Assembly: GCA_937923325.1 (NCBI GenBank)
Contig: CAKZUQ010000005.1
Coordinates: 1-41,303, forward strand
Direction of reading: 5' to 3'
DNA: 41,303 nucleotides
DNA from: an uncultured Bacteriovoracaceae bacterium
GTDB taxonomy: Bacteria > Bdellovibrionota > Bacteriovoracia > Bacteriovoracales > Bacteriovoracaceae
Shown here: positions 1 to 41,303 of the stretch, piece by piece
How the letters are laid out: each line of letters opens with the position of its first letter
How positions within the stretch are numbered: the first letter of the stretch is position 1
Program-made: the position numbers and the translations under genes
Notes under the pieces: generated by a model
The model's database searches: none
What the model was told of the DNA's origin: nothing
Seen by the model: only the letters and a program-made list of their open reading frames with translations

Positions 1-87
1 CGAAAATGTAAGTTGATTCAAAGAACATCTTATGGTCTTAAATCCTTTGAGAATTATAGATTAAGAGCACTCTACAGTTGTAGTTAG
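1..87 (+). pseudogene. C-terminal tail of an ISL3-like transposase (cut by window edge)
   Basis: Frame 1 is open from the first base to a TAG at 85-87 and encodes 28 residues. These include KLIQRTSYGLKSFENYRLRAL, which resembles the conserved end of ISL3-family transposases (typically K-hydrophobic-KR..G.RNF.N.R.R). The rest lies outside the window, so I cannot tell whether the gene is intact. No protein-coding continuation is seen after the stop. A different IS family with a similar C-terminus cannot be excluded. Confidence 0.55.
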
Positions 88-456
88 GACTTCAGGCGAG
101 AGGTCACTAAGACTGGACTCAGCTTGAATTTTAGGCGCAGGTCTTCCTCCCACAATAGGCTGGGCTGATATCGCTATGACTAGAGTTTTCAAAACTAGTT
201 GAATTTAAATAAAAAAGGTGCGATATGATATTTGAAAAACTGAAATCAGTCGTTCGATATGGTTTTCTGTTGGGCTTCTTTAAGATTGACCCACCACCAA
301 GTTTCTAGATCCGTAAATACTAGTCTGATTAACTCTAAGACAATTACTTTTATTGAATACAGACTTATCAATCCAAGAGTCACCTCAAAGGCTAAATTGA
401 TTACTACACCATAATATCGAAGAGATTTGTAAATAATATTTCGAAGTTTAAAAACT
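88..456. other. Non-coding stretch downstream of the transposase tail
   Basis: I see no convincing gene here. A 27-codon ATG frame at 225-308 has no Shine-Dalgarno sequence and no recognisable family. The segment at about 288-312 (starts GACCCACCACC, ends TAGATCC) loosely resembles the right inverted repeat of ISL3 elements. The IS boundary might therefore lie near 312, but the matching left end is outside the window, so this is only a suggestion. Confidence 0.4.
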
Positions 457-498
457 AAAAAGTCCCCATAAATACGAATACTTATGAGGACTTTTTTT
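457..498. terminator. Bidirectional intrinsic terminator next to tRNA-Val
   Basis: The arms AAAAAGTCC and GGACTTTTT, extended by CATAA/TTATG with one mismatch, flank a short loop. T-runs lie on both sides. It lies just downstream of the minus-strand tRNA-Val and can also stop plus-strand transcription coming from the IS side. Confidence 0.75.
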
Positions 499-507
499 AA
501 TAATATA

Positions 508-583
508 TGGTGGGCGTTGACGGGATCGAACCGCCGACATCTACCTTGTAAGGGTAGCGCTCTCCCAGCTGAGCTAAACGCCC
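508..583 (-). tRNA. tRNA-Val (anticodon UAC)
   Basis: A complete cloverleaf can be folded on the minus strand: 7-bp acceptor GGGCGTT/AACGCCC, D arm GCTC/GAGC, anticodon stem CTACC/GGTAG with loop CTTACAA (anticodon TAC), T stem GGCGG/CCGTC with loop TTCGATC. The discriminator A is followed by an encoded CCA. It reads valine GUA and probably other GUN codons. It lies downstream of lon on the same strand, separated from it by the lon terminator. Confidence 0.97.
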
Positions 584-651
584 AAAATGATTAATCATTT
601 GGTTCATCTAAATTAATGGATTGAGATATATCTGTCAATACCTTATGAGTT

Positions 652-690
652 TTTTTTCAAAAAAAGAGGAGATATCTCTATCTCCCCTTA
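652..690 (-). terminator. Intrinsic terminator of lon
   Basis: On the minus strand a stem AAGGGGAGATA / TATCTCCTCTT (one wobble) with a 4-nt loop is followed directly by a long T-run. It lies 27 bases after the lon stop codon. Confidence 0.85.
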
Positions 691-716
691 AGTCATCATC
701 GAATTTTATTTAGTCA

Positions 717-3134
717 CTAGTTCGCAACTTGTTGTTCAGCTGTTTTCTCACCATCTAGGACAGTAAAGCCTCTGTCTTTCATAAAGTCCTCTGGCTTTTT
801 AAGATCTAAAGCAATTTTTAGAACTTCTTCAGCCTCAGAGACTGGGAATATATTTAATCCACCTTTAATCTCTTTAGGTATCTTCACTAAATCTTTAGCA
901 TTCTTTTGTGGAATAACAATTGTTGTTACACCAGCTTGTTTAGCAGCTAAAAGCTTTTCTTTTAATCCGCCGATCGGCATGACACGTCCACGGATTGAAA
1001 TCTCTCCAGTCATGGCAACATCTTGTCGTACTGGTATATTCGCTATCGCAGAAGTTAAAGCCGTGGCCATTGTTATTCCGGCACTTGGACCATCTTTTGG
1101 AGTTGCCCCATCTGGAACATGAACATGAATATCATTCTTAGAATACCACTCATGATCTACACCAAGTCTATCACCTATTGATCTAACATAACTTAAAGCA
1201 GCTTTTGCAGATTCTTGCATAACTTCACCAAGTTTACCTGTGACTTGAATTCTTCCAGTTCCTGGAACTGTAACAACTTCAATATTCAGTAATTCACCAC
1301 CAACGCTAGTGTAAGCAAGGCCATTAACTAAACCAACCTCTGGTTTCTTTTCGATTTCAGTAGAATCAAAAACTACAGGCCCTAAATATTTTTCACAAGC
1401 TTTTTCAGTAACAGTATACTTCTTACCCTTTTCAACATCATTAGTTACAACATCTGTAGCAATCTTTCTTGAAACAGTATTTAGAAGTCTTTGTAAGTTT
1501 CTTACTCCAGACTCTTTAGTATAACCTCTAATAATCTTAGTAAAAATTCTATCACTCATCGATACTGGATACTCTTCAAGTCCATGACTCTTAATAGACC
1601 TATCCATTAAGTATCTCTTTGCGATTTGAAGTTTCTCAAATGGAGTATATCCAGCAATATGAATCATTTCCATTCTATCTCTAAGTGGACCAGGAATTCT
1701 TGAAATATCATTTGCAGTCATAACAAACATTACTTTAGATAAATCATATTCCACTTCAATGTAATGATCAGTAAAGTTTTTATTCTGAGCAGGGTCTAGA
1801 ACTTCAAGCATTGCAGCAGAAGGATCACCTTTAAAGTCTGAACTCATTTTATCAATTTCATCTAAAAGAATAATTGGATTACTCGTTTTTGCTTTTTTCA
1901 TAGCTTGCATGATCTTACCTGGCATCGCACCAACATAAGTCCTTCTATGTCCACGAATTTCAGCTTCATCTCTAACACCACCTAAAGAAATTCGAACAAA
2001 CTCTCTTCCCATACTAGTCGCTAGAGATTGGCAGATTGATGTCTTACCAACACCTGGAGGACCTGCTAAACATAAAACTGTTCCAGTTGTCTTATTGTCG
2101 TCTTGAACAAGACTTCTGACAGACATATATTCTAAAATTCTTTCTTTAACATCTTCAAGCCCGTAGTGTTCATCATCTAAAACTTTTTTAGCATGTTTTA
2201 CACTATTGTCATCAGTTGAATACTCTGCCCATGGAAGTGATAGCATCCAATCAACATAATTTCTTACAACTGCTGATTCTGCTGACATAGGAGACATCGA
2301 TTTAAGCTTCTTAATCTCTTTAGTTACTTTCTCTCTAACTTCATCAGGCATATTCTTTGCTGCAAGTTTCTCTTCCATTTCTTGAAGATCTGTCTTACCG
2401 TCATCCTTAGAACCAAGTTCTTTTTGGATAGCATTCATTTGCTCGTTTAAGTAGTATTCTTTTTGAGATTTTTCCATCTGTTGCTTAACGCGAGTTCTAA
2501 TTTTCTTCTCAACATTAATTACTTCAATCTCACCCTGCATTTTTTCAAGAAGAAGCTTTAACCTTCCCTCAACATTTACAGTATTTAATATTTCTTGTTT
2601 TTCAGGAATCTTCATCGTTAAATGAGCAACGATAATATCAGATAATCTTGATGGATCATTGATCGATGAAATACTCATCAATAATTCAGGTGGGATTCTC
2701 TTATTAAGTTTAACATATTGCTCAAAGATATTTTTTACAGATCTGATTGTTGCCTCTAAAGAAACAGGGTCTGTTTCGATATCGTCACACTTTGATACGT
2801 CTGCAAAGTATCCTTCAGGAGTGCATTCAAATTTCGTAATTTCAGCTCTATGCTTACCTTCGATTAAAACCTTTACAGTATTATCCGGTAACCTAAGCAT
2901 CTGAATAATATTTACAACAGTACCTACATTGTAAACATCTTCCCTTTCAGGGTTTAGAACGCTTGCATCCTTTTGAGTAATAAGAAATAGTTCATTACCA
3001 TTTTTTGCTGCTTTTTCTAAAGCTGCAATAGATTTCTCTCTTCCTACAAATAATGGAACAACCATATGTGGAAAGATGATTACATCTCTAAGTGGTAATA
3101 ACGGGTAGTTTTTCGATGACTTCTTGTCCGACAT
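717..3134 (-). CDS. lon: ATP-dependent protease Lon
   Basis: Cytoplasmic AAA+ serine protease that unfolds and degrades damaged and regulatory proteins as a hexamer. The 805-aa product has the usual architecture. The N-terminal substrate-binding LON domain covers about 1-200 (starts YPLLPLRDVIIFPHMVVPL). A coiled-coil region follows, then the AAA+ module with Walker A GPPGVGKTS near 358 and Walker B IILLDEIDKM near 422. The protease domain carries the catalytic Ser in DGPSAG near 682 and the Lys in GGLKEK near 725, almost the same numbering as the E. coli enzyme. The ATG is preceded by AGGAGG at good spacing. It is last in the clpP-clpX-lon series but separated from clpX by a terminator, so it is likely transcribed at least partly from its own promoter in 3135-3207. 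Confidence 0.98.
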   Translation of the reverse strand: MSDKKSSKNYPLLPLRDVIIFPHMVVPLFVGREKSIAALEKAAKNGNELFLITQKDASVLNPEREDVYNVGTVVNIIQMLRLPDNTVKVLIEGKHRAEITKFECTPEGYFADVSKCDDIETDPVSLEATIRSVKNIFEQYVKLNKRIPPELLMSISSINDPSRLSDIIVAHLTMKIPEKQEILNTVNVEGRLKLLLEKMQGEIEVINVEKKIRTRVKQQMEKSQKEYYLNEQMNAIQKELGSKDDGKTDLQEMEEKLAAKNMPDEVREKVTKEIKKLKSMSPMSAESAVVRNYVDWMLSLPWAEYSTDDNSVKHAKKVLDDEHYGLEDVKERILEYMSVRSLVQDDNKTTGTVLCLAGPPGVGKTSICQSLATSMGREFVRISLGGVRDEAEIRGHRRTYVGAMPGKIMQAMKKAKTSNPIILLDEIDKMSSDFKGDPSAAMLEVLDPAQNKNFTDHYIEVEYDLSKVMFVMTANDISRIPGPLRDRMEMIHIAGYTPFEKLQIAKRYLMDRSIKSHGLEEYPVSMSDRIFTKIIRGYTKESGVRNLQRLLNTVSRKIATDVVTNDVEKGKKYTVTEKACEKYLGPVVFDSTEIEKKPEVGLVNGLAYTSVGGELLNIEVVTVPGTGRIQVTGKLGEVMQESAKAALSYVRSIGDRLGVDHEWYSKNDIHVHVPDGATPKDGPSAGITMATALTSAIANIPVRQDVAMTGEISIRGRVMPIGGLKEKLLAAKQAGVTTIVIPQKNAKDLVKIPKEIKGGLNIFPVSEAEEVLKIALDLKKPEDFMKDRGFTVLDGEKTAEQQVAN

Positions 3135-3207
3135 AGCACCTCCTGCGCTTTAGACCCTTGGACATTGGATCTATATATATATTGTGACCTATATTTGGAT
3201 TTAAATC

Positions 3208-3243
3208 AAAAAAAAAGCTTAGGAAAAATTCTCCTAAGCTTAT
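3208..3243 (-). terminator. Intrinsic terminator of clpX
   Basis: A perfect 10-bp stem AAGCTTAGGA / TCCTAAGCTT with a 7-nt loop is followed on the minus strand by nine Ts. It separates clpX from lon. Confidence 0.9.
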
Positions 3244-3280
3244 TTTATTTACAAATCATAAAATTAATTCATAGTTTTAA

Positions 3281-4585
3281 CTATGAAGCATCAGCAGTCT
3301 TAATACTTGACTTCTTCTCTGCCTGAAGGTTTTTCTTCTCACCTTCAATTAAGGTTGGTTTCTCAGTTCCCTCAATAGCAGCTTTTGTAACGACACATTT
3401 ATTAATTTTTTCATTACTTGGAATCTCATACATCACGTCTAACATTGTCTGTTCAAGAATAGATCTAAGTCCTCTTGCTCCAGTTTTTTTGTTAATTGCA
3501 GTCTTGGCAACTTCTAACAATGCCTCTTCCTCAAATTCAAGCTCGATACCATCAAATTCAAAAAGCTTTTGATATTGTTTCGTAATAGCATTCTTAGGCT
3601 TTGTTAAAATTTGTACTAAAGCGTCCTCATCTAATTCTTCTAGCAGTGCATTGACAGGTAACCTACCAACAAACTCAGGAATCAATCCAAACTTACTTAA
3701 ATCTTGAGATTCGATTCCACCAAGATTTTCAACATTTGTCTTTTTTACAGCACCATCGTCTTTCTTTTTAGCAGCAAGCCCTAATACTGACTTTTTCTTT
3801 TGTCTTTGTTCTATAACTTTGTCTAAACCAACAAATGCACCAGCAACAATAAATAGAATATTCTTAGTGTCTACTTGTAAGAACTCTTGTTGTGGATGTT
3901 TTCTTCCACCTTTAGGAGGAACAGAAGCAATAGTTCCTTCAATTAACTTAAGTAATGCTTGCTGAACCCCCTCACCAGAAACGTCTCTAGTTATAGAAGG
4001 GTTTTCAGATTTCCTAGCAATTTTATCGATCTCATCAATGTAAACAATACCTCTTTGAGCTCTCTCAATATCATAATCACAGTTTTGGAGTAAGTTTAAA
4101 ATAATATTTTCAACATCCTCTCCAACATAACCGGCCTCTGTTAATGAAGTTGCATCTGCAATTGCAAATGGTACATTTAAATACTTTGCAAGTGATTGGG
4201 CTATTAATGTTTTACCGGAACCAGTAGGCCCTGCTAAAAGAATATTAGACTTTGCCAGCTCTACATCACCATCTTTTCCATTTGGCTTATAACTAAGTCT
4301 TTTGTAATGATTATGAACAGCTACAGAAATAATTTTCTTTGCTCTGCTTTGGCCTATTACATAATTATCCAAATGTTCCTTAATCTCTTGAGGTTTTGGT
4401 ACATTATCCAAGTTTGTCTTTGAAACTTGTTTAACAGAGTCCTCATAAATAATATCATTACAAAGCTCAATACATTCATCACAGATATATACACCTGGTC
4501 CAGCAATTAACTTCTTAACTTCTTTTTGTGACTTCCCACAAAAATTACAATTCAACGGGTTGTTCGCATCTTTTTTAGAACTCAT
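3281..4585 (-). CDS. clpX: ATP-dependent Clp protease ATP-binding subunit ClpX
   Basis: AAA+ unfoldase that recognises tagged substrates and threads them into ClpP. The 434-aa product starts with the C4 zinc-binding domain (Cys13, Cys16, Cys35, Cys38). Walker A GPTGSGKT lies near 120, followed by the pore loop GYVGED, Walker [11 protein letters not shown], and the RKH loop in [19 protein letters not shown] in the C-terminal half of the AAA+ module occupies the place of the ClpP-docking IGF loop, as in many relatives. The C-terminal tail after about 410 is Lys/Glu rich and not part of the conserved core. The gene follows clpP by 23 bases, so the two are probably cotranscribed and act as one protease. 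Confidence 0.98.
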
Positions 4586-4608
4586 ACTTTGATCCTTTTA
4601 TTATCAAA

Positions 4609-5223
4609 TTATTTACTTTCAATCTTACCTTTAGGTTCAATAATATGGTCTATCAATCCCATATCTAAAGCTTTTTGTGGACTTAGATAATTATCTCTAT
4701 CCATAGCTTTTTCATAATCATCATACTTTAAGTCTTTTGAAGAATGATCTACATATATTTGTGTCAATTGACCTTTTAAATCTTGAATTTCTGCCGCTTG
4801 AATTTGAATATCACTAGCTTGTCCTCTAGCTCCACCTAAAGGTTGGTGAATCATAATTCTAGCATGTGGCATAGCATATCTATTATCTTTTGCACCGGCA
4901 CTTAACAATAAAGACCCCATAGATGCTGCAAGACCTACACAGTAAGTATAAACAGGACATGAAATATGTTGCATTAAATCGTAAATACCTAATCCAGCAT
5001 AAACACTTCCACCTGGAGAATTTATATAAAAATGTATTGGAGCTTCAGGATCATTTTGTTCTAAGAATAACATTTGAGCTACTAGTAAGTTAGCAATTGT
5101 ATCGTTAACTTCTGTTCCTAAAAATATAATTCTATCCAGTAATAGTCTTGAATAAATATCATACTGTCTCTCACCTCTAGCCGTTTGTTCAATTACAACG
5201 GGATTTGGTATATACATTTTCAT
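4609..5223 (-). CDS. clpP: ATP-dependent Clp protease proteolytic subunit ClpP
   Basis: Tetradecameric serine peptidase that pairs with ClpX. The core is complete: [17 protein letters not shown] (oxyanion region), catalytic Ser in GLAASMGS near 101, His in MIHQPLGG near 126, and the Asp in the [11 protein letters not shown] segment. The frame stays open upstream to 5265. The ATG at 5223 (protein begins MKMYIPNP) was chosen because AAGGA lies 7 bases before it, and because the upstream 14 residues are Lys-rich and atypical. This gives 204 aa, the usual family length. The trigger-factor gene that commonly precedes clpP is not here; the upstream region is shared with a divergent sigma-54-dependent gene. 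Confidence 0.96.
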
Positions 5224-5540
5224 CTTTAAATCCTTTTTTTGTTTCTTAAAGCTTTTTATCTTCATCGGTATTTAATTTGAGGAGCTAAAGCATTATATTT
5301 ATAATTTTTTAAGACTTACCTCTTAAATATTAAGTATTTACTCCTCTCTATATCGGGGACAAACTTATCCCAGCAAACTTTGCCGGAGGCAGTGTGACAA
5401 TGTAAAACTTACTCTAAATGCGCGCATAATCATGAGTAAAGATTACAAAACACAGTGTTTCAAAATGAAAAACACTTGTAAGTGTGAGCTTTTATTAATA
5501 AATATCTAATTACTGTAGAGAGAAATATTAACGAGAGTCT
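5224..5540. promoter_or_regulatory. Dyad-rich divergent control region between clpP and a sigma-54 gene
   Basis: No gene is seen. Within 120 bases there are four inverted repeats: GGGACAAACTTATCCC (5356-5371, imperfect), CCAGCAAACTTTGCCGG (5370-5386, core GCAAA-C-TTTGC), the perfect palindrome ATGCGCGCAT (5418-5427), and AGTGTTT/AAACACT (5454-5460 and 5470-5476). They lie about 65-185 bases upstream of the sigma-54 promoter, where enhancer-binding activators normally bind. The first two could equally form two tandem hairpins in a clpP leader transcript. The segment is visibly richer in G and C than its surroundings. Confidence 0.5.
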
Positions 5541-5555
5541 TGGCACAGTTGTTGC
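5541..5555 (+). promoter_or_regulatory. Sigma-54 (RpoN) -24/-12 promoter
   Basis: TGGCAC-AGTTG-TTGC matches the sigma-54 consensus TGGCAC-N5-TTGC exactly, with the GG and GC dinucleotides at the required spacing. Transcription should begin near 5567, leaving a leader of roughly 45 bases with a good ribosome-binding site before the ATG at 5614. Confidence 0.85.
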
Positions 5556-5613
5556 GAGATATTAAGAGAGAGATAACTTTAAAAAGGATTTTAAGGTTAA
5601 CAAAAAGGAAAGA

Positions 5614-5910
5614 ATGAAAAATAATGTAATTGGAATGGAATCAGCTAAAAGTGAAATTGAAGCAAAGAGAAAAGAAATCACTTTTAAAAACTATCTAAGT
5701 TCATTAAAACAAGAAGAACTTCAAACTGAAGCAAACTTTATTATGAACTCAATGGGCGAAGATGTTAGTCCGGAGATACTTAAAAAGAGTGCCTTATTAA
5801 TGGATGAGTTAGCAAAAAGAGTAAGTGTCGATTCAATGTCTTCCTCAATAAATAACTTTGCAAACTCTCTTAGAAATCAAGTTGAGTCAAAAACAAATAC
5901 ACTTCACTAA
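5614..5910 (+). CDS. Small helical protein under sigma-54 control, function unknown
   Basis: 98 aa with no recognised family. The sequence is strongly charged and predicted helical: a Lys/Glu-rich N-terminal half (SAKSEIEAKRKEITFKNY), a middle segment with EELQTEANFIMNSMG, and an amphipathic C-terminal part ending near RNQVESK. There is no signal peptide or membrane segment, so it is likely cytoplasmic. The ATG has AAGGAAAG just upstream and lies about 60 bases after a perfect sigma-54 promoter. The next gene starts five bases after its stop. The size and mixed helical pattern would suit a regulator, adaptor or anti-sigma-type factor, but nothing in the sequence identifies one. Confidence 0.8.
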   Translation: MKNNVIGMESAKSEIEAKRKEITFKNYLSSLKQEELQTEANFIMNSMGEDVSPEILKKSALLMDELAKRVSVDSMSSSINNFANSLRNQVESKTNTLH

Positions 5911-5915
5911 ATAAT

Positions 5916-6086
5916 ATGTTAACAGACAAAGAGAAACACGACTTCATTAATAACTGTATCAGAATTGAAATTTTGCAAAAAATTATTAATGAAGACATCT
6001 CTCAAAACAAAGAGATTGACTCCCAATACAAAAAAGACTTAAAACGTTTCTATGAAGAGCAAATTAACTTAGTTAAAAAGCTATAG
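5916..6086 (+). CDS. 56-aa hypothetical protein, second gene of the sigma-54 unit
   Basis: A short open frame with ATG at 5916 and TAG at 6084 encodes a 56-aa charged, helical protein (begins MLTDKEKHDFINN, ends EQINLVKKL). There is no good Shine-Dalgarno of its own. It begins five bases after the stop of the upstream gene, which suggests translational coupling. Its stop codon directly abuts the end of the convergent secreted-protein gene. The even mix of Lys, Glu, Asn and Ile matches the neighbours' codon use. No family is recognised, and its reality is inferred from position and composition. Confidence 0.55.
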   Translation: MLTDKEKHDFINNCIRIEILQKIINEDISQNKEIDSQYKKDLKRFYEEQINLVKKL

Positions 6087-6701
6087 CTAAAATTCAATAA
6101 CTTTAGCTCTTGGCTTAAGAATTTTCTCTTTTGGATAATTTGGAGCTTTGATAATCTTTACTCCTTCTATATTTGAAATACCTTTTGTATTCAACAACGA
6201 CAACAACTCAATTTGTTTCTCATTTGAAAATCGGATTTCATCATCAAGAGATTGGTGCTTCTGACATAAACCGACTATTGAAGAAAGTACTCCACTATCT
6301 TTTATATCACATCGAATACCGCTGTTATCAAGTAAGCTACCAGCTAGACCTCCAGAATAAAACTCTATGATCTCCTTCTTGTAGTTAACTCTTTTCAGTT
6401 TACGACTTAAATCTAAAGTTACTGTAAACTCACTGATCTTGTTTCTTTTTGAAACGACTGCAAGAGAACAATCTGATGGATTTAGCCTAAATTCAAGAGG
6501 GTCCTTTCCTAAAGATTTTTTAGATTCTCCCACAAAACCACTCATCGCTTCAATAACTTCACCTTTGATTGGTTCAGGAAAGTTACTTCCAATATTGAAA
6601 TAATAATAAGGATTATAAGTATTGGTTCGACATGAAAGAAATTCACCGGCACTCACATAAAAAGATAATAAGAAACTCAAAAGTATAATTAAAACTTTAA
6701 T
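6087..6701 (-). CDS. Secreted protein of unknown function, probable AUU start
   Basis: The mature region (about 185 aa) has no recognised family; it contains SDCSLAVVSKR, GIRCDIKDSG and VGLCQKH, with several Cys suggesting an exported protein. No ATG or GTG starts this frame. The frame opens after an in-frame TAG at 6711-6713 that itself overlaps AGGAGG (6707-6712). The second ATT after it (6699-6701) sits five bases from AGGAGG and gives (M)KVLIILLSFLLSFYVSA, a textbook signal peptide with an early Lys. The alternative TTG at 6680 has no ribosome-binding site and would lose the basic N-region. I therefore annotate an AUU start, giving 204 aa; a sequencing error (ATG to ATT) is the main alternative. 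Confidence 0.7.
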   Translation of the reverse strand: MKVLIILLSFLLSFYVSAGEFLSCRTNTYNPYYYFNIGSNFPEPIKGEVIEAMSGFVGESKKSLGKDPLEFRLNPSDCSLAVVSKRNKISEFTVTLDLSRKLKRVNYKKEIIEFYSGGLAGSLLDNSGIRCDIKDSGVLSSIVGLCQKHQSLDDEIRFSNEKQIELLSLLNTKGISNIEGVKIIKAPNYPKEKILKPRAKVIEF

Positions 6702-6777
6702 AATGACCTCCTACAGTCTACATAACAAGTTTATCATAGCTCTTTTTTTATAAACAGAAAGTAATAAAAGCTTATAA

Positions 6778-7395
6778 CTACAACCACTGAAGACTTCTAT
6801 AGTCTTGAATTACATATTTATTTAACAAGGCTATTTTTATCTCTGGATCATAACCCAAGATTTTAGCTAGTTCTCTTATGTACTTCTCCTTATCGGGTTT
6901 TTGATTTAAAGAATCAATAAGTGTTTGTAAATAAATTAGGTTGCTAGAAAAAACATCAACGTATTCACTAATCGCTTCACTGTCATATGGAGCTACATCT
7001 AAAAACTCAAGGCCGATGTTACTCATTGTTAAATTATCAATTGAGTTGGTTATTTTTTGTCTTCTAACGACTTTACACCTTACTTTTACTATTTTTGCTT
7101 TTAGTAAGTCTTTAGAGTATGAACTTAATTTTTCGAAATCAAAATTCTTGAAAAAAGGATATCTACAGACCTTAATCAACAAGAAAAATGAATTCTCCTC
7201 TTCAGGAAAATTTTGGACATGGTTAAGTAATAGACCTCCTCTGGAAATATTGAAGGCTATTGATTTTAAAATAACACTATTTCTATCACTTTTTAAAATA
7301 ACTTCTTCTCTATAAGGAGCTCTTAAATCTTTTCTTTGATAAGTCTTGTTTTTATAAAAGTTCACTAGCAATTTCAGATAAAGGAGATCTCTCAC
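6778..7395 (-). CDS. PilZ-domain protein
   Basis: About 205 aa. The segment from about 19 to 132 has PilZ features: RKDLRAPY (an RxxxR-type c-di-GMP-binding start), a strand-rich region, NISRGG (the [D/N]xSxxG motif) and IGLEFLD at the end of the barrel. A helical C-terminal extension of about 65 residues follows. Such proteins bind cyclic di-GMP and act as effectors. The frame starts at a GTG 44 bases inside the end of the phoH gene, without an obvious Shine-Dalgarno; a second GTG (7363-7365) is possible. The overlap implies coupled translation with phoH. Confidence 0.75.
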   Translation of the reverse strand: MRDLLYLKLLVNFYKNKTYQRKDLRAPYREEVILKSDRNSVILKSIAFNISRGGLLLNHVQNFPEEENSFFLLIKVCRYPFFKNFDFEKLSSYSKDLLKAKIVKVRCKVVRRQKITNSIDNLTMSNIGLEFLDVAPYDSEAISEYVDVFSSNLIYLQTLIDSLNQKPDKEKYIRELAKILGYDPEIKIALLNKYVIQDYRSLQWL

Positions 7396-8668
7396 CTTGA
7401 GTTAACTTTGTATGAGCAACAATTTCTATACTCTTTAGTCTATCAATACAATAAACAAGACCATTGTTAATTGAGTCTAGATAAGGGTTATCAATTTGTG
7501 CACTATCTCCAGTTAAAACAATCTTAGTCCCTTCACCGGCTCTAGTAATAATTGTTTTTATTTCATGAGGAGTTAAGTTTTGTGCTTCATCAACAATCAT
7601 ATATTGATTAGGCAAAGAACGCCCTCTAATATAAGTAAGAGGCTCTACATGTAAAAGACCTTCATTTATTAACTCTTCCCATGAACTTGCTGTAGACCCC
7701 CTAGAGTTACCAAATAAAAAATCAATATTATCAAATATCGGTTGCATCCATGGACCTAATTTTTCATTTACATCACCAGGTAAGAAACCAAGGTCTCTTC
7801 CCATAGGAACAATTGGTCTAGATACAAGGACTCGAGAATATTTTTTTTGCCCAATTGCTTCTTCTAACCCTGCAGCAATTGCTAAAAGAGTTTTACCCGT
7901 ACCAGCTTTACCGACAAGACTAACAAGATTTATTTGATCATTTAGTAAAGCATCAAAAGCAAATTGTTGCTCAATATTTTTTGGGTGTACTCCCCAAACT
8001 CCATCTCTTGACTTTATTAGAGGAACGATACCTCCTTTCTTAGCATCATACCTACCAAGCTGTCTGTGTTGAGGATTTCCTTCAGCATGAACAATTAAAT
8101 ATTCGTTTGCATAAAAGCTCTTTCTTTCATTATCATCAAGACCCAAGTACCTATTTTTTTCAAATTCAGCTAACCTATCCGCTGAAACTTCAAAGTTTCG
8201 TTGACCAGAGTAAAGCTCCTCAATAGTCATCTCACTAGTTTCATAATCCTCACTTTTTAGACCTAAAGCATCAGCTTTTAATCTTAAGTTTATATCTTTT
8301 GTAATGAGAATAACGTCTTCTTCTTTTTCTTTAAGGGCCATTGCATTGGCCAAAATTAAATTATCATTAATTGATAAGTCTATACCTGTATGTGTAGTAG
8401 AAGGGTCTCTTAAAATACTAATTTGTAACATTCCACCGTTTTCAAGCTTTACACCTTTAACAAGCGATCCTGTTTCCCTAAACTTATCTACATGCCTTGC
8501 AAAGTGCCTTGCATTTCGTCCATTTTCGTTTTGATCTTTTTTAAATCGATCTAATTCCTCGATTACGACAAGAGGAATAAATACCTTGTTTTTCCCAAAC
8601 TTATTAAAAGAAGTTGGGTCAAAAAGAACAACGTTAGTGTCTAGAATAAAAGTTTTTTGATCACTCAA
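7352..8668 (-). CDS. phoH: PIN-PhoH family ATPase/ribonuclease
   Basis: 438 aa, the length of the two-domain PhoH2/YlaK type. The N-terminal PIN nuclease domain (about 5-140) shows acidic metal-binding residues: FILDTNVVL (Asp10), VVIEELDRFK, and DNLILANAM. The C-terminal PhoH ATPase has Walker A VGKAGTGKT near 255 and Walker B-like MIVDEAQNL. It then has the TGDSAQIDNPYLD motif characteristic of PhoH. Family members couple RNA unwinding to RNA cleavage. It is translated in overlap with the PilZ gene downstream. The symbol reflects family membership only. Confidence 0.92.
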   Translation of the reverse strand: MSDQKTFILDTNVVLFDPTSFNKFGKNKVFIPLVVIEELDRFKKDQNENGRNARHFARHVDKFRETGSLVKGVKLENGGMLQISILRDPSTTHTGIDLSINDNLILANAMALKEKEEDVILITKDINLRLKADALGLKSEDYETSEMTIEELYSGQRNFEVSADRLAEFEKNRYLGLDDNERKSFYANEYLIVHAEGNPQHRQLGRYDAKKGGIVPLIKSRDGVWGVHPKNIEQQFAFDALLNDQINLVSLVGKAGTGKTLLAIAAGLEEAIGQKKYSRVLVSRPIVPMGRDLGFLPGDVNEKLGPWMQPIFDNIDFLFGNSRGSTASSWEELINEGLLHVEPLTYIRGRSLPNQYMIVDEAQNLTPHEIKTIITRAGEGTKIVLTGDSAQIDNPYLDSINNGLVYCIDRLKSIEIVAHTKLTQGERSPLSEIASELL

Positions 8669-8719
8669 ATTAAATCTCCCAGTGAAATGATTCGTTAGTT
8701 AATTTTAGAATATAAAAAT

Positions 8720-9793
8720 CTATGGTTCAAATTTAAAGTCTAGTAAACTCAAATAAAGTACAATACCAGAGGCTTTTCCTTGGTCAATGCGCTCACCTAA
8801 TCTTTCTTCAGAGGCTCCGATATAAAAATCGATTAGACCTAAATTAAGTCTAGCACCATAGTTAATTGCTCTAGCATTATAACCGGCCAACAAACTAAGT
8901 GCTTTAGTTATAGAAAACTCCCCGCCTAAGTGAATCTTATCTATAGTTTCTTTATACTGATTTAGTATATCTTTATATTCTGCCGTTACAGTAAAGCCAA
9001 CTAACTTAGCTAGCTCTGTCATTGTTGCAACTGAAATATTTACCATCATTCTTTGTTCAATCGGTGTTAGTTCTGAGTTTTTATCAGATAGCTCAATCGT
9101 ATTATAAATATCTTTAAAGGCAATTCCACTCATAAATGTAGTGGCACCTTTTTTGTTTACATAATCAAAGCCCATGTCGACTGACCAACCTAAAGATTCG
9201 ACTTTACCTAAACTGTTTAAAATTGAGTCTAAGTCCCCTCCATTCAAAGCATCCAGAAGTGTGGTACTTGTTAAAGAGTAATTTTCGTCTATAGAGTTTC
9301 TCTTTATATATTTAAAACTAGTTCCAAAGCTAAGTTTTGAATTAACTTCAAAAGCATATCCAATAGCAAAACCTCTATCGTCTCTGTAGTTAATATCTAA
9401 AATCGGATTAACTTCATTTAATATTTTCACTGTAGAGTCATTATCTATTATTGCACTAAAGCCAAAGTTTCCTAACTTAAACCCTGGGGCTAGGTTGTAA
9501 CCAATTCTAATTGGAAAATCACTCACAACATCAAAAATTTCAGCCGGATCAGAGCCTATAGAATTGAAATCATCAATTTTAGCTAAGGCATTAGGAAATA
9601 TAAAACTAGCAGGAACAGGGTGAAAGCTAAGTCCACTATTTCTAGCTAATAAAGCCGGATTATAAAATATTGAATAACTACCTTCTGCAATAGAAGAATA
9701 AGCATCTCCCATTAAATATGCTCTAGCAGGCTTTAAAGTAGTTTCACTAAATATATTAAGAGAGAATATTAAGAAGAAGACTAACATCTTCAT
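8720..9793 (-). CDS. Outer-membrane beta-barrel protein (FadL/PorV-like)
   Basis: 357 aa with a short signal peptide (KMLVFFLIFSLNIFSE). The N-terminal ARAYLMGDAYSSIAEG...YNPALLARN resembles the start of UPF0164/PorV-type barrels, where an NPA motif follows an alpha-helical plug. The rest alternates hydrophobic residues in strand-like blocks and ends in YLSLLDFKFEP. Its ATG overlaps the stop of the upstream lipoprotein gene by four bases (ATGA), so the two are translationally coupled and may work together at the outer membrane. The substrate is unknown. Confidence 0.7.
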   Translation of the reverse strand: MKMLVFFLIFSLNIFSETTLKPARAYLMGDAYSSIAEGSYSIFYNPALLARNSGLSFHPVPASFIFPNALAKIDDFNSIGSDPAEIFDVVSDFPIRIGYNLAPGFKLGNFGFSAIIDNDSTVKILNEVNPILDINYRDDRGFAIGYAFEVNSKLSFGTSFKYIKRNSIDENYSLTSTTLLDALNGGDLDSILNSLGKVESLGWSVDMGFDYVNKKGATTFMSGIAFKDIYNTIELSDKNSELTPIEQRMMVNISVATMTELAKLVGFTVTAEYKDILNQYKETIDKIHLGGEFSITKALSLLAGYNARAINYGARLNLGLIDFYIGASEERLGERIDQGKASGIVLYLSLLDFKFEP

Positions 9794-10704
9794 AAATAAA
9801 AATTCTCAACGTAAGCAGCAAAAACTCTTTGTAATTCATCAGTATCAGAAACAGCATAGGCCTCACATTCAGTGAAAGTCATAAAGCCATCATAGTCAGC
9901 AACTGCTGGCTCAGACAATGTGGCAGCAACTAGTAAACTGGAGAATACAGAGGCTGTATCAGCAAGATCTCCAAGTCCATCGTTATCTGAAAAAGTTAAA
10001 TTTGAGACAATATCTCCAAAAATGCTGTGTAAAACAATTCCCTCACAGGCTCGTCTTATAAAATCAGGATCAGATGGATCCAGCTCTAAAGGACCTTCTC
10101 CTCTATTGTTGCAAGCATCAGCACTAACAGAATCTATTACACTCTCAACAGAAATTGTATTATAATTCATAAGACATCTTTGCTTTTCGCCATTTACGTC
10201 TCCATCTCCATAAAATTTCATATACTTTCCAAGCTCAGTTAAGACTAAAAAAAGTAACTGCATACTTAAATCGGTTCCTTTTACATCTCCATACTTAAGG
10301 AGTCTATTACTAGTGAGGCTTGAGTTTCTTTGAATCTCTGAAATAGCTAATTTTAAGTTTGAATATACATCTGAGTCTGCAGTTGCTTCATTGGATGATG
10401 TAAAATTAGCTAGTGACCTAAAAAGGCCAGCAGTAGTTGCATCAATATTAATTAAGTTATCAAACAGAGTTTCTAATACAGTATAACCTGCTCGACACGC
10501 ATATATAGATGCATATAAAGATACGAAATCAGCACTTTCAGAATTGTAGTCAATTGAATCTAATACGTCTTTGGCTGCTTCACAGTTGGACGAAGAAAGA
10601 TAATAGTTGGCCTCATCAACAACAAGAGATAACTCTTTATCACTTGTAAGCCCACAAGATACAACTGCTAAAATAAGAAAAATCTTTAATAAGAAATGTT
10701 TCAC
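9790..10704 (-). CDS. Lipoprotein with repeat-like helical body
   Basis: 304 aa with a clear lipobox (signal HFLLKIFLILAVVSC, lipidated Cys17). The body is helical with TPR-like spacing in the first half (ANYYLSSSNCEAAKDVLDSI, SLYASIYACRAGYTVLETLF). It contains several paired Cys compatible with export. No family is recognised. It overlaps the outer-membrane barrel gene by four bases, which suggests a lipoprotein-barrel pair. The aminotransferase gene upstream is 54 bases away on the same strand. Confidence 0.75.
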   Translation of the reverse strand: MKHFLLKIFLILAVVSCGLTSDKELSLVVDEANYYLSSSNCEAAKDVLDSIDYNSESADFVSLYASIYACRAGYTVLETLFDNLINIDATTAGLFRSLANFTSSNEATADSDVYSNLKLAISEIQRNSSLTSNRLLKYGDVKGTDLSMQLLFLVLTELGKYMKFYGDGDVNGEKQRCLMNYNTISVESVIDSVSADACNNRGEGPLELDPSDPDFIRRACEGIVLHSIFGDIVSNLTFSDNDGLGDLADTASVFSSLLVAATLSEPAVADYDGFMTFTECEAYAVSDTDELQRVFAAYVENFYL

Positions 10705-10757
10705 ATATTAATTATATCAGGATTTAAAAGTGTATTCCTTATAGGAGTAAATTTATC

Positions 10758-11960
10758 CTACTTCTTCATTAAGTAGGCAAAAAGTACACTAATCGCTTCT
10801 TCAAAGCTAGATTCTTCGATGGTAAAGCTAATTCTCGCAGAATTCTTTACTCCAAAATATATGCCAGGGACTAAAGCCACACCTATCTCTTCAAGTATCA
10901 TCTCACAGATATCTTCACTTAAATCTGTTTTAGAAGTATTAAACTTTGAGAAAAATTCAAACTTCGTAAAATCAATAAAATAATAAAAGCCAGCTGTTGG
11001 TTGATACCAAGCATGTGAAAGCTTATTTTCGACAAATTTATCCCTTAATATCTGAGAACTATTTCTAATAGGTATTTTAATAGATTCTAAAAACGCTATA
11101 GATTCATTAAAATCAAAATTAATTAAAGCATTTTGAATTAAACTACTTGGGCCAGAAGTTAGCTGACTCTGCAGGGATACCATAGAGCTAATAATTTTTT
11201 TAGCACCAATACTATAACCGACTCTAAGGCCACTACTAGCTAAAGACTTTGAAATTCCATTAATTACAATTGTTCTCTCAAAAAGACTATGCTCATATTC
11301 GTAAAAGTAAGATGGTTTAGGATCAAAGTAACTTAAATCAGAATAAACTTCATCACTAATTACGTAGATGTTTTTATGTTTAAGAATTATTTTTCCAAAA
11401 TTACTCATCCATTCTTTATCATAATGAACCCCTGAAGGGTTATTTGGACTATTAATTATAATTGCTTTCGTTTTATCTGTTATAAGGCCTTCTAACTCAT
11501 CTAAACATGGGACATAAGAATTAAAAGAATGAGAATCAAGCTTTATAACTTTTGCTTTCCAAATTTTAATTGCTTCTATGTATGTTCCCCAGTAAGGAGC
11601 GATTACAATCACTTCATCTTCGTGATTATCTATAAGAGTTCCAAGGGCTAGATTTAGAGAAGCTTTAGAACCACTAGTAATAACGCACTTGTGGTTTGAC
11701 TTGGAAAGAGTCATCTTTCTTTTATTAGAAAAATCCTTTAAAAATTTTTCTCTAAGTTCTTTAAATCCTGAATTGGGAGAATATTGGAAACTTTGAAGAA
11801 AATTCAATTCTTTCTCAATACTTTTAATTAAGTCTAAAGGTGGTCTAAAATTTAATTGTCCAGAAGTAAGATTATAAACCCTTTTTCCTGATACTTTTAA
11901 GGCATTGATCTTTTCATTAATTTTAAGAGTTAAGCTCTCATTGATTTTATTATTTTTCAT
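10758..11960 (-). CDS. Class I/II PLP-dependent aminotransferase (AspC-like)
   Basis: 400 aa fold-type I aminotransferase. Visible motifs are TSGQLNFRPP near the N-terminus, the SPNNPSG loop (Asn contacts PLP), ISDEVYSDL (Asp to the pyridine nitrogen), the Schiff-base Lys in NGISKSLASSGLRVGY, and the C-terminal Arg in SARISFTIEE that binds the substrate carboxylate. The pattern is that of aspartate/aromatic aminotransferases of subgroup I-gamma; the amino donor cannot be fixed from sequence alone. It begins six bases after coaD and is probably part of the same transcript. Confidence 0.9.
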   Translation of the reverse strand: MKNNKINESLTLKINEKINALKVSGKRVYNLTSGQLNFRPPLDLIKSIEKELNFLQSFQYSPNSGFKELREKFLKDFSNKRKMTLSKSNHKCVITSGSKASLNLALGTLIDNHEDEVIVIAPYWGTYIEAIKIWKAKVIKLDSHSFNSYVPCLDELEGLITDKTKAIIINSPNNPSGVHYDKEWMSNFGKIILKHKNIYVISDEVYSDLSYFDPKPSYFYEYEHSLFERTIVINGISKSLASSGLRVGYSIGAKKIISSMVSLQSQLTSGPSSLIQNALINFDFNESIAFLESIKIPIRNSSQILRDKFVENKLSHAWYQPTAGFYYFIDFTKFEFFSKFNTSKTDLSEDICEMILEEIGVALVPGIYFGVKNSARISFTIEESSFEEAISVLFAYLMKK

Positions 11961-11965
11961 ATTAT

Positions 11966-12439
11966 TTATTGTAAATAGTCCAGCACAAGAGGTGGAACAA
12001 AATCAGATATATCTCCACCATGTCTCAAAACTTCTTTAACAATTGACGAAGAAACATAGTAGAACTTCTCACCAGTCATAAGAAAAACAGTTTCAATATT
12101 AGAGTTCAATTTGCGATTCATTGACGCCATCTGAAACTCAATTTCAAAGTCACCTGTGGGTCTAAGGCCACGAACGATCGATTCAATATTGTTATTTTTA
12201 GCATAATCAACTATTAATCCATCAAAAAAGTCGACCCTAACTCTAGGTTCATCTTTGAATATCTTTTGAATCATCGAAATACGTTCATCTTTTGGAATTA
12301 ATGGTTTTTTAGAAGGAGAAACAGCAATTAAGATTGTTACTTCTTTAAACAATTCCAAAGATCGTTTAACAATATCTAAATGTCCATTTGTAAATGGGTC
12401 AAAGGAGCCTGCATAAAGAGCTTTATCTTTTAATTTCAT
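11966..12439 (-). CDS. coaD: Phosphopantetheine adenylyltransferase
   Basis: 157 aa, the normal length. It transfers AMP from ATP to 4'-phosphopantetheine to make dephospho-CoA, the penultimate step of coenzyme A synthesis. Nucleotidyltransferase signatures are present: ALYAGSFDPFTNGHLDIV with the T/HxGH motif (TNGH), VRGLRPTGDFEIEFQMA, and YYVSSSIVKEV, equivalent to the ISSTxVRE motif. It sits three bases after rsmD, a common bacterial pairing. Confidence 0.97.
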   Translation of the reverse strand: MKLKDKALYAGSFDPFTNGHLDIVKRSLELFKEVTILIAVSPSKKPLIPKDERISMIQKIFKDEPRVRVDFFDGLIVDYAKNNNIESIVRGLRPTGDFEIEFQMASMNRKLNSNIETVFLMTGEKFYYVSSSIVKEVLRHGGDISDFVPPLVLDYLQ

Positions 12440-12442
12440 ATT

Positions 12443-13018
12443 CTAACCTTCAATATATTTATGATATAATCCAAAATAACTGGTCCCTTGCTTATACATT
12501 TTATCAAACTTCCCAAAGCGAGTTTCAAAGTCATCTATTTTTTTCGTTTTTTGCGCACAAGCTTCAATAACAACAATACCATTAATTTGAATCTCATTAA
12601 TGAGTTCAAAAAACTTTTCATATAAATCTATTTTTTCATATGGAGGATCAAAAAAAATAAAATATTTTTTAGAATTATCAAAATGAAACTTTTTTAAAAA
12701 AATTTTAAAGTCAGACTTCACGACTTCTACCCTTGTCGAGTTGAACCTCTTTTTAAAGTTCTGTGCATTAGTCTTTAATACTTTGTATGCTCTTTGATCA
12801 GATTCACACATTGAAAGAGATAAAGCATCTCTCGACAAAGCCTCTAAACCAATACTCCCACTTCCAGCACACAAATCTAAAAATTCATATTCGTGTAAAG
12901 ATTGAAAAGAGTCAAAAATCTTTCTTTTAAGCATTGCTGATGTTGGTCTAGTGTTCAAAGAGTTTAATGTCTCTAACTTAAAACCTTTGGCAAATCCTCC
13001 CATTAAACTAATACTCAT
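12443..13018 (-). CDS. rsmD: 16S rRNA (guanine-N2-)-methyltransferase RsmD
   Basis: 191 aa, usual for the family. It methylates G966 of 16S rRNA in the assembled 30S subunit using S-adenosylmethionine. The SAM-binding motif I is FLDLCAGSGSIGLEALSR, and the catalytic motif IV is FFDPPYE. The N-terminal RPTSAMLKRKIFDSF matches the RsmD-specific RPTxxxxRExxF pattern. It is adjacent to coaD, as in many genomes. Confidence 0.95.
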   Translation of the reverse strand: MSISLMGGFAKGFKLETLNSLNTRPTSAMLKRKIFDSFQSLHEYEFLDLCAGSGSIGLEALSRDALSLSMCESDQRAYKVLKTNAQNFKKRFNSTRVEVVKSDFKIFLKKFHFDNSKKYFIFFDPPYEKIDLYEKFFELINEIQINGIVVIEACAQKTKKIDDFETRFGKFDKMYKQGTSYFGLYHKYIEG

Positions 13019-13022
13019 CGCA

Positions 13023-13172
13023 TCAAGCCGCTTTTTTCAAATAACTTGAGTTTAGTAAGATTAAATTTGCGCCTCTTGTTAAATCTTTTTTAAGCTCAGC
13101 TTTTGAAGTATATTTCGTCTTTATTCGCTCTGTGTTAATGATTTTTAGTTTAGTATTTTTACTAGTTTTCAT
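13023..13172 (-). CDS. Small basic protein of unknown function
   Basis: 49 aa starting MKTSKNTKLKIINTERIK, Lys-rich, with no signal peptide. The frame is open to 13211, but GGAG lies eight bases before the ATG at 13172 and nothing supports the upstream start. It ends four bases before rsmD and is the first gene of the rsmD-coaD run. The basic character would suit RNA or ribosome binding, but no family is recognised. Confidence 0.6.
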   Translation of the reverse strand: MKTSKNTKLKIINTERIKTKYTSKAELKKDLTRGANLILLNSSYLKKAA

Positions 13173-13408
13173 TAGTTTAGCTCCAATATTCGTAGAAAAT
13201 TTATTTAACAAATCATGTCTATATCGACATTTCGAGCAACTTTCTTAAGCTAATAATTAACTACAGAGTTCCCTTTTTTTGATGCAATTTCGCTCTAAAT
13301 GAGGTATTTTTATGCCTTGGATACATACAAGACTAAAATACACTGCTTTATTTTCTTTTATATCCTATTTAAATTAGAGAGAACTTATTTAGAGAGAGAG
13401 TTTTTAAT

Positions 13409-16204
13409 TTGAGCAAATCAAACTTCAACGCATTGTCATGGTTTCAAAAAGAAACAGCTTCAGGAACTGAAAGTTTCAATGACTACTCACCTCTATATCA
13501 TAAAGATCTAGCAAACTTTTGTACCAAAGAAAAAACATCAAACTCTATGAATAAATTCTTTGTTCCTGGCTGGACGGGAGAATCTCTAGTTTCAAAAAAT
13601 GTTAAAGAGTTCAATGAAACTATCAAGAAAATTCATCAAGATGTTAAAAGCAGCTTCTTAGCAATACCTTTTCTAACTTCTAAGATGAAGCTTAGTATCT
13701 ACAATGAATTTCTAAGTTTTGCTGAGTTTAAGGCTTACAACTTTACAGGTATTGATTCAAGTGAAGATTTTTTTCAAGAGATCAAAAATAATAAATCAGA
13801 GCATAAAGAGAAGCTTGAACAATTTATTGATATTTATACTTTTAGAACTTGCGTCATTTATACATTAAAGATTCGCTTTATTTCTGTATTTGCAAAGTTT
13901 AATAATCAAAATTTAGATGAAAAAAGCATATTCTATCCAAATTCATTTATCACAAAAGCATTTGCAAAAGGAAGTTCTACTGAACTTAACTCAGACGCAC
14001 TTAAACAGAACTTATATAGTTGGTATCGGCCAGACTCTAGCTTATCAGCTAGTCTAAAATCTTTTTATAGTATAATAGAAAACATTTCCATAACGGAATT
14101 AATAAAGAATATCTCTATTATTTCAGAGAAGACTCTTAAAGAAAAATCTTACTACTCACACTCTCTAAGTCACAAGCACTTTGGATTATTCTTAAACTCT
14201 CTTTTAATAAACTACCCTCTTTGGCATCAAAAATTTAATAATAGATTTAACAAATCATTCAAAGTATCTAAAGGCGAACTAGATATTATTAGTACGAAGT
14301 ATGATGGTAGCTATCTTGAATCGGTTTCACTATCACACTGGCTTGCACAAGAAGCGAACAAATCAATAAAATGGAACCAAATCATCTGTCCTAACTTTGA
14401 AAGTGGAAGTTTTGATACTGGCCTTTTCACAAAAGTGATTAACGAATTACAATTCTTAACTTTTTTATCACAAATTGCAGTTGATCAAGGCAGAAAACCA
14501 GCAAAATTTATCTGTGAAGTTACCAAAGGTCACTTTGACAATAAAAAACAAGATGGTTTTTTACAAAAAGACTTATTTAATCAAATGGGTACAACGAAAT
14601 CTACATATGATAGACTTGTATTAAATATCTCGAACCTACCTAAAAGTAATCCTCAACACTATATCCTTAATACTATCAGCAAGAATATTTCGACAATAAA
14701 AGATAGTGGATTAATTTTTGTGATATCTTCTAAAAAGATATTTATTCCTAGCCAAAAAAGTAAGATTGAAAATTTCTTAAATGACTTCAACTTAGAAAGC
14801 TCTTTTGATCTTAGTAAAATAGAGGGTAAAGGAGAGCTTGGAAGCTACCTTTATATTTTTTCAAAAAACTTAGTTCAAAAACAAAATATAGAAAAAAGAT
14901 CTTTCTACAACTTTAGACTTTCTGGAAATCTAAATACATTTCAAGAGTTTGAAAATATTACTAAATTGACTCAAGACTTCTTCATATCCAACCAGGATGA
15001 TCTACCTGCTATATATGCAAAAGACAGCAAAGGCTTTAGTTTTGAATTTTTTCAAGATGCGATTGTTGGAGGAAAGATGATTCATACATCCTCTAAAGAC
15101 TCGAGCAAGATTACGCACCCTCATTTTTTCAATAACTTAATGAAGTCTTGTACAACTTTAGATGCTATTTTTTCAATCAAACAAATCAAAGATGACTTTG
15201 CTAATCTAGAAGAGAGCTTTAACAGTTACACACAAAGAACTATATCTCCTCATGTCATTGTTGTAGATATGAGAGATAAATCAGAAACAAAAATTGAAAT
15301 TATTTCAACAAAATCTCTAGAAGCAACGATTGATAATTACGGTAAATCAATGTGCTTTTATTTTGAATTGTCTCCAAAGTGGCCAAATATAGATATCAGT
15401 TCAGTGAACTTGTTTTTACAAAGTCCTATTGGTATCCAGTTAATTGATTTAACTTTTAACAATCAATTAAAAAGAGCAAAATCAAATCTTGAGAAATTAC
15501 TACTTCCAAAGTTTTTAATAAGCTTTAAGGATATCCCTGTACATATTAGCGCTGGACTAAACTCCTTATCAATCTCTAGGGATAAATTACTAGAGACTCA
15601 CCCTCAAGAGCTTAAAAGTAACTTTAATAATCTATCTAAATTACTTCCTGAGCTAGTTAAAGACTACCCTCAGCAAGTGATTTCTAAGGTCGCTCATTTC
15701 AAAGAAAATATTGATAATACCGTTTTATTATTTAATAAATCAGAAAACAAGAGCGTCATTAACTTTAATAACCCTATTCTTAGAACTCCTTTGGTACTTT
15801 CTAAAACGAACCCTATATATCCTAGCAATGATGATGTGTTTCTAGAGTTTAACAATGCAGCTACTGCAAAATTGATACATAGTACACTTACAAGCCTTAA
15901 GGTTAATACACAGTCTATAAATGGCCTTAAAACTCATCAAATTGATCTTTATACAAATGAAACTTTAGTCATATCTCTATATTCTGATATAGAGATGATC
16001 AAATTTATAGAATTTCTATTAGCAAATGCTATCGGAGCTACAATTTCTCAAATTATTCAAGGGATCAAAGTTCCTGAACTTTCTAATCTTAAGTCTATTA
16101 TTGAGTCATTTAATCAGATGAATAATTCTCTTACAGAACTCAAGCAGACTCTATCACCTCTAGTAAACAAACTTCTATCAAATACCATCAATAATAGTAA
16201 ATAA
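13409..16204 (+). CDS. Large protein resembling a degenerate N6-adenine DNA methyltransferase
   Basis: 931 aa, TTG start preceded by a GAGAGAGAG purine run; no signal peptide. The middle third reads like a type I/II N6-adenine methyltransferase whose key residues have drifted. ICPNFESGSFDTG (about 325-337) stands where a DPxxGSGxFL SAM motif is expected. YDRLVLNISNLPK (about 400-412) stands where YDlVigNPPY should be. KDSGLIFVISSKKIF then ELGSYLYIFSK (near 478) match the conserved strands after the catalytic motif. The catalytic NPPY is absent, so methylation is unlikely. The flanking regions are unrecognised, including a Lys/Ser-rich C-terminal domain. It is followed by a ChaN-like gene, also with a TTG start, and dtd. 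The similarity is an eye-reading and needs a profile search. Confidence 0.55.
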   Translation: MSKSNFNALSWFQKETASGTESFNDYSPLYHKDLANFCTKEKTSNSMNKFFVPGWTGESLVSKNVKEFNETIKKIHQDVKSSFLAIPFLTSKMKLSIYNEFLSFAEFKAYNFTGIDSSEDFFQEIKNNKSEHKEKLEQFIDIYTFRTCVIYTLKIRFISVFAKFNNQNLDEKSIFYPNSFITKAFAKGSSTELNSDALKQNLYSWYRPDSSLSASLKSFYSIIENISITELIKNISIISEKTLKEKSYYSHSLSHKHFGLFLNSLLINYPLWHQKFNNRFNKSFKVSKGELDIISTKYDGSYLESVSLSHWLAQEANKSIKWNQIICPNFESGSFDTGLFTKVINELQFLTFLSQIAVDQGRKPAKFICEVTKGHFDNKKQDGFLQKDLFNQMGTTKSTYDRLVLNISNLPKSNPQHYILNTISKNISTIKDSGLIFVISSKKIFIPSQKSKIENFLNDFNLESSFDLSKIEGKGELGSYLYIFSKNLVQKQNIEKRSFYNFRLSGNLNTFQEFENITKLTQDFFISNQDDLPAIYAKDSKGFSFEFFQDAIVGGKMIHTSSKDSSKITHPHFFNNLMKSCTTLDAIFSIKQIKDDFANLEESFNSYTQRTISPHVIVVDMRDKSETKIEIISTKSLEATIDNYGKSMCFYFELSPKWPNIDISSVNLFLQSPIGIQLIDLTFNNQLKRAKSNLEKLLLPKFLISFKDIPVHISAGLNSLSISRDKLLETHPQELKSNFNNLSKLLPELVKDYPQQVISKVAHFKENIDNTVLLFNKSENKSVINFNNPILRTPLVLSKTNPIYPSNDDVFLEFNNAATAKLIHSTLTSLKVNTQSINGLKTHQIDLYTNETLVISLYSDIEMIKFIEFLLANAIGATISQIIQGIKVPELSNLKSIIESFNQMNNSLTELKQTLSPLVNKLLSNTINNSK

Positions 16205-16253
16205 ATTGTTTTTTTTATCATTTAAACTACAATAGAAGTTAAATGAGGAAAAC

Positions 16254-17837
16254 TTGAAAAGCGGAATAATAAACTTAAGAAAACAGATATTTAACACCTT
16301 AAAGGAAAAGGCCTACAGCTACGAGGGAAATCTATCTGGAGAGCTTATTGAATACAAAAGAAATCAATCTCTATTATCAAATAGAGATTACTTTCAAAGT
16401 AATATAAATGAGCTCTTAAACTCAGTAAGTGAAGCATCTGTCATTTATCTTGGTGATTTTCACACATTTGATCAAAATATTAGAAATGTACTTAGAATTG
16501 TAAAACAACTAATTCAAAATGATCAAGAATGTATTATTTCACTCGAAATGGTTGCAGCAAAATATCAAATTTATATTGATTCCTACTTAGATGGCCATAT
16601 TACAGATTTAGAATTTCTGGAATCTATAGAATACCATGACTCTTGGCGCTTCCCTTGGAGCCATTATAAAGAAATTTTTGAACTCGCAAAAAAGTCTAAG
16701 ATTAAAGTCATAGGACTGAATATTGAAGGAAAATTATCTCAAAGAGACAATTTTGCTGCAAAGTTAATAAAAGACACTCTTAAAAATAATAATATTTCAA
16801 AAGTACTTGTGGTTTATGGAGAACTACATATCTCAAATAATAAAATACCCAAACTTGTTAACTTTCAAAATGAATATAAACAAACTATCATTCATCAAAA
16901 TCTTGATGAAGTATATTGGAGACAAGTAGAAAATAACGAAGATATAGAATTTATAAAGTTTTCAGATGATGAATTCTGTATCAACTCTGCACCTCCATGG
17001 ATAAAGTATGAAAGTATGATCTATTGGTATGAAAACCTATGTGATGATCCTGACTTTGACATACACGAATATATAATTGAAAAGGGTAAGAAAATTTTTG
17101 GAGATGATACACAGGATAACTTTTCAATTCTTTGCAAGCAACTCATATTAGCTTGTAACCTTAATGTTTCAAATATAGATTATGAAAATTACAATCTATA
17201 CGACCACACAAGACTCGATTTCATTGAAAGTTCTCTTTTGGAATTAGATGATATTGAAGAAATTAAGTTTTATGGCTCTTATATAGCAAAAGGTTTTTCA
17301 TTTAAACTTCCAAACAAAAACTCTTATTATTGCTCAAGCTACTCAGTAAATAGACTTGCCTACTTAAGTGGAATACATATTTTCAATACCTATAAAGAAG
17401 AACAGTTAGACAATATCCCTTCAATATTTAGAGTCAAATCATCCACTCAAATAGTTGCTATTATTTATGAATATATGTTTGCTTATTTTTTTTCAAAAAT
17501 AATCAATCCACATCGTAAGTGCTCTTTGTACAGAGATTTTATTGTAAATCAGAGTCAATCTAAGGTTTTTAGTATTAATCGCTCAATATTAGACAGTACG
17601 AGACTTAAGGATATAGTTGATAACAACACAATTGAAGATCTTATTTTTTCATCTATTGATGTTGGCCACGTTTTAGGTGAATATCTTTATCAGCTTACAA
17701 CAAATCAAGCAGAACAAAGTGAGCAAATAAAACAACTATTACATAATCTTAAATTTGATGATTTCTCTTTTCAGGCAACGAAAAAGAAAATACTAGAAAA
17801 CTTTGATTACAAGCAACATTTAAAAAGATATTTTTAA
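16254..17837 (+). CDS. Cytoplasmic ChaN-like (DUF399) protein
   Basis: 527 aa, TTG start with GAGGA four bases upstream. Residues about 60-205 match the ChaN-like fold: VIYLGDFHTFDQN, IISLEMVAAKYQ, YIDSYLDGHITDLEFLESI, SWRFPWSHYKEIFELAK, KVIGLN, and VVYGELHISNNKIPKLV. Classical ChaN is a haem-binding outer-membrane lipoprotein, but this protein has no signal peptide or lipobox. The C-terminal 300 residues match nothing I recognise. It is joined to dtd with no gap (the dtd ATG follows its stop codon) and follows the methyltransferase-like gene by 49 bases, so the three form one operon. Confidence 0.75.
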   Translation: MKSGIINLRKQIFNTLKEKAYSYEGNLSGELIEYKRNQSLLSNRDYFQSNINELLNSVSEASVIYLGDFHTFDQNIRNVLRIVKQLIQNDQECIISLEMVAAKYQIYIDSYLDGHITDLEFLESIEYHDSWRFPWSHYKEIFELAKKSKIKVIGLNIEGKLSQRDNFAAKLIKDTLKNNNISKVLVVYGELHISNNKIPKLVNFQNEYKQTIIHQNLDEVYWRQVENNEDIEFIKFSDDEFCINSAPPWIKYESMIYWYENLCDDPDFDIHEYIIEKGKKIFGDDTQDNFSILCKQLILACNLNVSNIDYENYNLYDHTRLDFIESSLLELDDIEEIKFYGSYIAKGFSFKLPNKNSYYCSSYSVNRLAYLSGIHIFNTYKEEQLDNIPSIFRVKSSTQIVAIIYEYMFAYFFSKIINPHRKCSLYRDFIVNQSQSKVFSINRSILDSTRLKDIVDNNTIEDLIFSSIDVGHVLGEYLYQLTTNQAEQSEQIKQLLHNLKFDDFSFQATKKKILENFDYKQHLKRYF

Positions 17838-18278
17838 ATGAAAGTCCTTATTCAAAGAGTCTTAAATGCCTCCGTCAATATTAATAAAGAAAAATACTCT
17901 TCAATTGGAAAAGGTCTATTATTATATTTATGCTTTGAAAAAAATGATAATCAAGAGATAAGTAAGAATGCTATAAATAAGATAATTTCCCTTCGAATTT
18001 TTGAAGATGACATGGGCAAAATGAATCTAAATATCAATCAAAAAAAACTAGATATTCTTATAGTTAGTCAATTTACTCTTAGTTGGATGGGAAAAAAAGG
18101 TAACAGGCCAAGCTTTGAAGGCTCGATGGAACCATCAAAAGCACAAATTATGTTTGAAGATATTTGTAAGTCTTTTGAAAAAAAGGTTCTAGGTCAAGTC
18201 AATAAAGGCCAATTTGGCGCTGATATGAAAGTTGAATCTACAAATGATGGTCCGGTAACTTTTTTTTTAAGCTTCTGA
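17838..18278 (+). CDS. dtd: D-aminoacyl-tRNA deacylase
   Basis: 146 aa, the family length. The homodimer hydrolyses D-aminoacyl- and glycyl-mischarged tRNAs. The motifs IVSQFTL (near 70-76) and NDGPVTFF (C-terminal; the GP dipeptide completes the chiral proofreading site of the partner subunit) are both present, as is GQFGADMKVES. The start codon directly follows the stop of the ChaN-like gene. The 3' end overlaps the convergent membrane-protein gene by 12 bases. Confidence 0.95.
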   Translation: MKVLIQRVLNASVNINKEKYSSIGKGLLLYLCFEKNDNQEISKNAINKIISLRIFEDDMGKMNLNINQKKLDILIVSQFTLSWMGKKGNRPSFEGSMEPSKAQIMFEDICKSFEKKVLGQVNKGQFGADMKVESTNDGPVTFFLSF

Positions 18279-19550
18279 ACTCATTTGCCTTAAAATATCT
18301 TTCTTGGAGCCTTTCATTATTTTTGTAGTTGTCGTTTTTCTAATTGAAGGAACACTAAATATAAATTCAAATTCAGACTGAGTTATATTCTTAGTCGTGT
18401 CGATATTATTTCTCACGGCAAAAGATCCTTCTAAATTTTCAGTAAGTTCTTTCAATAGTCTTAAATCTAAATTAACAGTTGAATTTATTTGTTTAGAATT
18501 ATTTAAATAATCCAATTCATCAGAGTTAAAACAGTGCTTATTAAGCTTAATTTTGAAGATCGCAGTTCCTCCTAAAAGAGAAGTATTCAACTTAACTCGC
18601 TCTTCTTTAGAAAAATCACATGCATAATTTAAAGCATGAAATACTATTTGATCAACTAGCTCTTCAGAACCCTTTACATTAAAGTTTTTCACATTCTTCA
18701 TATCTATATGGATCGCATATGATGAAATCTTAGAGTTTAACGCCTCTAAGTGTTTAGAAATAGAGTCAGATAAATTAGTTGATTTAACTTTAGGAATAGG
18801 TGTAACCACAGGGATATCATCTAAAGTAGATAACTCTTTATTTATTTGATTATAAAGTAGATCTATATTTTTTGTTTTTAATTTATAAAATAAATCTTTA
18901 ATTAGTCTTTCAGCCTTATCTTTTTCAATATTAGTAGAAAGTAAATCTTTAGCGTTAACATCTAATTTTCGAATAAATAAATCTCTTTTTCGTTGAATAA
19001 AAGAAAAAGTAATAAAGCTTAAAAGAAAAGCCCCAAACGAAATAGCTGCAACAAATAAAAGTTGCGTATTTTTTTTATTAATTCTATCAACTGATTTTGT
19101 TAGCTCTATGCTAAAATTAGATCTCAAGTCATCAAGAGTAAAATACTTTTGAACAATATTAGAAGATTCCAAATTGACATCAGAGGATGAAATTAACGTT
19201 TTTAACTTTAGTGCTTTTTGAGAGAACCAATAATAATCCGATCCAAATTGATTTAAAAGTTGTGCAGATTTTTTAGACACGTCATCACTGATATTACCTA
19301 AAACAGTATTAGCGTCAGAGATACATTCAGATGTTGTTGTTAAAAATGCTTGAGATAGATAACTCGATTTTATATTCTTTGTCATCAAAGCAGTAAATGA
19401 CTGAGATACCCTTTCAAAACAAGTTCCAAGTCCTGATTTTAAAGACACTGCTGACTTTACTTTATCTACATTCATTTGTTGATAACCAATAGATACAGCT
19501 ATTGATGACAAGCATAGCATTCCAATTACAGTTAGTTTTTTTACATTCAT
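18267..19550 (-). CDS. Membrane protein with degenerate histidine-kinase ATPase domain
   Basis: 427 aa. A first membrane segment (about 5-22) and a second (about 163-185, LLFVAAISFGAFLLSFITFSF) bracket a helical extracytoplasmic region of about 140 residues, a chemoreceptor/kinase-like sensor layout. The cytoplasmic part has a faint GHKL ATPase pattern. VDQIVFHALNYACDFS sits at the N-box, and LDLRLLKELTENLEGSFAVRNN at the lid/G2 end, followed by FEFIFSVP. No H-box phospho-acceptor His or DxGxG motif is seen, so it is probably not an active kinase. AGGGA precedes the ATG by seven bases. No response regulator is adjacent. Confidence 0.55.
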   Translation of the reverse strand: MNVKKLTVIGMLCLSSIAVSIGYQQMNVDKVKSAVSLKSGLGTCFERVSQSFTALMTKNIKSSYLSQAFLTTTSECISDANTVLGNISDDVSKKSAQLLNQFGSDYYWFSQKALKLKTLISSSDVNLESSNIVQKYFTLDDLRSNFSIELTKSVDRINKKNTQLLFVAAISFGAFLLSFITFSFIQRKRDLFIRKLDVNAKDLLSTNIEKDKAERLIKDLFYKLKTKNIDLLYNQINKELSTLDDIPVVTPIPKVKSTNLSDSISKHLEALNSKISSYAIHIDMKNVKNFNVKGSEELVDQIVFHALNYACDFSKEERVKLNTSLLGGTAIFKIKLNKHCFNSDELDYLNNSKQINSTVNLDLRLLKELTENLEGSFAVRNNIDTTKNITQSEFEFIFSVPSIRKTTTTKIMKGSKKDILRQMSSEA

Positions 19551-19731
19551 TGTAAATCCCTAGATATTATTTTATAACGGTTTATCCCCAATTAATTCTC
19601 TCAGTTAATAGAGTTAAAAGTCAACAATACTTAAATATTGCCTATATATTTACAAGCACTTAGCAACTTAACCACGCAAATACTACACGGCGCACAACAA
19701 ACTAATGACTTGTACGATCTAATTAGTTAAA

Positions 19732-20487
19732 ATGATTATGATGAAGGCGAATAATCGACATTTTCTTATATTATCAATTCTATTTAGTTTTATGATGAAT
19801 ACGGCTTTTGTTTTGTATACATTTAATGGTGAAGAAGATTTTGAAGATCAACTATCCTCTTCAGCTATTAAGCTTATAAACATCCGAGAGCTTGGAAGGA
19901 AGAATGCTAAAGATAAAAATGACACTGTAAAGCTTAAAGATTTAGCATTGCAAACAAATACAGATTTACTTACAAAAAGACAATTTAACCAGAAAAAGAC
20001 ATTTTCAAAAAGTAATTTGACCCGGGCAAAGGCAATTGAAAATATTAAAATGAATCGTCAAAATACTGTTTTTGAGTCTCACCAAAAAAATGACTTCGTA
20101 TTAAACACAGCAAGTCAGATTGAATTTAAAAAAGGTTCTTCTGTAGATGAATTAAACACTCATGAATTAGTGTATCATGCCTTTCGAATGAGAACTGCAA
20201 AGCAATATAAAAATGCTGTGATAAAAAATATTAATAAATTAAAAAAGAATAACCCAACTCTCTTTTCTAGACTCAAGAACTCTATTCATAAAATGAGAGG
20301 TCGAATTAGTTATGATATAAATGGAAATGTCGTTTCAATAAAAACTTTGAAATGGAGTGATTCCCAAGAAATACAAGATTTTTTTGTTAACGCTCTTAAA
20401 GATATTAGAGCTATTCCAAATCCCCCTAAGGGAATATTAACAGAAGATGGATTCAGAGCAATTTACGACCTTCAGCTAACTCTTTAA
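19732..20487 (+). CDS. TonB-like inner-membrane-anchored protein
   Basis: 251 aa. It has one N-terminal membrane anchor (RHFLILSILFSFMMNTAFVLY) and a long hydrophilic linker. The C-terminal domain pattern MRGRISYDINGNVVSIKTLKWSDSQ...FFVNALKDIRAIPNPPKG...FRAIYDLQLTL is that of a TonB/TolA C-terminal domain (periplasmic, beta-alpha-beta). ExbB/ExbD are not nearby. Three ATG codons lie within the first four codons and none has a clear Shine-Dalgarno, so the exact start is uncertain. It converges with the 66-aa gene and overlaps it by four bases. Confidence 0.6.
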   Translation: MIMMKANNRHFLILSILFSFMMNTAFVLYTFNGEEDFEDQLSSSAIKLINIRELGRKNAKDKNDTVKLKDLALQTNTDLLTKRQFNQKKTFSKSNLTRAKAIENIKMNRQNTVFESHQKNDFVLNTASQIEFKKGSSVDELNTHELVYHAFRMRTAKQYKNAVIKNINKLKKNNPTLFSRLKNSIHKMRGRISYDINGNVVSIKTLKWSDSQEIQDFFVNALKDIRAIPNPPKGILTEDGFRAIYDLQLTL

Positions 20488-20684
20488 AATTCAAATATTG
20501 TAATGTCTAGGAAGTTTTTGATCTTACTTAAGAAAGATTTTTCTTCTTGAATTAATGCTTTATTTATATCTTCTAACTGAGAAATTAAAATTTCTTTTCT
20601 TTCAAAAGATAAATTTTTAGCAGGTATTAAATCTTTTAAAAAACGAATCTCCTCTCTTCTTTTGAATTCTCTATCTAGGATCAC
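20484..20684 (-). CDS. 66-aa partner of the sigma-like gene
   Basis: GTG start, with the exceptionally strong GGAGGAGG five bases upstream, embedded in the 3' end of the sigma-like gene that it overlaps by 14 bases. The product is charged and helical (FKRREEIRFLKDLIPAKNLSFERKEILISQLEDINKA). The layout KDLIPAKNLSFERKEILISQL recalls the first helices of anti-sigma domains (low-complexity, 'r..i..hl' register), but there is no zinc motif and no membrane segment. A tight, coupled sigma/anti-sigma-like pair is the best guess; no family is recognised. Confidence 0.65.
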   Translation of the reverse strand: MILDREFKRREEIRFLKDLIPAKNLSFERKEILISQLEDINKALIQEEKSFLSKIKNFLDITIFEF

Positions 20685-21147
20685 TTAAACCTCCTCCAAT
20701 CTGTAATAATTCAGTTTTTGCAGTAAACATAAGTTGGACAACTTCATGTCTATTTAAGTTTAATGTCTTTGAAATTCGGCTTTCATTAAAAGCTAAAACA
20801 GTATTTAAATGGATCACGAATCTTGACTCAAGACTCAAAGAATAAAATGAATTAAACTCATCAAAACTATTCTTTCGAGTATAGAAATAGCTTTGAGCTC
20901 TTTTCTTTCCAAGATCATACATTTCTTGAATTATTCTCTCCAAACAAAAATCTGTAAAGCTTCCTCGATCAAAAGAGCCATTAATTTCTTCATCTAAGAT
21001 TAATTCTTTATCCTTTACGACAAATCGAGTATATGAATCCACAATTAGCTGTTCGGCTTCTAAATCGCTCGGGACAACTGCATATGCTAATGAATATAGC
21101 TTATTCATTAAGGTTGAGGTAATTGTTTCTAAAGTCTTATTATCCAT
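20671..21147 (-). CDS. ECF-sigma-factor-like protein
   Basis: 158 aa. The N-terminal third (LMNKLYSLAYAVVPSDLEAEQLIVDSYTRF) has the register of ECF sigma region 2. The C-terminal third (FYSLSLESRFVIHLNTVLAFNESRISKTLNLNRHEVVQLMFTAKTELL) resembles the region 4 helix-turn-helix, with 'ES.I...L......V' spacing. The region 2 core that melts and contacts -10 DNA is very short or divergent, so it may not be a functional initiation factor. It overlaps a 66-aa gene by 14 bases. Upstream of its ATG no good Shine-Dalgarno is visible. Confidence 0.55.
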   Translation of the reverse strand: MDNKTLETITSTLMNKLYSLAYAVVPSDLEAEQLIVDSYTRFVVKDKELILDEEINGSFDRGSFTDFCLERIIQEMYDLGKKRAQSYFYTRKNSFDEFNSFYSLSLESRFVIHLNTVLAFNESRISKTLNLNRHEVVQLMFTAKTELLQIGGGLSDPR

Positions 21148-21289
21148 AAAACAATCTTATAATTAAAAAAAGTAATGATCAAAGCCTCTTTTGTTTTCTA
21201 AACATCTGTTTTTACGAGCATATTCCAAATAACTTAAGTTTAATGGAAAACAATCGATAAGTAACTGAGCCATAAAAATAGGAAATTTT

Positions 21290-22090
21290 ATGAAAAAGAC
21301 ACTATTATTTACTTTTATCTTATCTTTAATTCTAACCTCTTGCTTAGATCAAGAAACCGTAGCAACAACAGGTGAAGATGTAACAATTGTTACAACAGAT
21401 AATACAACAACTAATAATAATAATACAACAACAGACAATACAACAACAGGTACAACAACACTTGGCACAGGGACTACATGTACAGGAAACTCAACATCTG
21501 ACGGTCAAGGTAATGGAACACCTTTACATCAATATGAGATAGTTATGGCAGGAGGACAATCTTGGGTTCCAGGTATTCAAAGTACTACTGACTTATATGG
21601 AGACTTCCCTTCTATTTTAGAGTCAGGTTTAATTTTTCCTTCCGACAACTTATTAAGAGTAAGATTTAAAGTAAAACCACAACCCTTTGTTCCAAAAGGA
21701 CAAATTTATTGTAAAGGTAGAGCTACAGGACAAGCTGGAGATCATTTCAAGTACACAAAACTAAAATTTGCAATGCATTTAAGAGATGTAATTTGTAATG
21801 ATTTTAATAATAATGGAGTATGCGTAAGTGCACAACTTGGCCCTAGATATAAAACTCAGTTCATAGATGCAATTGATCAAAATACATGTTCGCCTATAAT
21901 TGATATTGGACACATAAGAAATCAAGGTCCAAATACGATAGCGACAACTGTTGAAATTGACAGTGTTAGATCTGATAGTACATGTCAGTCAAATGGATTC
22001 GGTTGTCCGTCAGAAATAAAAGTTAGAGATGCAAGTTGTTGGCAAATGACAATGCAAGTAGTAACAGATTTCACTCAAGATTTTAAATAA
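21290..22090 (+). CDS. Lipoprotein with Thr/Asn-rich linker
   Basis: 266 aa with a clear lipobox (LLFTFILSLILTSC, Cys18). Residues about 36-68 form a low-complexity linker of Thr, Asn and Gly encoded by ACA/AAT triplet repeats. It would act as a flexible tether between the lipid anchor and a globular domain of about 180 residues with eight Cys (likely disulfides), starting near HQYEIVMAGGQSW. The globular domain is not recognised. The plus-strand gene is followed by a hairpin shared with the convergent gene. Confidence 0.8.
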   Translation: MKKTLLFTFILSLILTSCLDQETVATTGEDVTIVTTDNTTTNNNNTTTDNTTTGTTTLGTGTTCTGNSTSDGQGNGTPLHQYEIVMAGGQSWVPGIQSTTDLYGDFPSILESGLIFPSDNLLRVRFKVKPQPFVPKGQIYCKGRATGQAGDHFKYTKLKFAMHLRDVICNDFNNNGVCVSAQLGPRYKTQFIDAIDQNTCSPIIDIGHIRNQGPNTIATTVEIDSVRSDSTCQSNGFGCPSEIKVRDASCWQMTMQVVTDFTQDFK

Positions 22091-22098
22091 TATTTTAA

Positions 22099-22128
22099 AT
22101 CGTTGAGACTTTAAATATTCTCAACGAT
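22099..22128. terminator. Hairpin between convergent genes, probable terminator
   Basis: A perfect 10-bp stem ATCGTTGAGA / TCTCAACGAT with a 10-nt AT-rich loop lies in the 49-base gap between two converging genes. A short T-run follows eight bases later on the plus strand. Confidence 0.6.
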
Positions 22129-22139
22129 ACCTTAGCTTT

Positions 22140-22607
22140 TTATTTAATAAACTTATCAGGAATTGAAGACTTTTGTCTTTTCCAATAACTAGTTCTTCCA
22201 AATAATGAAATCCCAACATACCCTCTAAGTTTAATCTCGTCCTTACCTTTAAGCTTCATATAAGACTTGTAAGTCTTTCCTGACTTTGGATCATATATTT
22301 TACCGCCAGAAAACTCTCCATCATCATACTTAAAATCTGAAAGCATTTGAAGGCCCTTTATTTTTCTTGTTTTAAGTCTATCATCAGGGTTCTCTTTATC
22401 TAATGCAGGATTCTGCTCTTTGGTATGCTCGATTAACAGCCAAGTAATTTTACCATTATAAACATCTTTATCTTTGGTAATCTCGATAACAGCTCTTCCA
22501 GACTCAGACAACCAAAAGCCTAAGATATCACTTTCATTTAAATCTTTAGCACTTAGTCCTGATAATGTAATCAGTGATAATGTCAGCAAAGTTTTTATTG
22601 TGTGCAT
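22140..22607 (-). CDS. DUF2147 family secreted protein
   Basis: 155 aa with an N-terminal signal peptide (MHTIKTLLTLSLITLSGLSA). The mature part follows the DUF2147 pattern: ILGFWLSESGRAVIEI, YNGKITWLL, a long insertion, GGKIYDPKSGKTYKSYMKLKG, LRGYVGISLFGRTSYWKR. The family is periplasmic, lipocalin-like, of unknown ligand. GGAGGT lies five bases before the ATG, which fixes a start 62 bases inside the end of gshB; the signal peptide is encoded in the overlap. Confidence 0.9.
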   Translation of the reverse strand: MHTIKTLLTLSLITLSGLSAKDLNESDILGFWLSESGRAVIEITKDKDVYNGKITWLLIEHTKEQNPALDKENPDDRLKTRKIKGLQMLSDFKYDDGEFSGGKIYDPKSGKTYKSYMKLKGKDEIKLRGYVGISLFGRTSYWKRQKSSIPDKFIK

Positions 22608-23511
22608 ATGATACCTCCACTAGTAAACCTGGGCACGTTACGTTAATTTCTGTTATACAATCTCCAAGTAAATCAAAAGCTATGAAACGAACTCCGTCTT
22701 CTAAAAGCTTCTTTGAAACATATTTGCATTCTTTCTTTAGATGTTCCGGTAATTCGACTTTTTCAAACATTGCTCCTTGAGCAATGTTTGTTAAGTACTC
22801 TCCAGGCTTTGGTTTTTTAATAATTGAGCCAAGTTCATCTCCATCAAAGTAAATACTTCTGTATTCACCTTCTAAAACTTCTTTTAAGAATGGCTGAGCA
22901 ATAATAGCTCCACCAAACTCACTAACTTTTGAGTTGAACTCTTTATCAAGGTTATCCTTAAGAGATACTTTTTGCACTCCAATACCAGAGTATAGATCAA
23001 GTGGTTTAAGTATAAAATCTTCAACACCTTTAGACTTTTGGGAATCTACAAATTTATGAAATTGACTTAACGATGCTCCGACATAACTTTCAACATGGTT
23101 CTTTAAGGCAAAAGCTGAAAGCTTTTCGTTGTACTTCATGATACCTAAAGGATTATTTAAAATCTTAGCTCCAGTTGAAGTCCCTAAGTAATCTAACATC
23201 CAAAGATATCTTTGGTAACGCTGGTCATAAGGCGGATCGATTCTCATATGTAGAACAATATCTTTATCAATATTCTGGTTGAAAGTTCCATCTAGTTTAA
23301 AATCATCGATATAGTATCCATCATCTTGAAACTGCCCACAAAAATCGTAAACTTTAAGACTAGAATCTAAAGAGTTTGAAACATAAAAGTCTTCTTCAAA
23401 TAGCAAGTAAGCTTTTTGTCCTTTATTTTTTAAAGAAAGTGCCATCATAAGACTAGAGTCTTTTTTAACATTTAACTTAGAAATAGGATCAATAAAAAAT
23501 ATATGTATCAT
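22546..23511 (-). CDS. gshB: Glutathione synthetase
   Basis: 321 aa, an ATP-grasp ligase that joins glycine to gamma-glutamylcysteine. Conserved segments are IHIFFIDPISKLNVKKDSSLMMA at the start, VLHMRIDPPYDQRY, ILNNPLGIMKYNEKL, and the C-terminal FIAFDLLGDCITEINVTCPG (Mg and substrate binding). gshA is not in the window. Its 3' end overlaps DUF2147 by 62 bases. Confidence 0.93.
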   Translation of the reverse strand: MIHIFFIDPISKLNVKKDSSLMMALSLKNKGQKAYLLFEEDFYVSNSLDSSLKVYDFCGQFQDDGYYIDDFKLDGTFNQNIDKDIVLHMRIDPPYDQRYQRYLWMLDYLGTSTGAKILNNPLGIMKYNEKLSAFALKNHVESYVGASLSQFHKFVDSQKSKGVEDFILKPLDLYSGIGVQKVSLKDNLDKEFNSKVSEFGGAIIAQPFLKEVLEGEYRSIYFDGDELGSIIKKPKPGEYLTNIAQGAMFEKVELPEHLKKECKYVSKKLLEDGVRFIAFDLLGDCITEINVTCPGLLVEVSYAHNKNFADIITDYIIRTKC

Positions 23512-23562
23512 TTGATTACCTCTTTTTAAGTTATGATATACAAAAATACTATAAATTAATAC

Positions 23563-24603
23563 TTACATGGTCAAAAATTTAATAAAGTCTTTCCTTTTAG
23601 ACTTTTCAAACTCTTCTTTTTTAACTTCTAAAAAATTAAGAAGACTAACGAGATCAAGATTATGCTTTTCTCGAATCTGAGAAATTATACTTTTTTTAGA
23701 GTTATAAGTTAAAAAAGCTGTAAAACTAGCGTTATTCCATTTTCTTTTTAAAGGCCAACAATTTTTTAACATAAACTCAGAGCATTTCTTTTCAACTTTA
23801 ATTAAGAAGTTTTCTTTTAAAAATTTCTCTAAAACTTTATCAGCTTCCCTTTTGTTTTTCGGTCTATTAGAGTCAAGTTTTTGCTTATAATCTACCACTA
23901 AGCGATTGATAAGTTTTGCAAGTTCTTTGTACTTTTTTTTCAAAATCATTTTTTCTTTTTCTTCATTTTTAGATAATTCAAAATATTCTTTAGTTAATTC
24001 AAAAGCAATGTAATCTGCTAAAGATTCATTAAATGATACATTATTCTCTAAAAAGAAAATTGTATGAGTTAGTTCATGAAATATTAAATCTGCTAAATCA
24101 AAATCATTAAATTTGAAAAATGTGGAGAGAATATTGTCTTTAAAAAATAATTTATTTAAAGTTGAGTATGCTAAAACTGGTCTAAGATAAGTATAAAATT
24201 TTCGACTTTCAAGACGTTCTTGATATTTTTTTGCATCTTTAAGTGAATAAAACCCTAAATATGGAAACTCTCCAACAATCGGAAAATTAGTTCTCAATGC
24301 TTTTACTTCAAAAAATTTAGATGCAATTACTAAATAACTTACAGCATTTCTGTCTAAGAAAGTTGTTTCAGTGTAAATAGCGTTAGGTTTTTTATTAAAG
24401 TATTTATAGAAAAATTCTTTATACTTGATAATTTTTTTTATTTTTTCTTTATGCTTTTCATCAATATTTTTATCTTTAAGAACTTTGTTATTATCGATTC
24501 CAGACAACTCGATAGAAACTTGGCCATACCCTTGCTTAGCAACATATGAAATCTTTGAACAAGAAATTAAGATAATAAAAGTAAATATTTTTAAAATACC
24601 CAA
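23563..24603 (-). CDS. Lipoprotein, putative zinc aminopeptidase (PF10023-like)
   Basis: 346 aa with a lipobox (ILKIFTFIILISC, Cys15). The zinc-peptidase core is LIFHELTHTIFF (HExxH near 177) with FNESLADYIAFEL about 16 residues later (the likely third ligand Glu in NESLAD). This is the layout of the COG4324 'predicted aminopeptidase' family. The long Lys-rich helical tail after about 215 is also typical. The 5' end overlaps the end of the outer-membrane-protein gene by 13 bases. Confidence 0.85.
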   Translation of the reverse strand: MGILKIFTFIILISCSKISYVAKQGYGQVSIELSGIDNNKVLKDKNIDEKHKEKIKKIIKYKEFFYKYFNKKPNAIYTETTFLDRNAVSYLVIASKFFEVKALRTNFPIVGEFPYLGFYSLKDAKKYQERLESRKFYTYLRPVLAYSTLNKLFFKDNILSTFFKFNDFDLADLIFHELTHTIFFLENNVSFNESLADYIAFELTKEYFELSKNEEKEKMILKKKYKELAKLINRLVVDYKQKLDSNRPKNKREADKVLEKFLKENFLIKVEKKCSEFMLKNCWPLKRKWNNASFTAFLTYNSKKSIISQIREKHNLDLVSLLNFLEVKKEEFEKSKRKDFIKFLTM

Positions 24604-25202
24604 GACAGTCCAGCAAGATATGTAATATTTTGATCTAATTTTTTGAAGTCAAACTCTTCCATAACAGACTTTGCATTAAGCTGTAGGCCCATAAGCTTTG
24701 TAAAATTAAATTTTAACCCAGCGCTCACATAACTAGAAGATGATGCCTGCTCATCAATATCAAAAAAACTAGAGCCTGTTGTTGAATCTCCAACATCATC
24801 AAAGTCAAAGTCAGTACGACCTTTAGTTGTAAGTAAAGCATAGCCAAAAGAAAAAGTTGGAAGAATAAAAGCTTTTCTTTTAGCTAAAGAAAATCTAAAG
24901 CCTGCTCCCTTAACTTCTGTTTCTGTAACAGATACAGTCTTAGTTAAGAAAAAATCTGTATTAACTTGCTGTCTTCTTGTATTTGTTTGAGTATATTTAG
25001 ATTTAGAATAATTCAGTTCTAGAGCTGTGTATTCCCATATATACCAAGCCCACCCAACACTAAAGGTTTGAGTTTCAGATGTAATTTCCCCTTCAACATT
25101 AGGATCAGCAATAGATTCTCTCTTAGAGGCTGAAAACTGAAGACTTAAATCAACATAAGAAAATGCACTAAATGAAAAAATAAATAAAAATAGAAATCGC
25201 AT
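24591..25202 (-). CDS. Outer-membrane beta-barrel protein
   Basis: 203 aa with a signal peptide (RFLFLFIFSFSAFS), then alternating strand-like blocks (YVDLSLQFSASKRES, FSVGWAWYIWEYTALELNYSKSKY, GFRFSLAKRKAFILPTFSFGYAL, YVSAGLKFNFTKLMGLQLNAKSV, YLAGLSWVF). It ends in an aromatic residue, the usual signal for barrel assembly. Its size fits an eight-stranded barrel of the OmpW/OmpA-N type. No substrate can be inferred. Confidence 0.75.
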   Translation of the reverse strand: MRFLFLFIFSFSAFSYVDLSLQFSASKRESIADPNVEGEITSETQTFSVGWAWYIWEYTALELNYSKSKYTQTNTRRQQVNTDFFLTKTVSVTETEVKGAGFRFSLAKRKAFILPTFSFGYALLTTKGRTDFDFDDVGDSTTGSSFFDIDEQASSSSYVSAGLKFNFTKLMGLQLNAKSVMEEFDFKKLDQNITYLAGLSWVF

Positions 25203-25204
25203 TA

Positions 25205-25588
25205 TTACTCCTCAACAAAACTTTTCCTTGAGAGAATAAATATTGTTACAGAGATACCAATACAAATAAGCATTAGCTTTAATCCAAAAACAAGTTTAGT
25301 AAAGATCACACTGTAACCAATACTTAAAATAATCATAGATATTGCCATGGCCTTGGCCTTTGGTCTTATAACTCTATTCTTCTCCCAGTCTAGTATAGCA
25401 TTTCCAAATAGTGGAATTGAAGTGAGCCAAATCTGCATTCTCGGAGAACTTCTAGAAAAACAATAAGATGCCAAAATTATAAAGGGTGTCGTCGGCAGAA
25501 CAGGTAAAAAAATACCAAGAATACCTAATATCAAGGACGTAAAGCCTAAACAATAGAAGAATGGTCTAGTAAATTTTAACAATTTCAC
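25205..25588 (-). CDS. YbaN family (DUF454) inner-membrane protein
   Basis: 127 aa with three to four membrane segments. GILGIFLPVLPTTPFIILASYCFSRSSPRM is the family signature, and FGNAILDWEKNRVI follows. The function of the family is unknown. The GTG start lies 23 bases inside miaB, so translation is coupled to it. It is two bases upstream of the outer-membrane-protein gene. Confidence 0.88.
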   Translation of the reverse strand: MKLLKFTRPFFYCLGFTSLILGILGIFLPVLPTTPFIILASYCFSRSSPRMQIWLTSIPLFGNAILDWEKNRVIRPKAKAMAISMIILSIGYSVIFTKLVFGLKLMLICIGISVTIFILSRKSFVEE

Positions 25589-26987
25589 CCTGACAAGACA
25601 AAGATGTTGCTGATGTAACTTTTAAATCAACCCATTTCCACTGAAGGTTTTGATCCTCGCTTTCTGGTAAGAAGTGAATGACTCTGTGGCAACTACTTCT
25701 TCCCTTCCACTTTTTAATACCTTTCATATTTCCAAACCCTTCAACAAGGACTTTATAAGTTTTGCCAATCATACTTGGTCTACTTTTAGCCTGAAGTTCT
25801 AATTGCAGAGCTTGAATCTCTCTTAATCTTCTACCTCTAATTTCTTTAGTTAGAACATCATTTTTTATTCTAGAGGCTTTAGTCCCAGGTCTGGCACTAT
25901 AATTATAAGAGTAAATAGAATCAAAGTTTGCTTTCTTCAATAACTCTAATGTTTCTCTATGCTCATCTTCTGTTTCATTAGGAAATCCAGCTATAATATC
26001 TGTAGTAACAACAATATCTGGATTAGCTTTTCTAATAGCATCTAGTCTTTCCAGGTAATGCTCGACAGAATACTCCCTGAGCATTCTTTGCAGAACAGAG
26101 TTCGATCCTGATTGAACAGGTAGATGTAAGTGATTAGCAAGTTTTTTTGATTTACCGTGAACAGCAATAAGTTCATCACTAATGTCATAAGGGTGTGATG
26201 TTGTATAACGGATAATTTCTAAACCATCAATTTTCTCAAGCTCCATAATTAGTTCAGCTAAAGATTCACCATTTTTCTTACCAAATGAATTAACATTTTG
26301 TCCTAACAGCGTAACTTCTTGAATTCCATTATGGGTAACAAGTCTAGCAACATCATTTACAATTTCAGTAATACTTCTAGACTTTTCTCGTCCTCTTGTA
26401 AAAGGAACAATACAATAAGAACAAAATTTATCACAACCTTTGATTATGTTTACAAAGGCCTGAGGTGTTCCATGATTAATCTTAGTTTGAATAGAGTAAT
26501 CATCACTTTTATCCCAAGAAGTTACAGCAAACTTTGTATCTCCTGCATAAGCTCTGTAAACCATCTCTCCAATATTATCGATAACATCTGTACCAAATGC
26601 AAAATCTAGTTGTTTATACTTTTTAAGTAAGGCCTTACTTTCAGTTTGTGCAATACAACCACCAGCTGCAATTAAAACTTTCTTTTCTACTTTTTGTTTC
26701 GTTTTGTCTTTTTGATGTTTTGACTCTCCAAGGTGTGAGTAAAACTTTTGATTGGCCAAATCTCTTACCGCACATGTATTAAAGATCATGAAGTCAGCAT
26801 CTTCTTTTGCTTGTGTTTGTGTGAAATTTAAAGGAGATAAGTGATCTAGAATTCTTTCAGTATCATGGTAATTCATCTGACAACCATAGGTCTTCACCCA
26901 AACTTTTCTTGGAGGAAATTCGATTCCACCAACTAGTTTATTCCCATTATCTAAATCTTGGATATCGTTAATATTAACGTCTTGCAT
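25566..26987 (-). CDS. miaB: tRNA-2-methylthio-N6-dimethylallyladenosine synthase MiaB
   Basis: 473 aa radical-SAM methylthiotransferase that modifies A37 of tRNAs reading UNN codons. The N-terminal UPF0004 domain contributes the auxiliary cluster cysteines (YGCQMN, NTCAVRDLANQK, GGCIAQ). The radical-SAM motif CDKFCSYC lies near 184-191, and a C-terminal TRAM domain follows about 395. The first 25 residues extend beyond the usual start but include no better ATG. It is first in the miaB-ybaN-OMP-aminopeptidase-gshB-DUF2147 run. The sequence KGCDKFCSYCIVPFTRGREKS is diagnostic. Confidence 0.97.
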   Translation of the reverse strand: MQDVNINDIQDLDNGNKLVGGIEFPPRKVWVKTYGCQMNYHDTERILDHLSPLNFTQTQAKEDADFMIFNTCAVRDLANQKFYSHLGESKHQKDKTKQKVEKKVLIAAGGCIAQTESKALLKKYKQLDFAFGTDVIDNIGEMVYRAYAGDTKFAVTSWDKSDDYSIQTKINHGTPQAFVNIIKGCDKFCSYCIVPFTRGREKSRSITEIVNDVARLVTHNGIQEVTLLGQNVNSFGKKNGESLAELIMELEKIDGLEIIRYTTSHPYDISDELIAVHGKSKKLANHLHLPVQSGSNSVLQRMLREYSVEHYLERLDAIRKANPDIVVTTDIIAGFPNETEDEHRETLELLKKANFDSIYSYNYSARPGTKASRIKNDVLTKEIRGRRLREIQALQLELQAKSRPSMIGKTYKVLVEGFGNMKGIKKWKGRSSCHRVIHFLPESEDQNLQWKWVDLKVTSATSLSCQGEIVKIY

Positions 26988-27066
26988 AAGTTCACCCTAT
27001 ATATTGGTTCTTATTATTAAATATTAGCTCTTCTATCAGAATTTTAGTCTAAAGACTATATGAGAT

Positions 27067-27657
27067 TTAAGTTAGACTTATTAAAAACAGTAAATTAAAG
27101 ACAAAATGAAGCCCAATTGGAGCAATTATACTTTCATGATCCATTTTGGCCTTGGTCATAAACCAGCCCAGAATAAAAGTATAAAGAAGCTGAATGAAAA
27201 TAAATGGATAAAACATTGCAGGTAAGCTAAAAAAAGCGATTGCATGAGAAAATGAGAATAATAATGAATTGAAAAACAAAATATTTAACTTATCAATTTT
27301 CTTTCTTTTCATCAGTCCAAATAAAATATGTCTATAAACTAATTCTTCGATTAGTGGAGCAAGTATTATTAATTGAACAACATAATGGTCTAAGTATTTA
27401 AAGGGTGTTTCAAGGTCTAGAAATTTAATTAACCCAATGCTAAATCCACCTAATATGATTGTAAAAAATAGCTTAGATAGTAATTTTTTTATATTCTTTA
27501 ATTTAAACGAGATGTTAAGTTTAACTAAAATAGATACAACAGTAATAAAAATTACTTCAAATAAATAAATACTTGAAATAGATGGTAAAATTTTAAAACC
27601 TTCAAATGGAAAGAAAAAAACTGTTAAGTAGTAAATAATAAATATCAGAAATATCAT
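27067..27657 (-). CDS. CPBP family intramembrane metalloprotease
   Basis: 196 aa, six or so membrane segments. The three catalytic motifs of CPBP/Abi proteases are present: EELVYRHILFG (EExxxR), SFSHAIAFF (His) and GLHFVFNLLF (HxxxN). It overlaps the upstream YciB-like gene by four bases (ATGA). Confidence 0.9.
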   Translation of the reverse strand: MIFLIFIIYYLTVFFFPFEGFKILPSISSIYLFEVIFITVVSILVKLNISFKLKNIKKLLSKLFFTIILGGFSIGLIKFLDLETPFKYLDHYVVQLIILAPLIEELVYRHILFGLMKRKKIDKLNILFFNSLLFSFSHAIAFFSLPAMFYPFIFIQLLYTFILGWFMTKAKMDHESIIAPIGLHFVFNLLFLISLT

Positions 27658-28193
27658 CGTTTTATCCTTCTAATATAAATGAAATTCCCAATATAAAATA
27701 TTATCATACAGATATAAAACCCTGCGGTCTTAAAGAAAAGCCACTGAGAAGTTGTCGATTTGAATGCAATGAATACCATAAAGAACCCATACGCAATTAA
27801 AAAGATTGATGTATTTCGCTCAAGAAAAGAAATCATTAAGGCATCCATTTTTTTACCATTCACCTTTTCCATCATCTCAAGCATAATTCCTTTGCCTTTT
27901 AAGCATTTGTACAGAAGATAACTTCCCATCAGGACACCTGTAAAAGCGGGCTGAAGCTTAAACCATATTCCCTCGTGAGCAACGAGAGCAATTCCACCAA
28001 GGATAAGAATTAGAAAAAAGTTGAACTTAGAAATAGTATGAATATGTCTTGTAAAGATCCATTCTAAAGACATCTCTAGTACTGCTAAAACCAAACCTCC
28101 AGCCAAGGCAATTTGCAAAGAATAGTTCGCCTCTAAATACCAATAAGCAAGAGCTGGAAGAAATGAGATTAGAAAAAAGTTTTTTTGTGACAT
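27654..28193 (-). CDS. YciB/IspZ-like inner-membrane protein
   Basis: 179 aa with five or so membrane segments. The pattern FLPALAYWYLE...GGLVLAVLEMSLEWIF...FFLILILGGIALVAHEGIWFKLQPAFTGVLMG follows that of the YciB (intracellular septation A) family, especially the WFKLQPxFTG segment. The family affects cell-envelope integrity. The gene is second in the WYL-YciB-CPBP operon. Confidence 0.65.
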   Translation of the reverse strand: MSQKNFFLISFLPALAYWYLEANYSLQIALAGGLVLAVLEMSLEWIFTRHIHTISKFNFFLILILGGIALVAHEGIWFKLQPAFTGVLMGSYLLYKCLKGKGIMLEMMEKVNGKKMDALMISFLERNTSIFLIAYGFFMVFIAFKSTTSQWLFFKTAGFYICMIIFYIGNFIYIRRIKR

Positions 28194-28197
28194 GCTA

Positions 28198-29163
28198 TTA
28201 AGCTAACTTTTTTAATTTCCTTTGACAAAAATTTAAATACTCTTTCTTTAAAGATTCAGTGCTAATGATTTCAACACTTCGCCCCTGTGAAAAAAGCCAT
28301 TCAAATAAATTATCATTTGGCTCTATAGATGCGGCCCAAATATGATCGCCACTATAGTTTTGAACCAAGACTTCATTTCTAAAGAATTCATTTTTAATTT
28401 CTCTATTAAAATTATTAAAGTCTTTTACTTTTAAGACTAATCTTTCTTCTTTAGAGTCAAGCTCTCTTAAATTTTTGATAAAAGATTCTACTTCAGTAGG
28501 TGTAAAGGCATAATCAGAATCTCGTGATGTTAAAGTCAGACTAGTAATTTTATCAATTTTAATAACATCTAAAATTTGCTTACCTGATATTTCAAAAACA
28601 AGATGTAGCTCTTTAGAAATGCTCAATAGCTTTATAGGTAATATTGAAACTAAGCTAGTGTCGAAATAGGCATCAATTGACTTTGAGGTAACAATTGCTT
28701 CTTCAATTAAACCAATATGCTTCTTCTCTAGTGAATCTACTAAGCTTAGTTTCTTTGAGTTTTTTAAGATTGCTTCAAAGTTATTTATTGAATTAAATAG
28801 ATTTGCCTCCTGATATTTTTCATCAGTATTTTTTAAAACTTGCATTAATTCATTGTTATAAGGTTCTAATTTTAAATTTTCCATAACTGGGAAATGAGCC
28901 TGAAACTTTAACCATTGACCTAAGGTCATATCTATTTCTATATTTTTTGGTGAGTCTAAGCTAACAAATGTTTTTTCATCAATCAGCTCCAGATTAATAT
29001 CAACACCTAAATCTTTAAAAAAAGTATAAAAGCAGTTAAATTCAAATCTATTAATCTGAAAGCTTTCTAAAATACCATCAAGCTGTGTAGTGGTATTTAA
29101 ATTCAATATTCCGTCTACTATATTCCAAAATTTTTCTTCACTCAACATCGATTTTTCTAACAT
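28198..29163 (-). CDS. WYL-domain protein
   Basis: About 321 aa. The C-terminal part (about 160-321) has WYL/WCX features: a WYL-like barrel (PIKLLSISKELHLVFEISGKQ...IDKITSLTLTSR), followed by HIWAASIEPNDNLFEWLFSQGRSVEIISTESLKKEYL, matching the 'W..f...v.v..P..l' end of WCX. The classical N-terminal DeoR-type helix-turn-helix is not obvious, so it may sense a ligand without binding DNA. The ATG at 29163 has GAGG four bases upstream; the frame can also start at a GTG at 29175. It is followed by YciB-like and CPBP genes. Confidence 0.75.
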   Translation of the reverse strand: MLEKSMLSEEKFWNIVDGILNLNTTTQLDGILESFQINRFEFNCFYTFFKDLGVDINLELIDEKTFVSLDSPKNIEIDMTLGQWLKFQAHFPVMENLKLEPYNNELMQVLKNTDEKYQEANLFNSINNFEAILKNSKKLSLVDSLEKKHIGLIEEAIVTSKSIDAYFDTSLVSILPIKLLSISKELHLVFEISGKQILDVIKIDKITSLTLTSRDSDYAFTPTEVESFIKNLRELDSKEERLVLKVKDFNNFNREIKNEFFRNEVLVQNYSGDHIWAASIEPNDNLFEWLFSQGRSVEIISTESLKKEYLNFCQRKLKKLA

Positions 29164-29253
29164 ATTTCCTCTCACGTGTTCTTGACTATACTTATCGGTT
29201 AATGAAAATAATTCTTTAGTGCTTTTTTATCTGTATAAGCAGATAATATACTT

Positions 29254-29739
29254 ATGATTTTATCTAAAACATTGAAATATCCAGTACTTATAATGGGAAT
29301 AATAATGTTTTCTCTCTTTTTAGCTGATGGGAAAACTAAAATTTGGTGGGAAAAGACCAAAAGAAGATTTGTACCTTCGACTTGTGATTCATTAGAATCC
29401 AGACTTAAGGATAAAGTACCTAATAATTGGGAAATTAGCTGTCCTACAGCCGATCTACTTAATCTTGAAATTGATTATCCTGGTAACGAATCTCTAGAAA
29501 TAATTAGAGTTAAGATGTACAAAAGTATAGCTAATACACTCGTTCAGTTCTCAAACATGGCCAATCCCGAAACACTTGAATACTTAAAAGATTTTAGATT
29601 AAAGATGGAATCTGACAAGGTTACTATTTACTCTCAAACAGACGGAGAGGCCATGCTCGCTTTCAGAAAACTAAAGCATAAAGAAAAAATTGCAGAGCAT
29701 TTAAAGCTTACCGTCAAAGTCAAAGAAGAGATTAAATAA
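29254..29739 (+). CDS. Membrane-anchored small protein of unknown function
   Basis: 161 aa with a single N-terminal hydrophobic segment (YPVLIMGIIMFSLFLADG), likely an uncleaved anchor or signal. The body contains two Cys (STCDSLES, EISCPTADL), which suggests a periplasmic disulfide-linked domain. No family is recognised. The last 39 bases overlap the convergent rluA-like gene. Confidence 0.7.
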   Translation: MILSKTLKYPVLIMGIIMFSLFLADGKTKIWWEKTKRRFVPSTCDSLESRLKDKVPNNWEISCPTADLLNLEIDYPGNESLEIIRVKMYKSIANTLVQFSNMANPETLEYLKDFRLKMESDKVTIYSQTDGEAMLAFRKLKHKEKIAEHLKLTVKVKEEIK

Positions 29740-30579
29740 CTCTAAAGAGTTATCTACAAATTCAGACCCATCTACAATATATTTGTAGCAGTGTAAGAAT
29801 AACCTTTGCTCTTTAAGCTTTCCATACAATTCATCTCCAACAATAGGATGACCAATTGATGCGAGTTGAACTCGTATTTGATGCCTGTGTCCTTGATTTA
29901 GTAGGACCCTTACAAGTGTATACTTCTCTTCATCATTATAAATAAGAGGAATAATATTTAAAGTTGCATGCATCTCAGTTTTTGATTCCGAGATTTTCAT
30001 TTTACTTCCTTTTATCTCACTAGGAATTAAGTATTGATCTAAGTAAGTTTCTTTTTCTAAATGACCTTTAACAATTGCAATATACTCTTTGTGCTTAATA
30101 AGTTTAGAAAAGTTAGCTCTTAAGTCTTTATATTTTTCAGATGACTTTGCATAGATAAGAAGACCGCTTGTTTCAAAATCTAATCGATACAATAGTCCTC
30201 TATCCATCGATTCTTGGTTAACAAGATCTAATTTAGGGCGATAAAAAAATAGATTCGACAAAGAGTTGTTGGTTTCATTATAAGTTAAAGGATAAGTATG
30301 CTCCTTATAGCTTTTACTGAAAACTACAAAATTCTCAGTCTCTACTATTATTTTATCTGTAGAATAATTCTTAGATGATTGAACCTTTGAATGATTTACA
30401 ATATTAATGTCTAAAGAGATACAATCTTGTTTTCGGATTATTTTTTTTAAATAGTTTTTATTCAATTTTAATTTTTTAAGTTTTGATTTTGAGATATTAA
30501 AAGTACTTAAAATAAAAGACTCAAGCGAACTTGAGTCTATAATAGATGAGAATGATATCTCGTTTTTTTTATTGAGCAT
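29701..30579 (-). CDS. RluA-family pseudouridine synthase
   Basis: 292 aa. An N-terminal S4-like part (KSKLKKLKLNKNYLKKI) precedes the synthase domain. The catalytic Asp lies in YRLDFETSGLLIYAK near 132, and the C-terminal HRHQIRVQLASIGHPIVGDELYG is family-diagnostic. The RNA target (23S or tRNA) cannot be told. It starts 11 bases inside the motB end. Confidence 0.9.
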   Translation of the reverse strand: MLNKKNEISFSSIIDSSSLESFILSTFNISKSKLKKLKLNKNYLKKIIRKQDCISLDINIVNHSKVQSSKNYSTDKIIVETENFVVFSKSYKEHTYPLTYNETNNSLSNLFFYRPKLDLVNQESMDRGLLYRLDFETSGLLIYAKSSEKYKDLRANFSKLIKHKEYIAIVKGHLEKETYLDQYLIPSEIKGSKMKISESKTEMHATLNIIPLIYNDEEKYTLVRVLLNQGHRHQIRVQLASIGHPIVGDELYGKLKEQRLFLHCYKYIVDGSEFVDNSLELFNLFFDFDGKL

Positions 30580-31381
30580 TTACTCTTTTACCTTGTGTTC
30601 TAAGATCTCTTTTCCTTAATACAAATTCTACCTTTCTATTAAGAGAATTTGATTTAGATCTTGTATCACCATAAACAACGACTGTAACTTTTGTTTTACT
30701 AACACCTCTTGATATTAAAGATTTAGCTACTTCTTCTGCTCTTTTAGCACTAAGGCCAAAAGCTCCAACTTGTGAACTTTGGTTCCACTTTTCATTAACA
30801 TCGGCGTAACCTTCAACAAATATAGTCCATTCATTAGACTTCATTAGTTTTATTATTCTCTTATAGATTGGAACAATATCTTTGTTTGCCATAATCGTTG
30901 AGCCTTTATTAAAGAAAATTTTATCTTTGACTCTAACTTTAATCCCTTCTTTCATCTCGTAGATATCTACAGCTTCATCAAGTTGATTTTCTTTAAGAGC
31001 TTCTTTCATATCTTCAAGATCTTCATCAGACTCTCTATTAAGTTCTTTTTTATCTAAAAGACCTTCTGAGGTTAATAAGTCGATTGGAAATGGTTCTACA
31101 GGTCTTTGACTTTCAAGCATGGTTGCTGAGTCATCAGGAGATTTACCAAGTTGAACTGTTTCTCCAATTTTCATAGCATTACCAGCGAAAGCTTTTCTAA
31201 TTGATCCGGCCATTGACTGAAATTTTGTAGTATCAGTCTTACTCATGGCATACAGAAGAACGAAGAATGTAAGTAATAACGTTACAAGGTCAGCAAATGT
31301 TGCCATCCATGCAGGTATTCCTTCTGGACATTCTGGTGGAGGTGGACATTCTGGACAAACATGTTCAGTATCTTCGGCCAT
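30569..31381 (-). CDS. motB: Flagellar/stator protein MotB (PomB-like)
   Basis: 270 aa. The ion-binding Asp is Asp31 in PAWMATFADLVTLLLTFFVLLYAMS. A long periplasmic linker is followed by an OmpA-like peptidoglycan-binding domain (about 150-262; NEWTIFVEGYADVNEKW..., LSAKRAEEVAKSLISRGVS). The N-terminal cytoplasmic tail carries CPECPPPPECPEG, an extended version of the Cys/Pro tail seen in some delta-proteobacterial-type MotB proteins. The stator is probably Na+-type given its PomA/PomB-like signature, but this is inference. The gene follows motA with no gap. Confidence 0.92.
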   Translation of the reverse strand: MAEDTEHVCPECPPPPECPEGIPAWMATFADLVTLLLTFFVLLYAMSKTDTTKFQSMAGSIRKAFAGNAMKIGETVQLGKSPDDSATMLESQRPVEPFPIDLLTSEGLLDKKELNRESDEDLEDMKEALKENQLDEAVDIYEMKEGIKVRVKDKIFFNKGSTIMANKDIVPIYKRIIKLMKSNEWTIFVEGYADVNEKWNQSSQVGAFGLSAKRAEEVAKSLISRGVSKTKVTVVVYGDTRSKSNSLNRKVEFVLRKRDLRTQGKRVNAQ

Positions 31382-31382
31382 C

Positions 31383-32147
31383 TTACTCTGCCTCCTCTAC
31401 TTGTCTTTGCGACGGAGGTAAAAATGAATCTAGCTTTTCTCTTATAACACGAGGGTTTTCACCTGCAACAATACCTAAAGTTCCAGCAATTATAATATTC
31501 ATTTTTAAACTTTCATTAGCCGAATAATATTTAAGTTTATTTGCAATAGGAATAGCAAAAACGTTTGCTAAAACAGCTCCATAAAAAGTTGTTAAAATGG
31601 CAACGGCCATTGATTTACCAAGTTGCTCTGGACCACCTGATAAGTTTTGAAGCATGATAACTAGTCCAATCAATGTACCAATCATTCCAAATGCTGGGCC
31701 ATCGGCTCCAATATTATCTAGGATATCAATACCGTTTTTGTGCCTATCGACCATAGAGTCGATCTCTAATTGTAAAATAGATGAGATAACCTCTGGTGGT
31801 CTATTGTCAGCTGCCAAAGTTACAGCTTTCTTTAAAAATGCATCTTCAACAGGTACTTTTTCTAGAGCAAAAACAGACTCTCTTCTGGCTGTTTCTGCAA
31901 GTTTTTGTATTTCTTCAATCACTTCTTTAGGGTCTGAACTAGTAACAAGAATTGATTTTAAATAAACTGGAACTAGGTTTTTAATTTTATCCATCGGCCA
32001 CTTAATGAATGTTGAAGCTATAACTCCACCACCAACAACAAGAATTGAAGGAACATCAATAAAAGCAGCAATAGATCCACCTGATAATATTGAGCCTAAT
32101 ATGGCCGAAACAGCAAGGACGAGTCCAATAATAGTAGCTATATCCAT
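31383..32147 (-). CDS. motA: Flagellar stator protein MotA (PomA-like)
   Basis: 254 aa with four membrane segments. It forms the ion channel of the stator together with MotB. GGSIAAFIDVPSILVVGGGVIASTFI is PomA-like in the first segment pair. IGADGPAFGMIGTLIGLVIML and ILTTFYGAVLANVFAIPIANKL contain the conserved Gly/Pro around the channel. The cytoplasmic loop carries the charged residues that contact FliG. The gene directly precedes motB. Confidence 0.95.
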   Translation of the reverse strand: MDIATIIGLVLAVSAILGSILSGGSIAAFIDVPSILVVGGGVIASTFIKWPMDKIKNLVPVYLKSILVTSSDPKEVIEEIQKLAETARRESVFALEKVPVEDAFLKKAVTLAADNRPPEVISSILQLEIDSMVDRHKNGIDILDNIGADGPAFGMIGTLIGLVIMLQNLSGGPEQLGKSMAVAILTTFYGAVLANVFAIPIANKLKYYSANESLKMNIIIAGTLGIVAGENPRVIREKLDSFLPPSQRQVEEAE

Positions 32148-32186
32148 AATAAAATACCTAAATAAAAAATTAATCTTATAGATATA

Positions 32187-32214
32187 TAATCGGATACTTA
32201 TAGTTTTAACTTAA
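32187..32214 (-). promoter_or_regulatory. Possible sigma-28 (FliA) promoter of motA
   Basis: On the minus strand TTAAGTTA, then 12 bases, then TCCGATTA, compared with the FliA consensus TAAAGTTT-N11-GCCGATAA (about 12 of 16 positions; spacing one base long). The -10 lies about 40 bases before the motA ATG. Weak and unverified. Confidence 0.3.
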
Positions 32215-32371
32215 TAGAGATTTATGTGATATCAAATATTTGCCGGTATATTTAAGTCAAGAACTAAAAAAGAGAACTTGGTATTGTCATATTAACTAGT
32301 AAATTATTATCCACTTAGCTTGTAAAATTAAAATGATCAGAATATAAGCTAATTTAAAAAAGGTTAATTGT

Positions 32372-32881
32372 ATGAATATTTTCTCACTATTATTTATTAT
32401 GACTCTTCTACCATCTCTAGCATCTGCTAGGTGTGAAACAGCTTTATTTGTTGATTTCGATATAAAAACTTGGGCAACAGGAGATACTAAAGATAAGAAA
32501 GTTACTCAACGTGACGTCAACAAGATTATTAAAAGACTAATTAAAAAAGGATACGATATAAAGCTATCAAACTCTAAAGGACAAAGCTCTGAGGATTATG
32601 ATGAGATTCTAAAGTCTAACAGTGCTGATTTTTTAATTAAATTCTTCAATCCATCACCAGGGTATATGCCTGGCCCATTATCATCTTCTCTCAACGTCGA
32701 AGTTTATGATACCTCTAAGGGTCTAAGTCTTTACCCTAGCTTTGCTTTAGGCCTAGAAGCTATTCTTTTCAAACACAAAGTTCCACATTTCTTACGGCAT
32801 GGATTACTTTACAAAGTAATTTCAAGGAAAATACCTAATTGTAGAAGTATACATAAAAGTACAATGCTCAAAAGAATATAA
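32372..32881 (+). CDS. Secreted protein of unknown function
   Basis: 169 aa with a signal peptide (IFSLLFIMTLLPSLASA). The mature part has a Cys pair (RCETALF and IPNCRSIHK) that likely forms a disulfide, and a motif-free alpha/beta body. No family is recognised. It is divergent from motA. It is followed by a hairpin (arms TGAGC and GCTCA near 32896-32934) that may terminate it. Confidence 0.7.
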   Translation: MNIFSLLFIMTLLPSLASARCETALFVDFDIKTWATGDTKDKKVTQRDVNKIIKRLIKKGYDIKLSNSKGQSSEDYDEILKSNSADFLIKFFNPSPGYMPGPLSSSLNVEVYDTSKGLSLYPSFALGLEAILFKHKVPHFLRHGLLYKVISRKIPNCRSIHKSTMLKRI

Positions 32882-32895
32882 TATTACTTTTGATT

Positions 32896-32938
32896 TGAGC
32901 CAGACTTAATTTTTAAATCTAGCTCATTTTCTATTGAA
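32896..32938 (+). terminator. Probable terminator after the secreted-protein gene
   Basis: Stem TGAGC/GCTCA extended by AGA/TCT around an AT-rich loop, then a short T-run on the plus strand. It overlaps the end of the converging 68-aa gene by a few bases. Confidence 0.4.
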
Positions 32939-33137
32939 GTTCGTTTTTCTCACTATTGAGCATAGTTTGATCTAAAAAAGACATCATTGCAGATCTTAAT
33001 TCTTTAAGTGGAATCTCTTGGGATCCACTAATTTCAGAACTTTCAAACAACTCTTTTTTAATCATATCAACTGGAAAACCAGTTAAAGCAGATAAAGAAT
33101 CTAGAGTTATCGAATCATTTGCTTGATTATTTAACAT
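32931..33137 (-). CDS. 68-aa hypothetical protein with helical core
   Basis: ATG with AAGGAG eight bases upstream, so the start is solid. SITLDSLSALTGFPVDMIKKELF has the register of a helix-turn-helix ('LsaltGfpvdmIkkel'), suggesting a small DNA-binding or partner protein. IPLKELRSAMMSFLDQ follows. No family is recognised. Confidence 0.7.
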   Translation of the reverse strand: MLNNQANDSITLDSLSALTGFPVDMIKKELFESSEISGSQEIPLKELRSAMMSFLDQTMLNSEKNELQ

Positions 33138-33314
33138 TGCTTAGCTCCTTGCTATATAACTCCACCGATCCATGGTAAAGCTCCCTCTCTCAATTCAAAG
33201 CATATCTATGTTTTTAAAAAACTGTCTAGTTATTAATGTGAAATGTAAGTTTATTTTATAAATGACTTTTTTACTCATATAAGTATAGGAAATTATTGAT
33301 ATTCTTTTATATTC

Positions 33315-34484
33315 TTAGTCGAATAACAAAAGAAAGCTTTCTAATTTTAAGAACATTTCCTCATATTCACTATTAGTTTCACTTAATAATGTAATTCCCC
33401 CACCACTACCATAAGATAACTCATTACTTTTAAAGCTAATATCAGCAGTTCGAATATTAATCGAAGCTGCTCTTAAGGATTTGTGAAATACAATAGTTGA
33501 TCCACAGTAAATTCCTCGAGGAACTGTTTCTATTTCTTGAAGTAGTTGCATCGCTTTATTTTTTGGTGCACCAGTAATACTTCCACCAGGAAAAATTTTT
33601 GAAATAATGTCTAAGAGGTTCGTTTCTTTTGGTATCTTTGTTTTTATCTGGGAGTATTGATGCCAAATTTTAGGAACAACTAACTTAGCTTTTTTAAAGA
33701 CTACTTTTGATGGAGTTAAAGCAATTCTAGTTAAGTCATTTCGCATTAAATCTGTGATCATAAAAAGCTCAGATTGCTCTTTTTTACTATTAAGAAGTTT
33801 TTGCCAAGACTTTTTATCTTGCGTTGTTGTGCCTTTAATTGGCATTGTTATTATTTCATCTCCAACAATTGAAAATAAGCACTCTGGAGAATTAGAAAGA
33901 ATCAGTTGATCTATACTTTCAATATATGTTGCATGTGCATAAGCTGATAGACTTTTCTTTTTAGAGAAAAAACTATCAAGGAAGTCTTCATAATTAATAT
34001 TCTTATTAAATTTATAAGTAAATTTTTCTGTTAAGTTTAATTGATAACAATTTCCTGCCATAAGGTTTTTTTGAACGCTATTAAATTTATCAGTATAGAG
34101 CTCTTTTGAGCTGGCAGCAACATTTTTTAAATTAATACGATTAGAAGATGTAAAATTATTATTAACAACTTTGGACTCTTTATAGAAAATTATAATTGCT
34201 AATAAATCATTTTCTTGAATATCACATATATTTTCAAAGATGTATCCAAGTTCATAGTATAAATGAAAAACAGTAGGATTAAGATTTTTGTCAGATATTT
34301 TATAAGCTTTTAATTCTTTTTTTAAATAGCTGATACTATCTTTAAACTCTATTCCATCTAAAAGGTTAACTCTTTTATTTTTATATATTGCATAGGCGTA
34401 CTGTGCCTTATTTAATAGTAGGAGTTTATTGGTATTTCTTAATTTGAATAAACTAAAAAGCTTACTGTTGTTTTTGCTGTTCAT
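33315..34484 (-). CDS. PabB-like chorismate-utilising enzyme
   Basis: 389 aa from the ATG at 34484 (overlaps dnaB by 23 bases). The frame continues upstream to a TTG at 34535 but without support. The C-terminal chorismate-binding domain is clear: PIKGTTTQD, LFMITDLMRNDLTRIA, FPGGSITGAPKNKAMQLLQEIE, YCGSTIVF, IRTADI, and YGSGGGITLLSETNSEYEE. Together they fit aminodeoxychorismate synthase component I (folate, p-aminobenzoate branch). The pabA and pabC genes are not here; an anthranilate synthase cannot be fully ruled out. Confidence 0.85.
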   Translation of the reverse strand: MNSKNNSKLFSLFKLRNTNKLLLLNKAQYAYAIYKNKRVNLLDGIEFKDSISYLKKELKAYKISDKNLNPTVFHLYYELGYIFENICDIQENDLLAIIIFYKESKVVNNNFTSSNRINLKNVAASSKELYTDKFNSVQKNLMAGNCYQLNLTEKFTYKFNKNINYEDFLDSFFSKKKSLSAYAHATYIESIDQLILSNSPECLFSIVGDEIITMPIKGTTTQDKKSWQKLLNSKKEQSELFMITDLMRNDLTRIALTPSKVVFKKAKLVVPKIWHQYSQIKTKIPKETNLLDIISKIFPGGSITGAPKNKAMQLLQEIETVPRGIYCGSTIVFHKSLRAASINIRTADISFKSNELSYGSGGGITLLSETNSEYEEMFLKLESFLLLFD

Positions 34485-35805
34485 GATATTGAGGAGACAG
34501 TTCTGCAAATTTTGTCTGACTAGCAATCCATGCAAGTTCTACAGTACCTTGTTCCCCGGCCCTGTTCTTTGCAATGATAACTTCGGCAATACCTTTTTTA
34601 GGTGAATTTTCATCATAGTACTCTTCTCTGTGAAGAAGCATAACAATATCGGCATCCTGCTCTATTGAACCTGATTCCCTTAAGTCTTGAAGTTGTGGCC
34701 TTCTATCTGTTCTTGATGTTGCTGAACGATTCAACTGAGATAAAGCTATAATTGGGCACTTTAGTTCTTTTGCCAGTTCTTTAATCCCCCTTGAAATTTC
34801 TGCAATCTCTTGTTCTCTTGAACTTTTTTGAACATGGGGTTTCATTAACTGAAGGTAGTCGATAATAATCATACCTAGACCTTGATCAGTCTTAACTTTT
34901 CTGGCCTGAGATTTTATATCTAAAATTGTTGTTCCTGCAGAATCATTTATGAATATTGGAACATTAGATAGAGTTCTAATCGCAGTTGCAATATTTCTCA
35001 TATCGACATCGTTGTAATCATTTGTTCTAAGTTTTCTAGAATCTACATTTGCTTCACTTGAAAGAAGCCTTCCAGAAAGTTCAGGCGATAACATCTCATA
35101 TGAGTAAACCATAACAGGTAGATTACTTGCCTTAGATGAGTTCACAGCTAAGTTTAAAGCAAAAGCAGTTTTTCCCATTGCTGGTCTGGCTGCAATAATA
35201 ATCATCTGTCCGGCCTGTAGACCTAATAACTTCTTATCGACACTAGTAAACCCAGTTGTTAGTCCTAAAATCTCACCTTCTTTACGTTTTCCTTTTTCCA
35301 TATTCTTTAAGTTTTCTTTTAAAGAATCTTTTAAAGTAACAACAAAGTTAGTTCTTGTTTGACTGGCCAAATTAAAAAAGCTTGATTCAACTTCATCTAA
35401 GAATGTTTTTATATCTCCAGTAAAATTCATTCCCTGGTCAGATATTCTCATTGAGTTTCTTACGATATTTCTTAGAACTGCTTTATTTTTTACAATTTTA
35501 GCATAGTGATAAATATTAGCTGATGAAGCTGTATCTTCAACAAGTTCTACGATAGCACTTTGACCACCTATAGCTTCTAATTTACCTTTATCATTTAAGT
35601 CTGAGCAAACACTAATTATGTCGAAAGGTTTATCTGTAGTATAAAGACTATTGATACTTTCAAAAATTTGAACGTACTGAGGGTGATAAAAATCATCTGC
35701 TTGAATTTGAACATCAGTGACTTCATCGAAAGCTTTATTATCTACTAAAAGTGATCCAATAAAAGCTTTTTCAGCAATAAAATCGTGAGGTAATTCTTGA
35801 CTCAT
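34462..35805 (-). CDS. dnaB: Replicative DNA helicase DnaB
   Basis: 447 aa hexameric helicase for chromosome replication. The N-terminal DnaB domain (about 1-100; PHDFIAEKAFIGSLLVDNKAFDEV) and the RecA-like motor with Walker A ARPAMGKTAFALNLA near 209, Walker B IIDYLQLM, and the arginine finger region SQLNRSATSR...DLRESGSIEQDADIV are all present. It lies just downstream of rplI, in the classical rpsF-rpsR-rplI-dnaB order. Confidence 0.97.
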   Translation of the reverse strand: MSQELPHDFIAEKAFIGSLLVDNKAFDEVTDVQIQADDFYHPQYVQIFESINSLYTTDKPFDIISVCSDLNDKGKLEAIGGQSAIVELVEDTASSANIYHYAKIVKNKAVLRNIVRNSMRISDQGMNFTGDIKTFLDEVESSFFNLASQTRTNFVVTLKDSLKENLKNMEKGKRKEGEILGLTTGFTSVDKKLLGLQAGQMIIIAARPAMGKTAFALNLAVNSSKASNLPVMVYSYEMLSPELSGRLLSSEANVDSRKLRTNDYNDVDMRNIATAIRTLSNVPIFINDSAGTTILDIKSQARKVKTDQGLGMIIIDYLQLMKPHVQKSSREQEIAEISRGIKELAKELKCPIIALSQLNRSATSRTDRRPQLQDLRESGSIEQDADIVMLLHREEYYDENSPKKGIAEVIIAKNRAGEQGTVELAWIASQTKFAELSPQYHEQQKQQ

Positions 35806-35813
35806 TCTAAACC

Positions 35814-35853
35814 CTTAAAAAAAAGAAAGCCCCTCAAATAATGAGAGGCCTAT
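35814..35853 (-). terminator. Intrinsic terminator of rplI
   Basis: Minus-strand stem GGCCTCTCA / TGAGGGGC (one wobble) followed by TTTC and eight Ts, between rplI and dnaB. It should limit read-through from the ribosomal genes into dnaB. Confidence 0.85.
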
Positions 35854-35864
35854 AAAAAACTAAA

Positions 35865-36437
35865 TTATGCTTCTGATTCTTCTTCAGCTTTAGCTGCAGC
35901 TTCTTCAGCTTCTTTAGCAGCAGCCATTTCAGCTCTAAGTCTCTTAGACTCTGCCATCGCTTCTTGCTTAGCTTTTAGTTCAGCCATTTGCTTTTCATCA
36001 GCTTTAACTTCGATCTTAAAAGTCGCGTCAACACCTTTGAATAACTTCGCTTTAATTTCGTACTCACCTAAAGTTTTGATAGCAACATCAACGTTAATTT
36101 GTCTTTTTTCAACTATTATATCTTGCGCTTCTAAAGCTTTAGATAATTCACTAGCTGTAACAGTTCCAAATAAAGATCCATTTCCACCAACTTTTTTAAT
36201 TAAAGTTAGTTTCGTAGAACTTAGTTTTTTAGCTGTTGCAGTAGCTTCAGCTTTTTCAGCCTCTACTTTTTTACCAAGCATTTTTTGGTAATCATTCATT
36301 TGCTTAGAGTTAGACTCATCAGCTAAGATTGCTTGTCTATTAGGAATTAAAAAGTTTCTAGCGTATCCTTCAGATACGTTTACGATCTCTCCAACACTTC
36401 CTAAAGACTTAACTTTATCTGTTAATATAACCTTCAT
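35865..36437 (-). CDS. rplI: 50S ribosomal protein L9
   Basis: 190 aa. The N-terminal rRNA-binding domain MKVILTDKVKSLGSVGEIVNVSEGYARNFLIP is canonical, and the connecting helix and the C-terminal domain follow. The C-terminus is about 35-40 residues longer than the usual 150 and ends in an Ala/Glu/Lys-rich coiled-coil tail (AEMAAAKEAEEAAAKAEEESEA). It lies between the DUF2232 gene and dnaB. Confidence 0.96.
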   Translation of the reverse strand: MKVILTDKVKSLGSVGEIVNVSEGYARNFLIPNRQAILADESNSKQMNDYQKMLGKKVEAEKAEATATAKKLSSTKLTLIKKVGGNGSLFGTVTASELSKALEAQDIIVEKRQINVDVAIKTLGEYEIKAKLFKGVDATFKIEVKADEKQMAELKAKQEAMAESKRLRAEMAAAKEAEEAAAKAEEESEA

Positions 36438-36455
36438 AGGGTTCTCCTTAAATTA

Positions 36456-37424
36456 TTATTTCTTTATAAAAAATCTTCTAAAATTAAAAAACATATCAAA
36501 TAGTCCAATCAAAACTAATATGTAATTTGCAGTGACCATGGTGAATACAATAAGTATGGTTCTAAATATACCTGTTACATTTACATAGTTTAAGAAACTA
36601 ATATAGATCCCAAAACCTTGAAAAAAGTAAAATACACTTAAAGCACTTATTAATACACTTCCAATCGTTGGTAAAATAGTCGAAAATTGATCTCCAACTA
36701 AAACCATTGCAAGAGATATAATCACTAGCCATATCAAATGGTCCGGCAGTCTTATATACATCAAGCTAAACTCTGATATCGCACTAGATTTAGTTCTAAG
36801 TAAGAATCGCTGGCTTCGAATCAACAAAAATAGATTAAACCAAATAATCATAAAAGATCCTGCTACAAGGTAAGCTGGTGCTTTCTCGATAACAGCATCT
36901 GCAAAAAGATTTGGTTGATCTAAAAGAGTTAAAGTTTCAAAAACTTCAGCTGACTCTCCTGATTTCTTTAACTCTTCTTTTTGAAGGTCAAAGGCCTCTT
37001 TATTTTCAATAATTGTGTTTAATACAAATTGCTTTAGAGTTAAATTTTTAAAGCTAAGAGCTGAGTAACTGGCCATACTAATCGAACCAATTAAAACAAG
37101 TCCTCCAATAAATATTCCTTTAACAGGAGATATCTTAAGCCTAATAATCTCTGAAATCATAATCGAAATAAGAGTTACAAGGGCATAAACAGCAAAACTA
37201 AAAATAGACTTAAAAATAACAGTACTTACAAAGTAACTTATTACTAAAAGTATTAATGATAAAATAATTCCTTTTTTTCTTCCAATAAACGATGACGCTA
37301 AAGCCAAAGGATAAGGAGAAAAAACTGACATGAAGACACTAGCAGACATTAAAAGACTTGTTACGCCTAAAATTACCGCTCGCCCTAAAGAGAGCTGAAT
37401 ATTTTTATCATCAACTGATTGCAC
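36456..37424 (-). CDS. DUF2232 (YybS-like) membrane protein
   Basis: 322 aa with seven or eight membrane segments (LGVTSLLMSASVFMSVFSPYPLALASSFIGR, GIILSLILLVISYFVSTVIF and later ones). The arrangement, and its place between rpsR and rplI, is that of YybS/DUF2232 proteins in firmicutes and other phyla. GTG start, with no strong Shine-Dalgarno, ten bases after the rpsF-rpsR stop. Confidence 0.8.
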   Translation of the reverse strand: MQSVDDKNIQLSLGRAVILGVTSLLMSASVFMSVFSPYPLALASSFIGRKKGIILSLILLVISYFVSTVIFKSIFSFAVYALVTLISIMISEIIRLKISPVKGIFIGGLVLIGSISMASYSALSFKNLTLKQFVLNTIIENKEAFDLQKEELKKSGESAEVFETLTLLDQPNLFADAVIEKAPAYLVAGSFMIIWFNLFLLIRSQRFLLRTKSSAISEFSLMYIRLPDHLIWLVIISLAMVLVGDQFSTILPTIGSVLISALSVFYFFQGFGIYISFLNYVNVTGIFRTILIVFTMVTANYILVLIGLFDMFFNFRRFFIKK

Positions 37425-37434
37425 TTAAGATCAA

Positions 37435-38031
37435 TTATCTAGCTACGTGATTGTTCATGTAACTGATAAGTCCAATACATCTACCACGCTTAACTGCTGT
37501 GTTAGCTGCTCTTTGGTACTTAGGTCTTAAACCAGTAACTCTAGCTGGAGAAATTTTACCAAACTCGTTTACTAACCATGAGTAAGAGTTTGTATTTTTC
37601 CAATCTGGACGAGTTTTCTTTTCAGAAAAATAACAAGACTTTCTCTTAGCAAATTGCTTCTTCTCTTTAATAGAGTCAATAGCGTCTTCACCTTGAACAG
37701 AAAATGGGTTTACATAAGTTTTAACGATCTCTGCTTGATCAGCGTCAACACCTAATTTAATGAACATAAACTTTAAAACGTCTTCAGAAATTTTAAATCT
37801 TCTTTCTAATTCTGTGTTACAGCTAGTGTTTGACTTGTACATAATGTAGAAATAGTTTCCACGTACAATACCATTTGAAGTTGGTTGAGCAAATTGTTTT
37901 ACTCCCCAGTTTTCATCGATTAGTACTTCACCATCGAAATTAGATATTGTTTCTTTAACAATATCAGTTACTTTTTTGACTGCATCTTCGCCCGCTTCCG
38001 CACGAAGAACAAATGCCGATTCATAAATCAT
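37435..38031 (-). CDS. rpsF: Fused 30S ribosomal proteins S6 and S18
   Basis: 198 aa in one uninterrupted frame. Residues 1 to about 100 are S6 (MIYESAFVLRAEAGEDAV, ENWGVKQFAQPT, NYFYIMYKS, LERRFKISEDVLKFMFIKL). A Lys/Glu-rich linker of about 25 residues follows. Residues about 128-198 are a full-length S18 (KRKSCYFSEKK, WLVNEFGKISPARVTGLRPKYQRAANTAVKRGRCIGLISY). Separate rpsF and rpsR with ssb often between them are the norm. No Met, and no ATG/GTG/TTG in frame with a ribosome-binding site, occurs in the junction, so internal initiation of S18 is not supported. AGGAGG lies five bases before the ATG. S6 and S18 are direct partners on the 30S platform, so the fusion makes structural sense. Confidence 0.93.
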   Translation of the reverse strand: MIYESAFVLRAEAGEDAVKKVTDIVKETISNFDGEVLIDENWGVKQFAQPTSNGIVRGNYFYIMYKSNTSCNTELERRFKISEDVLKFMFIKLGVDADQAEIVKTYVNPFSVQGEDAIDSIKEKKQFAKRKSCYFSEKKTRPDWKNTNSYSWLVNEFGKISPARVTGLRPKYQRAANTAVKRGRCIGLISYMNNHVAR

Positions 38032-38057
38032 ACATTCCTCCTGGATTTATATATAAA

Positions 38058-38083
38058 GCCCCTAAATTCAAATACTTAGGAGC
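38058..38083 (-). promoter_or_regulatory. Leader hairpin of the S6-S18 gene
   Basis: On the minus strand GCTCCTAA / TTAGGGGC (one G-U) forms an 8-bp stem in the leader, 15 bases before the AGGAGG of the fused gene. The CTCCT in the upstream arm is complementary to AGGAG of the ribosome-binding site, so an alternative pairing could hide it. The CCG-containing bulge of known S6:S18 leader motifs is not evident. Confidence 0.4.
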
Positions 38084-38274
38084 GAGATTTGTGTATAGAT
38101 TATTACTATTTTATAAATGTGCACGTAAGATAACAGAAAAACCGCTATAGTTAAAGATGTTTTTATAAAGAGGACAAATCTACTTATTACAGCAAGTTAA
38201 TGCAAAGCAAAACAACTTGAAAGCTTATCAACATCTAGATATAACCTTTCTACAAACATAACAAAGGATGAACT

Positions 38275-38679
38275 ATGACAGAATTAATTCAAGAAATCAT
38301 TAGTAAAGTTGGTGTTAACCAAGATCAAGCTGAAGGTGGCCTAGGTGCAGTTTTAACTTTTGCTAAAGAGCAATTAAATTCAGAGAATTTCTCTAAAATT
38401 ACAGAACAAATTAATGGAGCAGATGAAATAATGCAAAAGTTTTCTAATCTTTCAAACACTGAAGCTGGTGGGATGAACTTAGGTGGACTTCTTGGTTCTG
38501 CAACGTCTGCATTAGGAATTAACTCTGACAACCTTGGAGGAATTGCATCAATCGTTTCAAATCTATCAAGTCTTGATTTAGACCTTGATACACTTAAGAA
38601 ATTTGCTCCCATTATTAGCAATTTTCTTGAAGCTAAAGGTTTTGGAGATATTGCATCTAAAATCAATACTTTACTATAA
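38275..38679 (+). CDS. DUF2780-like protein
   Basis: 134 aa. QAEGGLGAVLTFAKEQLNSENFSKITEQINGADEIM...GGLLGSATSALGI has the pattern of DUF2780 (VcgC/VcgE) proteins: a helical bundle with a Gly-rich middle. No signal peptide; the function of the family is unknown. AAGGATG precedes the ATG closely. It is followed by a strong hairpin. Confidence 0.8.
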   Translation: MTELIQEIISKVGVNQDQAEGGLGAVLTFAKEQLNSENFSKITEQINGADEIMQKFSNLSNTEAGGMNLGGLLGSATSALGINSDNLGGIASIVSNLSSLDLDLDTLKKFAPIISNFLEAKGFGDIASKINTLL

Positions 38680-38689
38680 TATATAATTC

Positions 38690-38712
38690 GTACCTTGGAC
38701 TCTCCAAGGTAC
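38690..38712 (+). terminator. Perfect hairpin downstream of the DUF2780 gene
   Basis: GTACCTTGG / CCAAGGTAC with a 5-nt loop, 10 bases after the stop codon. No T-run follows, so it may act as a 3'-end stabiliser or processing site rather than an intrinsic terminator. Confidence 0.5.
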
Positions 38713-38842
38713 TGCTACACACTTCAAAACAATATTTTAATATTTTATAAATATAGCTTGTAGATATTAAGCCACAAAGAATTTTAACCCTATCTTAATC
38801 TAAAGAACCTAAGTAACTTAATAAGAAAGACAAAGCAATCCC

Positions 38843-38968
38843 TTAGGAATCTTCAGAGCATATAGCGTCCGAAGTTTCCAAGTCCTGGTTGGCCTGAATG
38901 TTTTCAAAGTTTTCAAGAGTGGAGTAATTCCACAAGGACTCAAAGGGAATGATATGAAAATAATCCAT
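38843..38968 (-). CDS. 41-aa small protein with strong ribosome-binding site
   Basis: A short frame with ATG at 38968 and TAA at 38843. GAGGAGGT sits directly upstream (AGGAGG five bases before the ATG), one of the strongest ribosome-binding sites in the window. The product is acidic with aromatic residues near the N-terminus (MDYFHIIPFESLWNYS), a Glu/Asn-rich middle, and one Cys near the end (DAICSEDS). It lies 132 bases downstream of rng on the same strand and is less AT-rich than its flanks. No family is recognised; it may be a small regulatory protein or leader peptide. Confidence 0.55.
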   Translation of the reverse strand: MDYFHIIPFESLWNYSTLENFENIQANQDLETSDAICSEDS

Positions 38969-39049
38969 ATGCACCTCCTCGATTCTTATTTACAAGTATA
39001 AACGAGAAAAGATTCTTAATCTAATACAATAAAGAGATGACAATTATCT

Positions 39050-39094
39050 AATATCTAAAAATAGTAATTATGTAATTGTTAAAATTTAGATATT
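39050..39094 (-). other. Long-arm hairpin after rng
   Basis: Perfect inverted repeat AATATCTAAA / TTTAGATATT (10 bp) around a 25-base AT-rich loop, just after the rng stop codon and before the 41-aa gene. No T-run follows on the minus strand, so terminator function is uncertain. Confidence 0.4.
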
Positions 39095-39100
39095 TGTCCA

Positions 39101-40675
39101 CTAGTAATCTTGAGTAAAAATTTCATATTGCTCAATATGATAAGAATTGTCGGCTCTTATCACTAAATTTTTTCCAAAATTCTCTTCTAGAGACTCAATA
39201 ACTTCAAAGTCTTCACTTGATAATTGGGCTGACACCTCTGGGTGAGCATAAACTGATATTTTAGGACCTTTAGCCTTTTTCATAGCTTTATTGATCTCTC
39301 TAACTAACTCATAGCAAACTGTTGTTACAGACTTTACCTGTCCAGTTCCTTCACAGTAAGCACAAGGCTCACACATCACCCTAGTCAATGTGTCTCTAGT
39401 TCTTTTTCTAGTCATTTCAACTAATCCAAGTCCAGATATTGGAAGTACATTTGTTTTGGATCTATCTTTCTTTAAAATTTCTAAAAGAGCTTGATAAACC
39501 TGCTCTCTATTCTCTTCTTTTTCCATATCAATAAAATCAATAATGATAATACCACCACAATTTCTCAATCTTAATTGATAAGCAATCTCTTTAACAGCCT
39601 CAAGATTAGTCCTAAGGATTGTTTCTTCTAAACTTTTTTTCCCAACGAACTTCCCAGTATTAATATCTATAGAAACAAGAGCTTCTGTTTGATCAATATT
39701 TAATGATCCACCAGATTTTAAGTAAACCTTGTTACTTATTGCTCGCTCAATTTCTATATCGATCTGATAATGTTCAAATATAGGCATTTCATTATCATAA
39801 AGCCTCACCTTTCCTTTTAATTGAGGCAGAAACTTTGATGCAAATTTTTCCACTAACTTCATAGTTGATTTATTATCGACAACTATTTCAGTTACGTCTT
39901 CATCAGTAATGTCGCGCAAAGTTCTTTCAATAAAACCGAGATCATTAAATGCGGCCGATGGAGCTTTAACTGTTTCCAACCTTTTTTGAATATCTTTCCA
40001 TATATGCGTGAGCATCGAAAAATCACTCTTTAAAGTTTTATGTGATTGACCTTCAGCAACTGTTCTAGCAATTAATCCTCTTCCCTCAGGTCTAATAGAC
40101 TCTAACACAGACTTTAATCGATCTCTTTCTTGGTCACTTTCTATTCTTCTAGACACTCCAATATGTTCTATAAAAGGCATATAAACAATATGTCTTCCAG
40201 CTAAAGTTATATGTCTTGTTATTCTAGGACCTTTTGTAGAAATGGGTTCTTTAGCTACTTGTACTAAAATCTCATCTCCCTCTTTTAATATTTCTTGAAT
40301 TTTTAGATCGTCTCTATACCTTAAGTCGACAGTCTCAGATAGAGAAGAGAGTTCATCAGGTATGACTTGTCCAACCTTTATATTACTCTTTTCTTTTTCC
40401 TCTAACTTAGTGGCCATCTCTCTTTGTTCTTCCAAAGTTGGGATATAAGCGTCATCAACATATAAAAATGCTGCTCGCTCATATCCAATATCAACAAATG
40501 CAGACTGCATTCCAGGAAGTACTCGTAAAACTTTTCCTAGATATATGTTTCCAACGGAGGGTTTATTTTTAGAAGGTGTAGACCTTTCTATTAAGAAGTC
40601 TAGTATCTCACCATTTTGCACGAGTGCAACTCGACTCTCATTATGAGTCTGATTAATTACCAATTCTTTGGCCAT
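39101..40675 (-). CDS. rng: Ribonuclease G/E family endoribonuclease
   Basis: 524 aa from the ATG at 40675 (protein MAKELVINQT), chosen because AAGG lies nine bases upstream; the frame continues to 40717 without support. The S1-like RNA-binding insertion covers about 35-120 (SVGNIYLGKVLRVLPGMQSAFVDIGYERAAFL). The catalytic Asp are in SIDINTGKFVG (near 335) and IIIDFIDME (near 378), and the zinc-link cysteines in CEPCAYCEGTG (near 434). It lacks the long C-terminal scaffold of RNase E, so RNase G is the better name. It processes rRNA and mRNA 5' ends. Confidence 0.93.
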   Translation of the reverse strand: MAKELVINQTHNESRVALVQNGEILDFLIERSTPSKNKPSVGNIYLGKVLRVLPGMQSAFVDIGYERAAFLYVDDAYIPTLEEQREMATKLEEKEKSNIKVGQVIPDELSSLSETVDLRYRDDLKIQEILKEGDEILVQVAKEPISTKGPRITRHITLAGRHIVYMPFIEHIGVSRRIESDQERDRLKSVLESIRPEGRGLIARTVAEGQSHKTLKSDFSMLTHIWKDIQKRLETVKAPSAAFNDLGFIERTLRDITDEDVTEIVVDNKSTMKLVEKFASKFLPQLKGKVRLYDNEMPIFEHYQIDIEIERAISNKVYLKSGGSLNIDQTEALVSIDINTGKFVGKKSLEETILRTNLEAVKEIAYQLRLRNCGGIIIIDFIDMEKEENREQVYQALLEILKKDRSKTNVLPISGLGLVEMTRKRTRDTLTRVMCEPCAYCEGTGQVKSVTTVCYELVREINKAMKKAKGPKISVYAHPEVSAQLSSEDFEVIESLEENFGKNLVIRADNSYHIEQYEIFTQDY

Positions 40676-40979
40676 AAATGTCGCCTTTTTTAAACTTTTT
40701 AAATTAAATACATGCATAGCTTAACACAAAGCTAGGATAGAATGATAGATGAATATTTTCACCTATCATATATAAACTCCTCTACTCAAAAAGCATTAAT
40801 TGAAATAATTAATTGAAATAAATGCCATCTTTTATTCACGATTTTAATTCTCATAGACAAGATTTATAATTCTATTAGAAACTCCAAACTACTGATAATA
40901 CTAGATTTCAGACTTTTTCTGTCAAGATTATTTAAAATGGGTCAATAATTTAATAAGTATTAAAGGTTTTGGAGAAAGC
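40676..40979. other. Divergent intergenic region between rng and a lipoprotein gene
   Basis: No gene seen. It holds an inverted repeat ATGATAG/CTATCAT (40742-40748 and 40763-40769, 14-base spacing), a perfect 13-bp tandem duplication at 40795-40820, and AT-rich blocks that could serve as -10 elements for both genes. GGAG precedes the lipoprotein ATG. Confidence 0.45.
40795..40820. repeat. Perfect 13-bp tandem duplication
   Basis: ATTAATTGAAATA occurs twice without a gap (40795-40807 and 40808-40820) in the divergent promoter region of rng and the lipoprotein gene. Copy number could affect spacing of promoter or operator elements. Confidence 0.9.
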
Positions 40980-41303
40980 ATGGATATAAAGTTTACGCTA
41001 ATTAAAATCTACAAGTTGAAAGTAATAATACTAATAAGCTTTATTCTTATTTCTTGTGAGGATATTAAATTACGACTTAATGACTTTGATTCATCAAATC
41101 AAACAGATATCGAAATTACTTCAATCCCAATTGTGACAGATCAAAATGTTTCAAATTATCTCATAGAAGGAACATGTAACAATAATGTTCAAAACGTTCA
41201 TATAAATATTGGTGGAGTAAACTACAACACAAGTTGTATTTCTAATGAATGGGATTTACAGCTTGATTTAACTGGACAACCAAATGGTCCAATTGAACTA
41301 ATT
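40980..41303 (+). CDS. Lipoprotein, N-terminal part (runs off the window)
   Basis: ATG with GGAG seven bases upstream; the frame is open to the last base (108 codons). It has a basic N-region and a long hydrophobic segment ending in the lipobox LISC (Cys26). The following region is Asn/Thr/Ile-rich, strand-forming, with a Cys pair (EGTCNNN and NTSCISN) and a pattern like Ig-like/adhesin repeats (IEGTCNNNVQNVHINIGG ... WDLQLDLTG). It may be a large surface protein; the rest is outside the window. Confidence 0.75.
   Translation, partial: MDIKFTLIKIYKLKVIILISFILISCEDIKLRLNDFDSSNQTDIEITSIPIVTDQNVSNYLIEGTCNNNVQNVHINIGGVNYNTSCISNEWDLQLDLTGQPNGPIELI

Follow-up and report, generated by a model that had tools for sequence, protein, structure and literature searches.

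To our knowledge, bacterial ribosomal proteins are nearly always encoded by separate genes, even when they bind as pairs. In Escherichia coli, the C-terminus of S6 and the N-terminus of S18 are both modified. Passages of PMC4647458 describe these two proteins as forming a heterodimer before they meet the rRNA-S15 complex, and report that repression of E. coli rpsF requires overexpression of both S6 and S18. One widespread and one Chlorobi S6:S18 leader appear in passages of PMC7247131. Passages of PMC11791143 state that zinc is bound by the CX2CXnCX2H motif of bacterial S18 in two solved ribosomes, and that in humans an iron-sulphur cluster bridges bS18m and bS6m. We found no paper describing an S6-S18 fusion in the open-licence PMC literature. 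Fused gene clusters are treated in general in PMC2837039, whose passages (12 of 13 places) do not name S6-S18. Though no paper was found, such a fusion is visible in JGI annotation, where some proteins are named 'ribosomal protein S18/ribosomal protein S6'; it is new as far as the literature searched shows. Other JGI names mention just one protein, S6 or S18, and a count of marker genes may therefore overlook the second.

The window analyzed here, a stretch of 41,303 nucleotides from an uncultured Bacteriovoracaceae bacterium, contains a fused rpsF-rpsR gene on its minus strand. The frame opens with ATG at 38031, closes with a stop at 37437-37435 and encodes 198 residues with no internal stop; read on the plus strand, the same stretch has many stops, as would be expected. 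The gene and its parts are as follows.

37435..38031, minus strand: fused rpsF-rpsR gene, 198 codons and a stop (frame, domain profiles, relatives)
37714..38031, minus strand: bS6 part, residues 1-106, with the Pfam S6 match at 3-92 (profile; predicted fold that of solved S6 chains)
37654..37713, minus strand: linker, residues 107-126 as delimited by eye (modeled with low confidence at 113-117; length variable among relatives)
37438..37653, minus strand: bS18 part, residues 127-198, zinc motif incomplete (profiles, motif)
38037..38042, minus strand: Shine-Dalgarno AGGAGG, with a conserved CC (38043-38044) directly before it (leader alignment)

Profile searches found both ribosomal proteins in the frame, and all four scores exceed their curated cut-offs. 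Pfam S6 (PF01250) matched residues 3-92 with 69.2 bits against a cut-off of 27, and Pfam S18 (PF01084) matched residues 139-189 with 49.8 bits against 21. The NCBIfam models gave 45.6 bits for S6 (TIGR00166, cut-off 42.9) and 56.8 bits for S18 (TIGR00165, from residue 127, cut-off 38.75). These scores agree with the initial annotation, made from the sequence alone, which had read the single 198-codon frame as a full S6, a linker and a full S18. The AGGAGG that it placed at the front of the gene is there as well. Its Lys/Glu linker proved to be variable, good conservation being limited to the last few residues (K/E/D/R).

The fused gene is a real, clade-wide fusion of two ribosomal proteins. 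A search covering 5.8 billion proteins returned 349 matches to the fused protein; 120 were listed, one of them the window protein itself, and all 120 contain both domains. A profile built from 43 fused proteins returned 759 matches, again with both Pfam domains in each of the 120 listed. The fused proteins of the nearest relatives are 93%, 90%, 83% and 77% identical to that of the window over the whole length, and the fusion is therefore no slip in the window's record. Scanning genome contigs yielded 67 loci, comprising 63 fused, three split (L064-L066) and one truncated where its contig ends (L067, from G027). These loci are mostly named Bacteriovoracaceae, Halobacteriovoraceae, Bacteriovorax, Halobacteriovorax or Oligoflexia, and nearly all come from MAGs, with one H. 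marinus isolate (L063) among them.

We surveyed the phylum using 368 genomes around the H. marinus isolate. An S18 match was present in 332 of them, and 11 of the 36 genomes without a match belong to the clade (G035, G041, G044, G049, G058, G071, G072, G082, G113, G115 and G126). The clade is defined as G001-G129, the near part of the phylum list, which we take to be the class Bacteriovoracia. We scored a fusion where the S6 match lay in a frame of the same length and on the same contig as the S18 frame. By this measure, S6 and S18 share one open frame of 203-252 residues in 110 of the 118 clade genomes with an S18 match. Split, adjacent rpsF and rpsR genes were found in five (G024, G025, G026, G045 and G077). 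A fused-type gene in G083 (L099) has an in-frame TAA between its halves and no ATG, GTG or TTG thereafter before the S18 core; this TAA may be an error, the mark of a pseudogene or a site of read-through. The five split genomes and the one with a stop indicate that the fusion is not indispensable. G027 and G121, with S6 and S18 at contig ends, were set aside. S18 gave a single match in each of the 118 genomes, as did S6 in every genome except G086. The second S6 of G086, on a 4.4-kb contig (C102; L121/L229), has the higher Pfam score and is either contamination or a true extra copy.

There were no fused frames in 206 genomes outside the clade, where the longest S18 frame has 167 residues; this count takes in 206 of the 214 outside genomes with S18 and omits G146-G149, G152-G154 and G156. 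Unlike in the usual operon, rpsF and rpsR lie hundreds of kilobases apart in G133, G134, G139, G140, G141, G145 and G168 (29 kb versus 890 kb in G133, for example). These distant genomes are presumably Bdellovibrionia. The initial annotation had raised the prospect that all relatives share the fusion, and this proved true of most of the clade, with the split and interrupted genomes as exceptions, and of none of the genomes counted outside it. Separate intact rpsF and rpsR genes, which it saw as a possible refutation, did not materialize when second copies were searched for in the relatives' genomes, where the S6 of G086 is the sole extra.

We also looked for S6-S18 proteins of other kinds. With an artificial E. 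coli S6-S18 query, both domains occurred in 21 of the 120 listed proteins (8000 scored). Eighteen of the 21 were read. S6 comes first in 16 of them (P0168-P0176, P0178, P0179, P0181-P0183, P0189 and P0216; 11 with a Met at the S18 start, five without), and S18 comes first in P0184 and P0208. These readings resemble Gammaproteobacteria, one being so named, and have one or two member sequences and at most one contig each. They give the impression of occasional mergers or chimeras and not of a state that has become fixed, though a few of those lacking the Met may be real fusions. A plasmid collection gave 35 records matching the fused protein, four of them over at least 80% of the query, and in H1, H3 and H4 the match is unbroken. 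The annotation of H1 shows two genes. For H3 (NZ_CP084075.1) and H4 (NZ_CP040452.1), where the match spans 95-97% of the fused protein at about 23% identity and no feature is annotated, S6 and S18 may be fused or merely adjacent.

An AlphaFold2 model built from 43 sequences had a mean pLDDT of 72 and a pTM of 0.56, with a weak S18 half and low confidence at residues 113-145. With 108 sequences these values rose to 79.5 and 0.75, and the linker was lowest at residues 113-117. The S18 half is modeled with moderate confidence (10-residue means of 53-83 from residue 131). Foldseek, run on the 43-sequence model, returned an S6 chain as its best match (93 aligned columns, TM-score 0.93 by target length, rmsd 1.2). 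Sequence matches in the PDB each cover one part only, S6 or S18 (60 of 68 listed). Among fused proteins the linker varies in sequence and also in length, the S18 cysteine falling anywhere from residue 132 to 148.

W42, G43, A48 and Q49 of the S6 half and W144, K145, K181 and R184 of the S18 half are invariant in 108 aligned fused proteins, the latter four corresponding to Y23, K24, K60 and R63 of E. coli S18. In passages of PMC4647458, K60 and R63 are reported to form bonds with the C719/C720 pair, and mutations in Y23/K24 and in the S6 loop 44-49 were used to disrupt the partner interface. Judged by this alignment, the RNA- and partner-contact residues are kept in the fused protein.

The gene is preceded by a structured leader RNA that is conserved in the clade.

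38058..38083, minus strand: leader hairpin GCUC...GGGC, with compensatory changes among 63 distinct leaders (alignment, covariation)
38029..38106, minus strand: whole leader, matching the clade covariance model with 55.3 bits, the only match in the window (its sequence is one of the 64 in the model)

The model was built from 64 aligned leaders out of 68 (L014, L017, L050 and L056 were left out), the 68 being the 73 fused loci minus L113 and L114, which repeat L007 and L008, and L021, L040 and L043, which lie at contig ends. With some exceptions, the leaders share CUCGCUC, then a hairpin that closes with GGGC and an A/U stretch, followed by CC and the Shine-Dalgarno sequence; CC directly precedes the latter in 62 of 64. 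The hairpin helix, set by eye on the alignment, has eight pairs, seven of which changed on both sides, and 89.4% of cells pair. Its covariation score of 0.376 was reached by 0 of 500 shuffles and fell to 0.15-0.16 when the partner was slid by one column. RNAalifold alone predicted five of the eight pairs, four of them with compensatory changes.

We ran the clade model, allowing E up to 10, over 66 other loci totalling 254 kb, nine of them rpoB loci that served as controls. It gave 13 matches, all ending within about 40 bases before the S6 match, and none in the rpoB controls. Six have E < 0.05: L231 (G041), L230 (G086), the split locus L100, the interrupted locus L099 and the separate-gene outgroups L124 and L074. 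The remaining seven, with E from 0.075 to 2.7, carry little weight individually. L064, L065, L066 and L098 (little upstream sequence on the contig), E. coli and most outgroup loci were unmatched. With a split member and separate-gene outgroups among the matches, such a leader probably existed before the fusion did.

No Rfam family matched the clade's covarying rpsF leader RNA in the searches made. A search around the window leader that allowed E up to 10 gave three matches, and one over 16 loci with E up to 1 gave a single match; none of these is the Rfam RpsF_leader (RF02893), for which the E. coli positive control scored 110.1 bits. The clade's leader does have what characterizes S6:S18 leaders, a structured RNA just ahead of rpsF with a conserved cytosine pair, and it may be a further variant beside those of PMC7247131. 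We infer that its cytosines play the part of the cytosines in the E. coli leader. Given the covarying hairpin and the CC before the Shine-Dalgarno sequence, autoregulation of the fused gene is probably kept, a reading by analogy since RpsF_leader has no match at the window.

The fused gene likely heads an operon with the three genes that follow it.

36456..37424, minus strand: DUF2232 membrane protein gene, next in the likely operon (profile, gene order)
35865..36437, minus strand: rplI (bL9), likely operon partner (profile, gene order)
34462..35805, minus strand: dnaB, likely operon partner (profile, gene order)

Four protein queries found the fused gene, DUF2232, rplI and dnaB all in order in 68 of 97 loci, which are mostly fused but include split and outgroup loci and a few that overlap; the other 29 are partial, often at a locus end. 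On the other strand, a divergent gene for a DUF2780 (VcgC/VcgE) protein (38275-38679, plus strand) adjoins the ribosomal operon.

We considered whether RimI, the S18 N-terminal acetylase, was lost with the fusion and rejected the idea, as TIGR01575 shows no pattern. It scored over its cut-off in 8 of 51 fused genomes, 0 of 6 split or interrupted genomes, 0 of 19 genomes in G130-G246 and 4 of 4 of G271, G312, G338 and G348.

The S18 half differs from the clade's split S18 proteins in its zinc motif. The window protein has C133, S136, R169 and Y172 at the four positions of CX2CXnCX2H and so lacks the motif. In the fused form, surveyed over 73 loci and 120 proteins, the first cysteine is present without exception and neither the second nor the third is ever retained; the histidine remains in 18 of the 73 loci and 15 of the 120 proteins. 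A complete CCCH is found in all five split S18 proteins of the clade (L064-L066, L098 and L100). These split proteins also carry a long acidic/polar N-terminal extension. Outside the clade, CCCH is present in 20 of 35 S18 proteins, a set that favors high Pfam scorers; the 15 unfused proteins without the full motif indicate that its loss does not need a fusion.

The explanation that we consider probable, drawing on sequence comparisons, is that bS6-linker-bS18 works as one chain from synthesis to ribosome. The gene would yield a single, presumably uncut polypeptide with bS6 as its N-terminal half and bS18 as its C-terminal half. The halves would dock on each other like the ordinary heterodimer, with the flexible linker as a tether, and the chain would enter the 30S platform as one unit. 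It would most likely repress its own mRNA by binding the hairpin of the leader together with the CC that adjoins the Shine-Dalgarno sequence. The fusion would have arisen within or before Bacteriovoracia from the adjacent rpsF and rpsR of an operon rpsF-rpsR-DUF2232-rplI-dnaB; the fused form lacks the S18 zinc site. If the chain is not cut, a 1:1 stoichiometry of S6 and S18 follows.

Other accounts of the locus were weighed against this one. The initial annotation had itself named a sequencing error that merged two frames as a possible refutation. Some of the scattered Gammaproteobacteria-like readings, with a Met at the S18 start in 11 of the 16 S6-first ones, may be errors of this type, arising in sequencing or assembly. 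Such an error in the window is at odds with the 110 genomes and the many database proteins that have this fusion and diverge from the window protein by degrees, and we give the idea next to no credence. A further rival is initiation of S18 within the fused frame, either in addition or as the main route. The sole ATG, GTG or TTG from codon 89 to C133 of the window gene is codon 89 itself, within the S6 core; codons 96-133 contain none, which bears out the initial annotation's remark that the junction has no in-frame start. Between codon 96 and the S18 cysteine, an ATG occurs in 47 of the 71 distinct fused genes and only GTG or TTG in seven more, and 38 of the 83 candidate junction start codons lie exactly seven codons before the cysteine. 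A few could serve as starts, the strongest anti-SD pairing being -7.7 kcal/mol. However, the median pairing is weaker at junction start codons (-1.0 kcal/mol, n=83) than at other internal start codons (-2.7, n=330), with -10.3 at gene starts (n=69), and the two proteins are kept in one open frame in all 110 genomes. Since 17 of the 71 genes, the window's among them, have no junction start codon, internal initiation appears unlikely, and on these sequences very much so. The ubiquitin-ribosomal protein fusions of eukaryotes are precursors that are cleaved. The chain studied here could likewise be a precursor whose linker is cut by a protease, leaving ordinary separate S6 and S18 to join the ribosome. 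The low model confidence of the linker suggests that it is probably exposed, and a conserved charged stretch with a nearly invariant K122 (108 aligned) precedes S18. Yet the linker itself is variable and shows by eye no conserved cleavage motif, and the stretch that is conserved is part of S18: of the five separate S18 proteins, four have DKDRRM or DKDKRM at this place and the fifth (L098) has ERDRRM. We regard cleavage as rather improbable, and the fused protein is very probably made and used as one chain. Clade-wide conservation, single copies (G086 apart), the open frame, the junction without a start and the conservation of both halves support the genuine fusion that the initial annotation proposed.

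A different alternative, compatible with the one-chain explanation, concerns origin only: the fusion may be ancestral with later splits, or may have happened several times. RpoB alone did not resolve the base of the clade, and a tree of RpoB, RpoC and SecA was better but not decisive. It comprised 30 genomes under LG+G4 without a mixture model, with less than a quarter of the columns filled in G045, G074 and G081. SecA has two copies in each of G024, G025 and G026, and the copy with the higher total score was used; for G050, with rpoBC on contigs C12 and C22, we used C22. Two rpoB-rpoC loci in the one G050 assembly suggest a mixed bin. In the three-marker tree, a 16-row group (96/98) unites the split genomes G045 and G024-G026, 11 fused genomes and G083, other fused genomes lying outside it, and the tree implies at least three changes of state. 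These data do not reject one origin (p-AU 0.171, or 0.39 if G077 is not forced outside). In a tree of S6 and S18 with all columns (44 rows), the fused genes and G083 form one branch (96/80), a result that counts against several origins but loses its support without the trait's own columns. When the linker and zinc columns are removed, the single branch is gone and fused G074 falls outside all others (93/86, not starred), and one fused branch is again not rejected (p-AU 0.319). All five split S18 proteins have the complete CCCH that is absent from every examined fused protein, so later splitting would require the motif to be regained. With the trees undecided, the shared loss of the zinc motif is the main argument for a single fusion. 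We lean towards a single event, and leave later splits or several fusions a substantial, though smaller, share of the probability.

The fusion removes both a free S6 C-terminus and a free S18 N-terminus. The 110 sampled fused genomes, one per species, constitute a natural experiment on whether S6 and S18 must arrive separately and whether either acts alone, and so on the reason for which ribosomal parts of this kind are ordinarily separate in cells. The fusion is also a possible marker for the clade, which is related to bacteria that hunt other bacteria. The S18 metal site may stabilize the S18 end near S6. A bolder and rather doubtful idea is that covalent fusion took over the job of zinc, the metal site being lost after the two proteins were tied, and that this gave a zinc-free, always 1:1, one-step, one-chain autorepressor unit.

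We compared the fused protein to the closest known systems. Among the ubiquitin fusions, RPS27a and RPL40 are ribosomal proteins within a fused chain, as here, but their partner is not a ribosomal protein. The Gammaproteobacteria-like readings have the same domain order in 16 of 18 cases; unlike the Bacteriovoracia fusion, they were not seen as a clade-wide state. The zinc-binding bS18 described in passages of PMC11791143 belongs to the same S18 family, and its CCCH occurs in the clade's split members but is never complete in the fused proteins examined. E. coli bS6 and bS18 with the rpsF leader involve the same two protein families, whose RNA- and partner-contact residues persist in the fused protein. 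E. coli, however, has two genes with priB between them and a leader that the Rfam model recognizes, whereas the clade has one chain and the window leader goes unrecognized at E up to 10. In the mitochondrial bS18m-bS6m pair, as passages of PMC11791143 present it, S6 and S18 are likewise joined beyond plain contact, there by a metal cluster and in this clade by the peptide chain.
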